Shown in pieces: positions 1 to 64,000 of a stretch of 64,000 bases of DNA. Every line of letters begins with the position of its first letter. Positions within the stretch are counted from its first letter, which is position 1. The position numbers and the translations under genes were made by a program. Location: positions 1,302,001-1,366,000 of the forward strand of contig NZ_JABTEX010000002.1 in assembly GCF_015711645.1 (NCBI RefSeq), in the 5' to 3' direction. Source of the DNA: Planomonospora sp. ID82291 (lineage in GTDB: Bacteria; Actinomycetota; Actinomycetes; Streptosporangiales; Streptosporangiaceae). The notes beneath the pieces are model-generated. The model did no database searches, was not told where the DNA came from, and was given only the letters and a program-made list of their open reading frames with translations.

Positions 1-740
1 AACATGCGGCGGGCGGTGAAGCGCCCGTACGGCTGGCTGCCCTGATCGTAGCCGGGGACGAAGGTCCAGTTCTCCGCCCACGCGCCGGCGCCGTCCTTGA
101 CGCAGTGCCCGGCCGTGACGACGAGGTCGCGGTTCCCGCTCCGCACCGAGCTCGCCGAGCAGACGAAGTCGACCCCGCCGAGGGTGAGGAACACGCGTCC
201 GGTGGTGCTGCGCACCGCGCCGCCCGCGGTCCAGCGGGCTCCGCTGGTCACGGCGGTGGCGGGGGCGGAGGCCCGGCGGCGGGCGGGGGAGGTCAGGCCC
301 GGCGCGCCCGGTCTTCCGGTGAGCGCGGTGACCGGGCCCAGGGCCGGGGTGCCCGGTCTTCCGGTGAGCGCGGTGACCGGGCCCAGGGCGCCGGCGAGCG
401 TGTCGAGCAGGCCGAGCGGGACGGCCCTCGCCATCCGGCGGGGGGTCCAGTAGCCGAGCACGCGGCGCTGCTCCGCCGCGCTGCGGGCGGCCGCGTGCTC
501 GACGATGTCGGGGCCGCCCGCGCCCCCGCTGCCCCGGAAGGCCTTCCCGGCGGTGTGCACCGTGCTCCGGGGGGTCGTCCCCGCGGGGCGCGCGGGGGTC
601 CGGGGCAGGGCCGCGGCCACCACGCCGGCGCCGACGAGGCCCCGTCCGTGCTCGGGGGCGGTCGTCGCGGAGGTGAGGGGGGCGCCCGTCAGCCCGATGG
701 CGAGGGGGACGGCCGCAAGCAGGGCGAGGCTCGGGGTCAT
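1..740 (-). CDS. trypsin-like serine protease, 3' part beyond window
   Basis: Secreted chymotrypsin-fold peptidase, cut by the left window edge after about 246 codons. The ATG at 740 opens a signal peptide (hydrophobic LLAAVPLAIGL). A low-complexity propeptide-like stretch follows, then the catalytic His motif TAGHC near residue 210 and the downstream WTFVPGYDQG block. The Asp and Ser parts lie outside the window. It is a tandem paralogue of the complete protease at 792-1874, which has the same motifs in the same order, and lies 51 nt downstream of it on the same strand, so the pair is probably co-transcribed. The linker carries a perfect 15-residue duplication. The family call is firm; the substrate is unknown. 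Confidence 0.8.
   Translation of the reverse strand, partial: MTPSLALLAAVPLAIGLTGAPLTSATTAPEHGRGLVGAGVVAAALPRTPARPAGTTPRSTVHTAGKAFRGSGGAGGPDIVEHAAARSAAEQRRVLGYWTPRRMARAVPLGLLDTLAGALGPVTALTGRPGTPALGPVTALTGRPGAPGLTSPARRRASAPATAVTSGARWTAGGAVRSTTGRVFLTLGGVDFVCSASSVRSGNRDLVVTAGHCVKDGAGAWAENWTFVPGYDQGSQPYGRFTARRM
306..389. repeat. 45-nt tandem duplication inside the protease linker
   Basis: A block starting GCCCGGTCTT at 306 repeats at 351 with a 45-nt period and almost no mismatch. It adds 15 residues in frame (ALGPVTALTGRPG unit twice) to the propeptide-like region of the partial protease. It looks like a recent slippage or recombination duplication. Confidence 0.85.
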
Positions 741-791
741 GAGCCCGAGTGTGCACTACCCCGGGTTTCCTTGTGGCTACTTTGCGTGAAG

Positions 792-1874
792 CTACGGGGC
801 CTCGGCGCCCTGGGCGGCCTGGTAGACGGCCTGGGCCTCCACCCCGAAGTAGGGGCCGAGCATCCAGCCGCTCGCGAAGCCGTACTTGAAGCTGTTCACC
901 GAGTTCAGCGTGCCCAGCCCGGTGGCCTCGTCGAAGTCGAGGAACCACGGCCCGCCGCTCGACCCGCCCGTCATGTCGCAGTTCAGCCCGAGGTCGCGGG
1001 ACATCAGGAAGTCGTCGAAGGCCCGGCCGCTGCAGTAGACCAGCGTCGAGCCGTCGTAGGGGGCGGCGGCCGGGTAGCCGAAGGCGTGCATCTGCCGCCT
1101 GCGCGCCTGGTTGAAGGCGACCCCCTGGCCGCCGACCACGTCGGTCAGGTGCCGCCCGTCCAGCGGGGCCACCACGGCGGCGGCCACGTCGTGGTCGATG
1201 TCCTCGGCGTTGTTCCACTGCGGGGTGGTGTAGAGCGCGGTGGCGACCCAGGTGCCGTGCGGCCGCTCGCCGCGGTCGTACCCCGGCACGAACACCCAGT
1301 TGGTGTGGAAGGCGCCGCCCATCTTCACGCAGTGCCCGGCGGTGATCACCGTGCTCCTGTTCTCGCTGGTCACCGCGTTGCCGGAGCAGGAGGCGTTCCG
1401 TCCCCGGTAGGTGAAGAAGACCCGTCCGGCGGTCCCGGTGACGGCTCCGCCGCGGGTCCAGGGGGAGCCGTCGACGGCGCGGGCGGTCCGGGCGGGGGCG
1501 GACGGCGCGCCCGTGCGGCCGGCCGCGGCGCTTCCGCCGCCCCCGCCGTCCGCGCCGTCCGGGGCGGTCGCGGGGACGGAGGACGGGGCGGCCGCGGCCT
1601 GCGCGGCGGACGCGGAGCCGGTGAGCCGGACGCCGTCCTTGCGGGGGGCCAGGGCGTCGAGCGGCCGGGCCGCCTCCATCCGCGCCTCGGTCCAGTAGCG
1701 GCGCACGACGCGCTGCTCGGTCCCGGTGCCGGCGGCCTCCCGCTCCACGGGGGCGGGGGTCGCGGGTGCGGCGGGGCCCCCGGCGGCCCCGGCCGCGGCC
1801 GGGGAGAGCAGCGTCCCCCCCGCGGCGAGGGCGAGAAGGGGGACAAGGGGGACAAGGCGTGCCGTGCGGTGCAT
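792..1874 (-). CDS. secreted trypsin-like serine protease (S1 fold)
   Basis: Extracellular serine peptidase of 360 aa. A signal peptide (LVPLVPLLALAAGG, about residues 7-20) precedes a Pro/Ala-rich propeptide of about 130 residues. The catalytic domain shows the triad: His181 in TAGHC, an Asp at about 227-229 in DIDHDVA, and Ser306 in GGSSGGPW. Paired cysteines flank the His and Ser regions. The layout resembles the V8/glutamyl endopeptidase-like secreted proteases of actinomycetes, but specificity cannot be read here. It is the first gene of a two-gene paralogue array on the minus strand and is divergent from dxr, with about 180 nt between the two starts. Confidence 0.85.
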   Translation of the reverse strand: MHRTARLVPLVPLLALAAGGTLLSPAAAGAAGGPAAPATPAPVEREAAGTGTEQRVVRRYWTEARMEAARPLDALAPRKDGVRLTGSASAAQAAAAPSSVPATAPDGADGGGGGSAAAGRTGAPSAPARTARAVDGSPWTRGGAVTGTAGRVFFTYRGRNASCSGNAVTSENRSTVITAGHCVKMGGAFHTNWVFVPGYDRGERPHGTWVATALYTTPQWNNAEDIDHDVAAAVVAPLDGRHLTDVVGGQGVAFNQARRRQMHAFGYPAAAPYDGSTLVYCSGRAFDDFLMSRDLGLNCDMTGGSSGGPWFLDFDEATGLGTLNSVNSFKYGFASGWMLGPYFGVEAQAVYQAAQGAEAP

Positions 1875-2056
1875 GTGGACCTCCCGAGACCTGGATGCTG
1901 ACTCGGGAAGCTAGTGCGCCGGATATCCGCATTTCTCAAGATTTACGACTATTGATATGACGGGATTCGGGCGTAAATCGCGATTTTCATCGGGTGTTTC
2001 TCGGGTCACGGATTCCGGCGGTCCACCGCACGCCGGACGCCCGCGAGAATGGGACG

Positions 2057-3241
2057 ATGCAGCCAGACACCACCCGCTCCGTCGCCCTGCTCGGCTCGAC
2101 CGGCTCCATCGGGACCCAGTCCCTCGACGTCATCGCCCGCAACCCCGGCAGGTTCCGGGTGGCGGCGCTCGCCGCCGGAGGCGGCCGGATCGACCTGCTG
2201 GCCCGCCAGGCGGCCGAGTTCCGGCCCGAGGCGGTGGCGGTGGCCGACCCGGCGGCCGTGCCCGCGCTGAAGGAGGCGCTGGCCGCCCGCGGCGTGACCG
2301 CGACGGTCCTGGCCGGACCCGAGGGGGTCGCCGAGGCGGCGGCCTGGCCGTGCGACACCGTGCTCAACGGCATCACCGGCGCGCTCGGGCTGACCTCGAC
2401 GCTGGCCGCGCTGGAGGCCGGCCGGACGCTCGCGCTGGCCAACAAGGAGTCGCTGATCGTCGGCGGGCCGCTGGTCAAGCGCCTGGCCAAGCCCGGGCAG
2501 CTGATCCCGGTCGACTCCGAGCACGCCGCGCTCGCCCAGTGTCTGTGGGCGGCCGGGCCCACCGGCCCCGACGCCTCCGCGGTGCGCAGGCTGGTCGTCA
2601 CCGCCAGCGGCGGGCCGTTCCGCGGCCGGTCCCGCGCGGAGCTCGTCGGGGTGACGCCGGAGCAGGCCCTGGCCCACCCGACCTGGTCGATGGGGCCGGT
2701 CATCACGGTGAATTCGGCCACACTCGTGAACAAGGGCCTGGAGGTCATCGAGGCCCACCTGCTCTTCGACGTCGGGTTCGACCGGATCGACGTCGTGGTG
2801 CACCCGCAGTCGGTCGTGCACTCCATGGTGGAGTTCACCGACGGCTCGGTCATCGCCCAGGCCAGCCCGCCGGACATGCGGCTGCCCATCGCGCTCGCCC
2901 TCGGCTGGCCCGAGCGGGTCACCGGCGCCGCCCTCCCCGTCGACTGGACCCGGGCCCACACCTGGACCTTCGAGCCGCTCGACGACGAGGCGTTCCCCGC
3001 GGTCGCGCTCGCCCGCCACGTCGGTTCCGCGGGCGGCACGGCCCCGGCCGTCTACAACGCGGCCAACGAGGTCTGCGTGGAGGCGTTCCTGGGCGGGCGG
3101 CTGCCGTTCCCCGGCATCCTGGACACCGTGGCCGCGGTCGTCGCCGAGCACACCCCCGGCGAGGCCGGTTCGGCGGAGGAGGTGCTCGCCGCCGACGGGT
3201 GGGCGCGGATCCGGGCCCGGGAGCTCACCGCCACCTCGTAG
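2057..3241 (+). CDS. dxr: 1-deoxy-D-xylulose 5-phosphate reductoisomerase
   Basis: Converts DXP to 2-C-methyl-D-erythritol 4-phosphate with NADPH, the first committed step of the MEP isoprenoid pathway, in the cytoplasm. The 394-aa protein has normal family length. The N-terminal Rossmann motif [13 protein letters not shown] lies at residues 13-25, followed by the NKESLIVGG and metal/substrate motifs (VDSEH, SGGPFR) and the C-terminal AANE helix. I chose ATG 2057 because it places GSTGSIG at the usual distance from the start; GAGAAT at 2045-2050 ends six bases before it, so the gene may be leaderless. ispG follows 44 nt downstream, without the intramembrane protease gene usually found between them in actinomycetes. 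Confidence 0.96.
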
Positions 3242-3248
3242 CACTGCC

Positions 3249-3254
3249 TAGACT
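3249..3254 (+). promoter_or_regulatory. possible -10 box (TAGACT) ahead of ispG
   Basis: TAGACT matches the actinobacterial TANNNT -10 consensus and lies in the 44-nt dxr-ispG gap, 31 nt before the ispG start. No clear -35 was seen. It could give ispG transcription independent of dxr. Confidence 0.3.
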
Positions 3255-3285
3255 GGAGCGGTCGCCGACATTCGTAAGGTTGAAA

Positions 3286-4452
<1,167 letters not shown>

Positions 4453-4596
4453 CCCTTCCGGAGACGCGGCGGGCCGGGCGGGCGGCTGCGGGCCGCAATC
4501 ACTCGATCACGCAATGGTAAGCATCCGGCCTGGTGGCCGGTGGTCCGGCGCCTCTCCGAGGGACGATCTCCCTGCCGACCGAGGAGGGGAGTCCCA

Positions 4597-6177
4597 GTGA
4601 AGAGGGTCGTCGGGGTTGTCGCGGGCATCGGGATGCTCGTCGTCGCCGTCGGGGCACCGCCTCGGGCGATGGCGCAGATCAGGCAGGACCTCGTGTGGGG
4701 GGCCTGCGACCGGACGGGCGAGGGACGCACGAGCGCCCCGGCCGCCCCGGGGGTGGAGTGCGCCACGCTCAGGGTGCCGCTCGACTACCGCCGGCCGTAC
4801 CGGACGATCGGCATCGCGCTGAACCGGATCAAGGGCAGGACCCCGCGGGCCGGGAACCACCTGGGCGTCCTGCTGGTCAACCCCGGGGGGCCGGGCGCCT
4901 CCGGCCGCGACCTGGCCAGGTACGTCGCGGCGGCGCTCCCCGGCGGGCTGGCGGACCGCTTCGACGTGATCGGCTTCGACCCGCGCGGGGTGGGGCGGAG
5001 CACGCCCGCGCTGCAGTGCGTGGACCCGGGCGACTACTACGCGCCGCCGCGTCCGGACCACGTCCCGAAGACCGCGCAGGAGGAGTCCGCGCTGGTCGGC
5101 CGGGCCCGCGAGTACGCCGAGGCGTGCCAGGCGCGGTGGAGCTGGTTCCTGCCCCACCTGACCACGGAGAACTCCGCCCGGGACATGGACATGATCAGGG
5201 CGGCGCTGGGCGAGTCCCGGATCAGCTACCTGGGCTACTCCTACGGCACCTACCTCGGCGCGGTCTACGCGACGCTCTTCCCCCGGCGGGTCAAGCGGCT
5301 GGTCCTGGACAGCGTGGTCGACCCCCGCGGGATCTGGTACGCCTCCAACCTCAAGCAGAACGCCTACTTCGACCGGCGGCACCGCGACTTCCTGGCCTGG
5401 ACGGCCCGCAACAACCGCGTCTACCGGCTCGGCGCGACGGTCGCGTCCGTCTCCTTCGCCTGGTACGCCACCCGGGAGCGGCTGCGCACCCGCCCGGCGG
5501 GCGGCGTGGTCGGCCCGAGCGAGTTCGACGACGTCTACACCGCCGGCGGCTACTCCGACGCGCTCTGGCCGGAGCTCGCCCGCGCCTTCTCCGCCTACGT
5601 CAGGCGCGGCGACACCGAGCCCCTGCTGGCCGCCTACCGCAGGCACGCCGAGAACGACGCCGCGACCGAGAACGGCTACGCGGTCTACCTCGCCACGGAG
5701 TGCGCGGACGCGCCCTGGCCCCGCGACTGGAACAGGTGGCGGGCCGACACGGCCGCGGTCCACGCCAGGGCGCCCTTCATGGCCTGGCAGAACGCCTGGT
5801 ACAACGCGCCGTGCGCGTTCTGGCCCGGGCGGGGCGGCGTCCCGGTGCGGATCCGGCAGGACCGCGCCCTGCCGGGCGCGCTGCTGATCCAGTCGCGGCG
5901 CGACGCCGCCACGCCGTACCCGGGCGCGCTGGAGATGCGCCGGATCCTCACCCGCTCCCGGCTGGTGGTCGAGGGCGGCGGCGACCACGGCGTCGCCCTC
6001 TTCGAGGGCAACCGCTGCGTGGACGGGCACCTGGCCGCCTACCTGCGGGACGGGACGCTGCCCGGACGCACCGGGCGGGCGGGGGCGGGGGTCGACGCGC
6101 GCTGCGCGGCCGGTCCCGGGCCGAAACCCGCGGCCCGGGCCGCGCGGGTACCGCTGACGGCGGATCCGGGCAGGTAG
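4597..6177 (+). CDS. secreted alpha/beta hydrolase (TAP-like peptidase family)
   Basis: Exported hydrolase of 526 aa resembling Streptomyces tripeptidyl aminopeptidases. A signal peptide spans residues 1-26 (VVGVVAGIGMLVVAVGAPPRAMA). The oxyanion region is NPGGPGASG. The nucleophile is Ser215 in GYSYGTYLG, and a C-terminal TAP-like domain carries LIQSRRDAATPY and the His in GGGDHGVA. Start GTG 4597 is set by GAGGAGGGGA at 4581-4590, six bases upstream, and gives an ideal signal sequence. The gene sits between ispG and the DUF4081-GNAT gene, which are adjacent in mycobacteria, so it looks like an insertion. The substrate is unproven. Confidence 0.85.
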   Translation: MKRVVGVVAGIGMLVVAVGAPPRAMAQIRQDLVWGACDRTGEGRTSAPAAPGVECATLRVPLDYRRPYRTIGIALNRIKGRTPRAGNHLGVLLVNPGGPGASGRDLARYVAAALPGGLADRFDVIGFDPRGVGRSTPALQCVDPGDYYAPPRPDHVPKTAQEESALVGRAREYAEACQARWSWFLPHLTTENSARDMDMIRAALGESRISYLGYSYGTYLGAVYATLFPRRVKRLVLDSVVDPRGIWYASNLKQNAYFDRRHRDFLAWTARNNRVYRLGATVASVSFAWYATRERLRTRPAGGVVGPSEFDDVYTAGGYSDALWPELARAFSAYVRRGDTEPLLAAYRRHAENDAATENGYAVYLATECADAPWPRDWNRWRADTAAVHARAPFMAWQNAWYNAPCAFWPGRGGVPVRIRQDRALPGALLIQSRRDAATPYPGALEMRRILTRSRLVVEGGGDHGVALFEGNRCVDGHLAAYLRDGTLPGRTGRAGAGVDARCAAGPGPKPAARAARVPLTADPGR

Positions 6178-6199
6178 ATACCGATCTGCGAGCCAATCC

Positions 6200-6227
6200 T
6201 GTCAAACCCGGCGGTCTCGCGTAGGCT
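6200..6227 (+). promoter_or_regulatory. promoter for the leaderless GNAT gene
   Basis: A TGTCAA -35-like hexamer (6200-6205) and the -10 box TAGGCT (6222-6227) are 16 nt apart. TAGGCT ends six bases before the GTG at 6234, the spacing of leaderless actinobacterial transcripts, and there is no Shine-Dalgarno sequence. Confidence 0.5.
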
Positions 6228-6233
6228 GGGCCC

Positions 6234-7079
6234 GTGATGCTGCGCACAACGGCGTCGCGCGTGCTCGACGACAACGATCGCGACGAGGTCCTGGCGCTGC
6301 TCGACGCCGACCCCGTCGCCAATGTCTTCGTCGCCTCCCGGGTCCGGTCCGTCGGGCTCAATCCGGCCCGGCTGGGCGGCCAGATGTGGGGGTTCGGGCC
6401 GCGCGGCGGCCTGACCTCGCTCTGCTACGCCGGAGCCAACCTCGTCCCGGTGAACGCCGGCGCCGAGGCCGTGCACGCCTTCGCCGACCGGGCCAGGAGG
6501 CAGGGCCGCCGCTGTTCCTCCATCGTCGGCCCGGCCGACGCGGTCGAGCCGCTCTGGGAACGGCTGGAGCCCCACTGGGGTCCCGCCCGCGCGGTCCGCT
6601 GGGCCCAGCCGCTGATGGCCACCGCCAGGCCCTCCCCGGTCCCGCCCGACCCGCTGGTGCGACGCGTGCGGCCGGAGGAGTTCGAGACCGTGCTCCCCGC
6701 CTGCGTGGCGATGTTCACCGAGGAGGTGGGCATCTCGCCCGAGGCGGGCGACGGCGGCGCGCTCTACCGGTCGCGGGTGGCGGAGCTGATCCGGATCGGC
6801 CGGTCCTACGCCAGGATCGAGGACGGCACGGTCGTCTTCAAGGCCGAGATCGGCGCGGTCACCCCGCAGGCCTGCCAGATCCAGGGGGTCTGGGTCGACC
6901 CCGCCTGGCGCGGCCGGGGCCACGCGGTGACCGGGATGGCCGCGGTGGTCGAGCAGGCCCTCGCCTGCTTCGCCCCGGTGGTCTCGCTGTACGTCAACGA
7001 CTACAACGCCCCCGCCCGGGCCGCCTACCGCAAGGCGGGCTTCCGGGAGGTCGGCACCTTCATGTCGGTGCTGTTCTAG
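6234..7079 (+). CDS. DUF4081/GNAT-family N-acetyltransferase
   Basis: Two-part protein of 281 aa. An N-terminal DUF4081-like region runs over about residues 1-130 (LLDADPVANVFVASRV). A C-terminal GNAT fold follows, with the acetyl-CoA loop VDPAWRGRGHAVTGMAAVV at about 222-240 and the strand/helix SLYVNDYNAPARAAYRKAGF typical of the family. Acceptor unknown. A GNAT gene next to ispG is also found in mycobacteria (Rv2867c next to gcpE, as recalled), so this is part of the ancestral isoprenoid neighbourhood. Start GTG 6234 or the adjacent ATG 6237; transcription is probably leaderless from the box at 6222-6227. Confidence 0.87.
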   Translation: MMLRTTASRVLDDNDRDEVLALLDADPVANVFVASRVRSVGLNPARLGGQMWGFGPRGGLTSLCYAGANLVPVNAGAEAVHAFADRARRQGRRCSSIVGPADAVEPLWERLEPHWGPARAVRWAQPLMATARPSPVPPDPLVRRVRPEEFETVLPACVAMFTEEVGISPEAGDGGALYRSRVAELIRIGRSYARIEDGTVVFKAEIGAVTPQACQIQGVWVDPAWRGRGHAVTGMAAVVEQALACFAPVVSLYVNDYNAPARAAYRKAGFREVGTFMSVLF

Positions 7080-7105
7080 CCGTCCCGCGCCGTCGCGCCG
7101 GTGTC

Positions 7106-7483
7106 TCAGGCCGTGCGGACCAGGCGGGACATCAGGTGCTCCAGCTCGGCCTCGGGGTCGGCGGTGAGGCCCGCGTGGACCGGGCCGGTCTGCACGACGG
7201 TGCTGCGCGGCGCGGTCAGCCAGCGGAACCGGCTGCCGGGCGACTCGGCGGCCAGCGGACCCGCGTCCTCGGTGCAGGAGAGCCGGTAGGCGTCGAGCGC
7301 GTGCCGTACCGCCGCGACGTCGGTGCGGGCGTCCAGGGCGCGCAGCCGCGGCTCGTCCAGCTCCACGCGGGCGCACAGGTAGCCGCGCGGCTGGCAGTAC
7401 AGCAGCACGCCCGCGTTGATCAGCTCGCCGCGCTCGACGCGCGGGACGACCCGGATGACGGCGTACTCGTAGACGTCTCTCAC
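7106..7483 (-). CDS. DUF3037 family protein
   Basis: Small soluble protein of 125 aa matching the DUF3037 pattern: it opens VRDVYEYAVIRVVPRVERGE, followed by NAGVLLYC and a D-x-x-x-V-R-H-A helix. No catalytic function is known for the family. GTG 7483 overlaps the stop of the HipA-like kinase by four bases (GTGA 7480-7483), so translation is coupled. DUF3037 proteins commonly follow HipA-like kinases in actinomycetes, suggesting they work as a pair. The tail runs to 7106, 26 nt from the convergent GNAT gene. Confidence 0.8.
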   Translation of the reverse strand: MRDVYEYAVIRVVPRVERGELINAGVLLYCQPRGYLCARVELDEPRLRALDARTDVAAVRHALDAYRLSCTEDAGPLAAESPGSRFRWLTAPRSTVVQTGPVHAGLTADPEAELEHLMSRLVRTA

Positions 7484-8301
7484 CGGGCGCCCTTCCAGAA
7501 CGTGCCGATCGAGCCGGTCTTCCGCTCCCGCCGGTCCGGCGGCGGCCCGGCGGCGGGCTCGGGCAGCCAGGCCCTCGGGCCGTGCGCGCGGGCCAGCAGG
7601 TGCTCGGCGTAGGCCCGCCGTACGGCCTGCGCGTCGCCGGTGCCCGGCTCGTCCTCCACCAGCCACTCGGCGGGCACCTCGCCCGTCACGGCGTCGAGCA
7701 GGTCCGGCGTGATCCGGGCGCTCAGCTCGGCGTCGGCGGCGGCCATCTCGGTGGCGAAGGGGGCCAGGACGTGGTCGGCGGCGTCGAAACCGCGCTGGGG
7801 GTCGGCGGTGCGCCAGTTGTGGTGGAACCACAGGGCCGCGCCGTGGTCGATCAGCCAGACGTCGCCGTGCCACAGCAGCAGGTTGGGGTTGCGCCAGCTC
7901 CGGTCGACGTTGTGGACCAGCGCGTCGAACCAGAGCAGCCGGGAGGCGAGGACGGGGTCCGGCGGCCAGGTGAGCGGCTCGAAACCGAGGGAGCCCGGCA
8001 GGAAGTCGACGGCGAGGTTGCGCCCGGCGCTGGCCTTGAGCAGGTCCTGGATCTCCTCGTCGGGCTCGCGGGCGCCGAGCTGCGGATCCACGTCGATCAC
8101 CTTCAGGTCGGGGGTGCGGAAACCGAGCCGCCTGGCCAGCTCGGCGCAGATGACCTCCGCGACGAGCACCCGGCGGCCCTGCCCGGCGCCCCGGAACTTC
8201 ACGGCGTAGGTGCCGAGGTCGTCGGCCTCCATCACGCCGGGCAGCGACCCGCCCTCCCGCAGCGGCGTCACGTAGCGGGTCGCCGCGATCTCTTCCAGCA
8301 C
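7480..8301 (-). CDS. HipA-like kinase family protein
   Basis: 273-aa protein with a HipA/PI4K-like kinase core. YAVKFRGAGQG (about residues 32-42) supplies the ATP-binding Lys. DALVHNVDRSWRNPNLLLW (about 146-164) is the catalytic-loop equivalent with Asp and Asn, and VWLIDHGAALW (about 168-178) holds the metal-binding Asp. It lacks the long HipA N-subdomain and HipB partner, so it is not a classic HipBA toxin-antitoxin kinase. It is translationally coupled to the DUF3037 gene downstream. The GTG start at 8301 follows a -10-like TAGCCT by six bases, suggesting a leaderless mRNA. Target unknown. Confidence 0.78.
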   Translation of the reverse strand: MLEEIAATRYVTPLREGGSLPGVMEADDLGTYAVKFRGAGQGRRVLVAEVICAELARRLGFRTPDLKVIDVDPQLGAREPDEEIQDLLKASAGRNLAVDFLPGSLGFEPLTWPPDPVLASRLLWFDALVHNVDRSWRNPNLLLWHGDVWLIDHGAALWFHHNWRTADPQRGFDAADHVLAPFATEMAAADAELSARITPDLLDAVTGEVPAEWLVEDEPGTGDAQAVRRAYAEHLLARAHGPRAWLPEPAAGPPPDRRERKTGSIGTFWKGAR

Positions 8302-8307
8302 CTCGCC

Positions 8308-8313
8308 AGGCTA
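8308..8313 (-). promoter_or_regulatory. -10 box of leaderless HipA-like gene
   Basis: On the minus strand TAGCCT is followed by GGCGAG and then the GTG start at 8301. No ribosome-binding site is possible with this spacing. No convincing -35 was recognised. Confidence 0.4.
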
Positions 8314-8368
8314 TCGGCTCGCGGGGCGGCTCCCCGCCCGCCGGTCCGGGGCGCAGGTCATCCGGCGG

Positions 8369-8785
8369 TCACCCCGCGACGGCGCGGCCGGCCTCGCGTT
8401 CGAGGTTGTCGAGGAGCCGCTCCAGCACCGCGTCGTGCTGCCGGCGGATGAGCACCGGCCACAGGAGCCGGAACAGGCCGGTGGTCCGGCCGGTGATCTC
8501 GTGCCGGACGAGGGTGCCGCCCTCGGCGGGGTGGAGGGTGAAGCCGTGCCCGCCGGTCATCTCCCGGGTGTCGAACCACAGCCGGCGGCAGGGCTCGACG
8601 GCGCCGACGCGGTAGCGCATCGGGCCGTGCTCGACGGGGGCGCCGGGGCGGGCGCCCTCGGGCAGGCGGAAGCCGCCCTTCTCCTGCGGCCAGAGCCGGT
8701 CGCCCTCGCCGCCGAGCCCCATGAGCAGGTCCCAGACGCGCTCGGGCGAGGCGGGGATGAGGCGTTCGTGCATGTTGTACACCAT
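8369..8785 (-). CDS. SRPBCC/START-fold protein
   Basis: 138-aa single-domain protein of the polyketide cyclase/START superfamily. It opens MVYNMHERLIPASPERVWDLL (split here for length: helix ASPERVWDLL), has the central RLWFDTREMTGGHGFTL strand region and ends in a long amphipathic helix with RRQHDAVLERLLDNLE. Such proteins bind hydrophobic ligands; the ligand is unknown. ATG 8785 has a strong GGAGGAG five bases upstream. It is divergent from a TetR gene, and the 62-nt gap is almost filled by a large palindrome, so it is very likely the TetR target. Confidence 0.8.
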   Translation of the reverse strand: MVYNMHERLIPASPERVWDLLMGLGGEGDRLWPQEKGGFRLPEGARPGAPVEHGPMRYRVGAVEPCRRLWFDTREMTGGHGFTLHPAEGGTLVRHEITGRTTGLFRLLWPVLIRRQHDAVLERLLDNLEREAGRAVAG

Positions 8786-8794
8786 GGGACTCCT

Positions 8795-8835
8795 CCATAC
8801 GGTTGCGTACGGCCCGACTGTACGCCTCCGTATGG
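8795..8835. promoter_or_regulatory. TetR-type operator between SRPBCC gene and tetR
   Basis: Two 16-nt arms, CCATACGGTTGCGTAC (8795-8810) and GTACGCCTCCGTATGG (8820-8835), are complementary at 14 of 16 positions around a 9-nt spacer. Each arm also contains a small palindrome of type TACGNNNNCGTA (8798-8809 and 8821-8832), so two dimers may bind. The right arm abuts AAGACT (8836-8841), a -10 candidate for the TetR start at 8848. Confidence 0.75.
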
Positions 8836-8847
8836 AAGACTGTGCGG

Positions 8848-9393
8848 GTGGGTCGGCTGAACGCGGGGGACTGGGCGAGAGCGGCGCTGGAGGCGCTGGC
8901 CGAGGGCGGCCTGGCGGCGGTGGCGGTGGAGCCGGTGGCCGTACGGCTCGGCGCCACCAAGGGCAGCTTCTACTGGCACTTCGCCAACCGCCGGGCGCTG
9001 GTCGAGGCGGCGCTGGCGCTCTGGGAGTCCGGCACCGAGGAGATCATCGCCGGGCTGCTGGAGATCCCCGACCCGGCACTGCGCATGCGCACCCTGCTGG
9101 AGTTCGCCTTCGGCGACCCGGTGGACTCGAAGATCGCCTTCCAGCTCGTCAGCGCGGCCGACGATCCACTCGTCGCCGAGACGGCCCGGCGGGTGAGCGC
9201 GCGCCGGCTGGAGTTCATGGGGGCCACGCTGGAGGAGGCCGGGCAGCCGCCGGGCCTGGCCCGGGGGCGCGCCGTGGCCGGCTACAGCGTCTACCTCGGG
9301 ATGGCCGCCCTGCACCGGGTCGGCGCGGTGGACGAGCCGATCGGCGCCTTCATGGACCTGGCCCTGTCGGAGATGGGCCTGGCCGGCTCCTGA
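8848..9393 (+). CDS. TetR/AcrR family transcriptional regulator
   Basis: 181-aa repressor-type regulator. The N-terminal helix-turn-helix (about residues 8-52) contains LAAVAVEPVAVRLGATKGSF and YWHFANRRALVEAAL, the TetR signature, followed by an all-helical ligand-binding domain. It is divergent from the SRPBCC gene and the operator lies between them, so autoregulation and repression of that gene are expected. GTG 8848 was chosen because AAGACT ends six bases upstream (leaderless); GTG 8842 is a near alternative. Inducer unknown. Confidence 0.88.
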   Translation: MGRLNAGDWARAALEALAEGGLAAVAVEPVAVRLGATKGSFYWHFANRRALVEAALALWESGTEEIIAGLLEIPDPALRMRTLLEFAFGDPVDSKIAFQLVSAADDPLVAETARRVSARRLEFMGATLEEAGQPPGLARGRAVAGYSVYLGMAALHRVGAVDEPIGAFMDLALSEMGLAGS

Positions 9394-9405
9394 CGCGGTG
9401 ACGGG

Positions 9406-9434
9406 CCGGCCGGGGCGGACGGCGCCCCGGCCGG
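9406..9434. terminator. hairpin between convergent tetR and sigma operon
   Basis: Perfect 12-bp stem (CCGGCCGGGGCG at 9406-9417 pairing with 9423-9434) and 5-nt loop GACGG. It lies between the tail-to-tail ends at 9393 and 9493. There is no T tract, as usual for actinomycete hairpin terminators; it can serve both strands. Confidence 0.6.
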
Positions 9435-9492
9435 TCGACGGAACGCCGCGCGCCATCCCGCCACGCCGGACCCGTCCCCGGCCGGCCGGGCC

Positions 9493-10212
9493 CTACCGGC
9501 CGTCGGTGAGGCCCTCGGCGACCCTCCTCAGCTCGCGGTCGACGGCCGCGTCGCCCAGTTCCTCGGCGTAGACGGGGCTGAACGCGATCAGGGCCCGCCG
9601 CCGCTCGCCCATGGTGAGGTAGAGGACGGGGGTGCCCTTCATGCCGTCCTCGCCGACGCCCATGAGGGCCCGGTAGCCCTTCCGGCCGCCGACGGTCACC
9701 TCTCCGCCCTCCCCCTCGCCGCGATGCGCCTGGACGATGTCGTCGAACTCCTGGACGGCCCGGTCCTCGAACACCGTGATCTGGACGCAGTAAGGGCCCT
9801 CGGCGTCCCCGTCGCGGTTCCACGAGGTCCAGTAGGTGTCGCCGTTGTCGACGGACCAGTGCGACCACCGCAGACCGGGCGGCAGGTAGCCCGCCTCGAC
9901 GCGCCCGAACGCCTTGCCGTCGCCCAGGTCCCCGAGGTCCGGGGGAGCGGACTGCGGGAGAGGGGTGTCGTCGACGGCGGGCGGAGCCGGCGTCTCGGTG
10001 ACGGCGGGCGTCGACAGGGCGCCGGGGGCCGCCGTCAGGTAGGCGGGCGGCGCCACGGCGACGGCCAGCGAGGCGGCCAGGGCCGCGATCCTGTTCTGCT
10101 TCCGCCTGCGCCGCGCGGACCGGACGATCCGCTCCGTGAGGTCGGGCGCGGCGTGCAGCCCCGCCGTCGCGTCCGCCATGATCCGGTGGAGCCGGTCCTC
10201 AAATGCGGGCAT
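9493..10212 (-). CDS. membrane-anchored protein encoded with SigE-family sigma factor
   Basis: 239-aa protein with a cytoplasmic head of about 40 residues (MPAFEDRLHRIMADATAGLHAAPDLTERIVRSARRRRK region), one transmembrane helix at about residues 43-65 (IAALAASLAVAVAPPAYL) and an extracellular domain with no recognised catalytic motif. The head-TM-sensor layout and its position overlapping the 3' end of the sigma gene by 14 nt suggest an anti-sigma or signal-input protein (inference). It lacks the HxxxCxxC zinc anti-sigma motif. It matches no named family that I recognise with confidence. Confidence 0.7.
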   Translation of the reverse strand: MPAFEDRLHRIMADATAGLHAAPDLTERIVRSARRRRKQNRIAALAASLAVAVAPPAYLTAAPGALSTPAVTETPAPPAVDDTPLPQSAPPDLGDLGDGKAFGRVEAGYLPPGLRWSHWSVDNGDTYWTSWNRDGDAEGPYCVQITVFEDRAVQEFDDIVQAHRGEGEGGEVTVGGRKGYRALMGVGEDGMKGTPVLYLTMGERRRALIAFSPVYAEELGDAAVDRELRRVAEGLTDGR

Positions 10213-10711
10213 TGCCGATCACTCCTTCCACGGATGTCTCTCCGAGTGCGGTACGCAGCTTGGCCAGCGCCTTCGACGCCTGGCTCTTCACCGTGCCGAC
10301 CGCGCAGCCGAGCGCCTCCGCGGTCTGGGCCTCGGTGAGGTCCTCCCAGTACCGCAGGACGACCACCGCACGCTGCCGGGGAGGCAGGCCGCGCAGCGCG
10401 TCCATGAGGACGTGGCGCAGGTCGACGTCGGCCGGGCGCGTCGGCCGCTCGGGCAGGGCGCGCGCCGGGACGATGCGCAGGATCGCCCGGCGGCGGGCCC
10501 GGCTGATGGCGGTGTTGACGATGGTGCGGCGCACATAGGCCTCGACGGTGTCGTGCCGTACCCGCTCCCAGTTCCGGTAGGTGCGCTCCAGCGCGCTCTG
10601 CAGCAGGTCCTCCGCCTCCGCCCGGTCCCCGCAGGCGAGATAGGCGACCCGGAGCAGGCTCGTGGCCCGGGCGGCCACGAAGTCGCCGAAGTCGTGGTCG
10701 GCGCGGCTCAC
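10199..10711 (-). CDS. SigE-family ECF RNA polymerase sigma factor
   Basis: Two-domain extracytoplasmic-function sigma factor of 170 aa. Region 2 covers about residues 8-70 (DFVAARATSLLRVAYLACGD, AEDLLQSALERTYRNW). Region 4 covers about 110-160 (LPPRQRAVVVLRYWEDL, TVKSQASKALAKLR). Its size and the YLACGD motif fit the actinomycete SigE family. I chose GTG 10711 because it aligns with family N-termini; a GTG at 10819 would add 36 Pro/Arg-rich residues and would run through the divergent promoters, so it is unlikely. A seven-codon GTG reading frame (10731-10708) ends overlapping this start and might couple translation. It is probably autoregulated from 10739-10767. Confidence 0.85.
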   Translation of the reverse strand: MSRADHDFGDFVAARATSLLRVAYLACGDRAEAEDLLQSALERTYRNWERVRHDTVEAYVRRTIVNTAISRARRRAILRIVPARALPERPTRPADVDLRHVLMDALRGLPPRQRAVVVLRYWEDLTEAQTAEALGCAVGTVKSQASKALAKLRTALGETSVEGVIGNARI

Positions 10712-10738
10712 GATTGTCTGTCCGATTTCACGCCTCCT

Positions 10739-10767
10739 GATACGCCTCGGCGGCTCGGGAGGTTGCC
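10739..10767 (-). promoter_or_regulatory. ECF-type promoter for the sigma operon
   Basis: Read on the minus strand: GGCAACC (plus 10761-10767), 16 nt, then CGTATC (plus 10739-10744). The start point would fall about 20 nt before the sigma GTG. It is the mirror copy of the promoter at 10779-10807, with identical hexamers and spacing, which argues for recognition by one sigma factor, presumably the adjacent one. Confidence 0.6.
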
Positions 10768-10778
10768 CCTGCGGCGCG

Positions 10779-10807
10779 GGCAACCTTCCGGGGCGCCCGG
10801 TCGTATC
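10779..10807 (+). promoter_or_regulatory. ECF-type promoter for the exported protein gene
   Basis: GGCAACC (10779-10785), 16 nt, CGTATC (10802-10807); predicted start near 10814, giving a leader of about 28 nt to ATG 10842. The two -35 elements form the arms of an inverted repeat (10757-10768 with 10778-10789). Confidence 0.6.
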
Positions 10808-10841
10808 AGAGGGCGTCACCTGGCGAGTCTGGAGGAATCAT

Positions 10842-11882
10842 ATGAAGCTCGGGACCGTGCGGATCCGTCCGCTGATCGCGACGGGCGCCGTTCTGGCGGC
10901 GTTGGCCGCCGCCGTTCCGTCCGCGCAACCCGGCCCGGGGAGGACGCCGGAGCTGCGGCTCGCGAGCGCCGCGTGGGCTCCCCCCGAAGGCGCCTACTGG
11001 CACACGCGGGTGCTGTGGACGACCACCCACCCCCGGCGGTTCGGCGGAGGGCCGCACAAATACCGGTTGACGGTGCGGGAACTGAGCGAGGACTGGTCCG
11101 CCCCGGACGGCAGATCCTGGACAGGATGGCGTGAGCCGGGCGTGTACCCCGCGGGCGCGGCGGACCGGCAGGCGTGGCGCCGCGACGGCTCGCCGAAGAA
11201 GTGGACCCGTACGGCCGACGGGCAGGTCGTGTCGCTGTCCACCCGGCCCGACAAGGGCCACGTCGGGCCCGTCCCGGGAGACGACACGTTCCTGCTGTCG
11301 GAGCAGCGGCTGACGTACGACGAGATCCAGCGGCTGCCCGCGGACCCGGGCGGGCTGACGTCCTGGCTCGCCCGGGTCGCGCGGGTCGAGGGGGGCGAGA
11401 AGACGGACGTGGACGACTTCGTCACCGGGACGCTGACGGAGCTGCTCTTCCGGTTCCCCGCGCCGAAGGAGGTCCGCGCCGCGGCCTACCGGGCGTTGCG
11501 GACGATGCCCGGTGTCCGGGTGAAGGGAACGGCGAAGGACGGCGCCGGCCGGACCGGCACGCTCCTGTCCATCAGGCGGGGAACCGGGGGCACGGTCGTG
11601 CGCGGCGATCTGATCGTCGACACCGCGACGATGCTCCTGCTGGCCGAGGAGCTGGAGACCACGGACGACGGCAAGCCGTTACCGGAGCAGACCGGCACCC
11701 GGACCGTGCTCCAGGCCGGCTGGACCGACGCCGGGCCGGCCGTGCCCGCCCTGCCGTGGCGCGGCGCGGCACGGGACCGGAGCGGCGAGGCCGGGCGGCG
11801 TGAGCGCCCGCCCGGACGCGCCAGCCGCGGGGGCCGGGCGCGTGCGGGCGGGGCCGGCGGGCCTGGCCTGAGCATCACATGA
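10842..11882 (+). CDS. exported CU044_5270-like protein, likely sigma-regulon member
   Basis: 346-aa protein. A signal peptide or anchor spans about residues 10-28 (ATGAVLAALAAAVPSAQPG), followed by a globular exported domain (WAPPEGAYWHTRVLWTTTH, ELSEDWSAPDGRSW, LPADPGGLTSWLARV, LFRFPAPKEVRAAAYRAL). This resembles the CU044_5270 family often found next to SigE-family sigma genes in Streptosporangiaceae (recalled; unverified). The role is unknown. ATG 10842 has GGAGG at 10831-10835. It is divergent from the sigma operon and shares its promoter architecture, so it is the first candidate target of that sigma. The Arg/Gly-rich tail after about residue 310 is low complexity. Confidence 0.75.
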   Translation: MKLGTVRIRPLIATGAVLAALAAAVPSAQPGPGRTPELRLASAAWAPPEGAYWHTRVLWTTTHPRRFGGGPHKYRLTVRELSEDWSAPDGRSWTGWREPGVYPAGAADRQAWRRDGSPKKWTRTADGQVVSLSTRPDKGHVGPVPGDDTFLLSEQRLTYDEIQRLPADPGGLTSWLARVARVEGGEKTDVDDFVTGTLTELLFRFPAPKEVRAAAYRALRTMPGVRVKGTAKDGAGRTGTLLSIRRGTGGTVVRGDLIVDTATMLLLAEELETTDDGKPLPEQTGTRTVLQAGWTDAGPAVPALPWRGAARDRSGEAGRRERPPGRASRGGRARAGGAGGPGLSIT

Positions 11883-11974
11883 GTGTCACGGTCATGGGCA
11901 CAGGGGATTGACTCCCGTTGACTGCGGGGGATGCCTTCTCTTGAGTGGAGGAGTGGCGGCGAGGGGAGGCCCGG

Positions 11975-14122
11975 GTGCCGTATGCGCAGCCGCTCAGACC
12001 GGGGGATCCCGAAAGACTGGGCGCGTACGAGATCGTCGGCCGTCTGGGCGAGGGCGGGCAGGGGACGGTGTACCTCGGGATGCGTCCCGACACCGCTCCC
12101 GAGCCGTACGCGGTCAAGGTGCTGCACGGCCGGATCACCGACGAGCGGGAGGCGTTCCTGCGGGAGGTGGGCCTGGCCAAGCAGGTGGCCCGGTTCTGCA
12201 CCGCGCAGGTGATCGACGCGGGACTGGCCGACGACCGCCCCTACATCGTCAGCGAGTTCGTCGACGGCCCGTCCCTGCACCGCGAGGTCGCCGTCGGCGG
12301 GCCGAGGAGGGACGGCGCGCTGGAGCGGCTGGCCATCGGCACGGCCACCGCGCTCACCGCGATCCACCGGGCGGGGATCGTCCACCGGGACTTCAAGCCG
12401 CAGAACGTGCTGCTCGGTCCCGACGGGCCCCGGGTCATCGACTTCGGGCTGGCCCGGGCGCTGGACGCGGCGGCCACCCAGAGCGGACGCGGTGCGGGCA
12501 CCCCCGCCTACATGGCGCCGGAGCAGGTGGAGGGGGCCGAGATCGACCCGGCCGCCGACGTCTTCTCCTGGGGCGCGACCATGTGCTTCGCGGCCAACGC
12601 CCAGGCGCCGTTCGGGCAGGACTCGATCGCGGCCGTGCTGCACCGCATCCTCACCGCGGAGCCGGAGCTGGGCGACCTCGACGGGTGGCTCGCCGCGCTG
12701 GTCGCCGTCTGCTTGGACAAGGACCCCCGCAACCGGCCCACGAGCCGCGAGCTCCTGCTCACGCTGCTCGGCGACGGCGACGGCGCCGAGCCCGGTGAGA
12801 GCGGGGCCGGGCTCACCGCGGAGCCCGGCGGCGGGAGGCCCGCCGCCGGTGCGGACGGGAGCGGGCCCGCCGCCGGTGCGGACGGGAGCGGGCCCGCCGC
12901 CGGTGCGGACGGCGGTGTCGCCGCGGGTCCCGGCGGGAGCGGGGAGCGGGGGGAGGAGCGGTCGCTCCGCGCCGGTGCGGCCTCCGTCCGGCCCGTGTCC
13001 GGTCCCGTCTCCATCCGCTCGGTCTCCGCTCGGCCGTTTCCCGCCGCTGCGATCCCCGCGGGCGCGCTCCCCGCGCCCTGGGAGGCCGGTGCCGTACGGA
13101 GCCTCTCCGAGGAGGAGCCCGCCGGGACGCGCACGCACCCCGGCCGGGCGGCGACCAGGGCGTCGATGGCGGTCTCCGGATCGCTCCTGGTCAGCGCCGC
13201 GGTGCTGGTGGGGGTGCTGGTCCCGGCCCTGAGCGGGAACGGGGGACCGATCGGGGGAGGGCGGACGCCCGTGCCGCCGACGGAGTCCGGCCCGTCGTCG
13301 GTCCTCGCCGAGCGGGTGGAGACCAGCGCGGAGTCCGGCCCGCTGGTCCCCCGCCGGGAGCACCGCACCGTGCCGGCCAGGAACGTCTCCGGTGCGGGCG
13401 GGCCGGCCACGGTCCCGGCCGGAGGGGTCGCGGTGCCGCCGGTGGCGGGACTGGAGCGTTCCGAGGCGCGCCGCGTCCTCGAAGACGCCGGGCTGGCGGC
13501 GGGGAGCGTCGTGCGGGCCGACTCCGCCGAGCCGATCGGCCGGGTGCTGGGGAGCGTGCCGGAGGCGCGGACCGTGGTGGCCAGGGGCACCCGGGTCCGG
13601 CTGCGGATCTCGGCGGGCGTGCCCGTCCCCGACCTGACGGGGCTGCGCAGGAAGGCGGCCGGGGACGCGCTCCGGGCGGCGGGGCTGGGGGTCGGGGCGG
13701 TGACGGCGCTCTGCTCGGACCGCCCCTCCGGGCAGGTGCTCGCGACCAGCCCCGGGGCGGGCGAGCGGATCTCCTCGGGCGGCGCGGTCGCGATGACGGT
13801 GGCACGGCGCGGGGCGGCGGTGCCCTCGGTGGTCGGCGCGGCCGAGGCGGACGCGCGCGGCGCGCTGACCGCGGCGGGCTTCGCCGTGCGGACGCGGGCG
13901 CGGCCGGTGGACGGGGCGCGGGCCGGGACGGTGCTGGCGCAGAGCGCGGGCCCGGGCGGATGCGTCCGGCCGGGGGTCACGGTGGTGATCACCGTCGGGG
14001 TCGGGATGCAGAGCGGGCCCGGCCCGGGGGAGGAGCCGACCCCCGCACCGGATCCCGGGGGACCGGCCGAGCCGACGAGCACGGCGGGCGCGGCGATCCC
14101 GGGATCGGTGGAGGTCTCCTGA
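11975..14122 (+). CDS. PASTA-domain Ser/Thr protein kinase (PknB-like)
   Basis: 715-aa membrane kinase. The kinase domain spans about residues 17-270, with glycine loop GEGGQGTV, ATP-binding Lys48, catalytic HRDFKPQN (137-144), DFG at 156-158 and APE at 181-183. A low-complexity linker holds a 27-nt tandem repeat (12839-12912; AAGADGSGP units). A transmembrane helix (about 390-415, SGSLLVSAAVLVGVLV) precedes three extracellular PASTA repeats (PVAGLERSEARRVLEDAGL, PDLTGLRRKAAGDALRAAGL, PSVVGAAEADARGALTAAGF). PASTA kinases sense muropeptides or lipid II and control growth and division. GTG 11975 is set by GGGGAGG six bases upstream. The MMPL exporter follows downstream. Confidence 0.9.
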   Translation: MPYAQPLRPGDPERLGAYEIVGRLGEGGQGTVYLGMRPDTAPEPYAVKVLHGRITDEREAFLREVGLAKQVARFCTAQVIDAGLADDRPYIVSEFVDGPSLHREVAVGGPRRDGALERLAIGTATALTAIHRAGIVHRDFKPQNVLLGPDGPRVIDFGLARALDAAATQSGRGAGTPAYMAPEQVEGAEIDPAADVFSWGATMCFAANAQAPFGQDSIAAVLHRILTAEPELGDLDGWLAALVAVCLDKDPRNRPTSRELLLTLLGDGDGAEPGESGAGLTAEPGGGRPAAGADGSGPAAGADGSGPAAGADGGVAAGPGGSGERGEERSLRAGAASVRPVSGPVSIRSVSARPFPAAAIPAGALPAPWEAGAVRSLSEEEPAGTRTHPGRAATRASMAVSGSLLVSAAVLVGVLVPALSGNGGPIGGGRTPVPPTESGPSSVLAERVETSAESGPLVPRREHRTVPARNVSGAGGPATVPAGGVAVPPVAGLERSEARRVLEDAGLAAGSVVRADSAEPIGRVLGSVPEARTVVARGTRVRLRISAGVPVPDLTGLRRKAAGDALRAAGLGVGAVTALCSDRPSGQVLATSPGAGERISSGGAVAMTVARRGAAVPSVVGAAEADARGALTAAGFAVRTRARPVDGARAGTVLAQSAGPGGCVRPGVTVVITVGVGMQSGPGPGEEPTPAPDPGGPAEPTSTAGAAIPGSVEVS

Positions 14123-14286
14123 TCGGGAGGCCGTCATTCCTGCCGCGATGTGGTCATCGTCTCATTTCCCGGTCACGGAGGACGTTCCGGAAGGTTCGCC
14201 CCTAGGCTTTCGGTAAGCACTGCCGTACAGACCGGTGCCGGGCGGTGTCCCGCGTGTACGACTGAGATCTCAATAGGGCGGTCCCG

Positions 14287-16524
14287 ATGTCTGGGTTGCT
14301 GGGGCGACTGGGTGGATGGTGCGCACGGCGCGGGGCGATCGTGCTGACACTCTGGATCCTGCTGGCGGCGGCGCTGACCGCGGGATCGCTGCTGTTCCCC
14401 GGACCGGTCAACAACAACGTCGCCATCCCCGGCACGGACGCGCAGCGCGCCCACGACCTGATGCGCGACGGTTTCGGCCCCGGCTACGCCGCGGGCGGCA
14501 CCGTCCAGATCGTGCTCTACTCCCCCGACGGCCCGCTGATCGACGAGCGGCGCAAGAGCGCCGTGCAGCGCGCCGTGGACGGGATCCGGCGGGTCCCGCA
14601 CGTCACCGAGGTGCTGACGCCCTACCGGGTCGGCGGCCTGGCGCCCAGCCTGCAGATCGGCCTGATCACGGTCAAGCTGGAGGGCCACGACACCTCCCGG
14701 CTGGCCGAGACCGCCAGGACGCTGTCCGCCGCGGCCGAGCCCGTCCGGCGGATCGGCGTCGAGGCGGTGCCCGCCGACTCGGGCACCCCGGCCGACAAGG
14801 AGATCAAGACCGGCGTCAGCGAGGTCATCGGCGTCGCCTGCGCGCTGCTCGTCCTGCTGTTCGCCTTCGGCACGCTGGTCGCCGCGATGATCCCGATCTT
14901 CGCCGCCCTGGTCAGCATCGCGACCGGTCTGGGCGTGATCAGCCTGCTCGGCCACGTCGTGGACGTGCCCAAGCAGGCCTCGATCATGGCGACGATGATC
15001 GGGCTCGGCGTCGGCATCGACTACGCGCTCTTCCTGCTGAGCCGGCACCGCAAGCTGCTGGACGACGGGCTGGCCGTGCACGACGCGGTCCGCCGGACGG
15101 CCGCGAGCTCGGGCGGCGCCGTGGTCTTCGCCGGCGGCACGGTGATCATCGCGCTCAGCGCACTGCTGCTCGGCGGGTTCCCGATGCTGCAGACGCTCGG
15201 CTGGATCACCGGCATCTCGGTCGTCTGCGCGGTGCTCACCTCGATCACCCTGGTCCCGGCCCTGCTCGGCCTGCTCGGTCACCGGATCGACGCGCTGCGG
15301 CTGCCGCTGGCGGGCCGCCGCCGGTCCGCGGACGGCTCCTCGGGCTGGGCGGGACTGGGCCGGTGGGTCTCCCGGCGGCCGTGGCGCGTGCTCGCGCTGA
15401 GCGTCGCGGTGCTGGCCGCGCTCACCGCACCGGCCCTCGCGCTCAAGATGGGCCCGCTCGACGACGGCTACGGCGACCGGGGCACCGACGCCCGCCGCTC
15501 CTACGAGCTCATGCAGGCCGGGTTCGGGCCGGGCGCCAACGGGCCGCTGATCGTGGTCGCCGAGCTGGCGGAGCCGGTGGCCGACCGGGAGCCCGCCCCC
15601 GCCGTCGTGCAGACGCTCAAGGAGCGGGTCGCCGCGGTCGAGGGCGTGGCGCACGCGGGCGAGCCGGTGCTCAACTCCGCGGGGACCGCCGTGATGCTGC
15701 AGGCCGTCCCCGCGTTCGCGCCCAGCGACCCCCGGGCCCTGGACGTGGTCGAGGCGGTGCGCGGGCTCCGCATCGCGGGGGCGAGCGTGCACGTGGGCGG
15801 CGAGGTGGCGGGGATGGCCGACGCCGGCGCCAGGATCGCCGAGCGCACCCCGATGGTCGTCGGCGTCGTGGTGCTGCTCAGCGCGCTGCTGCTGCTCCTG
15901 GCGTTCCGCTCCCCGGTGGTGGCGATCAAGGCCGCGCTGATGAACCTGGTCTCGCTCGGCGCCGCCTTCGGCGCGCTCTCCCTGGTCTTCTCCCTCGGCC
16001 TGGGCAGCGGGCTGGTCGGCATGGACCCGCCGGTCAGCGCGGACATGTCCTACCTGACCACGCTGTTCTTCTCGGTGCCGATCGACAGCTACATCCCGCT
16101 GATGCTCTTCGCGGTGCTGTTCGGGCTGTCGATGGACTACGAGGTGTTCCTGCTGACCGCCGTGCGCCAGGCCTACCTGCGGCACGGCGACAACCGCAGG
16201 GCCGTGGCCGAGGGGCTGGGCTCGACCGGCCGGGTGATCACCTCCGCGGCCCTGATCATGGTCGCCGTGTTCGTCGCCTTCATCGCCTACCCCGATCCCA
16301 TGGTCAAGATCTTCGGTGTCGGCCTGGCGGTGGCGGTCGCGGTGGACGCCACGATCATCCGGGGCTTCCTGGTCCCGGCGACCATGGTCCTGCTCGGCCG
16401 CTTCAACTGGTGGTGCCCGGCCTGGCTGGACCGGATCCTGCCCAACCTCTCCATCGAGGGGCACGAGGAGGAGGAGCCCGGCGAGGACCGGGAGCGGGAC
16501 CTCGTCGGCGCGGGCCGCGCCTGA
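14287..16524 (+). CDS. MMPL-family RND transporter
   Basis: 745-aa inner-membrane exporter of the MMPL/RND type, which in actinomycetes moves lipids and hydrophobic metabolites using the proton gradient. Two repeats are visible, each with a first TM helix (residues 17-37 and about 365-385), an extracytoplasmic porter loop starting at GTDAQRAHDLMRDGFGPG / GTDARRSYELMQAGFGPG, and a bundle of five TM helices. The conserved GLGVGIDYALFLLSRHR and GLSMDYEVFLLTAVR motifs are present. Substrate unknown. A TAGGCT at 14203-14208 is a possible -10. The stop codon lies in the first copy of a 26-nt tandem repeat. Confidence 0.92.
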   Translation: MSGLLGRLGGWCARRGAIVLTLWILLAAALTAGSLLFPGPVNNNVAIPGTDAQRAHDLMRDGFGPGYAAGGTVQIVLYSPDGPLIDERRKSAVQRAVDGIRRVPHVTEVLTPYRVGGLAPSLQIGLITVKLEGHDTSRLAETARTLSAAAEPVRRIGVEAVPADSGTPADKEIKTGVSEVIGVACALLVLLFAFGTLVAAMIPIFAALVSIATGLGVISLLGHVVDVPKQASIMATMIGLGVGIDYALFLLSRHRKLLDDGLAVHDAVRRTAASSGGAVVFAGGTVIIALSALLLGGFPMLQTLGWITGISVVCAVLTSITLVPALLGLLGHRIDALRLPLAGRRRSADGSSGWAGLGRWVSRRPWRVLALSVAVLAALTAPALALKMGPLDDGYGDRGTDARRSYELMQAGFGPGANGPLIVVAELAEPVADREPAPAVVQTLKERVAAVEGVAHAGEPVLNSAGTAVMLQAVPAFAPSDPRALDVVEAVRGLRIAGASVHVGGEVAGMADAGARIAERTPMVVGVVVLLSALLLLLAFRSPVVAIKAALMNLVSLGAAFGALSLVFSLGLGSGLVGMDPPVSADMSYLTTLFFSVPIDSYIPLMLFAVLFGLSMDYEVFLLTAVRQAYLRHGDNRRAVAEGLGSTGRVITSAALIMVAVFVAFIAYPDPMVKIFGVGLAVAVAVDATIIRGFLVPATMVLLGRFNWWCPAWLDRILPNLSIEGHEEEEPGEDRERDLVGAGRA

Positions 16525-16589
16525 GCGGCGGACGGCCGGGCCGCGCCTGAGCGGCGGACGGCCGGGCCGCGCCTGAGCGGCGGACGGCC
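16512..16589. repeat. 26-nt repeat x3 spanning the MMPL stop codon
   Basis: Three perfect copies of a 26-nt unit beginning GGGCCGCGCCTGAGCGG at 16512, 16538 and 16564. The first contains the TGA stop of the MMPL gene, and each later copy carries the same TGA in a shifted frame. It occupies most of the gap before the convergent CHAP gene. Weak inverted arms CTGAGCG (16600-16606) and CGCTCAG (16634-16640) follow. Confidence 0.9.
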
Positions 16590-16636
16590 GGGCCTCCTGC
16601 TGAGCGACCACGCCGAACGCGCGCGGGGCGGGCCGC

Positions 16637-18295
16637 TCAGACCGGTACGGCCTCCCGGCGGCGGCGTCCCCGGTACCCGCCCGAGGGCGGGGCGTCGAGG
16701 AGGTCCCGGCCGGCGGGGGCCAGGAGGTCGCCGTGCTCGACGGGGAGGGCGGCCGGGATGGTCGTGCTGACGGCCGGTTCGGTCCGGCGGTGGCGGCGGC
16801 CCCGCAGCGGTGCGTCCTGGACGAAGGTCGAGGACGTCGAGGAGACCGCCCGGTGGCGGCGGCCCCGCAGCGGTGCGTCCTGGACGAAGGTCGAGGACTC
16901 CACCACCGGGCGTTCCCGCAGGCGGCGCCTGCCCTGGTAGGGGAGGCGGGGCCGCTCGGCGGAGACCGTCTCCTCGATCCGGGCCACGGGGGTCGTGACC
17001 GAGGGGAACTCGGAGGTCGGGACCGGTCCGAGCCCGGCTGCCGCGGTGCTCTCGGGTGCGGAGGGCGGCACGGGGAGCCCGCCGGCGGCAGGCGCCTCCC
17101 GGGTGAGGGAGAACCCCTGGGTCGCGAAGGACCTCCGGGTGAGCGGAGCGTCCGCGGTGAGCGGGGCGCCCGCGGTGAGCCTGCGGCGACCGGGGGCGCG
17201 GCGGCGGCCTCCGGCGCGGTGGGAGCCGGTGGCGCGGTGGGACGGGCGCTCGGCGCCTCCACCGGAGAAGGCCAGGCGCAGCCCCGACTGCTTCAGCCTG
17301 GCGTGGGCGATGATCGCGGCGGCGGCGAGCAGGACCGGGGCCAGCACGGTGGGGCTCGACAGATCGGGGGTGGCGGGGGTCAGTCCGCCGCTCGCGGCGG
17401 CCGGAGCCGTGGCGATCGCCTGGGTGTCGGCGGCGGCGGGCTTGGCGTGCTTGCCCGGGGCGGTGCGGCCGGCGGCGGCCGGAGCCGGGGCGGAGGCCGG
17501 GGTGGAGGCCTGGGTGGTCCCGCCGGAGGCGACGGTCTTCTCCGGGGCGCCGGCCTTCGCGGGCGTCTTCTCCGAACCGGTCCCCGCGCGGCTCGCCGTG
17601 CCGCGCTCGGGGGCGGTCTTCGCGGCGGGCGGGGCGGCCTGCGCCTTCGCGGACTCGGCCGCGGCCTGGACGGACTTCTCGGGCGGAGGGGCCCCCTGGT
17701 CGGAGGGGAGGGGTACCGGAGCGGGGATGACGGAGAACAGGCTGGTCGGGGGCGCCAGGAAGACGGAGTTGCCCCCCGAGACGTCGGCGGAGGTGTTGAC
17801 CTCCTGCTTCTCGGCGGCCTGCCTGTCCAGCCGGGCCTTGATCTTCTCCGGGTAGCCGTAGCCGACGACCTTGCCGGTGTCGCGCTCCTTGCGCTTGGCG
17901 ACGCCGCCGTCGATGTTGCCCTCGATGGTGTGGATGGTCCCGCCGTCCACCCGGGTGACGATCCCGACGTGGTCGATATGACTGATCTTGTTCGTGCCGG
18001 TCCAGTCGAAGAAGACGATGGCGCCGGGCTTGGGGGTGGTGCCCCAGGCGTCCTGCTCCTTGAACCACTGGGCGTGGTACACGGTGTAGGCGAACTGGCC
18101 GATCCAGTCCTCGTAGCCGAGCTTCTTGGCCGCCCACGACAGGTACATGTCGCACCAGGGGGCATTGGCGAAGTCCTCGTCGATGTCGACGGTGCTGCCG
18201 TACCAGTCGCCGAACTTGGTGTAGCCGCTGCTCTTCTCGGTGTAGCCGAGCTGGCTCTCGAGCAGCTCGATGAACTTTTCGATCTCAGGTGTCAT
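16637..18295 (-). CDS. CHAP-domain cell-wall hydrolase with TM segment and Arg-rich tail
   Basis: 552-aa protein. The CHAP amidase/endopeptidase domain occupies about residues 1-165: the catalytic Cys is in APWCDMYLSWAAKKLGY (about 47) and the His in DHVGIVTRV (about 108), with the PGAIVFFDW strand before it. An Ala/Pro/Lys-rich linker leads to one hydrophobic segment at about 345-365 (TVLAPVLLAAAAIIA), and a 190-residue Arg/Pro tail follows in which STFVQDAPLRGRRHR occurs twice (63-nt repeat, 16788-16914). No N-terminal signal peptide is seen, so how the domain reaches the wall is unclear. ATG 18295 places the domain at the very N-terminus; no good ribosome site was found. Confidence 0.8.
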   Translation of the reverse strand: MTPEIEKFIELLESQLGYTEKSSGYTKFGDWYGSTVDIDEDFANAPWCDMYLSWAAKKLGYEDWIGQFAYTVYHAQWFKEQDAWGTTPKPGAIVFFDWTGTNKISHIDHVGIVTRVDGGTIHTIEGNIDGGVAKRKERDTGKVVGYGYPEKIKARLDRQAAEKQEVNTSADVSGGNSVFLAPPTSLFSVIPAPVPLPSDQGAPPPEKSVQAAAESAKAQAAPPAAKTAPERGTASRAGTGSEKTPAKAGAPEKTVASGGTTQASTPASAPAPAAAGRTAPGKHAKPAAADTQAIATAPAAASGGLTPATPDLSSPTVLAPVLLAAAAIIAHARLKQSGLRLAFSGGGAERPSHRATGSHRAGGRRRAPGRRRLTAGAPLTADAPLTRRSFATQGFSLTREAPAAGGLPVPPSAPESTAAAGLGPVPTSEFPSVTTPVARIEETVSAERPRLPYQGRRRLRERPVVESSTFVQDAPLRGRRHRAVSSTSSTFVQDAPLRGRRHRRTEPAVSTTIPAALPVEHGDLLAPAGRDLLDAPPSGGYRGRRRREAVPV

Positions 18296-18675
18296 ATGGA
18301 AGTGGGGGACCCTCCGCAAGCCGTGGGGGCATGGTCGCGCCGCCCCGCGACCGGGCTTACGGGAGGTCAGGTCGGACGATGGTGCGGTCACGCGCGCACC
18401 TCAGGGGAGAGGAGCGGGGTGCGTGTGGCGGCACCATTGGTCGGTGGTCTTCCGTGACGAGGGAGGTTACCCGCACACAGGGACAGGTCAAGACCGTCCC
18501 AAGCGGGCATCAAGCCCCTGGAGGCGCCCGGCGCGATGAAAAGGCCGATGTCAGAGGGTTTCGAGGGATTTCTTGAGGTAAATCGGTCCAACGAAAAAAT
18601 CTACGGAACCCGGGCGTGGCGTGGCCCGGCCATGATCCGAATGAGATTCTATAGAACGTGTTCTAGTATGCTGCC
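18296..18675. other. 380-nt divergent gap, CHAP gene / PaaI gene
   Basis: No coding region is supported. It holds the operator/promoter of the thioesterase at the right end (18652-18669) and a small hairpin at 18333-18352 (GGTCGCG/CGCGACC). The long leader of the CHAP gene was inspected for a c-di-AMP type riboswitch, common before actinomycete wall hydrolases; I could not recognise one. Confidence 0.6.
18652..18669 (+). promoter_or_regulatory. KstR-like operator over a leaderless promoter
   Basis: TAGAACGTGTTCTA (18652-18665) is a near-perfect palindrome and fits the TNNAACNNGTTNNA pattern of KstR-type TetR repressors of lipid and sterol catabolism. It overlaps the -10 box TAGTAT (18664-18669), which ends six bases before the ATG at 18676. 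Repressor binding would block RNA polymerase directly. Confidence 0.6.
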
Positions 18676-19353
18676 ATGACGATCGACGTCGCCCACACGG
18701 AGGACGCCGAGGCCCGCCTCGCCGCCCTGATCGAACTCAGCGGCCGGGCCCGCGCCCTGGCCGACGCGGTCGTGCTGACGGACGTCCCGGGAAGTGAGCT
18801 CACCGCCGTCGCCGCAGAGCTGGCCGCCCTCACCGAGCGCCTCGGTGCGCTGCGGCGCGACGCGCCCCGGTCGTTCGAGCTCGGCCCCGGAGGCGTGCCC
18901 AGGAACGTGGGCAACGCGGTCACCGGCTCGGCCAACCCGCACGCCCTGCCGCTGGTCGTCCGGGCCACCCCGGAGCGCACGGTCCGCGCCGAGCTGGACT
19001 TCCGGCCGGTCCACGAGGGCCCGCCCGCCTCGGTGCACGGCGGCGTCAGCGCGATGGTCCTCGACCACCTGCTGGGCGAGGCCGCGGCGGTGGCCGGTTT
19101 CCCCGGGGTCACCGGGACGCTGACCCTGCGCTACCGCCGGCCGGTGCCGTACGGCGAGCCGCTGGTCGCCACCGCGGAGTGCACCGGGTCGCACGGGCGC
19201 AAGACCTGGGTCGAGGGCCGCATCGCCCTTGCGGACGGCACCCCGCTGGTCGAGGCGAGCGGGCTGTTCGTCACCCCCGCGGAGTGGCTCGGCCGCGGAC
19301 CGGGTGCCGCGGCCGGGTCAAGGCCCGGTCAAGCGCCGGCAGGGGAGCGGTAG
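18676..19353 (+). CDS. PaaI-like hotdog-fold acyl-CoA thioesterase
   Basis: 225-aa protein. A helical N-terminal extension of about 70 residues is followed by a single hotdog domain (about 95-205) with the active-site region GPPASVHGGVSAMVLDHLLGE and the strand TGTLTLRYRRPVPYGEPL. PaaI-type enzymes hydrolyse acyl- or aryl-CoA thioesters in the cytoplasm. The gene is leaderless with a KstR-like operator over its promoter, which suggests fatty-acid or sterol-linked control. Its 3' end overlaps that of the convergent kinase by 25 nt (19329-19353). Confidence 0.85.
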   Translation: MTIDVAHTEDAEARLAALIELSGRARALADAVVLTDVPGSELTAVAAELAALTERLGALRRDAPRSFELGPGGVPRNVGNAVTGSANPHALPLVVRATPERTVRAELDFRPVHEGPPASVHGGVSAMVLDHLLGEAAAVAGFPGVTGTLTLRYRRPVPYGEPLVATAECTGSHGRKTWVEGRIALADGTPLVEASGLFVTPAEWLGRGPGAAAGSRPGQAPAGER

Positions 19354-21266
19354 GGCGCGCGATCGGTCCGCGGGGTCCCGGCCGCGTCCCGCCGCGGGTC
19401 CTCCGGCACATTCCGCCGCGGGTCCTCTGACACGTCCCGCCGCGGGTCCTCTGACACGTCCCGCGGCCGGTCCTCTGACACGTCCCCGGGCACGTCTTCC
19501 GGCGCGTCCTCGGGCGGTCCGGTGGTCTCCGGGCACGGCGCGCCGGTGACCGCGACCGTACGGCTCCGCACGCCGCCGGGGGACTGCGGCAGGGTCTCGG
19601 CGGTGACCCGCCACAGGACGGTCCGGCCGCAGGCCGGGGCGGTGAAGGCGTGCGGGACGGCGGGGAGGTAGGCGGTGGAGCCGCCGAGCAGGAGGGTGCG
19701 CGCCGGGGCCTCCGCCGGCCGTTCCCCGGCCGGGCCCTCGGCGAACCGGACCGTCAGCACGACACCGGCCGTGGTGGACGCGCGGACGCTGATCGTCGCC
19801 CCGCCGGCGTCGATCCCGGTGACGGCCAGCGCGCCGACCGCGTGCGGCGTGGGCGGGGTCTGCGCACCGCTCTGGCCCGGCGCCGGATCGCCGGGGGAGA
19901 CCGGGGTCGGACCGGGCTCCGGACTCCGGGACGGAGGTGCGGACGGAGACGAGGACGGGGACGGGGACGAGGACGGGGACGGAGGCGGGGACGGGGACGA
20001 GGAGGAGGGCGCGCTGCCGGACGGCGCCGGGGGCCGGGAGGTCGCCGCGGCCGAGGGCGACGGCGCCGTGGAGGGCCGGCGCGTGGGCTGCGGGAGGCCG
20101 GCCTCGGGGGGACCGGCGGAGGCGGGAGCGGAGACGCGCGGGGAGGGCGCGCTCCGGCCGCCGGTGGTGTTCCGCGCGGGGGCCGGAGCGCCGGAGGACG
20201 CGGGCCCGCCGGTGCGCGCGGCCGGTTCGCGGCCGTGCGCGGGCGCCTCCGGCGGTGGGGTGAAGACCCTGTCCGAGGCGAGCGGGCCGGCCGGACGGCC
20301 CGCGGCGACCAGCGCGGCGGTGACTGCGAAGGCCGCCGCCCCCGCCCCCGCCAGGAACCGGGCGCGCAGCCGCGGACGGCGCGGCCCGCCCGACCGGCCG
20401 ATCGCCTCGCGGCGGGCGCCGCCCCCGGGAGCGGCGCCCGGTCCGCTCCCCCGCGCCGTCCGGGCCAGCGGGAAGGCCAGCGCGAGCAGGGTGGCCGACT
20501 CGGCCAGGCGCCGCCGCCCGCGCCGCTCCCACTCCGGGCCGTAGGCCGCCCGCGCCGCCACCTCCAGTTCCGCGGCGAACGCCCGGGCCGTCGGCGGCCG
20601 GTCTCCGGGGTCGTCGGCCATGCCGTGCGCGACCAGCCCCCGTACCGGGGCCGGCACCTCCTCCGCCGGCGCGCTCCCGCGCGGATGCGGCCGGCGCCCG
20701 GTGAGGCATTCGAGGAACACGCAGGCGGCCGCGTAGAGATCGGCCGCCGCGCTCGGCGGCCCCCCGGCCCGCCGCTCGGGCGCGGTGTAGCCGGGAACGC
20801 CCGCCGTACCGGGGGCGACCACGCCGAAGTCCGTGAGTTTGCCCGTCCCGTCGGCCTGGACCAGCACGTTCTCCGGCCGCAGGTCGCGGTGGAGGACGCC
20901 CGCCGAGTGGAGCCCGGCCAGGCCCAGCAGGGCGCCCTTGAGCACGGCCAGCGCCGCCTCGGGGCCCATCGCACCGTGGTCGCGGAGGATCCCGCGGAGC
21001 GGGACGCCGTCGACCAGTTCCATGACGATCGCCGCTTCGAGCACGTCCTCGTAGTACTCGTAGACCCGGACGAGGTTCGGGTCGTCGAGCTCGACCAGGA
21101 CGCGCGCCTCCTCGCGGAAACGCGTCACGAACCGGCCGTCGTCCCGCAGCGCGGCGTCCAGGTACTTGACGGCCACGTAGGCGCCGGTACCGGAGTAGGT
21201 GGCCAGCACCACCCGTCCGCCGCTCCCGGTGCCGAGCTCTCGAACCTCGCGGTATCCCGGAACCAT
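19329..21266 (-). CDS. Ser/Thr protein kinase with extracellular Pro/Ser linker
   Basis: 645-aa membrane kinase. The kinase domain covers about residues 5-255: Lys34 in VAVKYL, catalytic loop HRDLRPEN (126-133) with Arg130 in place of the usual Lys, DFG at 146-148 and APE in YTAPERR. A transmembrane helix at about 300-322 (GAGAAAFAVTAALVAAG) is followed by a long Ser/Pro linker, a beta-sandwich-like domain (about 480-570) with two cysteines, and a tail of eight-residue EDPRRDVS repeats. The Lys-to-Arg change lowers activity in many kinases but is not always lethal. ATG 21266 has GGAGGGGG upstream. The ligand is unknown. Confidence 0.85.
   Translation of the reverse strand: MVPGYREVRELGTGSGGRVVLATYSGTGAYVAVKYLDAALRDDGRFVTRFREEARVLVELDDPNLVRVYEYYEDVLEAAIVMELVDGVPLRGILRDHGAMGPEAALAVLKGALLGLAGLHSAGVLHRDLRPENVLVQADGTGKLTDFGVVAPGTAGVPGYTAPERRAGGPPSAAADLYAAACVFLECLTGRRPHPRGSAPAEEVPAPVRGLVAHGMADDPGDRPPTARAFAAELEVAARAAYGPEWERRGRRRLAESATLLALAFPLARTARGSGPGAAPGGGARREAIGRSGGPRRPRLRARFLAGAGAAAFAVTAALVAAGRPAGPLASDRVFTPPPEAPAHGREPAARTGGPASSGAPAPARNTTGGRSAPSPRVSAPASAGPPEAGLPQPTRRPSTAPSPSAAATSRPPAPSGSAPSSSSPSPPPSPSSSPSPSSSPSAPPSRSPEPGPTPVSPGDPAPGQSGAQTPPTPHAVGALAVTGIDAGGATISVRASTTAGVVLTVRFAEGPAGERPAEAPARTLLLGGSTAYLPAVPHAFTAPACGRTVLWRVTAETLPQSPGGVRSRTVAVTGAPCPETTGPPEDAPEDVPGDVSEDRPRDVSEDPRRDVSEDPRRNVPEDPRRDAAGTPRTDRAPYRSPAGA
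19387..19482. repeat. 24-nt repeat x4 encoding the kinase tail
   Basis: Four 24-nt units (19387, 19411, 19435, 19459) of pattern TCCCGCCGCGGGTCCTCTGA, the middle ones identical, encode EDPRRDVS-like octads at the C-terminus of the kinase. The unit is a multiple of three, so copy-number change would preserve the frame. Confidence 0.85.
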
Positions 21267-21658
21267 GCAGTCCCCCTCCGAGCGCCGTCACCCTGTTCGA
21301 CGGTCTCACCCAGGGGGCCGGTTGTCACGGTTCGCCGTCTTTGACGGAGGGTGGCGGCGGTGTCGCCCTGGGTGATCGCACCGGGCCGGACGCCTGCGGA
21401 CGGCCCGGCCGGGGCCGGGCGCGCGGTGACCCCGGTCCGTTTTCTTTCCGGTCAGGTGACCGGCGGCGCTGCCGATGAGAGGGACGCTCCTGTCGGAGCA
21501 GCGTGCTTCCGGAGCGGCGTGCTTCCGGAGCGGCGTGCTTCCGGAGCCGAGGACCGCATGTGCCCCCGCGCACCGCCGTCACCGCGGACGAGCCGCGGGG
21601 CGGGGAGCGCACCCGACCGCTTCTTTCCGCGCGTGCGCGGCGAAGGAAGGATCCGATC
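21267..21658. other. 392-nt divergent gap with 16-nt repeat x3
   Basis: No gene is supported between the kinase and EAL gene starts. At 21501-21548 a 16-nt unit GCGTGCTTCCGGAGCG is repeated three times (21501, 21517, 21533), about 110 nt before the EAL start, so it would lie in or near that gene's promoter or leader. No convincing promoter hexamers were seen. Confidence 0.6.
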
Positions 21659-23131
21659 ATGACCGAGGACCGTTCCACCCGGTGGATCCTCTGGCAGCGC
21701 GACCCCAAGCCGGAGGCCCGGGACGATCGTCCCACGGGCGTGCTCTGGGAGAGGCCGGACCCGGTGGCCGGAGAGGGCCCCGGCGCGCTCGCCCCGTCCG
21801 CGCCCGGCCGGGTCCGGCCCGCGCCGGGCTCCGGCCCGGCGCGGGCCGCGTACGAGCAGCCCGCGGGGATCACCCAGCACTCCGGCCTGATCGCTGAGAT
21901 CATCGACAGGCGCCTGGTCGAGGTGGAGTTCCAGCCGGTGGTGGACGTGGTCCACGACCAGGTGGTGGGATTCGAGGCGCTCAGCCGCGGGCCGCGGGAC
22001 TCGCCGCTGCGCGCCCCGGACCGGATGTTCGCCGCGGCGCGCGCGGTGGGCCGCGCCGGTGAGCTGGACTGGATCTGCCGGGCCGAGGCGTTCCGGCAGA
22101 TGCTCGCCCGCAAGATGCCGAGCTCGGTCTCGCTGTTCGTCAACGTGGCCGCCGACTCGCTGATCGTGGAGTGCCCCGAGGACCTGCTCCCGGTGGTGTG
22201 GGAGGCGACCCGGAAGCTGCGGGTGCTCATCGAGATCACCGGAGAGGCGATGAGCCGCCATCCCCGGCAGGTGCTGGAGACCGTACGGCGCGCCCGGGCC
22301 GCACGGTGGGGGGTGGCGATCGGCGAGATCGAGTTCAGCCCGGCGGGGCTGGGGATGCTCCCCGCCCTGGAACCCGACGTGGTCAAGCTCGACCACCACC
22401 TGCTCACCTACGGCCGCGCCTACGCGGGCCAGGCGATGACGGCGGTGCTGAGCGAGGTCCAGCACTCCCGGGCCACGCTCCTGGTGGAGAACGTCGAGGA
22501 CCAGTCGGGCCACCTGACGGGCCGCAGCCTGGGCGGCACCTACCAGCGCGGCTACTTCCACGGCCACCCCGGCGAGCTGCCGGCCTCCGTGCCCCCGCCC
22601 AAGGCGCCCATCCGGCTGCGCGAGGTGGCGGAGGAGCCGGAGCTCTCCCCGTGGGACCGGGCCGTGCAGGCGGGGGCGCACGTCTCCAGCGGGCTCAGCT
22701 GGGAGGAGGTCAACGGCCTCACCCCGACGCTGGCCGGCCCCGTCGCCCAGGCGAACCTCTCCCCGGTCGTGGCCTTCCTGCTGCCCGACAACCACGGCTG
22801 GAACACCGAGATGGCCCTGCTCTACCGCGTCCTGCTGGCCCGCTGCCCGCTGGTGCTGGTGCTGGGCTCCGACGTGGCCAAGTACAGCAGCTGGCGGGTC
22901 CTCGGCGCCGACCTGCCGGACGGCCACCCGCTGCTGGACCACGGCTTCCTGGTGGCGCTCTCGCCCTCCTCGGCCCTGGTGGTCATGGCCCGCCGCCAGG
23001 ACGCGGTCAGGGACCTGTGGGAGGTGGCCATCAGCGAGAACGCCGAACTGGCCCGCGGGCTGCTGCGCCACACCATGGACGTCATCGACGTCCTCGAAGG
23101 GGGAGTGCGCCACGGTGCCCGCGCGGCGTGA
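21659..23131 (+). CDS. degenerate EAL-domain protein with C-terminal DICT-like domain
   Basis: 490-aa cytoplasmic protein. The EAL fold runs over about residues 75-310. The signature GFEALSRG is kept, but the later catalytic signatures are altered: EITGEAMSR in place of ELTE, IGEIEF in place of the metal-binding DDFG, and GTYQRGYFHG in place of QGY. It probably binds c-di-GMP or another ligand rather than hydrolysing it. Residues about 340-485 (SPVVAFLLPDNHGWNTEM, VLVLGSDVAKYSSWRVLG) resemble a DICT sensory domain. ATG 21659 has GAAGGAAGGA upstream. Its stop lies in a 16-nt tandem repeat. Confidence 0.78.
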   Translation: MTEDRSTRWILWQRDPKPEARDDRPTGVLWERPDPVAGEGPGALAPSAPGRVRPAPGSGPARAAYEQPAGITQHSGLIAEIIDRRLVEVEFQPVVDVVHDQVVGFEALSRGPRDSPLRAPDRMFAAARAVGRAGELDWICRAEAFRQMLARKMPSSVSLFVNVAADSLIVECPEDLLPVVWEATRKLRVLIEITGEAMSRHPRQVLETVRRARAARWGVAIGEIEFSPAGLGMLPALEPDVVKLDHHLLTYGRAYAGQAMTAVLSEVQHSRATLLVENVEDQSGHLTGRSLGGTYQRGYFHGHPGELPASVPPPKAPIRLREVAEEPELSPWDRAVQAGAHVSSGLSWEEVNGLTPTLAGPVAQANLSPVVAFLLPDNHGWNTEMALLYRVLLARCPLVLVLGSDVAKYSSWRVLGADLPDGHPLLDHGFLVALSPSSALVVMARRQDAVRDLWEVAISENAELARGLLRHTMDVIDVLEGGVRHGARAA

Positions 23132-23168
23132 CCCCTGCGCGGTGTGACCCCTGCGCGGTGTGACCCCG
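23121..23168. repeat. 16-nt repeat x3 spanning the EAL-gene stop
   Basis: GCGCGGTGTGACCCCT-type units at 23121, 23137 and 23153; the first contains the TGA stop at 23129-23131. This parallels the stop-spanning repeat after the MMPL gene. Confidence 0.88.
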
Positions 23169-23272
23169 CCCCGGCGGGTCCGCCGGTTCTCCGGTGGCGT
23201 AGCATCGCGGCCGACTGCCGGTGAGGGCGCGCGGGCGCGCGCTCCGACGGACGCGGGGGAGGCGAGCGGGCC

Positions 23273-24013
23273 GTGAGCGGATCTGACGGGCCGGGCGACG
23301 GGGAAGGACCGGCCGAGCGCCCCTACGTGCTGCTCAGCTGTGCGATGTCCGTCGACGGGTACATCGACGACGGCACGTCCGAGCGGCTGCTGCTCTCCGG
23401 GGACGAGGACTTCGACCGGGTCGACGAGGTCCGGGCCGGCTGTGACGCGATCATGGTCGGGGCGGGCACCGTGCGCCGGGACGACCCCCGCCTGCTGGTC
23501 CGCTCGCCGGCCCGGCGGCGGGAGCGGGTGGCGCGCGGCCTGCCGGCCTGTCCCGCCAAGGTGACGCTGACCGCCACCGGGGACCTCGACCCGGCGAGCC
23601 GGTTCTTCACCGCGGGGGACGCGGAGAAGATCGTGTACGCGGCGTCGGGGGCGGTGGACGGCCTCGTCTCCCGGCTCGGCGCGACCGCCGCGGTGGTCGA
23701 CGCGGGCGAACCCGCGGACCTCCGCCGGGTCCTGCGCGACCTGGCCGGACGCGGAATCCGGCGGCTCATGGTCGAGGGCGGGGGCGCGGTGCACACCTGG
23801 TTCCTCCTGGAGGACCTCGCCGACGAGATCCGGCTCGCCGTCGCGCCGTTCTTCGTCGGCGATCCCGCCGCGCCGCGGTTCGTCGGCGCCGGACGCTTCC
23901 CCCAGGGCCCCCTGCGGCGGATGGACCTCGCGGAGGTCCGCGCGCTCGGCGACGTCGTCGTGCTGCGCTACCTGGTCGGCCGGGAGAGGTCTCCGGAGCG
24001 GGGGGACCGGTGA
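23273..24013 (+). CDS. RibD C-terminal-type reductase (pyrimidine reductase/DHFR-like)
   Basis: 246-aa stand-alone reductase homologous to the C-terminal half of RibD. It has LLSCAMSVDGYIDD (about 18-31), the NADPH/substrate motif DAIMVGAGTVRRDDPRL (about 57-73) and GIRRLMVEGGGAVHTWFL (about 160-177). In riboflavin synthesis this domain reduces the ribosylamino-pyrimidine after deamination. The order here, reductase gene first and deaminase gene second with a GTGA overlap, is the reverse of the fused RibD. No other rib genes are nearby, so a role in a modified pathway is possible. GTG 23273 has GGGGGAGG upstream. Confidence 0.86.
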   Translation: MSGSDGPGDGEGPAERPYVLLSCAMSVDGYIDDGTSERLLLSGDEDFDRVDEVRAGCDAIMVGAGTVRRDDPRLLVRSPARRRERVARGLPACPAKVTLTATGDLDPASRFFTAGDAEKIVYAASGAVDGLVSRLGATAAVVDAGEPADLRRVLRDLAGRGIRRLMVEGGGAVHTWFLLEDLADEIRLAVAPFFVGDPAAPRFVGAGRFPQGPLRRMDLAEVRALGDVVVLRYLVGRERSPERGDR

Positions 24014-24108
24014 GCGGCCGCGACGCCGGCCGGGGGAGGGCCGCGGGACCGGTGGGCGACCGCGACGCCGGCCGGGGGAGGGCTCCGGGACCGGTGGGCG
24101 ACCGCGAC
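24010..24108. repeat. 42-nt repeat carrying three in-frame start codons
   Basis: Units at 24010-24051 and 24052-24093 and a partial third from 24094 each begin GTG-(A/G)GC-G(G/A)C-CGCGAC and contain GGGGGAGGG, a ribosome-site-like run. The duplication has therefore multiplied both start codon and ribosome site for the deaminase. Confidence 0.85.
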
Positions 24109-24546
24109 TGGCTCCGGCTGGCCTGCGAGCTGGCCCGGCTCTGCCCGCCCTCGCCGGCGGCCTTCTCCGTCGGGGCCGTCGTGGTCGCCGCCGACGGCAC
24201 CGAGCTGGCGCGCGGCCACTCCCGGGAGGGCGGCGACCCCCACGTGCACGCCGAGGAGTCCGCGCTCGCCAAGATCCCGGCCGGCGACCCCCGGCTGCCC
24301 GGCGCCACCGTCTACAGCAGCCTGGAGCCGTGCAGCGTGCGCCGCTCCCGCCCCCGGACCTGCACCCGGCTGATCATCGGCAGCGGGGTCCGGCGGGTCG
24401 TGCTGGCCTGGCGGGAGCCCGTGCTGCTGGCCGACTGCCACGGCGTCGAGGAGCTCGCGGACGCGGGCGTCACCGTGGTGGAGCTGCCCGAGCTGGCCGA
24501 TCTCGCCCGCCGGCCCAACGCCCACCTGCCGGCCCCGGACTCCTGA
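24010..24546 (+). CDS. RibD N-terminal-type deaminase (zinc cytidine-deaminase fold)
   Basis: 178 aa from the first GTG. The deaminase domain starts near residue 33 (DWLRLACELARLCPPSP), with the zinc site His-Ala-Glu in HVHAEESAL (about 79-82) and Pro-Cys plus a second Cys in EPCSVRRSRPRTC. It should deaminate a diaminopyrimidine ribotide and pass it to the overlapping reductase. Residues 1-32 are two copies of a 14-residue repeat and look dispensable; in-frame GTGs at 24010, 24052 and 24094 are alternative starts. The 3' end overlaps the convergent histidine-kinase gene by 77 nt. Confidence 0.86.
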   Translation: MSGRDAGRGRAAGPVGDRDAGRGRAPGPVGDRDWLRLACELARLCPPSPAAFSVGAVVVAADGTELARGHSREGGDPHVHAEESALAKIPAGDPRLPGATVYSSLEPCSVRRSRPRTCTRLIIGSGVRRVVLAWREPVLLADCHGVEELADAGVTVVELPELADLARRPNAHLPAPDS

Positions 24547-25984
24547 CGGCCCGGTCCGGGGCGTCCCGGGCGTCCGGCTGCTCGGCGGCCGGGAGGCGGA
24601 CCTGGAAGCGGGTGTCGCCGGGCGCCGACTCCACCCGCAGGTCGCCGCCATGCCGCCCGGCGACGATCCGGAAGGAGATGTCCAGGCCCAGGCCGGTGCC
24701 CTCACCGGCGGGCTTGGTGGTGAAGAACGGCTCGAAGATCCGCTCACGCAGCTCCTCCGGGACGCCGGGACCGGTGTCGCAGATCTCGACCAGCGCGGTG
24801 GCCCCGTGCTCCAGCCGGGTGCGGACGGTCAGCGTGCCCTCGCCCGCCATCGCGTCCAGCGCGTTGTGGATCAGGTTGGTCCACACCTGGTTGAGCTCCC
24901 CGGCGTAGGCGGGGATCGGCGGCAGGGCGGGGTCGTAGTCGACGGCCACGCCGATCCCGGGCGGGATCTTGCCGCGGAACATGGTGAGCGTGCTGTCCAG
25001 CAGCTCCCGCACGTCCACCGTCCGGTACGGCGCGCGGTCCATCTGGGAGTACTGCCTGGCCGAGGCCAGCAGCGAGGAGATCCGCCCGGTCGCGTCGGTG
25101 ACCTCGTCCAGCATCTGGGAGATCTCGACCGCCTCCGCCAGCCAGTGCACCGCCGCCGCCAGGTGCTCCGGCCCGGCCGCGCCCCGGACCTTCTCCAGCC
25201 CCTCCGGCCCGAAACCGGCGGCGACCAGCGGCGGCGCGAGCTCCCAGCCGCCGTCGACCCCCGCCTCCTCCAGCGCGTCGCCCAGCTCGTCCTCGGCGTC
25301 GGAGACCTCCAGAGGGGAGCGCGGGGGCAGGGCCGCCGCGCCGGTGGAGCACCGCTCCTCCATGTCGATCAGGGCGCGCAGCCGGTCCGGCGGGATGCCC
25401 GCCTCGGCCAGCTCGGCCAGGCGCCGCCGCGAGGACGCGACCTTCTCGCGGAGCTCGCCCACGGCGCGCACGGCCGCCGCCGCCGGGTTGTTGAGCTCGT
25501 GCGTGAGCCCGGCGGTGATCGTGCCCAGGGCCGTCAGCCGCTGCCGCCGGTCGATGAACTCCCGCTGCGCCAGCCCGCCCAGGCGCACGCCGTCCAGCAG
25601 GTGCACCGCCATCGGGAACCACTCGGTCATCATCCGGGCGAACTCCCCGGCGGGCAGCTCGACGAACCGGGAGGGCCTGGTGGCGCGGAGCGAGTGGGTG
25701 TAGGAGGCGGGGGCGCGCTCGCCGAGGTAGGCGGAGGTGGCCCCGGCGTAGACCCCGGGCTGGGAGGTGGGGGTGAGCGAGACCGGCCCGGCGGGGGTCT
25801 CGGTGACCATGACCACCTCGCCCTCGACGAGCACGATGAAGCAGTCGGCCGGGTCGCCCTGCCGTACGACCAGCTCGCCCGCGGCGGCCTCGCGCTCGAA
25901 GGCGTGGGCGGCCAGCCACGCGAGCCGGTCCTCCTCCAGCCCCTCGAAGAGGAACAGGCCGCGGAGCACGCCGGGGTCGATCAC
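24470..25984 (-). CDS. cNMP-binding-domain sensor histidine kinase
   Basis: 504-aa soluble kinase. An N-terminal cyclic-nucleotide-binding/CRP-like domain (about residues 8-125: ELVVRQGDPADCFIVLVEGEV, TSAYLGERAPASYTHSLRA) leads to a dimerisation helix with phosphoacceptor His162 in GLTHELNNP. HATPase_c boxes follow: NLIHNALDAM, DTGPGVPEE, FFTTKPAGEGTGLGLDIS. No TM segment. GTG 25984 overlaps by four bases (GTGA) the stop of the response regulator-flavoreductase gene, so the two form a coupled two-component pair. The domain order suggests a small-molecule or redox signal sensed in the cytoplasm. Confidence 0.9.
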   Translation of the reverse strand: MIDPGVLRGLFLFEGLEEDRLAWLAAHAFEREAAAGELVVRQGDPADCFIVLVEGEVVMVTETPAGPVSLTPTSQPGVYAGATSAYLGERAPASYTHSLRATRPSRFVELPAGEFARMMTEWFPMAVHLLDGVRLGGLAQREFIDRRQRLTALGTITAGLTHELNNPAAAAVRAVGELREKVASSRRRLAELAEAGIPPDRLRALIDMEERCSTGAAALPPRSPLEVSDAEDELGDALEEAGVDGGWELAPPLVAAGFGPEGLEKVRGAAGPEHLAAAVHWLAEAVEISQMLDEVTDATGRISSLLASARQYSQMDRAPYRTVDVRELLDSTLTMFRGKIPPGIGVAVDYDPALPPIPAYAGELNQVWTNLIHNALDAMAGEGTLTVRTRLEHGATALVEICDTGPGVPEELRERIFEPFFTTKPAGEGTGLGLDISFRIVAGRHGGDLRVESAPGDTRFQVRLPAAEQPDARDAPDRAVRSPGPAGGRWAGGRDRPARAAPPR

Positions 25985-27639
25985 GTCTTCTCCAGGTAGC
26001 GGTGGACGAGCGCCACGGCCATCGCCCCCTCGCCGACCGCCGAGGCGACCCGCTTGATCGATCCGGCGCGCACGTCGCCGGCGGCGAAGACACCCGGCAC
26101 GTTGGTCTCCAGGTGGTACGGCTCCCGCCGGAGCGGCCAGTCGCGGGGCCGGTTCCCGCCCGCGGTCAGGTCGGGGCCGGTCAGCACGAAGCCCCGCTCG
26201 TCGCGCTCGACCGCGTCGCCGAGCCAGTCGGTGTGCGGCGCGGCGCCGATGAAGACGAACAGCCACTCGGCGTCGACCGTGCGCTCGCCGTCCGGGCCCT
26301 TGAGCGTGAGCCGCTCCAGGTGCTCCGCGCCCTCGGCGGCGACCACCTCGGTGCCGGTGTGCACCTCGATGTTCGGGGTCTGCGCGATCTGCTCGATCAG
26401 GTAGTGCGACATGGAGCTCTCCAGCCCGTCGCCCCGGACGATCAGGTGCACCCGGTCGGCGTACCCCGACAGGTGCACGGCGCCCTGCCCGGCCGAGTTG
26501 GCCGCGCCGACGATGTAGACGTCGCAGCCGCGGCACTCGGGCGCCTCGGTCACCGCCGCGCCGTAGTAGACGCCCGCGCCGATGAAGTCGTCCAGGCCGG
26601 GGGCGGTCAGCCGCCGGTAGGAGACGCCGGTCGCCAGGATCACCGTGTGCGCGGCGATGCCGCCGCCGTCGGCGAAGCCGACCACCCGGGCCCGGCCCCG
26701 GACCTCCAGGCTGGTGGCCGTGCGGGCGGTGAGCAGCTCGGCGCCGAACTTCAGCGCCTGGCGGCGGGCCCGGTCGGCGAGCTGGGCGCCGGAGACGCCG
26801 TCGGGGAAGCCCAGGTAGTTCTCGATGCGGGAGCTCTGGCCGGCCTGCCCACCGGAGGCGTGCTTCTCCACCAGTACGGTGCGCAGTCCCTCCGAGGCGC
26901 CGTAGACCGCCGCGCCCAGGCCGCCGGGACCGCCGCCGATGACGACCAGGTCGTAGAAGTCGGTGGCGGGGTCGGTGGACAGGCCCACGGCCGAGGCGAG
27001 CTCGGCGGTGGTCGGCGCGGTGAGCGTCGCGCCCTGCGCGGTGACGACCAGCGGCAGGGCGGCCGGACCCGCGCCCTCCCCGGCGGCGGCCAGCAGCTGC
27101 GCGCCCTCGGGCTCGTCGGCCAGCAGCCAGCGGTAGGGGACCTGGTTGCGGGCCAGGAAGTCGCGGACCCGGTAGGAGGGGGCCGACCAGCGCGCCCCCA
27201 CCACCCGCAGCTCGTCGGCGGCGCGCCGGTCGGTCCGCTGCCAGGCGTCGAGCTGGGCGTCCAGCACCGGGTAGAACTTCTCCTCCGGCGGGTCCCAGGG
27301 CTTGAGCAGGTAGTGGTCGAGGTCCACCACGTTGATCGCCTGGATCGCCGCCTCGGTGTCGGCGTAGGCGGTGAGCAGCACCCGGCGGGCGTGGGGGTAC
27401 AGGTCCATGGCCTGCTCCAGGAACTCCACGCCGTTCATCTGGGGCATCCGGTAGTCGGCCAGGATCGCCGCGACGTCGTCGCCGCGCAGCCGCATCTCGC
27501 GGACGCTCTCGATGCCCTGCGCCGCGCTGTCGGCCCTGACGACCCGGTAGGCGTGGCCGTACCGGCGGCGCAGGTCGCGGGCCACGGAGCGCGAGACCCC
27601 CGGGTCGTCGTCGACCGTCACGATGACCGGCTTGTTCAT
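25981..27639 (-). CDS. response regulator fused to thioredoxin-reductase-like flavoprotein
   Basis: 552 aa. The receiver domain (residues 3-125) has the acidic pair Asp10/Asp11, phosphoacceptor Asp62 in ILADYRMPQMNG, Thr90 and Lys113. A glutaredoxin-like spacer covers about 145-220. An FAD/NADPH oxidoreductase starts at about 227 (VVIGGGPGGLGAAVYGASEG) with ASGGQAGQSSRIENYLGFP, the NADPH motif VYIVGAANSAGQGAV and the FAD motif GVFAAGDVRAGSIKR. The classical redox CxxC (CATC) position is occupied by non-cysteine residues; a CRGC lies a few residues later. Phosphorylation by the coupled kinase probably controls flavoenzyme activity. ATG 27639 has GGGGGAAGGG upstream. Confidence 0.88.
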   Translation of the reverse strand: MNKPVIVTVDDDPGVSRSVARDLRRRYGHAYRVVRADSAAQGIESVREMRLRGDDVAAILADYRMPQMNGVEFLEQAMDLYPHARRVLLTAYADTEAAIQAINVVDLDHYLLKPWDPPEEKFYPVLDAQLDAWQRTDRRAADELRVVGARWSAPSYRVRDFLARNQVPYRWLLADEPEGAQLLAAAGEGAGPAALPLVVTAQGATLTAPTTAELASAVGLSTDPATDFYDLVVIGGGPGGLGAAVYGASEGLRTVLVEKHASGGQAGQSSRIENYLGFPDGVSGAQLADRARRQALKFGAELLTARTATSLEVRGRARVVGFADGGGIAAHTVILATGVSYRRLTAPGLDDFIGAGVYYGAAVTEAPECRGCDVYIVGAANSAGQGAVHLSGYADRVHLIVRGDGLESSMSHYLIEQIAQTPNIEVHTGTEVVAAEGAEHLERLTLKGPDGERTVDAEWLFVFIGAAPHTDWLGDAVERDERGFVLTGPDLTAGGNRPRDWPLRREPYHLETNVPGVFAAGDVRAGSIKRVASAVGEGAMAVALVHRYLEKT

Positions 27640-27693
27640 TCCCGCCCTTCCCCCGAGAACCGGACGGTTCTCCCGAAGCATGTCACATCCGGA

Positions 27694-28455
27694 TCAAGCG
27701 ATCACTCTGCTCTGCCCGCCGTCCACCAGGACGGAGACGCCGGTCATGAAGGAGGCCCGCTCGCTCGCCAGGAACGCCACCACGTCGCCGACCTCCTCGG
27801 GGCGGCCCAGCCGGCCCACGGGCACGCGCTCGGCCCGCTCGGCCAGGCCCTCCGGGGTGGGCGTCGCCTCCTTGAGCCGGTCGGTGAGGATCGGCCCCGG
27901 CAGCACGTTGTTGACCAGTACGCCGTCCCGGCCGACCTCGCGGGCGAGCGTGCGGACCACCCCGGCGACCGCCGGGCGGGTGGCGTTGGACAGCGCCAGC
28001 CCGTCGAGCGCCTCGCGCGCCGAGCTGCTGGAGATCGTGACGATCCGTCCCCAGCCGCGCGAGCGCATGTCCGGGAGCACGGCCCGGATCAGCCGGACGG
28101 TGCCCAGCAGGTTGCGGTTGACCGCCGTCTCCCAGTCGTCCTGGTCCACCTGCAGGAAGTCCCCCCGCGGGGGTCCGCCCGCGTTCGCGACCAGGATGTC
28201 GACCGGTCCCAGCACCTCGCGCGTCTCGGCGACGACCCGCGCGGCCGCCTCCGGGTCCTCCACGTCGGCGAGCACCGCGTGCACCGTCCCGCCGAACTCC
28301 TGCAGCTCCACCACGGCGTCGGCGAGCCGCTCGGGGGAGCGGGCGCTCACGCAGACCGCGCAGCCCTCCCGGGCGAGACTCCTGGCCGATGCGAGGCCGA
28401 GCCCCGCGCTGCCGCCCGTGATCAGGGCGACCCTGCCTTCGATTCCGAGATCCAC
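27694..28455 (-). CDS. atypical short-chain dehydrogenase/reductase
   Basis: 253-aa FabG-like SDR. The cofactor loop TGGSAGLG is at 14-21 and NAG at about 91-93. The catalytic Ser block ISSSSARE is present, but the Tyr-x-x-x-Lys pair is replaced by a LALSNATRPAVAG sequence. A subgroup of SDRs carries SNxxR here and may use other residues or be non-catalytic. The C-terminal ASFMTGVSVLVDGG is normal. It lies 54 nt upstream of the response-regulator gene on the same strand and is preceded by a strong terminator behind glnII. Confidence 0.85.
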   Translation of the reverse strand: MDLGIEGRVALITGGSAGLGLASARSLAREGCAVCVSARSPERLADAVVELQEFGGTVHAVLADVEDPEAAARVVAETREVLGPVDILVANAGGPPRGDFLQVDQDDWETAVNRNLLGTVRLIRAVLPDMRSRGWGRIVTISSSSAREALDGLALSNATRPAVAGVVRTLAREVGRDGVLVNNVLPGPILTDRLKEATPTPEGLAERAERVPVGRLGRPEEVGDVVAFLASERASFMTGVSVLVDGGQSRVIA

Positions 28456-28506
28456 GACTCGACGCTACCGCAGGCCGTCCCGGAGCCCGGCGGCGAGGCC
28501 GGGCGC

Positions 28507-28570
28507 GGGCCGGGCGGTACGGCGGGCACGGGCGGAGCGGGCCGGGCGGTACGGCGGGCACGGGCGGAGC
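28507..28570. repeat. 32-nt perfect direct repeat
   Basis: The unit GGGCCGGGCGGTACGGCGGG plus 12 further bases occurs at 28507-28538 and again at 28539-28570, immediately upstream of the SDR gene. The second copy runs into the left arm of the terminator hairpin. Confidence 0.88.
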
Positions 28571-28620
28571 GCGGAGGCCGCGGACACCCCCGGCAGGGTG
28601 TCCGCGGCCTCCGCGCTCCG
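28565..28620. terminator. 25-bp perfect hairpin after glnII
   Basis: Arms 28565-28589 and 28596-28620 are exactly complementary over 25 bp with a 6-nt CCGGCA loop. It lies 14 nt past the glnII stop and isolates glnII from the SDR gene. No T tract follows, so it is of the actinomycete hairpin-only kind. Confidence 0.8.
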
Positions 28621-28634
28621 GATCGCCCGCGGGA

Positions 28635-29654
28635 TCAGACCTGGCCGGCCTTCTCCAGCGCGGAGCAGCAGGTGTCCACGATCAGGCGGGTCACCACGTA
28701 CGGGTCGACGTTCGCGTTGGGGCGGCGGTCCTCGATGTAGCCCTTCTTGTCGATCTCGACCTGCCACGGGATGCGGACCGAGGCGCCGCGGTCGGAGACG
28801 CCGTAGCTGTACTTGTTCCACGGAGCGGTCTCGTGGTGGCCGGTGAGGCGGTCCTCGATGCCGTGACCGTAGTTCTTGACGTGCTCCAGGGGCTTGTCGC
28901 CCTCGCCCAGCGCCTCGCAGGCGGTGATGATCGGGTCGAAGCCCTCGCGCATCGCCTTGGTGGAGAAGTTGGTGTGCGCGCCGGCGCCGTTCCAGTCGCC
29001 CTTCACCGGCTTGGCGTCCAGCGTGGCGGCGATGTCGAACTCCTCCGCGGTGCGGTAGAGCAGCCAGCGGGCGACCCACATGTGGTCGGCGACCTCCACC
29101 GGGCCCGCCGGGCCCACCTGGAACTCCCACTGGCCGGGCATGACCTCGGCGTTGATGCCGGAGATCGCCAGACCGGCCTCCAGGCAGCGGTCGAGGTGCT
29201 TCTCCACGACGTCGCGGCCGAAGACCTCGTCGGCGCCGACGCCGCAGTAGTAGCCGCCCTGCGGGGCCGGGAAGCCGCCCAGCGGGAAGCCGAGCGGGCG
29301 GCCCTCCTTGAAGAAGGTGTACTCCTGCTCGATGCCGAACCAGGACTCCTGGTCGGCGTACTTCTCGGCGACCTCGGTGAGGAGCGCGCGGGTGTTGCTG
29401 GAGTGCGGGGTCATGTCGGGGTTGAGGACCTCGCACAGGACGAGCACGTCGGCGCCGCCGCGGATCGGGTCCGGGCAGGTGAAGACCGGCTTGAGCACGC
29501 GGTCGGAGGAGTGGCCGTCGGCCTGGTTGGTGCTGGACCCGTCGAAGCCCCAGATCGGGAGCTCTGCGCCGTCCGCGAGGACTCGCGTCTTCGAGCGGAG
29601 CTTGGCGGTCGGCTCGGTGCCGTCGATCCAGATGTATTCAGCCTTGAAGGTCAT
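28635..29654 (-). CDS. glnII: glutamine synthetase type II (eukaryote-like GlnII)
   Basis: 339-aa ATP-dependent ammonium-assimilating ligase making glutamine from glutamate. It is the short GSII type: IWGFDGSSTNQA near residue 35 (beta-Grasp domain), then catalytic motifs WFGIEQEYTFF, INAEVMPGQWEFQVGP, and the ATP/ammonium region GAGAHTNFSTKAMR and NKYSYGVSDRGASVRIP. It lacks the Tyr-adenylylation loop of GSI. ATG 29654 has AAGGA eight bases upstream. The gene is monocistronic with its own terminator and a GlnR-like box at 29711-29748, so nitrogen control is expected. Confidence 0.95.
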   Translation of the reverse strand: MTFKAEYIWIDGTEPTAKLRSKTRVLADGAELPIWGFDGSSTNQADGHSSDRVLKPVFTCPDPIRGGADVLVLCEVLNPDMTPHSSNTRALLTEVAEKYADQESWFGIEQEYTFFKEGRPLGFPLGGFPAPQGGYYCGVGADEVFGRDVVEKHLDRCLEAGLAISGINAEVMPGQWEFQVGPAGPVEVADHMWVARWLLYRTAEEFDIAATLDAKPVKGDWNGAGAHTNFSTKAMREGFDPIITACEALGEGDKPLEHVKNYGHGIEDRLTGHHETAPWNKYSYGVSDRGASVRIPWQVEIDKKGYIEDRRPNANVDPYVVTRLIVDTCCSALEKAGQV

Positions 29655-29710
29655 CGGCGGAGTCCTTGGGGAGGGAGTGGTCTGCTGCCTCTGAAGAGTC
29701 GCAAGTCGCG

Positions 29711-29748
29711 ATTTCGCATCTGTTGCCCATATGTGAACGTGGTGTTAC
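29711..29748 (-). promoter_or_regulatory. GlnR-like box upstream of glnII
   Basis: Read toward glnII: GTAAC, 6 nt, TTCAC, 6 nt, GCAAC, 6 nt, GAAAT. This reproduces the a-site/b-site array GTNAC-N6-GAAAC repeated twice with exact 11-nt phasing, although two b-sites are imperfect. It sits 57-94 nt before the ATG. Confidence 0.6.
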
Positions 29749-29951
29749 TTGAGTCCGTTTGGCCAGGCAGCGGTGCCGGAGAATCCTCACGGGGCGGTCC
29801 GGCGCCTGTGAGCTGGGCGTATCCGGCCGTCACGGCCGGGGTCGCGGCCGGCCGGGCCGTGCGGACTCCTCGACGGCTCCGGCGCGGGGTGGCCGCGGTC
29901 GCCCCGGCCGCCCGCGTGCGATCCCGGCCGCCCGGCTATTGAGTGTTGCTA

Positions 29952-29987
29952 TGTACCGGTAGTCGGTGCTACTTTGTACCGGTAGTC
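29952..29987. promoter_or_regulatory. paired TACCGGTA operators before the DUF1048/ABC operon
   Basis: TGTACCGGTAGTC occurs at 29952-29964 and 29975-29987, 23 nt apart (about two helical turns). Each copy centres on the 8-bp palindrome TACCGGTA. PadR-family repressors typically control DUF1048/ABC-2 operons, so a PadR-type protein is the best candidate binder (inference); no padR gene is adjacent. Confidence 0.5.
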
Positions 29988-30118
29988 AGCGACACCGAGT
30001 AGCTGGAGAGGGTGTCCTCGCGGGCGGGCGGATGACCGGGCCGCCCGACGGGACGCCGGAGGGCCTGGAGCCTCCTCGCCGGACGACTCCAGCAGCCCCG
30101 CCGAGGAGGAAGGCATCC

Positions 30119-30556
30119 ATGACCGCAGAGTCGAACGAGACGAAGAGCCGCTATCTGCAGTACCTGGAGATGGTCACCGGGCCGTTCGAGGACAAGCGGC
30201 GCTACCGGCGGTACAAGGCGCGCGTCAAGGGGCTCCCCGCGGGTCACCGCACGGCGGTCGACGCGCTGGAGCGGTACATGCAGTTCTTCGGGCCGGGGAA
30301 GGCGGACAGCCTGCTGGCGATGCTGGACGACCTCGCCGACCTCTTCGAGCAGAGCGCGGCGGACGGAATCCCGGTCCGCGAGATCGTCGGCGAGGACCCG
30401 GTGGGGTTCGCCGAGGCGTTCCTCCGCAACTACCCGGAGGGCCAGTGGATCCACCGGGAGCGGGAACTGCTGGCCGACGCCATCGACCGCGCCGCCGACG
30501 GCACCGCCGACCGAACTGCAGAAGGCACAGATCATGCCGCGGGCGACGAGACGTGA
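30119..30556 (+). CDS. DUF1048 family protein
   Basis: 145-aa helical protein with the DUF1048 pattern: MVTGPFEDKRRYRRYKARVKGLP (as FEDKRRYRRYKARVKGLP, about 20-37), YMQFFGPGKADSLLAMLDDL and VGEDPVGFAEAFLRNY. Members are usually encoded between a PadR regulator and a DrrAB-type exporter; their biochemical role is unknown. ATG 30119 has GAGGAGGAAGG upstream. It is the first gene of a three-gene operon with the ABC ATPase (34 nt downstream) and permease. Confidence 0.82.
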   Translation: MTAESNETKSRYLQYLEMVTGPFEDKRRYRRYKARVKGLPAGHRTAVDALERYMQFFGPGKADSLLAMLDDLADLFEQSAADGIPVREIVGEDPVGFAEAFLRNYPEGQWIHRERELLADAIDRAADGTADRTAEGTDHAAGDET

Positions 30557-30590
30557 CGCGACAGAGAACGGACATGCGGAGGACATACGG

Positions 30591-31397
30591 ATGACAGTCG
30601 ATCAGCTCCGGGAACCGGCGATCCGCGTGCAGGGCCTGGAGAAGTCGTACAAAGGGCTGCGGGTGCTGCGCGGCGTGGACTTCGAGGTGGCGCGGGGCGC
30701 CATCTTCGCCCTGCTCGGTTCGAACGGGGCGGGCAAGACCACGATCGTGAGGATCCTGTCCACGCTGCTCAGGGCCGACGCGGGCACGGCGGGCGTCAAC
30801 GGCTTCGACGTCGCCGGGCGACCGGCGGACGTGCGGGAGTCGATCAGCCTGACGGGGCAGTTCGCCGCGGTCGACGAGATCCTCAGCGGGCGGGAGAACC
30901 TCGTGCTGATCGCCCGGCTGCGGCACCTGCGGGATCCCGGCGGGGTCGCCGACGACCTGCTCGCGCGTTTCTCGCTCACCGAGGCGGGCGGGCGGAAGGT
31001 GTCGACGTACTCGGGCGGCATGCGCCGCCGCCTCGACATCGCGATGAGCCTCATCGGCGATCCGCCGGTCATCTTCCTCGACGAGCCGACGACCGGGCTC
31101 GACCCCCAGGCGCGCATCGAGGTGTGGCAGGCCGTCAGGGAACTCGCCGGCCGGGGGACGACGGTGCTGCTCACCACGCAGTACCTGGACGAGGCCGAAC
31201 AGCTCGCCGACCGGATCGCGATCCTGCACGAGGGCCGGATCCTCGTCGACGGCACCCTGGACGAACTCAGGCGGCTGCTGCCGCCCGCCGAGGTCGAGTA
31301 CGTCGAGAAGCAGCCGACCCTCGAGGACGTCTTCCTGGCCCTCACCGGCGGCGGAGGCCGGGACGGCCATGACCGCGACGCCGCCACGGACGCGTAA
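30591..31397 (+). CDS. ABC-2 type exporter ATPase (DrrA-like)
   Basis: 268-aa nucleotide-binding subunit. Walker A GSNGAGKT (about 43-50), Q-loop LTGQFAAVDEILSGRENL, signature YSGGMRRRL, Walker B VIFLDEPTTGLDPQAR and the switch His replaced by Gln (LLTTQYLDEAEQLADR, as in DrrA proteins). The C-terminal part is the daunorubicin-resistance type. ATG 30591 has GGAGG upstream; an ATG at 30534 inside the DUF1048 gene is less likely. It energises the permease encoded six bases downstream. Confidence 0.92.
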   Translation: MTVDQLREPAIRVQGLEKSYKGLRVLRGVDFEVARGAIFALLGSNGAGKTTIVRILSTLLRADAGTAGVNGFDVAGRPADVRESISLTGQFAAVDEILSGRENLVLIARLRHLRDPGGVADDLLARFSLTEAGGRKVSTYSGGMRRRLDIAMSLIGDPPVIFLDEPTTGLDPQARIEVWQAVRELAGRGTTVLLTTQYLDEAEQLADRIAILHEGRILVDGTLDELRRLLPPAEVEYVEKQPTLEDVFLALTGGGGRDGHDRDAATDA

Positions 31398-31403
31398 GGA
31401 ACG

Positions 31404-32168
31404 ATGATGACCAAGCATTTCCTCGGCGACACCGTCACCCTGCTGGGACGCTCCCTGCGCCACATCGCGCGCAGCCCGGACACCGTCATCACCACCGCGG
31501 TCATGCCGATCGCGATGATGCTGATGTTCGTCTACGTCTTCGGCGGCGCGATCGACACGGGGCCGACCTCGTACGTGGACTACCAGTTGCCCGGCATCCT
31601 GCTCATCACGGTCGCCTCGGGCATCGCCTACACCGCGTTCCGGCTGTTCACGGACATGAAGAGCGGCGTCTTCGAACGCTTCCAGTCCATGCCGATCGCA
31701 CGCTCGTCCGTCCTGTGGGCGCACGTGCTGACCTCGCTGGTCGCCAATGCGATCTCGCTCGTGGTCGTCGTGCTCGTCGCTCTGCTGATGGGCTTCCGCT
31801 CGGCGGCGGGAGCACCGGCGTGGCTCGCGGTCGCCGGCATCCTCGTCCTGTTCACCCTGGCGCTGACCTGGCTGGCCGTCATCCCCGGCCTGACCGCCAC
31901 GACCATGGAGGGCGCGAGCGCGTTCTCCTACCCGCTCATCTTCCTGCCCTTCCTCAGCTCGGCCTTCGTGCCCACCGACACCATGCCCGGCCCGCTGCGC
32001 GCCTTCGCCGAGCACCAGCCGGTGACCTCCATCGTCAACACCATCCGCGGCCTGTTCGCCCGGCAGCCGATCGGCACGGACCTGTGGATCGCCCTGGCCT
32101 GGTGCGTCGGCATCCTCGTCGTCGCGTTCGCCCTGGCGATGAACACCTACCGCCGGAAGATCTCCTAG
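31404..32168 (+). CDS. ABC-2 type permease (DrrB-like)
   Basis: 254-aa membrane subunit with six predicted TM helices (TVITTAVMPIAMMLMFVYVF, LPGILLITVASGIAY, AISLVVVVLVALLMGF, VAGILVLFTLALTWLAVIPGL, AFSYPLIFLPFLSSAF, WIALAWCVGILVVAFALAM) and the ABC-2 signature near VFERFQSMPIARSSVLWAHVL. Probably exports a hydrophobic drug or metabolite. ATG 31404 or 31407, with AAGGAAC upstream. Last gene of the operon; it ends before a terminator facing the MerR gene. Confidence 0.9.
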   Translation: MMTKHFLGDTVTLLGRSLRHIARSPDTVITTAVMPIAMMLMFVYVFGGAIDTGPTSYVDYQLPGILLITVASGIAYTAFRLFTDMKSGVFERFQSMPIARSSVLWAHVLTSLVANAISLVVVVLVALLMGFRSAAGAPAWLAVAGILVLFTLALTWLAVIPGLTATTMEGASAFSYPLIFLPFLSSAFVPTDTMPGPLRAFAEHQPVTSIVNTIRGLFARQPIGTDLWIALAWCVGILVVAFALAMNTYRRKIS

Positions 32169-32240
32169 GGCCCGCGAGGCGCGGGCGGCGCCGCCGGACC
32201 ACCGGGAGCGCGGCGGCGACCGGCGGGCCGGTGCCGCCGG

Positions 32241-32263
32241 GCCGCCGCGGGATCCGCGGCGGC
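32241..32263. terminator. 10-bp hairpin between convergent permease and MerR genes
   Basis: GCCGCCGCGG (32241-32250) and CCGCGGCGGC (32254-32263) with a GAT loop, in the 99-nt gap between stops at 32168 and 32268. No T tract. Confidence 0.5.
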
Positions 32264-32267
32264 GGCC

Positions 32268-32912
32268 TCAGCTCCGCGGGGCCGCCCCGAAGGTCCGGGC
32301 CGAGACGGACTCCTGGGCCAGCCGGCGCATCACGTCGAGGACGCGGCCCTTCACGACGGTGCCGACCACCAGCGCCTCGACCGCCTCCTCGCGGGTCCGG
32401 TCGGCGGGGATGGTGCGGATCTCGTGCTCGGAGACGAGCCGCATGGCCGCCTCGGCATAGGGGCGCAGGGCGTCGCCGGTGGCCGGCAGGCCGAGCCGGT
32501 CGAGGGTGAGGACGGCCTGGGCGAGCTCGTCGCGGGCGGGGGCGGCGGCGTCGACCTGCCAGCCGAGGTCGGCGACGAGGCGGTCGGCCTCGGCCCGGGC
32601 GCGCCGCCACTCCGCGTCGTCGGGATGGGCCTCGACCGGCGGGGAGATGGCGTAGTGGGCGGTGCCGAGCACGAGGTGCAGGTCCATGCCCTCGTCCTCC
32701 ACCGCGGCGACCACCTTGCGGATGGCCGCGATGGACAGGTGGCCGACCTCCAGCAGCGCGCGGATCAGGCGGAGCCGCCGCAGGTGGCGCTCGCCGTACT
32801 CGGCCCGGGTGGCGGAGGTCTGCTCCCCGGCGGGCAGCAGGCCCTCGCGCAGGTAGTACTTGATCGTCGGGATGGGGACGCCCGAGGCGGCGCTGAGCTG
32901 CGAGATCCTCAT
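32268..32912 (-). CDS. MerR family transcriptional regulator
   Basis: 214 aa. The N-terminal MerR winged helix (MRISQLSAASGVPIPTIKYYLREGLLP as ISQLSAASGVPIPTIKYYLR, residues 3-22) and the second basic wing RAEYGERHLRRLRLIRALLEVGHLS are clear. A coiled-coil dimerisation helix and a 100-residue effector domain without cysteines follow, so it is not a metal-thiol sensor of the MerR/CueR kind. TACTAT ends six bases before ATG 32912, suggesting leaderless expression, but the HAD gene ends only 15 nt upstream and may share a transcript. Convergent with the exporter operon. Confidence 0.87.
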   Translation of the reverse strand: MRISQLSAASGVPIPTIKYYLREGLLPAGEQTSATRAEYGERHLRRLRLIRALLEVGHLSIAAIRKVVAAVEDEGMDLHLVLGTAHYAISPPVEAHPDDAEWRRARAEADRLVADLGWQVDAAAPARDELAQAVLTLDRLGLPATGDALRPYAEAAMRLVSEHEIRTIPADRTREEAVEALVVGTVVKGRVLDVMRRLAQESVSARTFGAAPRS

Positions 32913-32927
32913 CAGTGGATAGTACAG

Positions 32928-33560
32928 CTAGCCAACGGGTGCGGTGCTCTCGCCGCCGGGGACCGCGTCCCGCAGGGCCGGGCGGACGTCGATGACCTCC
33001 ATCCCGGCGGCCAGCGCGGCGGCCACCCCCTCGTCGGTGTCCTCGTAGGCGACGCAGGCGTGCGGGAGGACCTCCAGCCGCCGGGCCGCGAGCAGGTAGA
33101 CGTCGGGGGCGGGCTTGCCCTCCCGGACGTCGTCGCGGGTGACGACCGCGTCGAAGAGCGGGAGCAGGCCGGTGGTGCGCAGGGTCTCGCGCACCCGTCC
33201 GCGCGACCCGCCGGAGGCCACCGCCATGGGCACCCGGCCCCGGTGCGCCTCGGCGACCGCGGCCACCTGCGGGTACGGCGCGACGGTGTCCACCAGCCAC
33301 CGGTAGGCGTCGGCCGCGGCGGCGGACACCGCCCGGTGGTCCAGCTCCGCGCCGGTCTCGGCCTCCAGCTCGGCCAGGAGGCGGTCGGCGGACAGGCCGG
33401 TCCGGGCGCGGTACCAGGCGGGGTCGAGCTCGACCTGCCAGGACTCCAGGGCCGCCCGCCACGCGGTCTCGTTGGCGGCGGCGGTGTTCACGAGGGTCCC
33501 GTCGCAGTCGAAGATCAGGGCGGCGTACGGCCGCGCCGGCTGGAGTCGTCGGTCGAGCAT
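32928..33560 (-). CDS. HAD-superfamily hydrolase (beta-phosphoglucomutase-like)
   Basis: 210-aa HAD-IA enzyme. Nucleophile Asp18 and acid/base Asp20 in IFDCDGTLV, a helical cap (about 35-95), motif II Ser in MAVASGGSR, motif III Lys in EGKPAPDVYLLAA and motif IV acids in YEDTDEG. It probably dephosphorylates or isomerises a sugar phosphate; substrate unknown. Divergent from the siderophore permease genes, 83 nt from their IdeR box. The ATG at 33560 has only a weak ribosome site. Confidence 0.88.
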   Translation of the reverse strand: MLDRRLQPARPYAALIFDCDGTLVNTAAANETAWRAALESWQVELDPAWYRARTGLSADRLLAELEAETGAELDHRAVSAAAADAYRWLVDTVAPYPQVAAVAEAHRGRVPMAVASGGSRGRVRETLRTTGLLPLFDAVVTRDDVREGKPAPDVYLLAARRLEVLPHACVAYEDTDEGVAAALAAGMEVIDVRPALRDAVPGGESTAPVG

Positions 33561-33643
33561 GGCCGCCTAACGCGCGTGACGTCTGGATCACGGCAACCCT
33601 ACCGGTGGACGCGGCCGGGCGGGGCGTCCCGTACCACCTGCTA

Positions 33644-33662
33644 TAAGGTAAGCCTTGCCTAA
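33644..33662. promoter_or_regulatory. IdeR/DmdR iron box of the siderophore permease operon
   Basis: TAAGGTAAGCCTTGCCTAA matches the 19-bp TTAGGTTAGGCTAACCTAA consensus at most positions. It ends 14 nt before the permease ATG, so Fe-loaded repressor would cover the promoter or start site. Confidence 0.8.
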
Positions 33663-33676
33663 ATCAGGGAGGTTCG

Positions 33677-34663
33677 ATGCGCTGGACGGGGCTCGCCGTC
33701 TCCTTCGCGGTGCTCGCGGCGGTGGTCGCGCTCAGCATCGCGGTCGGCGCGCAGGCGATCCCGCCCGGGGAGGTCTGGCAGCAGCTCTGGCACCCCGACG
33801 GCGGGGAGACCGCCGCGGTCGTGCACGACCTGCGCATCCCGCGGACGCTGCTGGGCGTCCTCGTCGGCGCCGCGCTGGGCCTGTCCGGGGCGCTCATGCA
33901 GGCGCTCACCCGCAACCCGCTGGCCGACCCCGGCATGCTCGGGGTCAACGCCGGGGCCTCGCTGGCCGTCGTCTGCGCCATCCTCTTCTTCGGGATCACC
34001 GACCTGCGGATCTGGGTCTGGTTCTCCCTCCTCGGGGCGGCGCTGGTCACCGTCGCCGTCCACGCGCTCGGCGCGACGGGGCGCGGCGCTGCCAACCCGG
34101 CCCGCCTGGTGCTCGCCGGCGCGGCCGTCAGCGCCTCCCTGCTCGCCGCCATCAACGCGGCGCTCACTCTCGACGCCGGCGTGTTCAACCAGTGGCGGTT
34201 CTGGGACGTGGGCGCGCTCGCCGGACGCGACGCGGAGGTCGTCCGGCAGGTCGCGCCGTTCGTCGCGGCCGGCGTGGTCCTCGCCCTCGCCCTCGGCCGG
34301 GGTCTCAACGCCATGGCGCTGGGCGAGCAGACGGGGCGGGGCCTCGGGGTGAACCCGGGGCGCGTGCGGCTGGCCGGAGCGGCGGCGATCATGCTGCTCT
34401 GCGGGGCGGCGACGGCCGCGGCCGGGCCCATCGGCTTCATCGGGCTCATGGCCCCGCACGCCGTGCGCGCCCTCACCGGCCCCGACCACCGCTGGATCCT
34501 GGCGCACTCGGCGCTGCTGGCCCCGGCCCTGCTGCTCACCGCCGACGTCGTGGGCCGGGTCGTCGTCCGGCCCGGCGAGCTGCAGAGCGGCATCGTCACC
34601 GCGTTCGTCGGGGCCCCGGTCTTCATCTACCTGCTCCGCCGTCGAAGGATCGCCAGCCTGTGA
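33677..34663 (+). CDS. FecCD-type siderophore ABC permease 1
   Basis: 328-aa inner-membrane permease of the BtuC/FecCD family with about nine or ten TM helices. Conserved motifs: DLRIPRTLLGVLVGAALGLSGALMQALTRNPLADPGMLGVN (as RIPRTLLGVLVGAALGLSGA), NQWRFWDVGALAG, and the ATPase-contacting GPIGFIGLMAPHAVRAL. ATG 33677 has GGGAGG five bases upstream. Overlaps permease 2 by GTGA, so the two form the heterodimeric channel. Iron-controlled through the box at 33644-33662. Confidence 0.93.
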   Translation: MRWTGLAVSFAVLAAVVALSIAVGAQAIPPGEVWQQLWHPDGGETAAVVHDLRIPRTLLGVLVGAALGLSGALMQALTRNPLADPGMLGVNAGASLAVVCAILFFGITDLRIWVWFSLLGAALVTVAVHALGATGRGAANPARLVLAGAAVSASLLAAINAALTLDAGVFNQWRFWDVGALAGRDAEVVRQVAPFVAAGVVLALALGRGLNAMALGEQTGRGLGVNPGRVRLAGAAAIMLLCGAATAAAGPIGFIGLMAPHAVRALTGPDHRWILAHSALLAPALLLTADVVGRVVVRPGELQSGIVTAFVGAPVFIYLLRRRRIASL

Positions 34664-35700
34664 GCGCCTACCGCATCGTCCGCACCCCGTCGCGCCGCGT
34701 CTCCTTCCGGATCCACCTGCGGGCCTCGGCGGTCCTCCTGGGCCTGCTCGGGGCCGCCGCCGCGGTCGGACTGCTCGCCCTGGGGACCGGGTCGGCGATC
34801 TCGGTCGGGGACGTCGTCCGGACCCTGGCGGGCCGGGGCGACGCCATGAGCGCGATGGTGGTCTACGAGCTGCGCGCCCCGCGGGTGCTGCTCGCCCTGC
34901 TGGTCGGGGCGGCGCTCGGGACCGGCGGCGCCGTCGTGCAGAGCCTGTCGCGCAATCCGCTCGGCAGCCCGGACATCATCGGGGTGAACGCGGGTGCGGC
35001 CGTGGGAGCCGTGCTGATGCTCCTGGTCGTCGGCACCGTGACCCCCCTGGCCGTCACCGCGGGCGCGCTGGCCTGCGGCCTGGGCGCGGGACTGCTGGTG
35101 TACGTCCTGTCCTTCAAACGGGGCGTGCAGGGCACCCGGCTGGTGCTCGTCGGCATCGGGGTGACCGCCATGCTCCACTCGGTCATCGCCTACCTGCTCA
35201 CCCGGGCCGACCTGTACGAGTCGCAGGGGGCGAAGGTGTGGCTCGTCGGGAGCCTGGCGGGGACCGGCTGGACGCAGGTGGGGCCGATGGCGGCGGCGCT
35301 GGCGGTGCTGCTGCCGTCGGCGCTGGCGCTGAGCCGCTCGCTGAGCGCGATGGAGATGGGCGACGAGACCGCCTCGGCGCTCGGCCTGCCGGTCGAGCGG
35401 CTCCGCCTGGCGCTGCTGCTCGTCGCCGTGCTGCTGTCCGGCGCGGCGGTCTCCGTGGCCGGCCCCATCGTCTTCGTGGCGCTCGCCGCGCCGCAGCTCT
35501 CCCGGCGGCTGACCGGGGCCCCGGGTGCGGGGGTCGCCACCGCGGCGGCGACCGGCGCCCTGCTGCTGGCCGCCGCCGACGTGGCGGTCCAGCGGCTGCC
35601 GACGTCCGGCCAACTGCCGGTGGGGGTGCTGACGGGCGGGCTCGGCGGCCTCTACCTGGCCTGGCTGCTCCACCGGGAGTGGCGTGCGGGCCGTTCCTGA
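34660..35700 (+). CDS. FecCD-type siderophore ABC permease 2
   Basis: 346-aa partner permease. ELRAPRVLLALLVGAALGTG, SRNPLGSPDIIGVNAGAAVGA, WLVGSLAGTGW and the coupling motif AGPIVFVALAAPQLSRRLTG are conserved. GTG 34660 overlaps the previous stop by four bases. No ATPase gene follows; the next gene is the convergent binding protein. The system would need an ATPase from elsewhere in the genome. Confidence 0.93.
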   Translation: MSAYRIVRTPSRRVSFRIHLRASAVLLGLLGAAAAVGLLALGTGSAISVGDVVRTLAGRGDAMSAMVVYELRAPRVLLALLVGAALGTGGAVVQSLSRNPLGSPDIIGVNAGAAVGAVLMLLVVGTVTPLAVTAGALACGLGAGLLVYVLSFKRGVQGTRLVLVGIGVTAMLHSVIAYLLTRADLYESQGAKVWLVGSLAGTGWTQVGPMAAALAVLLPSALALSRSLSAMEMGDETASALGLPVERLRLALLLVAVLLSGAAVSVAGPIVFVALAAPQLSRRLTGAPGAGVATAAATGALLLAAADVAVQRLPTSGQLPVGVLTGGLGGLYLAWLLHREWRAGRS

Positions 35701-35708
35701 GCGCACGC

Positions 35709-35738
35709 GGCCTCCCGGGCCGTCCCGCCCGGGAGGCC
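35709..35738. terminator. 12-bp hairpin ending the siderophore permease operon
   Basis: GGCCTCCCGGGC (35709-35720) pairs exactly with GCCCGGGAGGCC (35727-35738) around CGTCCC, eight bases after the permease stop and between convergent genes. Confidence 0.65.
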
Positions 35739-35818
35739 CGCGGCCGGCGCGGCGACGCGCCGTCCGGTGAGGACCTCGGGCGGGCGGGGGCAGGGGAGCC
35801 GGGGCGGGACGTTCCTCA

Positions 35819-36847
35819 TCAGCCGGCGAACTGCTGCTCGATGCGGTCGATGACGTTGGACGCGCTGTAGTAGTCGATGCGGAACGAGTCGAGGCCGAGG
35901 TCGTGGACGCGCTTGTCGCCGACGGCGGGCAGGTCCTTCCAGAGCGGCTTGGCCGTGGTGGCGGCGATCTCGTCCGCGGTGTGGCTGACGAAGAACAGCG
36001 AGCTGTCCCCGAACCCCTTGACGATGTTCTCCTGCGAGATGGTCAGGATGTCCAGGCGCTTGCCGCCCTCGCGGTTGTCGGCGGAGGCCAGGGAGGAGTC
36101 GACGGTGTGCAGCCGGAAGCCGAGGGAGGACAGCAGCGCGCCCTGGGCGGAGGCCTGGGTGAAGACGGGGATGTCGGTGTTGTTGTCGCGCAGCAGCACG
36201 ACGTCCTGCTCGGGGAGCTTGATCTTCCCCTTCACCTCGGCCACCCGCTGGTCGTAGGCGGCGATGACCTTCTGCGCGTTCGCCTCCAGGCCCAGCGCGC
36301 CGCCCAGCTTGGTCATGAGCTCCTGCCAGGAGAGGTCGTCGTGGCGGAAGAGCACGGTCGGCGCGACGGCCTTGAGCCGGTCGTAGACCTTGGCGGTGCT
36401 GTCCGCGCCGGACGCCGAGCCGATGATGAGGTCGGGCTTGGCCGCGATGACCTTCTCGATGTCCGCCTCGAAGCCCTGGTAGGCCACCTGGACGCCGCGC
36501 TGCTCGGCGACGTCCGCCCACTGGGAGAAGAACCCGTTCGCGTCGGTGATCGGTCCGGGCGGGGTGGCCTGCGAGGCGATCAGGGGGGCCTCCAGCGCGA
36601 GCAGGTGGCCGGTCAGGGTGACGCTCACCGAGACGATGCGCTTGGGCGCGGCGGGGACGTCGGTGGTGCCGAGCTCGTGCGTGACGCTGCGCGTCGCGGC
36701 GGCGCCCCCGGTCGTGGCGCTCCCGGCCGCGGCGGGCGCGGCGGCCGTGGAGCCGCCGGAGCCGGAACCGCAGGCGGTCAGGCCCAGGACGGCCGTGATC
36801 GCGGCGGCCGCGGTCACGGCCCAGCGGCGGCGGATCGGAGTCCTCAT
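35819..36847 (-). CDS. iron-siderophore substrate-binding lipoprotein
   Basis: 342-aa FepB/FhuD-type lipoprotein. Signal sequence with lipobox LTAC (Cys at about residue 25), a Gly/Ala/Ser tether, then the two-lobe fold: PKRIVSVSVTLTGHLLALEAPLIAS, AAKPDLIIGSA, and the C-terminal YYSASNVIDRIEQQF. It delivers a ferric siderophore to the convergent FecCD permeases. ATG 36847 (rather than GTG 36853) has TGAGGTG upstream. An IdeR box lies about 40 nt upstream. Confidence 0.92.
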   Translation of the reverse strand: MRTPIRRRWAVTAAAAITAVLGLTACGSGSGGSTAAAPAAAGSATTGGAAATRSVTHELGTTDVPAAPKRIVSVSVTLTGHLLALEAPLIASQATPPGPITDANGFFSQWADVAEQRGVQVAYQGFEADIEKVIAAKPDLIIGSASGADSTAKVYDRLKAVAPTVLFRHDDLSWQELMTKLGGALGLEANAQKVIAAYDQRVAEVKGKIKLPEQDVVLLRDNNTDIPVFTQASAQGALLSSLGFRLHTVDSSLASADNREGGKRLDILTISQENIVKGFGDSSLFFVSHTADEIAATTAKPLWKDLPAVGDKRVHDLGLDSFRIDYYSASNVIDRIEQQFAG

Positions 36848-36888
36848 GTGCACCTCAGAAGAGTAGATACGTCTTGTCTAAGAAGATA

Positions 36889-36907
36889 TTAGGGCAGGCT
36901 AACCTAA
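36889..36907. promoter_or_regulatory. IdeR/DmdR iron box of the binding-protein gene
   Basis: TTAGGGCAGGCTAACCTAA differs from the 19-bp consensus at only a few positions (left half GGCA for GTTA). Lies 42 nt before ATG 36847. Confidence 0.82.
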
Positions 36908-36989
36908 ATTGATCGCGCGGGGTCGGCGCACGGCGCCGAGGGACGGGCGGGCCGTACCGGGAAGAGGTGGGCGGGCCGTACCGGGGGGT

Positions 36990-37676
36990 TCAGCGGGAGG
37001 GGAGGTTCTTCAGGGCCTCGCGCCGGCTCAGGCCGGTGATGCCCTTGTGGTCGACGTAGCGCACGACCTCGCGCGGGTCGGTCCTGGCGTACTCGCGCAG
37101 GGCCCAGCCGATCGCCTTGCGGGCGAAGAAGTCGGTGTCCGACAGGCTCGGCTCGATGCAGGCGTAGAGCAGGCCGGCGTCGGTGGCGGCCCGGAACCTG
37201 TTCTGGCAGATGATCGACGTGCGTCGCTTCCACAGGTCGTCGCTGTGCGCCCATTCGAGCATCAGCGGGCGCATGGTGTCGGGGAACTGCCGCAGCAGCG
37301 GGCCGATCCGGTGGACGGCCACCTCGTCGACGAAGTCCCACCAGGCCCCGGTGACGATCATCTCCTCGTAGATCGGCAGGGTGTACAGCGTCCGGCCCCA
37401 GCGGGGCGGGGACCCGGTGAGGGTGATCGCCGCGTAGCGCTCCTCGCGGTACTCCGCCTCCCGCCACAGGGTCAGCGCCGCCCGGCGCCACTCGGGCGCG
37501 GCCTCGAACGGGTGCTCGGCGAAGACCTTCCGCAGCGCCGTGCGGCGCGGTACGGCCTGCACCCCGAGGAACGGCATGGCCGACTTCATGTAGGCCTGCA
37601 TCGCCGGGGCCTTGGCGGGGTCGGCGGCCTCGGCGAGCGCCAGCCGCACGGCCTTCTGCAGTGCTTCGGCGCTCAT
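36990..37676 (-). CDS. AlkD-like DNA alkylation repair protein
   Basis: 228 aa of HEAT-like helical repeats, PF08713 type: MPFLGVQAVPRRTALRKVF (about 31-49), WWDFVDEVAVHRIGPLL, SDDLWKRRTSIICQNRF and the characteristic FFARKAIGWALREYARTDP. In AlkD such proteins excise bulky cationic alkyl-purines without base flipping. ATG 37676 overlaps the upstream TetR stop (ATGA 37673-37676), so the regulator and repair gene are coupled, an unusual partnership. Confidence 0.87.
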   Translation of the reverse strand: MSAEALQKAVRLALAEAADPAKAPAMQAYMKSAMPFLGVQAVPRRTALRKVFAEHPFEAAPEWRRAALTLWREAEYREERYAAITLTGSPPRWGRTLYTLPIYEEMIVTGAWWDFVDEVAVHRIGPLLRQFPDTMRPLMLEWAHSDDLWKRRTSIICQNRFRAATDAGLLYACIEPSLSDTDFFARKAIGWALREYARTDPREVVRYVDHKGITGLSRREALKNLPSR

Positions 37677-38371
37677 CCCCGCTGGCTCGTCCGCTCTCCG
37701 GTGGCCAGGCCGTCGAACAGGACGGTGACGTAGTGCTCGGCGATGCCGCCGGTGTCGAGGCGGCCGCCCGGACGGAACCAGCGGACGGCGACCCAGATGC
37801 TGTCGCGGATCATGCGGTAGGTGAGCTTGGGGTCCACGTCCGGGCGGAACTGCCCGACGGCCTGCCCACGCTTGATCTGCTCGACCCACATGCGCTCGAC
37901 CTCGTCCTCGGCCCTGACCAGGTAGTCGAAGCGGTCGCCGGGCAGGGAGCGCAGGTAGTTCCAGTCGTTCTGCATGACGGTGATCGCCGCGCGGTGCGGT
38001 TCGAGGGTGCTGAAGCCGATCCGCACCATCTCCGACAGGACCGAGCGGGGGTCGCCGCCCTGCTCCAGCACGGCCCGGTAGCGTCCGACGAGGTCGTCGA
38101 GGAAGGTGCTGAGCACCTCGTCGACGATCGTCTCCTTGGAGTCGAAGTGGTGGTAGAGGCTCCCGGACAGGATGCCCGCCTCCTCCGCGATCTCGCGGAC
38201 GGTGGTCGCCTGGAAGCCCTTGCGCGCGAAGAGGTCCGCGGCGAGCCTGACGAGGTGGTCGCGGCGCTCCGAGGCGGAGCCGGCCGAGGCCGCGCGCTTC
38301 GTCGTGCGCTGGCGCTTGACCGGGGTGGTGGTCGCGCCTCCGGAGTTCTTTCGCGTGTTCACGCCTCCCAT
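37673..38371 (-). CDS. TetR family regulator (KstR2/FadR-like)
   Basis: 232 aa. A Lys/Arg/Thr-rich leader of about 35 residues precedes the TetR helix-turn-helix (TTVREIAEEAGILSGSLYHHF, residues about 60-80, given here as IAEEAGILSGSLYHHF) with DSKETIVDEVLSTFLDDL. The ligand domain has the AVTVMQNDWNYL-like helix (AAITVMQNDWNYLRSLPG) and resembles KstR2-type acyl-CoA-responsive repressors. ATG 38371 has AAGGG upstream; the GTG at 38362 is an alternative. It is coupled to alkD, but its targets may include the lipid genes of this window (inference). Confidence 0.86.
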   Translation of the reverse strand: MGGVNTRKNSGGATTTPVKRQRTTKRAASAGSASERRDHLVRLAADLFARKGFQATTVREIAEEAGILSGSLYHHFDSKETIVDEVLSTFLDDLVGRYRAVLEQGGDPRSVLSEMVRIGFSTLEPHRAAITVMQNDWNYLRSLPGDRFDYLVRAEDEVERMWVEQIKRGQAVGQFRPDVDPKLTYRMIRDSIWVAVRWFRPGGRLDTGGIAEHYVTVLFDGLATGERTSQRG

Positions 38372-38542
38372 TATGAGCCCTTGCGCAATCGCTTGTTCGC
38401 GTGAACGGCCCGGTCCGTCCCCGGGCGACGGGACGAGTGAATCGGACATACTTCGTAAAGGCCATCCCTGTGGAGAAGAGGTGCGAAGCGGCCTGTGTAG
38501 TGTCCCCTCCGGTGTGACGATCCTGAAGTGAAGGGTGTGCCC

Positions 38543-39385
38543 GTGAACGCTGCCGTGGCGTACGTGACCTACGCGGACCCGGAGGGGCTCGACGACGAGA
38601 AGGAGACCGCCCTCGCCGCCTGGGCGCAGGCGGGGATCGCGGGGACCGCCGTGCGCTGGGACGATCCGGCCGTCGACTGGGCGGCCTTCGACCTCGTGGT
38701 GGTCCGCTCGGCCTGGGACTACGTGGGCCGGCGCGCGGAGTTCCTGGCCTGGGCGCGCCGGGTCGAGGCGGTGACCCGGCTGGCCAACCCGGCGGCCGTG
38801 CTGGAGCGCAACACCGACAAGACCTACCTGCGGGACCTGACGGCGCCGACCATCCCCACCTTCTGGGTCGCGCCCGGCGAGAGCCCGGACCTGCCCGTCC
38901 TCGGCGAGTACGTGGTCAAGCCCGCGATCTCGGCGGGCGCCCGCGACACCGTCAGGACCACCGACCGGGACAAGGCGGCGGCCCACGCGGCCCGGCTGGC
39001 GGACGCGGGCCGGACCGCGATGGTCCAGCCCTACCTGGACATGGTCGAGGCCGAGGGGGAGACCTCCCTGCTCTACTTCGGCGGCCGGTTCAGCCACGCC
39101 GTACGGCGCAACCCGATGCTGGCCGGGGGCGGCGCGGCCCCGGACGCCGACAACGCCCGGGCGGAGCTCCGCATCCCGGACCCCGACCAGGTCGCCCTCG
39201 CCGAACGGGTGCTCGCGGAGGCGGCCGGGTCCCCCGGCGTGCTCTACGCCCGGGTGGACCTGGTCCGCCTCCCCGGCGGGGAGCCCGCCCTCATCGAACT
39301 GGAGCTCGCCGAGCCGTACCTCTTCCTGCGCTACGCCCCCGGCGCCGCCGGCGACCTGGCCCGGGCCGTCGCCGGGATGCTCTGA
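38543..39385 (+). CDS. ATP-grasp domain protein (RimK-like)
   Basis: 280-aa ligase-type protein. An N-terminal pre-ATP-grasp part (AAVAYVTYADP, VVVRSAWDYVGRRAEFLAW) is followed by the ATP-grasp fold: NTDKTYLRDLTAPTIPTFWV, the nucleotide-binding strand YVVKPAISAGARDT, MVQPYLDMVEAEGETSLLYFGG, and metal-binding LIELELAEPYLFL. It probably joins a carboxylate to an amine; substrate unknown. GTG 38543 has AAGGG seven bases upstream; GTG 38528 is an alternative. Monocistronic, with palindromic 13-nt repeats just behind it. Confidence 0.85.
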   Translation: MNAAVAYVTYADPEGLDDEKETALAAWAQAGIAGTAVRWDDPAVDWAAFDLVVVRSAWDYVGRRAEFLAWARRVEAVTRLANPAAVLERNTDKTYLRDLTAPTIPTFWVAPGESPDLPVLGEYVVKPAISAGARDTVRTTDRDKAAAHAARLADAGRTAMVQPYLDMVEAEGETSLLYFGGRFSHAVRRNPMLAGGGAAPDADNARAELRIPDPDQVALAERVLAEAAGSPGVLYARVDLVRLPGGEPALIELELAEPYLFLRYAPGAAGDLARAVAGML

Positions 39386-39421
39386 CCGGCGCACCGCGGG
39401 CTTCGCCGCGCGGGCCGCCGG

Positions 39422-39498
39422 GCCGTACGGCCCGGGAGTACGGCCCGGGAGTACGGCCCGGGAGTACGGCCCGGGAGTACGGCCCGGGAGTACGGCCC
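39422..39498. repeat. 13-nt palindromic repeat x5
   Basis: Five perfect copies of GGGAGTACGGCCC from 39434 with one diverged copy (GCCGTACGGCCC) in front. CCCGGG, GTAC and GGGCCGTACGGCCC are self-complementary, so the array can fold into alternating small hairpins. It fills the gap behind the ATP-grasp gene and may end transcription. Confidence 0.9.
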
Positions 39499-39647
39499 GC
39501 GCGGGGCGGCTCTCCGGCGGCGGACCCCGGAAAGTACTCATGCGCCTCCGCCCCGCGACGATGGAAGAGGACGTCAGCGTCTGTCGCGCTCATCGTGTCC
39601 AGGACGGACCGCGCGCCGGGCATTCACGGCTCATGGAGGAGCTTTCC

Positions 39648-41039
39648 TTGACCACGTCCATCTCGCCGTCGTCCGGCGCGCCCGCCCGGCGCCGCATGAC
39701 CGCGCTGCTCACCGCCGCCGCGCTCACCTCCGGGGCGCTGGCCGCGACCGCGGCGCCCGCCTCCGCCGTGACCGCCGGTGCGACCTGCTCGGCGATCACG
39801 TTCTCACCGGCCGTCGCGTACCCGACGACGAACTCCGCGTACGTCGCGACCACGGCGGACCTCAACGACGACGGCCGGGCCGACATCGTCACGGCCGGGC
39901 TCGCCGGCACCGTCGACGTGCTGCTCGGCAAGGGTGACGGGACCTTCCACCCCTCGGTCGCCACCGCCTCCGGAACGAGTTCGCCCGGCCGCCTCTCCCC
40001 GGGGGACTTCGACGGCGACGGCCACACCGATCTGCTGATGGTCGGCCTCGGGACGAACACCGTCGTCGTCCTCCCCGGCAACGGCGACGGCACCTTCGAC
40101 ACGCCCGTCATCAGCCCCACCATCGCCGGTCCCATCGACGCCTTCTCCGCGGACTTCGACGAGGACGGCGATCTCGACGTGGTGGTGACCAACCTCGGCG
40201 GCACCTCCCTCCAGATGATGCCCGGCAACGGCGACGGCGGCTTCGGCACGCCCGTCGACCTCGGCATCGCGGCGTCCACCGGCTACACCATCGCGGGCGA
40301 CTTCGACGGTGACGGCCACGCCGACCTGGCGTTCGGCTCCAACGGCATGGGCAGCAGCGACAGCGGCAGCGGCGGCAGCGGCGGCACCGTCGAGGTCGTG
40401 CTCGGCGACGGCGACGGCACCTTCCAGCCGCCCGTCTCCTACCACGTGGACTCGCAGCCCTGGATGGTCGTCAGCGGAGACTACAACGCCGACGGCAAGA
40501 CCGACCTCGCCGCCAGCGGTTCGCTGGGCGGGTCGGTGCTGCTGGGCAAGGGCGACGGCACCTTCCAGACGCCCGTCGGCTTCGCCGCGGGCACGATGAC
40601 GGGCTGGCTCCTCAACGGCGACTTCAACCGCGACGGCAAAACCGACCTGTCCACGGTCACCTCCTTCGGCCTCCTGGTGCTGCTGGGCAAGGGCGACGGC
40701 ACCTTCCACGCCCCCGTGAGCTTCGCCGGCGGCAGCATGATGGGCGGGATGGGGGGCGCCGACTTCAACCGCGACGGCAGGACCGACGTGGTGCTGCCGG
40801 ACCACGTCGGCAGCAACGTCGTGGTGAGGCTGGCCGGCTGCGCGAGCACCGCCGCGCCCGCGCCCGTGGTCACGCCCAAGCCGAAGCCCGCCGTCACGCC
40901 CGTCACCAAGGTGAAGGCCAAGGAGAAGCCGGCGGACACGGCCAAGGCCGCGGCCAAGGCCAAGAAGGCGAAGGCCAAGGCGAAGGCCGTGAAGAAGCTG
41001 AAGAGGCTGAAGAAGGCGCGCCGCGGCAACGTCGGGTGA
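39648..41039 (+). CDS. secreted FG-GAP/VCBS beta-propeller with histone-H1-like tail
   Basis: 463-aa exported protein. Signal peptide over about residues 18-45 (MTALLTAAALTSGALAATAAPASA as LLTAAALTSGALAATAA). Seven calcium-binding DxDxDG-type motifs (DLNDDGRAD, DFDGDGHTD, DFDEDGDLD, DFDGDGHAD, DYNADGKTD, and DFNRDGKTD/DFNRDGRTD) define a seven-bladed propeller with repeated LLGKGDGTF strands. The last 60 residues are Lys/Ala/Pro-rich (KAAAKAKKAKAKAKAVKKLK), like histone H1 tails. TTG 39648 is preferred because GGAGGAG lies six bases upstream; ATG 39633 is the alternative. Role unknown; a cell-surface adhesin is plausible. Confidence 0.85.
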   Translation: MTTSISPSSGAPARRRMTALLTAAALTSGALAATAAPASAVTAGATCSAITFSPAVAYPTTNSAYVATTADLNDDGRADIVTAGLAGTVDVLLGKGDGTFHPSVATASGTSSPGRLSPGDFDGDGHTDLLMVGLGTNTVVVLPGNGDGTFDTPVISPTIAGPIDAFSADFDEDGDLDVVVTNLGGTSLQMMPGNGDGGFGTPVDLGIAASTGYTIAGDFDGDGHADLAFGSNGMGSSDSGSGGSGGTVEVVLGDGDGTFQPPVSYHVDSQPWMVVSGDYNADGKTDLAASGSLGGSVLLGKGDGTFQTPVGFAAGTMTGWLLNGDFNRDGKTDLSTVTSFGLLVLLGKGDGTFHAPVSFAGGSMMGGMGGADFNRDGRTDVVLPDHVGSNVVVRLAGCASTAAPAPVVTPKPKPAVTPVTKVKAKEKPADTAKAAAKAKKAKAKAKAVKKLKRLKKARRGNVG

Positions 41040-41115
41040 GCCCGCGCCCGTGCACCGGGGCGCCGGGGGCCCGTGCCGGGGCCGCGGTGCCCCGCCGCGG
41101 CCCCGGTACGGGGGG

Positions 41116-41200
41116 CCGTGCCCGGCCGGCCGGGGCGTCGCTCGACCGTGCCCGGTCGGCCGGGGCGTCGCTACCGTGCCCGGTCGGCCGGGGCGTCGCT
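41116..41200. repeat. 27-nt core repeat x3 at the 3' end of the SDR gene
   Basis: Cores of type CCGTGCCCGGTCGGCCGGGG at 41116-41142, 41146-41172 and 41174-41200, with 1-3 nt spacers. A partial fourth copy (CCGTGCG) lies inside the last codons of the SDR gene, suggesting the array grew outward from the gene end. Confidence 0.85.
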
Positions 41201-41961
41201 CAACCGTGCGCGGTCATGCCGCCGTCGACGGGGATCACCACGCCGGTGAGGTAGGCGCCCGCGCGCGACGCGAGGTAGATCGCGGTCCCGGCCATGTCCT
41301 CCGGGGTGCCGATCCGGCCCATCGGCACGCTGGAGGCGACCGCCCGCCGCATGTCGGGGTCGTCGAGGGCGAAGGCCATCATCTTGGACTCGAAGGGGCC
41401 GGGCGCGATCGCGTTGACGGTGATCGCGTCGCGCACGAGCCGGTGGGCCAGGTGGCGGGTGAGCATGTGCACGGCGGCCTTGGTCGTGGAGTAGGCGTAG
41501 GTCTCCAGCGCGGGCACCCGGATGCCGTCGACCGAGCCGATGTTGATCACCCGCGCCGGGTCCTCGGCGGAGGCCCCGGCGCGCAGCAGCGGCAGGAAGC
41601 GCTGGGTCAGGTAGAACACGCCCTTGACGTTGATGTCCCAGAGCTTGTCGAAGGCGTGCTCCGGGTACTCCTCCAGCGGCGCTCCCCAGGTCGCGCCGGC
41701 GTTGTTGACCAGCACGTCCAGCCGCTCCTCGCGCGCGGAGACCGCCTCCACGAGCGCGGCGACGCCGTCGGGGGTGGACAGGTCGGCCGGTACGGCGACG
41801 CAGCCGATCTCGGCCGCGGTCTTCTCCACCTCGGCGGCCTTGCGGGAGGAGATGTAGACCGTGGCCCCCGCCGCGGCGAAGCCTTCGGCGATCATCCGGC
41901 CGATGCCCCGCGAACCGCCGGTGACCACCACTTTCTTACCCTGAACCGAGAACAGACTCAT
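41200..41961 (-). CDS. short-chain dehydrogenase/reductase
   Basis: 253-aa classical SDR. NADP-type loop TGGSRGIGRMIAEGF (15-29) with SSRK after strand 2, NNAG at about 90, catalytic Ser in INIGSVDGIRV, and Tyr/Lys in YAYSTTKAAVHML. C-terminal GAYLTGVVIPVDGG. It resembles RhlG/FabG-type reductases of 3-oxoacyl or steroid-like substrates. ATG 41961 lies close to a 14-bp palindromic operator at 42000-42013, so a TetR-type repressor probably controls it. The tail is bordered by a repeat array. Confidence 0.9.
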   Translation of the reverse strand: MSLFSVQGKKVVVTGGSRGIGRMIAEGFAAAGATVYISSRKAAEVEKTAAEIGCVAVPADLSTPDGVAALVEAVSAREERLDVLVNNAGATWGAPLEEYPEHAFDKLWDINVKGVFYLTQRFLPLLRAGASAEDPARVINIGSVDGIRVPALETYAYSTTKAAVHMLTRHLAHRLVRDAITVNAIAPGPFESKMMAFALDDPDMRRAVASSVPMGRIGTPEDMAGTAIYLASRAGAYLTGVVIPVDGGMTAHG

Positions 41962-41999
41962 GTTCGGTAAGCATGCCGTACGGCCGCCGCCGCGTCCAT

Positions 42000-42013
42000 A
42001 CCGACTGGTCGGT
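42000..42013. promoter_or_regulatory. palindromic operator upstream of the SDR gene
   Basis: ACCGACTGGTCGGT: six-base arms exactly complementary around TG, 39 nt before the SDR ATG. This form is typical of TetR-family operators. It sits between two minus-strand genes, so it would act on the SDR gene. Confidence 0.55.
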
Positions 42014-42042
42014 CCCCGTGGGGGCCGCTCCGGAGGACGAGG

Positions 42043-43395
42043 TCAGAGCCCCGGGAGGCGGCCGTTGCGGAACAGGTCCACGAAGAGCTGGTGGTCGGCC
42101 CTGGCCTGGGCGCCGTAGGCGTGGGCGAAGCCGACGAGCATCTCGGTGAAGCCGTCCCCGTCGCCGCCGATCACGGCCGTGATGGCGTCCTCGGTGGAGA
42201 AGTCGACCACGTCGTGACTGGACTCGTCGTCGGCCACCGAGTGCATGCGCGCCACGGCCCGGCCCAGGTCGCCGATGACCGAGGCGAGATCCTCCGGCTC
42301 GTTGACGTCGCCCCAGTCGAGGTCGGCGGAGTACGGCGAGACCTCGGCGACCAGCTGGCCGACGCCGTCCAGCGTGGTGTAGCCGAGCCACGGGTCGGCG
42401 TAGGCCTGCAAGGCCCGCTGCGACTCGGCGGTGCGGTGCCCCTGGTGCAGGAAGTGGCCGCGCACCCTCTCGTCGGCGATGTGCCGGGCCACGGCCGGGA
42501 CCTGCGCCTGCTTCATGTAGAGGATGACGTCGTTCTCCAGGGCCTCGGTGTGGCCCTCCAGCAGCAGGTTGTAGGAGGGGAGCCCGGCCGAGCCGATGCC
42601 GACGCCGGTGCGCAGCGCGAAGTCCTTGATCCGGTGCTCCACCTCGGAGACGGCGGGAAGGGTGGTCAGGTAGTCGGCGAAGGCGGCCTCGACCGCGCGC
42701 CGGGTCTCCTCGCCGACCGGGAAGCGGTCCTCCATGAAGGCGAAGCGGCGGTCGTAGTTCTCGACCGTGGTCTCCCGGTCGAGCAGGGCCACCCGGGTGT
42801 GCAGCCGGGCGAGCTGCAGCACCCGGTGGAGCACGCCGGTGGTGGTCGCCAGCGTCAGCGAGCCGATCGCGTCGTCGCCGCCGTGCGCGATGCCGTGCAG
42901 CTCGGCCAGGTAGGCGCGGGCGAACCCGGCGACCAGCTCGGAGATCGTCCCGTCGGAGAGCGCCTTGGCGTAGCCGATGAGCGCGACGCTGGCCGCGAAC
43001 CGCTTGAGGTCCCAGACGTAGGGGCCGACGTAGGCCTCGTCGAAGTCGTTGACGTTGAAGACCAGGACGCCGGAGGCGTTCATGTAGGTGCCGAAGTTCT
43101 CGGCGTGCAGGTCGCCGTGGATCCACACCCGGCTGGTCCGCGCGTCCAGGAAGGCCTCGTCGGCGAAGGCGCCGGTCATGTCCGCGTAGAACAGGCAGGC
43201 GCTGCCCCGGTAGAACGCGAACGGGGAGGCGGCCATCTTGCGGAACTTGCGCCGGAAGGCGGCGGGGTCGCGCCGGATGGAGTCGCCGAACTCGGTGACG
43301 AGGACGTCGAGGATGTGGGCCGAACGCCCCGAGGTGGTCATGGCGGGCACGGTACGTCCGGGAACGGGTCCCTTGCCAGACGTGGCAGATTGCAT
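42043..43395 (-). CDS. DUF2252 family protein
   Basis: 450-aa protein of the DUF2252 family, distantly related to aminoglycoside-phosphotransferase/kinase folds. FAFYRGSACLFYADM (about 58-72), VWIHGDLHAENFGTYMN (about 90-106, HGDxHxxN as in APH catalytic loops), VFNVNDFDEAYVGPYVWDLKRFAAS (DFDE metal site), and the long helical C-terminal half. The reaction is unknown. ATG 43395 is preceded by TACGTT with six bases between, a leaderless pattern; ATG 43341 lacks any ribosome site. Confidence 0.87.
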   Translation of the reverse strand: MQSATSGKGPVPGRTVPAMTTSGRSAHILDVLVTEFGDSIRRDPAAFRRKFRKMAASPFAFYRGSACLFYADMTGAFADEAFLDARTSRVWIHGDLHAENFGTYMNASGVLVFNVNDFDEAYVGPYVWDLKRFAASVALIGYAKALSDGTISELVAGFARAYLAELHGIAHGGDDAIGSLTLATTTGVLHRVLQLARLHTRVALLDRETTVENYDRRFAFMEDRFPVGEETRRAVEAAFADYLTTLPAVSEVEHRIKDFALRTGVGIGSAGLPSYNLLLEGHTEALENDVILYMKQAQVPAVARHIADERVRGHFLHQGHRTAESQRALQAYADPWLGYTTLDGVGQLVAEVSPYSADLDWGDVNEPEDLASVIGDLGRAVARMHSVADDESSHDVVDFSTEDAITAVIGGDGDGFTEMLVGFAHAYGAQARADHQLFVDLFRNGRLPGL

Positions 43396-43755
43396 CTTCG
43401 GAACGTATCAATGACATACCGGACGGCCGCCGCCGAGGTCCGGCGGGCGGGGGCCTGCCGGTTCCCCGGCCACCGGGGGCACGGGGCCCTCCCGGAACGC
43501 GTGCGGCGACCGTCGGCGCCGACGTGGGTGGCGCGGGCGAGGGGAAAGGCGGCAATCGGCCGCGGGGCTCCGCCGCGGTTCCTCGCCGGAGCCGCCTCCG
43601 CACGTTATCGTCATCGATGCGACACGGAGAGTGACATTTCTCTGTGTGATCTCACTGTCCGCAGCGGACGCCGCGGGGTGGAAGGCCGGAGACGGCCGGG
43701 ATCCGACTCGGAGCGTTCCCGGGAAGGACGGTGCCGTCAGAGAGGGGCGCGGCCG
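43396..43755. other. 360-nt divergent gap, DUF2252 / GH16
   Basis: No gene is supported. It contains an imperfect inverted repeat CACGGAGA (43623-43630) / TCTCTGTG (43639-43646), a possible operator about 110 nt before the GH16 gene, and a small CCGCGG hairpin near 43560-43578. Confidence 0.5.
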
Positions 43756-44709
43756 ATGGGGGTCGGAAACCGGACCGCGGCCGTCGCGGTCGCGCTGGTG
43801 AGCGCGGTGGCCGGGTTCGGGGACGGCGCGGTCGTGGCGGCGCAGGTCCCGCCCCCGGCGGTCCACGACCCCGGGCGCTCCCGGAGCCGGGACTCCGGGA
43901 ACGCCCGGCTCCACGACCCCGGGCGCTTCCGGGGCCGGGACTCCGGGAACGCCCGGCTCCACGACCCCGGGCGCTCCCGGGGCCGCGAGCCCGGCCCCGC
44001 GGAGGGCCGCCGCCTCCGGTCCTTTGCGGCCCGCGGCTTCGAGGACGAGTTCTCCGGTCCCGCGGGGAGCCCTCCGGACCCGTCCCGGTGGGAGCAGCTG
44101 ACCGGATGCCTGTGGGGGTACCGGGCCGAGCGGCAGTGCTACACCTCCGGCGGGCGCAACGCGCGGCTCGACGGCGACGGGCATCTCGTGATCAACGCCC
44201 GCCGCGAGGGCTACACCGGCGACCACGGCGTGCGGCGCAGGTACACCTCGGCGCGCCTGGTCTCCACGTTCGCGAGCGGGGGCGGGAGCGTGCGGGTGCG
44301 GGCGAAGGTCTCCGGCCGGCAGCGCGGCGCGTGGCCGGCGATCTGGCTGCACGCCGACCCCCTGCGCAGGCGGCGGCACTACGGCGAGATCGACCTGATG
44401 GAGAACGGCCTCAACGGCTCGCGGTGGAGGCCCGAGTACCACGTCCACACCGACCGCTTCAGCGGCGGCGGCGCGTACGACGTCGACGCCACCCGGTGGC
44501 ACGTCTACGAGGTCTCCTGGACCACGGGCCCGTCCGGCCGGGCCCGGTTCTCCGTCGACGGCCGCGTCGTGCGCTCCTTCCCCTACCGGGTGCCGTCCAG
44601 GTCGTCCGCCCGGCTGATCCTCAACGTCGCGGTCGGCTCGCAGGCCGGACGCCCGGCCGCCGACCTCGACAGCACCATGACCGTGGACTACGTGCGGATG
44701 GACGGCTGA
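43756..44709 (+). CDS. secreted GH16 family glycoside hydrolase
   Basis: 317 aa. Signal peptide (TAAVAVALVSAVAG), a charged linker built of 16-residue repeats, then a GH16 beta-sandwich from about residue 95 (FEDEFSGPAGSPPDPSRWEQ). The retaining catalytic motif is ExDxxE: nucleophile Glu211, Asp213 and acid/base Glu216 in GEIDLMENG. Also AWPAIWLHAD and WHVYEVSWT. It probably cleaves beta-1,3- or mixed beta-glucans or galactans. The 48-nt repeat (copies at 43863, 43911 and 43959) encodes HDPGRSRGRDSGNARL-like units. ATG 43756. Confidence 0.9.
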   Translation: MGVGNRTAAVAVALVSAVAGFGDGAVVAAQVPPPAVHDPGRSRSRDSGNARLHDPGRFRGRDSGNARLHDPGRSRGREPGPAEGRRLRSFAARGFEDEFSGPAGSPPDPSRWEQLTGCLWGYRAERQCYTSGGRNARLDGDGHLVINARREGYTGDHGVRRRYTSARLVSTFASGGGSVRVRAKVSGRQRGAWPAIWLHADPLRRRRHYGEIDLMENGLNGSRWRPEYHVHTDRFSGGGAYDVDATRWHVYEVSWTTGPSGRARFSVDGRVVRSFPYRVPSRSSARLILNVAVGSQAGRPAADLDSTMTVDYVRMDG

Positions 44710-45014
44710 GCGGGTCCCGGTGGTTCACCGGGTCCCGGGGCCGTCCCCGGGCGCGTCCCGGCCCTGGAGCCCTTCTCCCCCGGGAGCCCGGAGGGCGCCA
44801 CCGGAGGCCGGGGAACCGAACGAGAGGAGCCCTGTCCTCGGTTTCCGTCGGTTCGCCGGGCGTGGATGCCATGATCAGATGATCCCGGTCCGTCATCGGA
44901 AGCGGAAGCCGAACAACCCTCCATCCGGTTGGTCGGTCAGGTGGGGCCCGATGATGTGGGGGTCTGCCTCGAATCCCACGGATGGGACCGTTCGTGAGGC
45001 CCCCGCGCTGGAGC
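44710..45014. other. 305-nt convergent gap, GH16 / acyl-CoA dehydrogenase
   Basis: Tail-to-tail gap. The first 45 nt hold two hairpins (see terminator). The remaining 260 nt, including the half-palindrome GGTTGGTCGGT near 44929, show no supported gene. Confidence 0.5.
44716..44752 (+). terminator. double hairpin behind GH16 gene
   Basis: CCCGGTG-GTT-CACCGGG (44716-44732) followed by CCCGGGG-CCGT-CCCCGGG (about 44735-44752), starting six bases after the stop codon. Confidence 0.5.
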
Positions 45015-46163
45015 TCAGCCCTTGGGCAGGCCCAGGGTGCGCTCGGCGATGATGGTGCGCTGGATCTCGCTGGAGCCCGCGTAGATGGTGTCCGCGCGGC
45101 TGAACAGGTAGAGCCGCTGCAGGTCGTTCAGCTCGTACGGCGGGCCGTCGGCGACCAGCCCCGCGCGGCCCTGCACGGCCTGCGCCAGCTCGCCCAGCCG
45201 CCGGTGCCACTCCGACCAGTAGAGCTTGGCGATCGAGGCCTCCGGCCCCGGGGTCCCGGCCGACAGCGAGGTCATCGTGCGCAGCGCGTTCAGGCGCATG
45301 ATCCGCAGCTCCAGCCACGACCGGACCAGCCGGTCGCGCAGCACCGGGTCCCCGGCCGCGCCGGTGCGCCGGGCGGTCTCCACGACGCGGTCGAACTCCC
45401 GCTGGAAGCCGATCTGCTGGCCGAGGGTCGAGGCGCCGCGCTCGTATCCCAACGTGGCCATCGCGACCCGCCAGCCCTCGCCGGGGGCGCCCAGGACGTT
45501 GCCGGCGGCCGTGCGCGCTCCGTCGAAGAAGACCTCGTTGAACTCGCTGGTCCCGGTGAGCTGGACGATGGGCCGGACCTCGACGCCGGGCTGGTCCATC
45601 GGGACCAGCAGGTAGGACAGGCCCGCGTGCCGCCGCGAGCCGGGCTCGGTCCGGGCCAGGACGAAGCACCAGTCGGCGACGTGCGCGAGCGAGGTCCAGG
45701 TCTTCTGGCCGGTGAGGACCCACGCGCCGCCCTCCCGCCGGGCCCGGGTCCGCACGCCGGCCAGGTCGGAGCCGGCCTCGGGCTCGGAGTAGCCCTGGCA
45801 CCACAGCTCGCGGCCCCGCCGGATCGGCGGCAGGAAGCGGCGCCGCTGCTCCTCGGTGCCGAAGTCGATGATCGTGGGGCCGATGAGTCCCTCGCCGATG
45901 TGCCCGACCCGGGCCGGGGCGTCGGCCCGCGCGTACTCCTCGTGGAAGGCGACCTGGTCGGCCAGGGACGCGTCCCGCCCGCCGTGCTCCCGGGGCCAGC
46001 CCAGGCAGGTCCACCCGGCCTCGCCGAGCCGCCGCTCCCACGCCAGCCGTACCTCGTGGCCCTCGTGCTCGCGGCCCGGCCCGCCCAGCCCGCGGGCGTG
46101 GGCGAACTCGCCTTCCAGCTGCTCCCGCAGCCAGGCGCGGATCTCCTCGCGCAAGCCCGTCAC
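45015..46163 (-). CDS. acyl-CoA dehydrogenase (FadE17/26-like)
   Basis: 382-aa flavoprotein that makes an alpha,beta double bond in an acyl-CoA. FAD/substrate motifs CQGYSEPEAGSDLAGVRTRA (about 122-141) and GQKTWTSLAHVADW, and C-terminal YAGSSEIQRTIIAERTLGLP. The MCAD-type catalytic Glu is Ala in IYAGSSEIQ; Glu241 in LGYERGAS takes the position used by FadE26-like enzymes. Such subunits often pair with a smaller dehydrogenase as heterotetramers in sterol or branched side-chain degradation; the 357-aa homologue at 53206-54279 is a candidate partner. GTG 46163 has GGAGG upstream. Confidence 0.9.
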   Translation of the reverse strand: MTGLREEIRAWLREQLEGEFAHARGLGGPGREHEGHEVRLAWERRLGEAGWTCLGWPREHGGRDASLADQVAFHEEYARADAPARVGHIGEGLIGPTIIDFGTEEQRRRFLPPIRRGRELWCQGYSEPEAGSDLAGVRTRARREGGAWVLTGQKTWTSLAHVADWCFVLARTEPGSRRHAGLSYLLVPMDQPGVEVRPIVQLTGTSEFNEVFFDGARTAAGNVLGAPGEGWRVAMATLGYERGASTLGQQIGFQREFDRVVETARRTGAAGDPVLRDRLVRSWLELRIMRLNALRTMTSLSAGTPGPEASIAKLYWSEWHRRLGELAQAVQGRAGLVADGPPYELNDLQRLYLFSRADTIYAGSSEIQRTIIAERTLGLPKG

Positions 46164-46551
46164 GGTCGTCCCGCCTCCTCCGCGCGGTCCGGCCGGCCCT
46201 CGGAGAAGGGGCGCCGGTCCCGCGTCCGCCTGTCCGGAAACCTACGGGAGGGCGGCCGGGGAGGGGCGGTGCCGTCCCGGTCTCCGGGAGCGCGCCGTCC
46301 CGGGACGGGAAGACGCGCCCTGGCGGGCGTGGGGGACCCGCCAGGACGCGCTTCTCCCCGGTGCGCTGGCGCGAGGACCCCGGCGAGGGATGGGGTCCTC
46401 ACGCGGTCAGCGGCGTGGGGGGTCGGTGGGGTGGAGCCTTTCAATGGATTTGTACCAACGATTGGATGATGCGGCTCCTGGGAGGCTAGGTCAAGGGGCG
46501 GTTCCCCACTAGAACCAAATCGTCTAGTTTTATTGGCACAAAGGGGACTAA
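46164..46551. other. 388-nt divergent gap, acyl-CoA dehydrogenase / GntR
   Basis: No gene is supported. A prominent hairpin has CCTGGCGGG (46319-46327) pairing with CCCGCCAGG (46337-46345), extended by an imperfect AGACGCGC/GCGCTTCT stem. It is not behind any annotated gene, so it may end an antisense or divergent transcript or form part of a small RNA. The GntR operator lies at the right end. Confidence 0.5.
46508..46528. promoter_or_regulatory. GntR-type operator (ACTAGA-N9-TCTAGT)
   Basis: Exact six-base inverted arms at 46508-46513 and 46523-46528, 24 nt before the gntR ATG. Position and symmetry suggest autoregulation by the GntR protein encoded next to it. Confidence 0.6.
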
Positions 46552-47298
46552 ATGGCTCGGTCGACGCTGTATCAGCAGGTGGCCTCCGACCTCCGGAGGA
46601 CCATCTACTCCGGTGCGCTCAAGCCGGGTGATCAGCTGCCGACCGAGGCCGAGCTCATGCTCACCCACCAGGTGAGCCGCAACACCGTGCGGCTCGCCCT
46701 CGGCGAACTGGTCAACGAGGGCCTGATCACCCGGACGCCCCGCCGGGGGACCGTGGTCAGGGAGCGCCGCCCCCTGCTGATGCATCCCCAGCGCGAACTC
46801 CAGCCGCAGCCCGGGGAGACCCGGGAGGCCTTCTCCTGGGCGGTCTCCCAGGAGGGGCGCGAACCGAGCCAGGAGATCGAGGTGTCGATCGTGAACCCGG
46901 CCGAGGAGATCGCCAGCAGGCTGGAGCTGCCCGACGACGGGCTCGCCGTGGTCCGCCGCAGGCTGCGGTTCGTGGACGCGCAGCCGTACAACACCAACGA
47001 CTCCTACTTCCCGCTCCGGCTGGTCTCCGGATCCGAGATCGCCCGTCCCGGCGACATCGCGCGCGGGGCCAACCGGGTGCTGGAGGAGCTCGGCCACGCC
47101 CAGGTGAGGGTCGTGGACGACATCTGGGCGCGGATGCCCACCAGCTCGGAGACCGAACGGCTCCGGCTCCAGTCCGGCACGCCGGTCGTCGTCTACGTCC
47201 GCGTCGGATACGACGAGGAGGACGTCCCCGTGCGGGTCGCGGTCTCGGTGCTCCCCGCCGACAAGCACCTGATCCGGTACGAGCTGAAAAGCCGTTGA
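46552..47298 (+). CDS. GntR family regulator, HutC/UTRA subfamily
   Basis: 248 aa. The winged helix-turn-helix (1-70) has LYQQVASDLRRTIYSGALKPG and LPTEAELMLTHQVSRNTVRLAL. A UTRA effector domain (about 85-245) contains VVRRRLRFVDAQPYNTNDSYFP and the final strand VRVAVSVLPADKHLIRYEL. Subfamily members sense sugar phosphates, amino acids or related metabolites. ATG 46552 has AAAGGGG upstream. No obvious metabolic operon is beside it, apart from its own operator. Confidence 0.9.
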   Translation: MARSTLYQQVASDLRRTIYSGALKPGDQLPTEAELMLTHQVSRNTVRLALGELVNEGLITRTPRRGTVVRERRPLLMHPQRELQPQPGETREAFSWAVSQEGREPSQEIEVSIVNPAEEIASRLELPDDGLAVVRRRLRFVDAQPYNTNDSYFPLRLVSGSEIARPGDIARGANRVLEELGHAQVRVVDDIWARMPTSSETERLRLQSGTPVVVYVRVGYDEEDVPVRVAVSVLPADKHLIRYELKSR

Positions 47299-47514
47299 CC
47301 TCCCCCTGGCCGCCCTGATGGGACGGCCTCCGCCCCGCCCGCGCGGCGGGCGGCTCCCGGGCCCGGCCCGCCGCACGGGCGGGCGCGCCCCCTTCTCCCA
47401 GCTCGCCGCGGACCCCTAGCGCGGGGGTCGCGCGGTCCGGCGCGGATGCCGTGCGTCACCGGACGGACACTTTCCGTGTCATCTCACTCACCCGGCGCAA
47501 CGAAGGGATCGACC

Positions 47515-48213
47515 ATGCACTCCAGCACCATCACCCCTGCCTCCGCCCCTCTCTCCGCCCCGCCGCGGCGTCCCGCGCCGCGCCGGGCGGGCGCCGCGGA
47601 CCTGCCGGGGGTGCTCGCGCTCCTGGCGCGGACCGCCGCCTGGCTGAACGGCCGGGGCGTGCGGCAGTGGCCCGCCGGGGGGTTCCCGGCCGAGCGCATC
47701 GCCCCGCTGATCGAAAGAGGGGACATGTACCTGCTGGACGGGGAGGACGGGCCGGTCGCCACCGTGGCGCTGGACGGCCACGCCGACCCCGAGTTCTGGA
47801 CCGCCCAGGACGACCCCGGCTCGGCGCTGTACGTCCACAAGCTCGCGGTGGCGCGCGGCCACTCCGGCCGGGGGCTGGGCGAGGCGCTGCTCGACTGGGC
47901 GGGCCTGCGCGCGGTCGCGGCGGGCCGGCGCTGGCTCCGGCTGGACTGCGCCAAGGAGAACCGGCGGTTGCAGGACTACTACCGGCGGCAGCGCTTCACC
48001 CACCTGCGCACGGTCGACCTGCCGCACCGTGCCTCGGGCGCGCTGTTCCAGCGGCCCGGCGGCCTGCGCGGCGCCGTTCCGGCCGTCCCGGGATCCGTTC
48101 CCGTGGCCGTTCCGGGATCCGTTCCCGCGGGCGTCGCCGTGCAGGCCGCCGGGGCCGCCGGGGCCGTGGCCTCCTCCCCGGGCCGGGGCCCGGTCCCGCC
48201 GGAGCGTCCGTGA
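47515..48213 (+). CDS. GNAT family N-acetyltransferase
   Basis: 232 aa. The GNAT domain covers about residues 25-180: AWLNGRGVRQWPAGGFPAERI, acetyl-CoA loop VARGHSGRGLGEALLDWAGL (about 118-137), and LDCAKENRRLQDYYRRQRFTHL. A disordered C-terminal 50 residues contains repeats of VPGSVP and Ala/Gly. Acceptor unknown. ATG 47515 has GAAGGGA upstream. Confidence 0.82.
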   Translation: MHSSTITPASAPLSAPPRRPAPRRAGAADLPGVLALLARTAAWLNGRGVRQWPAGGFPAERIAPLIERGDMYLLDGEDGPVATVALDGHADPEFWTAQDDPGSALYVHKLAVARGHSGRGLGEALLDWAGLRAVAAGRRWLRLDCAKENRRLQDYYRRQRFTHLRTVDLPHRASGALFQRPGGLRGAVPAVPGSVPVAVPGSVPAGVAVQAAGAAGAVASSPGRGPVPPERP

Positions 48214-48244
48214 ACCGCGGCGATCCTCGGACAAAGCCATCCGA

Positions 48245-48250
48245 TAGCCT
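48245..48250 (+). promoter_or_regulatory. -10 box of leaderless cutC
   Basis: TAGCCT followed by six bases and then ATG 48257; no Shine-Dalgarno sequence. A -35 was not clear. Confidence 0.4.
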
Positions 48251-48256
48251 CACTTC

Positions 48257-48931
48257 ATGACCGGATCCCTGCTTGAGGTGATCGCGCTCGACGTGCGCGA
48301 CGCCGTCGCCGCCGAAGAGGGCGGCGCCGACCGCCTGGAGATCGTCGCCGACATGGCGGCGGGCGGGCTCACCCCGGCGGTGGACACGGTCGCGGCGATC
48401 GCCAAGGAGTGCAGGCTGCCGCAGATGGTCATGCTGCGGGGCGAGGCGTCGTTCCTGGCCTCGCCCGAGCGGCTGGAGGGCCTGCGGCGTGACGCGCGGG
48501 CCCTCTCCGAGGCGGGCGCGGCCGGGTTCGTGTTCGGCTTCCTCGACTCCACCGGCGCGGTCGACCTGGTCGCCACCGAGGCGCTGATCCACGCGGTGGC
48601 CCCGCTGCCCTGGACCTTCCACCGGGCGGTGGACCACGCGGCCGACGTCCAGGCGGGCTGGCGGGCCGTACGGCTGCTGCCCAACCTCGCCACCGTGCTC
48701 ACCGCGGGCGCGCCCGGCGGGGTCGGGGACGGGATGTCCGCCCTGCGGACCCGCTGCGAGGCCGGCGACGGCCCGCTCATCCTGGCCGGCGGCGGCCTGC
48801 GCCCCGGTCACGTCCCGGCCCTGCTGGAGTACGGCGTGCGCGCCTTCCACGTCGGGAGCGCGGTGCGCGCGTCGTGGTCGGACCCGGTCGAGGCGCACCT
48901 GGTCCGCCGCTGGCGCGAACTGGTCGACTGA
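48257..48931 (+). CDS. cutC: CutC family protein
   Basis: 224-aa TIM-barrel protein of the CutC family. LLEVIALDVRDAVAAEEGGADRLEIVADMAAGGLTPA (as EGGADRLEIVADMAAGGLTP), MLRGEASF, GFVFGFLDSTGAVD, WTFHRAVDHAAD, and PLILAGGGLRPGHV are conserved. CutC was linked to copper homeostasis, but its biochemical role is disputed. Leaderless start. Stands alone between a GNAT gene and the convergent diguanylate cyclase. Confidence 0.9.
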   Translation: MTGSLLEVIALDVRDAVAAEEGGADRLEIVADMAAGGLTPAVDTVAAIAKECRLPQMVMLRGEASFLASPERLEGLRRDARALSEAGAAGFVFGFLDSTGAVDLVATEALIHAVAPLPWTFHRAVDHAADVQAGWRAVRLLPNLATVLTAGAPGGVGDGMSALRTRCEAGDGPLILAGGGLRPGHVPALLEYGVRAFHVGSAVRASWSDPVEAHLVRRWRELVD

Positions 48932-48985
48932 CCGGCGGGGCCGGTGCGGGTCCGGCGGGGCCCGCCGGAACCCGCCCGGCGCCCG

Positions 48986-50890
48986 TCATCCCGCGCCGGG
49001 ACGCTCCCGTCCGGGTTGTCCCGCGCCGGGCTGCGCCGTACCGGCCCCCGCCGCCCCGGCCGCCTCCGAGCGGGTGCCGGCGTCACGGTGGCGGCGCCGC
49101 TCGCCCAGGGGGGCGCTGGAGGTGGCGCAGACGCGGTTGCGGCCCTTGTTCTTGGCCGTGTAGAGGTTCGCGTCGGCCAGGGCGATGAGCTCGGCCTGCG
49201 TGCTGTGCGGCTGGGAGGCGGTGACGCCGATGCTCACGGTGACGGGCAGCTCTCCGGTGAGCGCCTGCCAGGGGCGGGACGCGATGGCGGCCCGCAGTTC
49301 TTCCAGCCGGGCCACGGCCGCGGCGGGGCTGATCCCGGTCAGCACGACCAGGAACTCCTCGCCGCCCATCCGCGCGGCGAAGCCCAGGCCGGCGCAGGCG
49401 GGGTCCGGTACGGCGTCGAGCATCTTGGCGACGGCGACCAGGACCTGGTCGCCCGCGTCGTGGGAGCAGGTGTCGTTGATCCGCTTGAAGTGGTCGAGGT
49501 CGACGAGCGCGACCGTCACCGCGTCGTCCGTGAGGGCGGCGGCGGCGAGGAGCTCGGGCAGGTGCTCGTCGACGTAGCGGCGGTTGCGCAGCCCGGTGAG
49601 GGGGTCGCGGCGGGCCTGCTCGCGGAAGAGCTCGGCCTCCTGGCGCGCCTCGCTGGCCTCGAACATGACCTGCCGGGTGCGGGCCCGGGCCTCCTGCTGC
49701 TGGGAGACCAGGTCCTTCTCCGCGGCATGGTAGGCCTTGTACGCCTCGAAGGCCCGGCGGTGGTCGCCGGTGGCGGCGTGCAGCTCGGCCTGCTCCTGCT
49801 GCAGCGGGACGAGGATCCTGCGGTAGCCGTGCTCCTCGCAGATCGACCGGCTGCGGTCCAGGTTCGCCTGGGCCTCCTGCAGGGCGCCCAGATGGCGCTG
49901 GGCGATGGCCAGGGTGAGCAGGACCTCGGGGAGCGCGGCCGCCTGCTTCAGCTCCTGGTCCTCGTACATCCGGATGCCCGTCTCGGCCGCCATCACGGCT
50001 TCGGCGTGGTGGCCGAGCGGGATCTGGAGGCGGGCGATGGTGTCCAGGTGGGAGACGTCGAGCTCGTAGCCGTGGGCCGAGCTGATCTCCAGCATGCGCT
50101 CGACGGACTGCCAGGCGACGTCGTACCGGCCGGCCTCGTACTCGGCGTAGGCGAGGTTGTTGAGGACCGTGACGTGCCGCTCCACGTCGATCGTGGCGGC
50201 GAGGCGCTCGGCCTGCCGGTAGCGCTCGCGGGAGGCCTCGATGGAGCCGGTCTCGTCGAGCGCGTCCGCCAGCCGCATCAGGTGGGTCAGCCGGATGCGG
50301 GGGTGCGTGCTCTCGTCCAGCGCCTCCACGGAGGTGACGGTGTGCTCCAGCGAGGCGGCCGGATCGCCCAGATCCCGGTAGGCCCGCGCCATCAGCAGGT
50401 GGGTGCGGGCCAGCAGCGGACGGCACTCGTTGTCGACCGCCCACCGGTTGACCTGCCACATCACCGGTATCACCGAGGTCAGATCGCCCCAGCGGGTCTG
50501 CACGTCGACCTGGACCAGTTTCGCGCGCAGGGCCAGCACGACGTCACCGAGCTCCTCGGCCGCCCGTTCCAGCTCCACCGCGCGGTCGAACGCCGTCTCG
50601 ATGTTGTAGCCGCTGGTGATCTCCAGTGCCTCCAGCTCCGCCGACAGCTCCGTCGCGGTGAGCGTCCCGGCCGCCTCGCAGGGCGCGGCGGGGGCGGCGT
50701 GCACGGGGGGCGCGGCGGGTGCCCCGGAGGCGTCCGGCGGGCCGGCCCCGGCGCCGGAGGAGGCCGGGTCCGCGACGGGGGCCTTCGGCGCCGACGTCGA
50801 GGCAGGGTCGGTCCACGGTCCGTTCACGGAGTCCTCATCGGTAGCCGAATCCAGTTCTGTAGAGATTCGGCCCGATGTCGGGTAGATCAT
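48986..50890 (-). CDS. TPR-GGDEF diguanylate cyclase
   Basis: 634-aa soluble protein. A Pro/Ala-rich N-terminus of about 75 residues is followed by TPR-like helical repeats (about 85-420; ARTHLLMARAYRDLGDPAAS, LNNLAYAEYEAGRYDVAW), a coiled-coil linker (LVSQQQEARARTRQVMFEAS) and a GGDEF domain (about 430-600) with DPLTGLRNRRYVDEHL and active site GGEEF at 509-513. It should make c-di-GMP; an RxxD inhibitory site five residues before the motif is not seen. The tail is Gly/Gln/Pro repeats. The ATG lies only three bases after the fprA stop, so the two are probably coupled. Confidence 0.9.
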   Translation of the reverse strand: MIYPTSGRISTELDSATDEDSVNGPWTDPASTSAPKAPVADPASSGAGAGPPDASGAPAAPPVHAAPAAPCEAAGTLTATELSAELEALEITSGYNIETAFDRAVELERAAEELGDVVLALRAKLVQVDVQTRWGDLTSVIPVMWQVNRWAVDNECRPLLARTHLLMARAYRDLGDPAASLEHTVTSVEALDESTHPRIRLTHLMRLADALDETGSIEASRERYRQAERLAATIDVERHVTVLNNLAYAEYEAGRYDVAWQSVERMLEISSAHGYELDVSHLDTIARLQIPLGHHAEAVMAAETGIRMYEDQELKQAAALPEVLLTLAIAQRHLGALQEAQANLDRSRSICEEHGYRRILVPLQQEQAELHAATGDHRRAFEAYKAYHAAEKDLVSQQQEARARTRQVMFEASEARQEAELFREQARRDPLTGLRNRRYVDEHLPELLAAAALTDDAVTVALVDLDHFKRINDTCSHDAGDQVLVAVAKMLDAVPDPACAGLGFAARMGGEEFLVVLTGISPAAAVARLEELRAAIASRPWQALTGELPVTVSIGVTASQPHSTQAELIALADANLYTAKNKGRNRVCATSSAPLGERRRHRDAGTRSEAAGAAGAGTAQPGAGQPGRERPGAG

Positions 50891-50893
50891 TGT

Positions 50894-52387
50894 TTACCGC
50901 GCCGCCAGCCCCTCGGCGTCCTGGGCGCCGGCAGCGCCGGCAGCGCCCGCTGTGCCCGCAGCGCCCGCTGTGCCCGCAGCGCCCGCGGCGCCCGCTGTGC
51001 CCGCAGCGCTCGCGGCGCCCGCAGCGCTCGCGGCGCCCGCTGTGCCCTCGGGGTGCTCCGTCCCGTCCGGGAGGCCGTCCTCCCGCCGGCCCCGGTCCTC
51101 CAGCACGGCGGCCATCGCGGCGCCGGCCAGCTTCACCCGCTCGCCGCGGCCGAGGGACCGGGCCAGGGCGGCCTCGGCCGCCTCGACGGCCCGCCAGCCG
51201 TCGTAGGTCACGGGGGCGAGCCCGCGCCGGGCGAGGAGCGGCTCCAGGTCCGCGTGCCGCGCCGGTGCGCGGCCGGACAGGTCGGCCAGCAGGGTGCGGA
51301 CGGTCTCGGCGGCGTCGGACTTGTTGGTGCCGATCACCCCGCTGGGCCCGCGCTTGAGCCAGCCGGCGACGTACTCGCGGTCGGCCACCCGCCCCGCCTC
51401 GTTCGGCACGGTCATGGTGGCCTCGGAGAACGGGACGCCCGGCAGCGGGACGCTGCGGTACCCGACCGAGCGCAGGACCATGCCGACGGGCAGGACCTCG
51501 AACGCGCCGGTGCCGACGACACGGCCGTCGGCCAGGCGGGTCCGCTCCAGGCGGAGGGCCTCCACCCGGTCGCGCCCCAGGATCTCCACCGGCCGCATCC
51601 AGAAGCGCACCTCCAGGCGCCGGGGGCGGCCCGCCGGGATGCGGGCGGCCCAGGACTGCAGCACCTCGACGTTCCCCCGGACCTGCCGCGGCAGGTCCTC
51701 CACCGAGGCCGCCGCCTCCTCCGGCCGCACGCGCACGTCGGCGTTGGCCAGCTCACCGAGCTCCCGCAGCTCCTTCAGGGTGAACTTGGCGTGCTCCGGG
51801 CCCCGGCGGCCGACCATGTGGACGGTCTTCACCCGGCTGGCGGCCAGCCGGGCCAGGACCTCCTCCGGCACGTCGGTGTCGCGCAGCTCCTCGGCGGTCT
51901 TGGCCAGGATCCGCACGACGTCCACCGCCACGTTGCCCACGCCGATCACCGCGATCTCGGGGCTGTCCAGCAGGAAGCGGTCGGCGGGCACGTCCGGGTG
52001 CCCGCAGTACCAGTTGACGAAGTCGGTGGCCGCCACGCTGCCGGGCAGGTCCTCGCCGGGGACGCCCATCCGCCGGTCCACCATCGCGCCCGTGCAGTAG
52101 ACCACGGCGTCGTAGCAGGCCAGCAGGTCCTCGCGGCTCACGTCCCGGCCGAACTCGACGCCGCCGAGGAAGCGGACCCCGGGCTGCTCCAGCACCCGGC
52201 GCAGGTAGCCGGCTATCGACTTGATCGAGGTGTGGTCGGGGGCCACGCCGTACCGCACCAGTCCGTAGGGGGTGGGCAGCCGTTCCAGCACGTCCACCTC
52301 GACGGGGCCGGTGGCCTGCCTCGTCAAGGCCTCGGCGGTGTAGACGCCGGCGGGGCCGGACCCGACGACCGCGACTCGCAGTGACAC
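50894..52387 (-). CDS. fprA: FprA-type ferredoxin/adrenodoxin-NADP+ reductase
   Basis: 497-aa flavoprotein passing electrons from NADPH to ferredoxin, for example for cytochromes P450. FAD motif VAVVGSGPAGVYTAEAL (4-20), RLPTPYGLVRYGVAPDH, NADPH motif VIGVGNVAVDVVRIL with VGRRGP, and C-terminal GWLKRGPSGVIGTNKSDA. The last 45 residues are a GAA/GTA microsatellite-like tail absent from typical FprA. GTG 52387 has GGGAGG five bases upstream. It is followed immediately by the diguanylate cyclase gene. Confidence 0.92.
   Translation of the reverse strand: MSLRVAVVGSGPAGVYTAEALTRQATGPVEVDVLERLPTPYGLVRYGVAPDHTSIKSIAGYLRRVLEQPGVRFLGGVEFGRDVSREDLLACYDAVVYCTGAMVDRRMGVPGEDLPGSVAATDFVNWYCGHPDVPADRFLLDSPEIAVIGVGNVAVDVVRILAKTAEELRDTDVPEEVLARLAASRVKTVHMVGRRGPEHAKFTLKELRELGELANADVRVRPEEAAASVEDLPRQVRGNVEVLQSWAARIPAGRPRRLEVRFWMRPVEILGRDRVEALRLERTRLADGRVVGTGAFEVLPVGMVLRSVGYRSVPLPGVPFSEATMTVPNEAGRVADREYVAGWLKRGPSGVIGTNKSDAAETVRTLLADLSGRAPARHADLEPLLARRGLAPVTYDGWRAVEAAEAALARSLGRGERVKLAGAAMAAVLEDRGRREDGLPDGTEHPEGTAGAASAAGAASAAGTAGAAGAAGTAGAAGTAGAAGAAGAQDAEGLAAR
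50925..51047. repeat. codon-level repeat in the fprA tail
   Basis: About 13 tandem 9-nt units of the type GCGCCCGCAGC / GCGCCCGCTGTG encode (Gly-Ala-Ala / Gly-Thr-Ala)n on the minus strand. Units are multiples of three, so expansion keeps the frame. Confidence 0.85.
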
Positions 52388-52656
52388 GTCGCCTCCCAGG
52401 GGTTGTGCCGGTGGCCGCGCATCGGCAGGGGCGCGCTTCCTCCAACGTACTCCCGTGACCGCCCGCACGGGACGCATCCGGCGGCATCCGCGCAGGAACG
52501 GACGGCGTCGGCGGCGGCCGGGAGCGGTCCGCCGGCAGGCTCCGGCCGGAGGAAGGGAAAGGGGAGGGATGGTTCCCGTGCGGAGCGCGTGAGGAGGAGG
52601 CGAAGGAGCGGCAAAGCGCGGCCGGGCCCGGGCGTGGGGCTGGCACGCTCCGACGC

Positions 52657-53109
52657 ATGAGGGGACCGGGCGGGGGCGGGCGCTCCGCGAGTGCGGCCGA
52701 TGAGATGCAGCCGGTGGGCGTCCACCGGTTCGAGGCGTTCGGCCGGGTGATGGCGGCGCTCGGCGGCGACGCCGGACTGATGGAGTCGTGCCGCGACCTG
52801 ACCTGGTGGAGGGGGACCGGCGACAGCTGGCACATCGAGTGGCGCGAGGGGCCCTATGCCGCCGAGGTGGCCGAGGCGCTGGCCGAGCGGGTCCGCGAGC
52901 GCGGGACCCCGGCGGACCCCGTCGGACGGGCCACCGCGCTGTCCGCCGTCCTCGACGTGGTCGGCGTCCGCTTCGTGCTGCGGGCCGTCGACCCGGTCGG
53001 CCGGGACCGCCCCCACCCCCGCCTCGATCCCTGGCACCTGGCCGAGGCCCTCGACACCACCCGCCGCGGCCCTTCCCCGCAGCCCTGGGAGCGGCTCCTC
53101 GGCGGTTGA
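52657..53109 (+). CDS. hypothetical protein
   Basis: 150-aa protein that I do not recognise. Centre: DLTWWRGTGDSWHIEWREGPYAAEVAEALAERV (as WWRGTGDSWHIEWREGPY), then AVLDVVGVRFVLRAVDP. No signal peptide or TM helix. Codon usage and the helix-rich central part support a real gene. ATG 52657 opens a Gly-rich leader; ATG 52705 is an alternative start. It is divergent from fprA and convergent with the small acyl-CoA dehydrogenase. Confidence 0.6.
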   Translation: MRGPGGGGRSASAADEMQPVGVHRFEAFGRVMAALGGDAGLMESCRDLTWWRGTGDSWHIEWREGPYAAEVAEALAERVRERGTPADPVGRATALSAVLDVVGVRFVLRAVDPVGRDRPHPRLDPWHLAEALDTTRRGPSPQPWERLLGG

Positions 53110-53205
53110 CCCGCCACGTTTCCGGCCCGCCGTACGGGGCCGGCCCGGCGCGCCGCGGCCCGCGAGGGCCGGTCCGGCGGTCACCGGCGGCGCGGCCGGG
53201 GACCG

Positions 53206-54279
53206 TCAGAGACCGGCGGCCGCGGCGAGGCGGGCCCGGTGGGCGTGCGGCGGGCCGAAGAGCTGGGCGTCGGCGGCGGCGCGCTTGAGGTGGCGGTGGG
53301 CTGAATGCTCCCAGGTGACACCGGTGCCCCCGTGGACCTGGATGTTCTCGCCCGCGGCGGTCAGGTAGGCCTCGGTGCAGTAGGAGCCCGCGATCGCGGC
53401 GGCGACCGGGAGCTCGCCGGGCCGGGCGCGGGCGGCGGCCAGCGCGGCCGAGCGGGCGGACTCGACGAGCAGGAGCAGGTCGGCGAGCTTGTGCTTGACG
53501 GCCTGGAAGGAGCCGATGGGGCGGCCGAACTGGTGGCGTCCGAGGGCGTGCCGCACGGCGGCCTCCAGGCAGGCGGCGGCCCCTCCGGCCTGCTCGGCCG
53601 CCAGGCAGGCGACCCCGGCGTCCCGGACCCGGTCGCGGACCGCGCCGTCGCCGGCGGGCCGTACGGGGACGGCGTCGAAGGACAGGGCGACGAGCGGGCG
53701 GGTCTGGTCGAGCGTCGTCAGCGGGGTGCGGGACGAGGGCGCGGCCTCGACCAGTTCGTCGCCGGCGAAGGCCAGGACCACCTCGCCGTCCAGCGCGCAG
53801 GGCGCGGTGCCGGTGAGCCGGCCCCGGGACAGGGTCAGGTCGGCGTCGCCGGGCAGCAGGACGGTCGCGGTGCGCGAGCCGTCCGCGATGGCGGGCAGCA
53901 GCCGGGCCATCGCGTCGGGGTCGCCCGCGGCCCTGAGCGCCTCGACGGCGAGCACGGCGGTGGCCAGGTAGGGGTGGGGGGACAGGACCCGGCCGAGCTC
54001 CTCGCAGACGACCGCCTGCTCGGCCGTGCCGCAGCCCGCCCCGCCGTACTCCTCGGGGACGGCCAGGCCCGCCACGCCGAGCTCCCGGGCGAAGCGGTCC
54101 CAGGGAGCGCCGGGACGCCCGGCGAGGAAGGCGCGGACGGCGTCGCGGAGGTCGGCCTGGTCGGCGGTGAGGCCCATGTCGGCGGGCTCGACGGGCTCGA
54201 CGGGCTCGGCGGGGGCCCCGGATCCCGGGGGCACGGCGCGTCCGGCGGCCGCTGCGGCGGCGGTGTCGTCAGGAGGCAC
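53206..54279 (-). CDS. acyl-CoA dehydrogenase, small subunit type (FadE18/27-like)
   Basis: 357 aa. The acyl-CoA dehydrogenase fold is recognisable: LTADQADLRDAVRAFL (about 36-51), VPEEYGGAGCGTAEQAVVCEELGRVLSP, GRHQFGRPIGSFQAVKHKLADLLL, and the terminal IQVHGGTGVTWEHSAHRHLKRA. The FAD-loop region is shortened and the usual catalytic Glu is not obvious, as in non-catalytic partners of heterotetrameric FadE pairs. GTG 54279 is six bases after TATGCT (leaderless), with an operator overlapping; the first 34 residues are Pro/Ala-rich, and Met at 54177 is an alternative. Confidence 0.85.
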   Translation of the reverse strand: MPPDDTAAAAAAGRAVPPGSGAPAEPVEPVEPADMGLTADQADLRDAVRAFLAGRPGAPWDRFARELGVAGLAVPEEYGGAGCGTAEQAVVCEELGRVLSPHPYLATAVLAVEALRAAGDPDAMARLLPAIADGSRTATVLLPGDADLTLSRGRLTGTAPCALDGEVVLAFAGDELVEAAPSSRTPLTTLDQTRPLVALSFDAVPVRPAGDGAVRDRVRDAGVACLAAEQAGGAAACLEAAVRHALGRHQFGRPIGSFQAVKHKLADLLLLVESARSAALAAARARPGELPVAAAIAGSYCTEAYLTAAGENIQVHGGTGVTWEHSAHRHLKRAAADAQLFGPPHAHRARLAAAAGL

Positions 54280-54289
54280 AGGCGCAGCA

Positions 54290-54311
54290 TAAACAAGCGA
54301 CCGGTTGTTTA
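54290..54311. promoter_or_regulatory. operator TAAACAA-N8-TTGTTTA over the dehydrogenase promoter
   Basis: Seven-base inverted arms (54290-54296 and 54305-54311) around GCGACCGG. On the minus strand the left arm covers the -10 TATGCT (54291-54286) of the small acyl-CoA dehydrogenase gene. Fits a TetR-type lipid repressor. Confidence 0.6.
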
Positions 54312-54398
54312 GTAGGGCTTGACCGTTTTTGTGTGTTCTTGCAGGTCATATATGCTGCGCGTGGCCACCGGCAGGAGCGGATCGGGGGATCAGCGGCT

Positions 54399-55007
54399 TT
54401 GGTTGGGCAACACGGCACGTACGACTTCACCGCAGGGGACCGCCGGGAGCGGGCGATCCTCTGGCACATGATGCTCTCGCTCGTCGGAGGGCTGCTGCTC
54501 GGCGCCTTCGGCGAGATGCTCGCCCCCGGGCCGGGCCCGCTGGTCGCGGCCTACGACCCCTACGCCTACCTGCTGCTCGCCCTCGCCGTCGGCAGGACGG
54601 CCACGGGGCTCGGCTGGGCGGCGCTGGCCGGGACGCTCGCCGCCCTCGGGCCGGTCGTCCCGATCCTGGCCGCCGGGGCCTTCCCGTCGGGCTACCACCC
54701 CTTCCACGTCGGGGCCGAGGGCACGGTGCCGGGGGTGACGCTCCTGGCCTTCGCCGTCTGCGCCCTGCTGGCCTACGCGACCAGGCGGAAGGGCCCGGGG
54801 GGAGACCTCGCCGCGGCGCTGCCCGCCGGGGTCCTGATGATCGAGGCCGTCGAGGCGGCGCAGTCCGGGGCGTGGAGCGTCCAGGCCGCCGCGGTCCTGG
54901 TGCTGGCCGTGGTCCTGTCGCTGCGCCGGGGGGCCGGGGCGGTGCGCTCCGCCCTGGCGGGCGCGGTCCTGGCGGCCGCCCACCTGTTCCTCGTCGCCGG
55001 TCCGTGA
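54399..55007 (+). CDS. hypothetical integral membrane protein
   Basis: 202-aa protein with six or seven hydrophobic segments (MLSLVGGLLLGAFGEML, AYLLLALAVGRTATGLGWAALAGTLAAL in two helices, GVTLLAFAVCALLAYA, VQAAAVLVLAVVLSL, ALAGAVLAAAHLFLVAG). No family is recognised. Start uncertain: TTG 54399 has GGGGGA nine bases upstream; ATG 54468 and GTG 54333 are alternatives. Divergent from the acyl-CoA dehydrogenase and 87 nt ahead of proS. Confidence 0.65.
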   Translation: MVGQHGTYDFTAGDRRERAILWHMMLSLVGGLLLGAFGEMLAPGPGPLVAAYDPYAYLLLALAVGRTATGLGWAALAGTLAALGPVVPILAAGAFPSGYHPFHVGAEGTVPGVTLLAFAVCALLAYATRRKGPGGDLAAALPAGVLMIEAVEAAQSGAWSVQAAAVLVLAVVLSLRRGAGAVRSALAGAVLAAAHLFLVAGP

Positions 55008-55094
55008 CGGGCGGCGGGCCCCGATGGCAGGCGCGGGCCCCGCCGGGCTCGATACCCTGGAGGACACCGATTCCCTGCCAATCTAGGAGTAGCC

Positions 55095-56837
55095 GTGCTG
55101 CTGCGCATGTCGTCGCTGTTTCTTCGAACGCTGAGGGACGACCCGGCAGACGCGGAAGTCCCGAGCCATAAGCTGCTCGTCCGCGCCGGCTACGTCCGCC
55201 GGGTCGCCCCCGGCGTCTACTCCTGGCTGCCGCTCGGCAAGATGGTCCTGGAGAACGTCACCCGCGTCGTGCGCGAGGAGATGGACCGCATGGGCGGTCA
55301 GGAGGTGCTCTTCCCGGCCCTGCTGCCCCGGGAGTACTACGAGGCCACCGGCCGCTGGACGGAGTACGGCGACACGCTCTTCCGGCTCAAGGACCGCAAG
55401 GGCGCCGACTACCTGCTCGGCCCCACCCACGAGGAGATGTTCACCGACATGGTCAAGGGGGAGTACTCCTCCTACAAGGACTACCCGGTGACGCTGTACC
55501 AGATCCAGACGAAGTACCGCGACGAGGCCCGGCCCCGGGCCGGCATCCTGCGCGGGCGCGAGTTCGTCATGAAGGACTCCTACTCCTTCGACCTCGACGA
55601 CGACGGTCTCAAGCGCTCCTACGAGCGGCACCGCGAGACCTACGTCCGCACCTTCGACCGGCTCGGCATCACCTACAAGATCTGCTTCGCCACCTCGGGG
55701 GCGATGGGCGGCTCGGCCTCGGAGGAGTTCCTGGCGCCGGCCGAGACCGGTGAGGACACCTTCGTCGCCTGCCACCACTGCGGCTACGCCGCCAACGCCG
55801 AGGCGGTCACCACCCCCGCCCCCGCCGCGCCCACCGGTGAGCGGCCGGCCCTGCGGGTGCTGGACACGCCGAACACCCCCACCATCGAGTCGCTGGTCGC
55901 CCACCTCAACGAGCACCACGGCCTGGACGTCACCGCCGCCGACACGCTCAAGAACGTGGTGGTCAAGGTGACCGCCCCGGGCTCGGGCAAGACCGAGGTC
56001 CTGGTCGTCGGCGTCCCCGGCGACCGCGAGGTGGACTTCAAGCGCCTGGAGGCCGCCCTGGCCCCCGGCGAGCCCGCCATCTTCGAGGCCGAGGACTTCC
56101 ACCGGCACCCCGGCCTGGTGCGCGGCTACATCGGCCCGCAGGTCCTCAAGGACCTCGGCATCCGCTATCTCGTCGACCCCCGCGTGGTCGACGGCAGCGC
56201 CTGGGTGACCGGCGCCAACGAGCCGAACAAGCACGCCGTGGGCGTGGTCGCCGGCCGCGACTTCACCGCCGACGGCACCATCGAGGCCGCCGAGGTCCGC
56301 GCCGGGGACGCCTGCCCGGCCTGCGGCTCGGCGCTGTCCATCGACCGCGGCATCGAGATCGGCCACATCTTCCAGCTCGGCCGCAAGTACGCCGACGCCG
56401 CCAGGCTCGACGCCCTGGGCCCCGACGGCAAGCCGGTCCGCATCACCATGGGCTCCTACGGCATCGGCGTCTCCCGCGCGGTGGCGGTGCTCGTCGAGCA
56501 GCGGCACGACGAGCTCGGGCTCCTGTGGCCGCGCGAGGTGGCCCCCGCCGACGTGCACATCGTGGGCACCGGCAAGGAGAACCAGATCGAGGTCGCCACC
56601 CGGCTCGCCGAGGAGCTCCACGCGCGGGGCCTGCGCGTGCTGGTGGACGACCGCGCCGGGGTCTCGCCGGGGGTGAAGTTCAAGGACGCGGAGCTGCTCG
56701 GCATGCCCACCATCGTGGTGGTCGGCCGCGGTCTGGCCCAGGGGGTGGCGGAGCTGCGCGACCGGGCCACGGGCGTCAAGGAGGAGATCCCGATCGCCGA
56801 GGCCGCCGACCGCGTCGAGGCCGCCTGCCGGGCCTGA
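55095..56837 (+). CDS. proS: prolyl-tRNA synthetase (bacterial type with editing domain)
   Basis: 580-aa class II synthetase charging tRNA-Pro. Motif 1 region [17 protein letters not shown], motif 2 [19 protein letters not shown], a YbaK/INS editing insertion at about residues 245-390 ([34 protein letters not shown]) that removes misacylated Ala, motif 3 [17 protein letters not shown], and an anticodon-binding C-terminus. GTG 55095 has TAGGAG five bases upstream; ATG 55107 is an alternative. It marks the return to the conserved backbone. Confidence 0.96.
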
Positions 56838-56885
56838 CCCCGCTCGGGGCGCCGGGCGCGCGCCCGAACCGGACGCGCGCCCGCG

Positions 56886-56910
56886 GCCGGGCCCCGCTCC
56901 GGGGCCCGGC
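56886..56910 (+). terminator. 11-bp hairpin behind proS
   Basis: GCCGGGCCCCG (56886-56896) pairs exactly with CGGGGCCCGGC (56900-56910), loop CTC, 49 nt after the proS stop. No T tract. Confidence 0.6.
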
Positions 56911-57010
56911 GCGGGATGCGCGCGTTCAGGGGGAGAGCCTTCTTTCTGATCATCCGAGTGGTAGCTTTTACGGACGATCGGCACCCACGAGGCATATGGG
57001 GTGGGGTTGC

Positions 57011-57313
57011 ATGAAGGGGTTCGACCTCCATTTCGACGCGCTGGAAGAGTGCGCGAACAAGGCCAGAAGCGTCGCGAACCAGTTCCGGAGCACGGCCGAC
57101 GAGCGGCCCGCCGGCGTCGGCTCCTCCTGCTTCGGCAAGCTCGGAGACGCGTCCGGCGAACTCGCCGAGGCCGTCCGCAAGCTCGAAGGGAAGATCGGGG
57201 CGGAGACCCGGCACGCCCAGCAGAACCTCGACAAGGTCGAGGCGGCGCTGCACACCGTGATCGCCAACGTCCGCAGGTCCGATCGGGTGGACGTCCCGGT
57301 GGAGAGCGTGTGA
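57011..57313 (+). CDS. WXG100-like small helical protein
   Basis: 100-aa protein, almost wholly helical with a central break: FDLHFDALEECANKARSVAN, then GKLGDASGELAEAVRKLEGK and AETRHAQQNLDKVEAALHTV. The length, helix-turn-helix layout and coupling to a WXG100 fusion indicate an ESX/type VII-type partner, although a strict W-x-G is absent and no C-terminal YxxxD/E was seen. ATG 57011 (or ATG 56996, in frame). Its stop overlaps the next start by GTGA. Confidence 0.7.
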   Translation: MKGFDLHFDALEECANKARSVANQFRSTADERPAGVGSSCFGKLGDASGELAEAVRKLEGKIGAETRHAQQNLDKVEAALHTVIANVRRSDRVDVPVESV

Positions 57314-58476
57314 CGGGCGGCGGGGGCGGTGAGTTCGGCGCCCTGCTGCGCGTCGTCGACGAGCTGACCGGCGACCAGGCGGAGATCTCCGGCATCGCCC
57401 AGCGCTGGCGGGCGCTGGCCTCCGGCGTCGGCACGCACACCGGCGCGCTCAAGCGCGCGGCCGGCACCGTGGACGACGCCTGGAACGGCGGCGCCGCTGA
57501 GAGCTTCACCGGGTACATGGCCCGGTACCCGCGGGCCGGCACGTCCTTCAGCGGCGCGCTCAGGAGCTGCGCCGCCGCGCTGGAGGACGCCGGGGGCGCA
57601 CTGGAGGCCGCCAGGAGCGAGGTCCAGGCGATCTACGAGGAGAAACAGACCTGGCTGGCCGGGCAACGCGAACAGACCGGCGGCGCCGTACCGGCGGAGA
57701 GCGTCCAGTCCCAGGCGGCCGACGCCCTGAGGCGGGCCGAAGCCTCGCGGCGCCGGGCCGTCGCGGCGGTCGAGGCGGCCGCCGGCGCGATCGGCGGGCA
57801 CCTGGGCACCGCGTTCTTCAGCGCCATCCCCGCGCCCGGGGACCAGGACTTCGTCCCCCGCAACAATCCCTCGATGCGCTGGGTGCCCGACCCGGGCTTC
57901 CGGCAGGGGAGATCGACGCAGCTGGCCGGGTACGACGGCGCCACCCCGGTGAACGGCGGGAGCGGTCCCGGCGGGAACGGCGGCTCCGGAGGGTACGGCG
58001 GGAGCGCCGGGTACGGGCCGGGCGGCGGATCCGGCGGGGCCGGCCACCAGGGAGGGGGCGCGGGCGCCCCGCCCACGGTCCCCAACCTGGGGGCGAACCC
58101 CAGCGCCAAGGCGGTCGTGGGGTACGCGCTCAAGCAGCTCGGCGACCCCTACGTCTGGGGAAGGGAAGGCCCGAACGCCTTCGACTGCTCCGGCCTGACG
58201 CTCCGGTCGTACGAGGCGGCCGGGATCTCCATCCCCCGGGTCGCCGCGGACCAGTGGCGGCACGGGCCGCGGGTGCCCGACGGCGAGGTGCAGGCCGGAG
58301 ACCTGATCTTCTTCGACAGCACCGGGGACGGCAAGGCCGACCACGTGGGCATCGTGGTCGACCCCGAGAAGCAGACCATGGTCCACGCGCCCAACTCGCG
58401 CTCGGTGGTGCGTCTCGAGAGCTACGGCGACTATCCGACGCACCGCCTGGGCTTCACCCGGCCGGGGGCGGGCTGA
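57310..58476 (+). CDS. WXG100-NlpC/P60 fusion, putative type VII secreted hydrolase
   Basis: 388 aa. The N-terminal WXG100-like four-helix region (about 1-155) carries W58-N-G60 in TVDDAWNGGAAESF. A Gly-rich linker (about 210-258) leads to an NlpC/P60 cysteine peptidase (about 265-388) with Cys293 in FDCSGLTLRSYEAAG, His345 in DHVGIVVD and His359 in VHAPNS. The domain cleaves peptidoglycan stem peptides (gamma-D-Glu-mDAP type). No signal peptide. Export through ESX as a heterodimer with the overlapping 100-aa protein is inferred. The stop codon is the loop of a 17-bp hairpin. Confidence 0.88.
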   Translation: MTGGGGGEFGALLRVVDELTGDQAEISGIAQRWRALASGVGTHTGALKRAAGTVDDAWNGGAAESFTGYMARYPRAGTSFSGALRSCAAALEDAGGALEAARSEVQAIYEEKQTWLAGQREQTGGAVPAESVQSQAADALRRAEASRRRAVAAVEAAAGAIGGHLGTAFFSAIPAPGDQDFVPRNNPSMRWVPDPGFRQGRSTQLAGYDGATPVNGGSGPGGNGGSGGYGGSAGYGPGGGSGGAGHQGGGAGAPPTVPNLGANPSAKAVVGYALKQLGDPYVWGREGPNAFDCSGLTLRSYEAAGISIPRVAADQWRHGPRVPDGEVQAGDLIFFDSTGDGKADHVGIVVDPEKQTMVHAPNSRSVVRLESYGDYPTHRLGFTRPGAG

Positions 58477-58493
58477 GCCCGCCCCCGGCCGGG
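58457..58493. terminator. 17-bp perfect hairpin with the stop codon as loop
   Basis: Arms CCCGGCCGGGGGCGGGC (58457-58473) and its exact complement (58477-58493) enclose TGA 58474-58476, the stop codon of the NlpC/P60 gene. It also ends the convergent DUF4236 gene whose stop is at 58504. Confidence 0.85.
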
Positions 58494-58503
58494 TGGGGCG
58501 GTC

Positions 58504-58707
58504 CTAGAAGTGGCGGCGGCGCGGCTGGCCGCCGATCGTCTTGCCCAGGTGGAACCCGCCCGGCAGGGTCACGCTCACGTACCTGCGGCCGTCCGGCGTC
58601 CGGGTGAGGTGGAACCGGCGACCGCCGAAGCTGTGCCCGACCCCGTGCCGGGACAGGTTGACGCGGAACGGACCCAGCTTGATCGACTTGTGGTAGTTCC
58701 AGCCCAT
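58504..58707 (-). CDS. DUF4236 small protein, copy 2
   Basis: 67-aa protein opening MGWNYHKSIKLGPFRVNLSR, then HGVGHSFGGRRFHLTRTPDG and GGFHLGKTIGG. Matches the DUF4236 pattern (short beta-rich proteins of unknown function). ATG 58707 has GGGGAGAG upstream. Tandem paralogue of the gene at 58782-58976, about 55% identical by eye. Convergent with the NlpC/P60 gene. Confidence 0.75.
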   Translation of the reverse strand: MGWNYHKSIKLGPFRVNLSRHGVGHSFGGRRFHLTRTPDGRRYVSVTLPGGFHLGKTIGGQPRRRHF

Positions 58708-58781
58708 GTCTCTCCCCGTCTCCTCTGGAACCCGGATGCCTGCAGGGGGGACAACGCCCGGCGCCCGCCCGGGGTTCCGGA

Positions 58782-58976
58782 TCAGCGGCGGGACGACCCG
58801 CTGAGGGTCTTGCGCCAGTGGAGGCCACCGGGCAGGTTGACGCTCAGCGTGCGGCGGCCGTCGGCCGTCCGGGTCACCCGGAACGCGCGGTTGCCCCAGC
58901 TGTGGCCGACCCCGGTCCGGGACAGGTTGAGACGGAACGGACCGACCTTCATCGACTTCCTGAATCCCCAGCCCAT
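58782..58976 (-). CDS. DUF4236 small protein, copy 1
   Basis: 64 aa: MGWGFRKSMKVGPFRLNLSR, TGVGHSWGNRAFRVTRTADG, LPGGLHWRKTL. ATG 58976 has a strong AAGGAGGAAA upstream. First of a tandem DUF4236 pair, with 74 nt between the two. Function unknown; the pair interrupts the proS-rimP neighbourhood. Confidence 0.75.
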   Translation of the reverse strand: MGWGFRKSMKVGPFRLNLSRTGVGHSWGNRAFRVTRTADGRRTLSVNLPGGLHWRKTLSGSSRR

Positions 58977-59128
58977 CGCTTTCCTCCTTGTCGATTCCGT
59001 GGAGGTCGGCTACCCGCCACCGGCGCGGCAAACCTGTGCGAAACGGGCTGTGGCGTCCGTGGAGGCCGCCGGAGGCCCGCCGGGCGGGACGGGGGCCGGA
59101 GCGCCGTCCTCCCGGATCCTGGAGGCCG

Positions 59129-59650
59129 TCAGGAGGGGGGAGCGCCGTCCTCGTCGGGGTCCGGGGCCGCGGACGGTGAGGTCGGCGGCGGCGATGCCGA
59201 TGCCGATGGCGATGCCGAGGGCGCCGGGGGCACCGCGCCGGGCGGCATGCCGGGGAAGGCCTCGATCTCCGGGCGCAGGCCGTACGCGCGCTTGACGCAC
59301 TCCTGCATGGCCAGCGCGGCCATGCGGCGCAGCGCCGCGTCGTCGTCGGCGGCCAGCTCCAGGTAGGCGGTGGTCACCCCCCTCTCGACCAGCACCGCCA
59401 GCTCCACGGCCTGGGCGGCGGTGGACGGGGTGACCGGGAGCGCGTAGGCCGCGTCGGCCTCGGCGGGGACGCCGCCGCGCTCGGTGATCAGGACCCGGAG
59501 CCGGTCGCGGCGGACGCGGTGGGACCTGAAGGCCGCCGTCGCGGTGGCGCGCAGGTCGCCCGTGGTCCTGGCGGCGATGACCCCGTAGGCGTAGACGGCC
59601 GCGTGCTCGGCGGCCAGGGCCGTGGAGAGCCCGCCGGTCCCCGTGCTCAC
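59129..59650 (-). CDS. DUF4439 ferritin-like protein
   Basis: 173 aa. Four-helix ferritin-like domain (about 6-135): LSTALAAEHAAVYAYGVIAA (Glu and His as in a di-metal site), FRSHRVRRDRLRVLITERGG, VELAVLVERGVTTAYLELA, MALAMQECVKRAYGL. Pro/Ser-rich tail. Conserved between proS and rimP in actinobacteria (Rv2844 region, as recalled). GTG 59650 overlaps the upstream stop by four bases. Confidence 0.82.
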   Translation of the reverse strand: MSTGTGGLSTALAAEHAAVYAYGVIAARTTGDLRATATAAFRSHRVRRDRLRVLITERGGVPAEADAAYALPVTPSTAAQAVELAVLVERGVTTAYLELAADDDAALRRMAALAMQECVKRAYGLRPEIEAFPGMPPGAVPPAPSASPSASASPPPTSPSAAPDPDEDGAPPS

Positions 59651-60138
59651 AGCGACCTCGGCAGGGCCACGGCGTGCGCGGCCTCGCAGGCGCCGATGCA
59701 CGCGATCAGCTGCGCGAGCGCGGGGGAGACCCCCTCGGTCTGCCGGGGGCGGCGCGCGGCGGCCTCCCGCTCCAGGTCGCGCAGCCTGCGCAGGGACGGC
59801 GCCGGGCTGGGCGAGGGGGTCGCCGCGGCGGACGGGGAAGGCGCAGGAGAGATCGCGGCGGACCCCGGAGCGTTCCCGCCGGGCAGTCTCCGGCGCAGCT
59901 CGGCCAGGTGCGCCTCGTGCCGCTGCCGGAAGGGGGCGAGCCGCCGCGAGGACAGCGCGGCGTACAGCGCGACGGTCCGCTCCTTCTCCTCGATCAGTCG
60001 CCTGAGCAGCACGGTCTCCGGATCGGGCGGCGGCGCGGGAGCCGGCCCGGGCTCCTCGCCGGCGCATCCCGCGACCGTCGCGGCGGCCGCCCCGAGGGCA
60101 CCGCTCCGCAGCAGCGCGCGCCGGGTGAGGGAACGCAC
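59647..60138 (-). CDS. Tat-type lipoprotein, partner of DUF4439 protein
   Basis: 163 aa. A twin-arginine signal (LTRRALLRSGALGAAAATVAGC) ends in a lipobox-like VAGC at about residue 25. A helix with ETVLLRRLIEEKERTVALYAALS, a Pro/Ser linker and a short C-terminal helix with two cysteines (LIACIGACEAAHAVAL) follow. The split helical layout suggests a ferritin-like or heme/metal-related exported protein. Coupled to the DUF4439 gene by a GTGA overlap; divergent from rimP. Confidence 0.78.
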   Translation of the reverse strand: MRSLTRRALLRSGALGAAAATVAGCAGEEPGPAPAPPPDPETVLLRRLIEEKERTVALYAALSSRRLAPFRQRHEAHLAELRRRLPGGNAPGSAAISPAPSPSAAATPSPSPAPSLRRLRDLEREAAARRPRQTEGVSPALAQLIACIGACEAAHAVALPRSL

Positions 60139-60275
60139 GGACGACCTCCGGTCTCGGGTGGGGTGCTGACGCCTCTAGCATCGTACGGGCTCGCCACCGC
60201 GGCCACCCCGTGTCCGGGGACGTCCCGGACGGCTCGGCCACACCGAGTGACGCTCTTTCCGCGCTCCGGTGTGGA

Positions 60276-60281
60276 TAGGCT
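60276..60281 (+). promoter_or_regulatory. -10 box for the rimP-nusA-ylxR-infB operon
   Basis: TAGGCT, a good actinobacterial -10, lies 57 nt before the rimP ATG, giving a leader of about 50 nt that contains AGGAGG at 60327-60334. No clear -35 at the expected distance. Confidence 0.45.
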
Positions 60282-60337
60282 GGGGAGTCACATGGGCGAG
60301 GTGCGCCCGGACGAGATCGTGACAATAGGAGGTCGAC

Positions 60338-60847
60338 ATGGGCAGCGTCACATCCCGCGACCGCCTGGTGAAGCTTCTCGAACCCGTCGTCGAAGCCGAG
60401 GGGTTCGATCTGGAGGACGTCACGGTCACACCGGCGGGCAGGCGCCGGCTGCTCCGTGTCGTCGTCGACCGCGACGGCGGCGTGAGCCTGGACGGGGTGG
60501 CGCAGGTCAGCCACGCCGTCTCCGCCGCGCTGGACGCGGGCGACGCGATGGGCTCCGCCCCCTACGTGCTGGAGGTCTCCTCTCCCGGAGTCGACCGCCC
60601 GCTCACCGAGCCGCGCCACTGGCGCCGGGCGGTGGGGCGGCTGGTCAAGGCCGAGCTGAGGGACGGCACCTGCGTGGAGGGCCGGATCGTCGCCACCGAC
60701 GAGACCGGCGTGGAGCTGGACGTCGAGGGCGCGGCGCACCGCGTCGACCATCAGGACCTGGCCCGAGGACGGGTGCAGGTGGAATTCCGCCGGCTCGATG
60801 AGAGCGACGACGCCGAAGACGACGGCGAAGACGGCGACGAGGGCTAA
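60338..60847 (+). CDS. rimP: ribosome maturation factor RimP
   Basis: 169-aa factor for 30S subunit assembly. N-terminal alpha/beta domain [21 protein letters not shown] and [23 protein letters not shown], signature [21 protein letters not shown]-terminal SH3-like barrel, and an acidic tail ([13 protein letters not shown]). ATG 60338 has AGGAGG five bases upstream. First gene of the conserved nusA-infB operon, 11 nt before nusA. Confidence 0.95.
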
Positions 60848-60858
60848 GGGGGAGCCTC

Positions 60859-61863
60859 GTGGACATCGACATGAGCGTCCTGCGCAGCCTGGAGCGGGAG
60901 AAGGACATCTCCTTCGACCTGGTCGTCAAGGCGATCGAGGACGCGCTGCTGATCGCGTATTTCCGGACCGAGGGCGCGGCCGCCAAGGCCCGTGCCGAGC
61001 TGGACCGGAGCACCGGTCACGTGGCCATCTACGCCGCGGAGACCGGCGAGGACGGGGAGGTGCTCCGGGAGTACGACGACACCCCGGGCAACTTCAGCCG
61101 CATCGCCGCGACCACCGCCAAGCAGATCATCCTGCAGCAGCTCCGGGACGCCGAGGACGAGATCAACTTCGGTGAGTTCGCCAGCCGTGAGGGCGAGCTC
61201 GTGGCCGGGGTCGTCCAGCAGGGCAAGGACCCGCGGGTCGTCCTGGTGGACCTGGGCAAGATCGAGGCGGTGCTCCCGCACAACGAGCAGGTCCCCGGTG
61301 AGGAGTACGTCCACGGAGAGCGGATCCGCTGCTACGTGGTGCAGGTCAAGAAGGGGCACAAGGGCCCGTCGGTGACGTTGTCGCGGACCCATCCGGGCCT
61401 GGTGAAGAAGCTCTTCGCGCTGGAGGTCCCGGAGATCGCCGACGGCACCGTCGAGATCGCCGCGATCGCCCGCGAGGCGGGCCACCGTACCAAGATCGCG
61501 GTCCGTTCCCGGCGGCCGGGCGTCAACGCCAAGGGCGCCTGCATCGGCCCGATGGGTTCGCGGGTGCGCAACGTGATGACCGAGCTGCACGGCGAGAAGA
61601 TCGACATCATCGACTGGTCGGAGGATCCGGCGGAGTTCGTCGGGAATGCCCTGTCCCCCGCCCGTGTTTCGCATGTCGAGGTGATCGACGCCGCCGGCCG
61701 TGCGGCGCGGGTGACCGTGCCGGACTACCAGCTCTCCCTCGCCATCGGCAAGGAGGGGCAGAACGCCCGGCTGGCCAACCGCCTGACCGGTTGGCGCATC
61801 GACATCCGGCCGGACACCCACGTGGAGGGTGCGGCCGGTTCCGCAGATGCGTCCACACGGTAA
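60859..61863 (+). CDS. nusA: transcription elongation/termination factor NusA
   Basis: 334 aa, the actinobacterial length without C-terminal acidic repeats. N-terminal RNAP-binding domain ([27 protein letters not shown]), S1 domain around [16 protein letters not shown], and KH1/KH2 ([57 protein letters not shown] as [16 protein letters not shown]). It modulates pausing, termination and antitermination. GTG 60859 follows GGGGGAG. Overlaps ylxR. Confidence 0.96.
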
Positions 61864-62149
61864 GCTGGAATATGGTGGCCGGGCCGCCCCACTGAGAACG
61901 TGTGTGGGTTGCCGGGTTCGCACGGTCTCCTCCGAGCTGCTCCGCTTGGTGGCGGTCGAGGGCGTCATCGTCCCCGACCTGCGACGACGGCTCCCGGGGC
62001 GTGGTGCTTCACTGCATCCGACCCCGAGATGCCTCGAGCTCGCCGAGCGCAGGCGGGCGTTCCCGCGCGCTTTCCGCGCCGGGGAAACGCTCGACCTGTC
62101 GCTCGTGCGCAGCCACCTGGAGGAGCTGCAGGCGGAGAGGACCGGGTGA
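61847..62149 (+). CDS. ylxR: YlxR family RNA-binding protein
   Basis: 100-aa member of the YlxR (DUF448) family with the signature [21 protein letters not shown] and [19 protein letters not shown], encoded between nusA and infB as usual. The start is uncertain: ATG 61847 overlaps nusA by 17 nt, and GTG 61829 would add six residues. The family probably binds RNA and may affect RNase P or translation. Ends 142 nt before infB. Confidence 0.88.
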
Positions 62150-62291
62150 CATGGTTGCCAACTGTCATGTAGGACGCCGAGTTGATGGGCTGGTCAGATA
62201 GCTATGAGCGCCTGATGAGCATGCGGCGATGAGTACGTCTACGTAACGACGGTCCGGCGGCACAGCCTCCCGGGCCGAGTAAGGGAGTGCA

Positions 62292-64000
62292 GTGGCGAAG
62301 GTCCGGGTATACGAGCTCGCCAAGGAGTTCGGTGTGGAGAGCAAGGTCGTCATGGCTAAGCTCCAGGAGATGGGCGAGTTCGTTCGTTCGGCGTCCTCGA
62401 CCATCGAGGCACCGGTGGTCCGCAGGCTCACGGAAGCTTTGGGCGTGCCTACGAAGGGTTCGTCCGACAAGGGTGCCGGAAGGGCGCCCAGGCCGCCCCA
62501 GGCGGCCCCCCGGCCGGCGGAGGGCCAGGCCGGAGGCGCTGCGGCGCCCACCGCGGTGCCCAGGCCGGGACCGGCTCCCAAGCCGGGCCCGCGTCCGGGT
62601 CCGCGTCCTGTGGCCCCCGCGCCGCAGGCTCCGCAGCCCCAGGTTCAGCAGCCCCCGATCCAGCAGCAGCCGCCGGTGCAGCAGCAGCCGTCGCCGGTCC
62701 AGCCGCCGCGGTTCGAGGCCCCCCGCACGGAGGCCCCGCGCCCCGCGGCCCCCGGCGGTCCCGGCGCCAAGCCGGGCCCGCGTCCGGGCCCGCGCCCGGC
62801 GCCGCGTCCCGAGGCGGCCGGCCCGCAGGCCCGTCCCGCCGGCGGTCCCGGCGCCCCCTCGGGCCCGCGTCCCGCCGCCGGGGCCCCCGGCGGTCCCGGG
62901 GCCAAGCCGGGTCCGCGTCCGGGCCCGCGCGGCCCGCGGCCGGGCAACAACCCGTTCTCCTCGAACGCCAGCGGCATGGGCCAGACCCGTCCGCCGCGCC
63001 CGGGCGGCCCCGGCGGTCCCGGTGACCGCGGTCCCCGTCCCGGCGGCGGTCCCCGTGAGGACCGCGGCCCGCGCGACGGTGCGGCTCCGCGTCCTCCGGG
63101 CGCCCGTCCCGGCCCGCCCGGTGCGGCCGGTCCCCGTCCGGGGCCCGGCGCGGGCGGTCCGCGTCCGGGCGGCGGTGCCGGCGCGGCCGGTCCGCGCCCC
63201 GGCGGCGGCGCGGGTGCCGGCGGTCCGCGTCCCGGCGGTCCGCGTCCCAGCCCGATGATGATGCCCCAGGGCCGTCCGGCGGGTCCGGGCGGCGGCGGTG
63301 CCGGTCGTCCCGGCGGCGGCGGTCGTCCGGGCGGCGGTGCCGGTCGTCCGGGCGGCGGTGCCGGTCGTCCCGGCGGCGGCGGCGGTTTCGCCGGTCGTCC
63401 CGGCGGCGGTGCCGGTCGTCCCGGAACCGGGACCGGCGCTCCGGGCGGCGGCGGCGGTTTCGCCGGTCGTCCCGGCGGCGGCGGCCGTGGCCGCGGCGGC
63501 GGTACGGCCGGCGCCTTCGGCCGTCCGGGCGGACGCCCGGCCCGCGGCCGCAAGTCCAAGCGCCAGAGGCGCCAGGAGTTCGACAACATGCAGGCGCCGG
63601 CGATCGGCGGCGTGCAGGCCCCCCGCGGCGGCGGTCAGACGATCCGCCTGTCGCGCGGCGCGTCCCTGGCGGACTTCGCGGACAAGATCGGCGCGAACCC
63701 CGCGTCGCTGGTGCAGATCATGCTGCACCTCGGCGAGATGGTGACCGCGACGCAGTCGGTCAACGAGGAGACGCTCCAGCTCCTGGCCGCCGAGCTGGAC
63801 TACAACCTGCTCGTCGTGAGCCCGGAGGAGGAGGACCGCGAGCTTCTCGAGTCCTTCGACATCGAGTTCGGCGAGGACGAGGGCGACGACGCCGACCTGG
63901 TCGCCCGTCCGCCGGTCGTGACCGTCATGGGTCACGTCGACCACGGTAAGACCAGGCTGCTCGACGCCATCCGCAAGACCAACGTGGTGGCGCGCGAGGC
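62292..64000 (+). CDS. infB: translation initiation factor IF-2, 5' part
   Basis: First 570 codons of IF-2; the gene runs off the right edge. GTG 62292 has AAGGGAG upstream. N-terminal IF2_N motif [21 protein letters not shown], then a huge Pro/Gly/Arg-rich linker (about residues 60-430) with [13 protein letters not shown] and GPRPGPRP repeats, an [19 protein letters not shown] segment, the second IF2_N ([20 protein letters not shown]) and the G1 motif [15 protein letters not shown] at about 547. It delivers initiator tRNA to the 30S subunit. Confidence 0.96.

Follow-up and report, generated by a model that had tools for sequence, protein, structure and literature searches.

Between a gene for a small, stress-type ECF sigma factor of the soil actinomycete Planomonospora sp. 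ID82291 and a divergently oriented gene for an exported protein, the same promoter-like motif stands once on each strand, in mirror image, and the locus raises the question of whether one sigma factor reads both copies and, if so, what the exported protein does for the system. An earlier note had proposed GGCAACC-N16-CGTATC as the recognition motif, with its -35 boxes forming an inverted repeat at the centre. Within the window, that is, the whole 64,000-nucleotide stretch of DNA analysed here, both exact matches were recovered at their places (Table 1), with none in 100 shuffles of the window, and the facing -35 boxes indeed make up the perfect palindrome GGTTGCC-N11-GGCAACC. The two 29-mers are identical at 23 of 29 positions, and their spacers at 10 of 16. 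A scan of the whole 7.58-Mb genome, as the earlier note had asked for, returned the two window copies and nothing else, against ~0.2 copies expected by chance from the base composition of the window and none for the reversed control pattern. AAC at -35 and CGT at -10, the form of autoregulated ECF promoters, are present upstream of the sigma gene. Among 394 genomes drawn from the class, a draw containing few carriers of the locus, the strict mirrored pair occurred in one, the window's own. Comparative evidence set out below makes it very likely that a single ECF sigma factor reads both back-to-back promoters, firing its own operon with the partner gene as well as the divergent gene for the exported protein.

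Table 1. Features of the mirrored locus, in window coordinates.
Feature	Coordinates	Strand	Details
SigE-family ECF sigma factor gene	10199..10711	-	GTG start; 170 aa; TIGR02983 and Pfam; start matches orthologs
Partner gene, putative membrane anti-sigma	9493..10212	-	239 aa; overlaps sigma stop; topology by eye and from model
Divergent exported protein gene, CU044_5270-related	10842..11882	+	346 aa; N-terminus resembling a signal peptide (by eye); cytoplasmic part absent
Sigma-side promoter	10739..10767	-	-35 GGCAACC 10761-10767; -10 CGTATC 10739-10744; N16
Divergent promoter	10779..10807	+	-35 GGCAACC 10779-10785; -10 CGTATC 10802-10807; N16
Ribosome-binding site GGAGGA	10831..10836	+	5 nt 5' of ATG 10842; read directly

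The assignment of the sigma factor to the SigE family is borne out by TIGR02983 (183.4 bits over residues 3-158, cut-off 141.55), and the Pfam domains Sigma70_r2 and Sigma70_r4_2 were found above their cut-offs, the protein consisting of regions 2 and 4 only. A longer reading frame starting at 10819 is disfavoured, since it would place the promoter within the gene and the orthologs agree with the start at 10711. The downstream partner has a cytoplasmic N-terminus of ~40 residues, a single transmembrane helix and an ectodomain, as judged by eye and from the predicted model, and profile searches returned no family match for it. Zinc-binding anti-sigma factors (ZAS) carry the signature HxxxCxxC, which is absent from the partner, with its single Cys in 239 residues; its cytoplasmic stretch is also short by comparison with a class I anti-sigma domain. 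The N-terminal 55 residues recur, at 53-60 bits, on four proteins with other ectodomains (L168-L171), all of them encoded directly 3' of a sigma gene, as expected for a sigma-binding module. From the gene overlap, the topology and this N-terminal module common to other sigma neighbours, we regard the partner as a putative membrane anti-sigma factor. The exported protein scored 87.8 bits against NF038083 (CU044_5270), below the curated cut-off of 100 and with profile positions 1-40 missing, and is therefore a relative rather than a member of that family, the name of which was absent from the full-text literature searched. In the CU044_5270-type proteins of L023, L005 and L006, inspection by eye placed a cytoplasmic segment and a membrane helix before the domain, near a sigma gene; the protein of the window and its counterparts in 12 named relatives begin instead with a short stretch that, by eye, resembles a signal peptide.

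Additional features were recorded on either side of the locus. An inverted repeat at 8795-8835 (CCATACGGTTGCGTACGG ... CTGTACGCCTCCGTATGG), between a TetR-family gene listed at 8803-9393, the real start of which may lie lower down, and a divergent ORF at 8369-8785, looks like a TetR operator. A perfect 27-base tandem repeat (2.8 copies, 12837-12912) lies in the linker of a PASTA kinase gene, 3' of the kinase domain.

To follow the locus across the family, 341 genomes were searched with the partner protein, not the promoter, as query; named species contributed 13 related contigs, and there was one weak match besides. The resulting set comprised 30 loci and 40 further stretches among the matches listed, plus the named-species contigs, which after removal of 15 duplicates from among L003 and L043-L126 gave 45 distinct loci among the matches listed: that of the window and 44 found through the partner. 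Left out were L044, in which the sigma and exported genes are truncated across the promoter region, L052, in which the sigma match covers residues 97-169, three stretches with no sigma match (L086, L105 and L111), the partial L104 and the paralogous sigma factors of L106-L126. In the Nonomuraea deserti contig (L044/L025/L078), the truncated sigma and exported genes abut and the whole promoter region is gone, which reflects either a deletion or an assembly fault.

A position weight matrix, trained on the very loci that it scored, found a sigma-side promoter in 45 of 45 loci and a divergent promoter in 43 of 45 among the matches listed, with accepted scores of 10.8 to 24.9 and all others between -10.3 and -5.1; no promoter was scored in L044 and L052. 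Of these 45 loci, 42 were found to contain the exported gene, every one with a divergent promoter, and in the stretches examined for the remaining three a divergent promoter was present in one. This is L103 (G405), where a TGTAT-type divergent promoter is kept and now stands before a longer ORF and a frame for a small acidic protein; neither the exported gene nor a divergent promoter was found in the stretches examined for L098 and L102. With a strict regular expression, both promoters were detected in 39 of the 45 listed loci and in none of 9000 mononucleotide shuffles. The unit does not appear to extend further: at a threshold of 1e-8, the 13 loci from named relatives contained no match to any of six proteins flanking it in the window (a single weak match appeared at 1e-3), whereas the sigma factor and the partner, as positive controls, were matched in 13 of 13, placing the window's flanking genes outside the conserved unit.

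In the 88 ortholog promoters among the matches listed, conservation runs at 93-100% over the opening six bases of the -35 box and the opening five of the -10 box, and at 39-91% over spacer positions (70 promoters with N16). At the seventh position of the -35 box, 50 of the 88 have C and 35 have G, and just four end their -10 box in C, so that of the motif originally proposed a conserved core stands and its exact ends do not. The conserved consensus is GGCAAC(C/G)-N16/17-CGTAT, which we cut to a core of GGCAAC-N17/18-CGTAT. Consistent with this trimming, the exact 13-base form occurred only 12 times in 198 related genomes (10 genomes, two of the matches being those of the window), against seven control matches. 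That the matching boxes arose by chance or through a functionless recent duplication, as the 23 identical positions between the window 29-mers might hint, is next to impossible, a chance origin being refuted by the shuffles, the genome scan and the retention of the boxes in 43 listed loci while spacers and gaps vary.

These gaps also bear on the palindrome. From one -35 box to the other, the distance in the 43 loci among the matches listed is 10 bp (2 loci), 11 (8), 21 (2), 22 (10), 23 (11), 42 (3), 45, 66 and 79 (one each), 94 (3) and 98 bp (1). The perfect GGTTGCC-N11-GGCAACC of the window would suit a single operator, bound by a dimeric repressor or activator controlling both genes, but half-sites that lie anywhere from 10-11 through 21-23, 42-45, 66 and 79 to 94-98 bp apart, each keeping its own -10 box 16-17 bp off, largely refute such an operator and leave it very improbable. 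A role for the central inverted repeat as such accordingly finds no support; what the comparison strongly supports is two promoters conserved with the two genes, whereas the palindrome does not keep a fixed form. Gap lengths fall into clusters at about 11, 22 and 42-45 bp, a hint of helical phasing that comes from few independent classes.

The strongest evidence that one sigma factor very probably reads both promoters is a joint change of their -10 boxes with a single sigma residue. The -10 box begins with T rather than C in L070 (Nonomuraea fuscirosea, the same as L084), L096 and L103, each time on both promoters: the boxes on the sigma and divergent sides, respectively, are TGTGT/TGTGT in L070, in which the fourth base is changed as well, TGTAT/TGTAT in L096 and TGTAC/TGTAT in L103. 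Residue 70 of the adjacent sigma factor is Asn in all three T-type loci and Ser (41) or Asp (1) in all 42 C-type loci among the matches listed, and it is the sole column among the 170 of the sigma factor that separates the two types. The three T-type loci fall in three separate places of a tree built with column 70; a tree built without it calls for three changes in each promoter trait and four in residue 70. The three independent pairs all agree on the link, although three are too few for a sign test to reach significance (p = 0.25). Because both promoters and residue 70 of the neighbouring sigma factor change in step, one sigma factor is very probably responsible for both, as the earlier note had anticipated, and the ECF form of the promoters and their conservation with both genes point the same way. 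Autoregulation and co-regulation by the adjacent sigma factor are thereby strongly implied by the comparison of sequences.

By residue offset, rather than by a printed alignment, residue 70 corresponds to N92 of Mtb sigmaH, which makes contact with the C base in the G:C pair at -11, adjoining the switched base (PMC6411747). Alignment to Mtb SigE, SigW and SigL placed an Asp of Mtb SigE at the position of residue 70; residues H54 and D60 of Mtb sigmaL, considered as counterparts, belong to another loop in this alignment. Among 88 other SigE-family genes, the motif was found for 39, with a C-type box accompanying Ser in 29, Thr in six, Arg in one and Asp in two, and a T-type box accompanying Asp in one; for the lone Asn-70 case in this set, no promoter motif was found.

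In the genome of the window, GGCAAC-N17-CGTAT occurs at two sites only, both at the locus. The looser GGCAAC-N17/18-CGTAY gave 11 sites against one for the control, and when the remaining nine were checked roughly for ORFs, nothing convincing emerged in favour of a larger regulon. Across 30 genomes carrying the system, there were 69 GGCAAC-N17-CGTAT sites, 45 at the locus and 24 elsewhere (a split counted by hand), against four for the reversed control, indicating that related sigma factors share the motif or that the regulon is larger. One off-locus case is a stand-alone second exported gene (L172; G311:C240, 1143-2147), 56% identical over residues 1-307, with a GGCAACC-CGTAT box at 1143, 36 nt upstream, and no sigma match within the 4 kb fetched, which makes it a candidate trans target.

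Similar boxes also precede related SigE-family sigma factors, with GGCAACC-CGTAC in L110, L125 and L126 and GGCAACC-CGTAT in L171 and L175; in L171 (G086), another of the 24 off-locus cases, the box lies at ~2277, just before a paralogous sigma gene whose product is 64% identical. A paralogous sigma clade (L106-L124, mostly 51-58% identical) has CAACC-N16-CGTTGG or a near form upstream, of autoregulatory type, and no divergent exported gene was found with it. Such boxes would allow the adjacent sigma factor to fire only its own promoter, the divergent one being used by a paralogous SigE-family sigma factor of overlapping specificity. This division of labour is improbable, as in all three T-type loci the change from C to T hits the same base of both promoters and is accompanied by Asn-70 in the neighbouring sigma factor. 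In L110 (G081, 2-2552, minus strand), two SigE-family sigma-partner modules lie in tandem. In one of the two partners, a PASTA domain (Pfam, 47.5 bits) precedes an ectodomain resembling the C-terminal domain of RseB; in the other, the same N-terminal module is joined to an ectodomain of another kind.

With one sigma factor reading both promoters, a plausible circuit would be as follows. The partner would hold the sigma factor at the membrane, the exported protein would sense a signal or stabilise the sigma-partner complex, and an envelope signal, perhaps lipid or cell wall, would free the sigma factor. Once freed, it would raise the levels of all three proteins, combining positive autoregulation with delayed negative feedback. 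Transcription would be expected from both promoters; at the 11-bp gap of the window, one polymerase may keep a second from binding, whereas at gaps of at least 22 bp both may bind. Equal firing of the two promoters, the balance foreseen by the earlier note, is for this reason not to be assumed.

The roles given here to the partner and the exported protein draw in part on their predicted folds. The model of the exported protein has a pLDDT of 75; its top Foldseek matches were unrelated chains (PNGase and ApoB), followed by RseB, MucB and LolA with E values of 0.002 to 0.04 and low TM-scores. In a second structural comparison, LprG came first at Z 6.6, and RseB, through its N-terminal domain, reached Z 6.2 (rmsd 4.4, 132 aa), all matches remaining below Z 7 and the RseB domain being tied with LprG, LolA and other half-barrels. 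The partner model (pLDDT 68 overall) has an ectodomain that is confident from about residue 100, for which BT_1490 ranked first (Z 11.4) in the second comparison, followed by a tied group of Tsi3 (10.1), the C-terminal domain of RseB (9.9, rmsd 2.6, 91 aa), 3lyd (9.6) and Apa (9.5), with PsbP/Mog1 folds lower at 8.0-8.8; in Foldseek itself, MucB stood at rank 40. Profile searches with 13-member alignments yielded no convincing Pfam or PDB match linking either protein to RseB. Middling as these matches are, they suggest an exported protein akin to the lipid-binding, LolA-like half of RseB at its N-terminus and a partner ectodomain akin to the docking half at its C-terminus.

From these fold likenesses and the recurring N-terminal module, we propose a split RseB: the partner, a single-pass anti-sigma factor with an RseB-C-like ectodomain, and the RseB-N-like exported protein would together form an envelope sensor holding the sigma factor, a proposal to which we give almost an even chance. 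The exported protein may instead be an output only, for example a lipid or lipoprotein carrier of the LprG or LolA type that stands outside sigma control, which is distinctly possible, if somewhat below an even chance. It would agree with LprG as the top structural match, with the failure to find the exported gene in three of the 45 listed loci that have sigma factor and partner, and with the extra stand-alone exported gene under the same promoter in one genome. The CU044_5270-type proteins of L023, L005 and L006 speak against it, as their layout near a sigma gene, with the domain behind a cytoplasmic segment and a helix, suggests a sensing role. The fuller picture, in which the halves of a split RseB are made from the mirrored promoters of the very sigma factor that they control and a Ser/Asn-70 one-residue switch of the -10 box has been used three times, we consider unlikely as a whole.

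Autoregulated ECF modules with AAC/CGT promoters are already well known. They were reportedly used by Todor et al. (2020) to match sigma residues to promoter bases. Their hallmarks, in the accessible part of one account, are AAC at -35, CGT at -10 and a cotranscribed anti-sigma factor, and one prediction method classed ~55% of the ECFs that it covered as autoregulated (PMC8103513). The window locus shares with them the promoter form, the self-promoter and the overlapping downstream gene for a membrane protein, but adds a mirrored second promoter for a divergent exported protein, and its partner is without a recognised anti-sigma domain. In Streptomyces coelicolor, sigmaE, which shares the TIGR02983 family by name, uses GGCAACC...CGTCTT with N16 at hrdD, thus the same -35 box and spacer length, but the -10 of its targets is mostly CGTC rather than the CGTA seen here; moreover, according to the portion of the source available, sigmaE does not act on the sigE promoter, which depends on CseBC, and an anti-sigma factor is absent (PMC6767563). 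Escherichia coli RpoE-RseA-RseB and Pseudomonas aeruginosa AlgU-MucA-MucB, as described in the accessible parts of two sources, have the same set of components, namely an ECF sigma factor, a membrane partner and LolA-like and RseB C-like domains, the likeness here being one of predicted fold (PMC7400510, PMC8103513). Whereas RseB and MucB hold both domains on one protein, the two RseB-like domains of the window sit on two proteins, one of them membrane-tethered, and have no sequence match to RseB. The CU044_5270 family has a homologous exported domain, but the window gene points away from the sigma gene rather than following it. Neither the mirrored module, nor the residue-70 switch, nor a split RseB arrangement was found in the literature searched, a body of text outside which most subscription papers lie.

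The locus provides a recognition motif for an uncharacterised sigma factor, with two sites of the conserved form in the genome of the window. The residue-70 change amounts to a natural experiment on ECF specificity, in which one residue and one base have changed repeatedly, in three lineages and at two promoters each. If the split into two RseB-like proteins is true, actinomycetes would sense the state of their envelope through a switch related or analogous to that of RseB, and CU044_5270-type proteins would gain a function.
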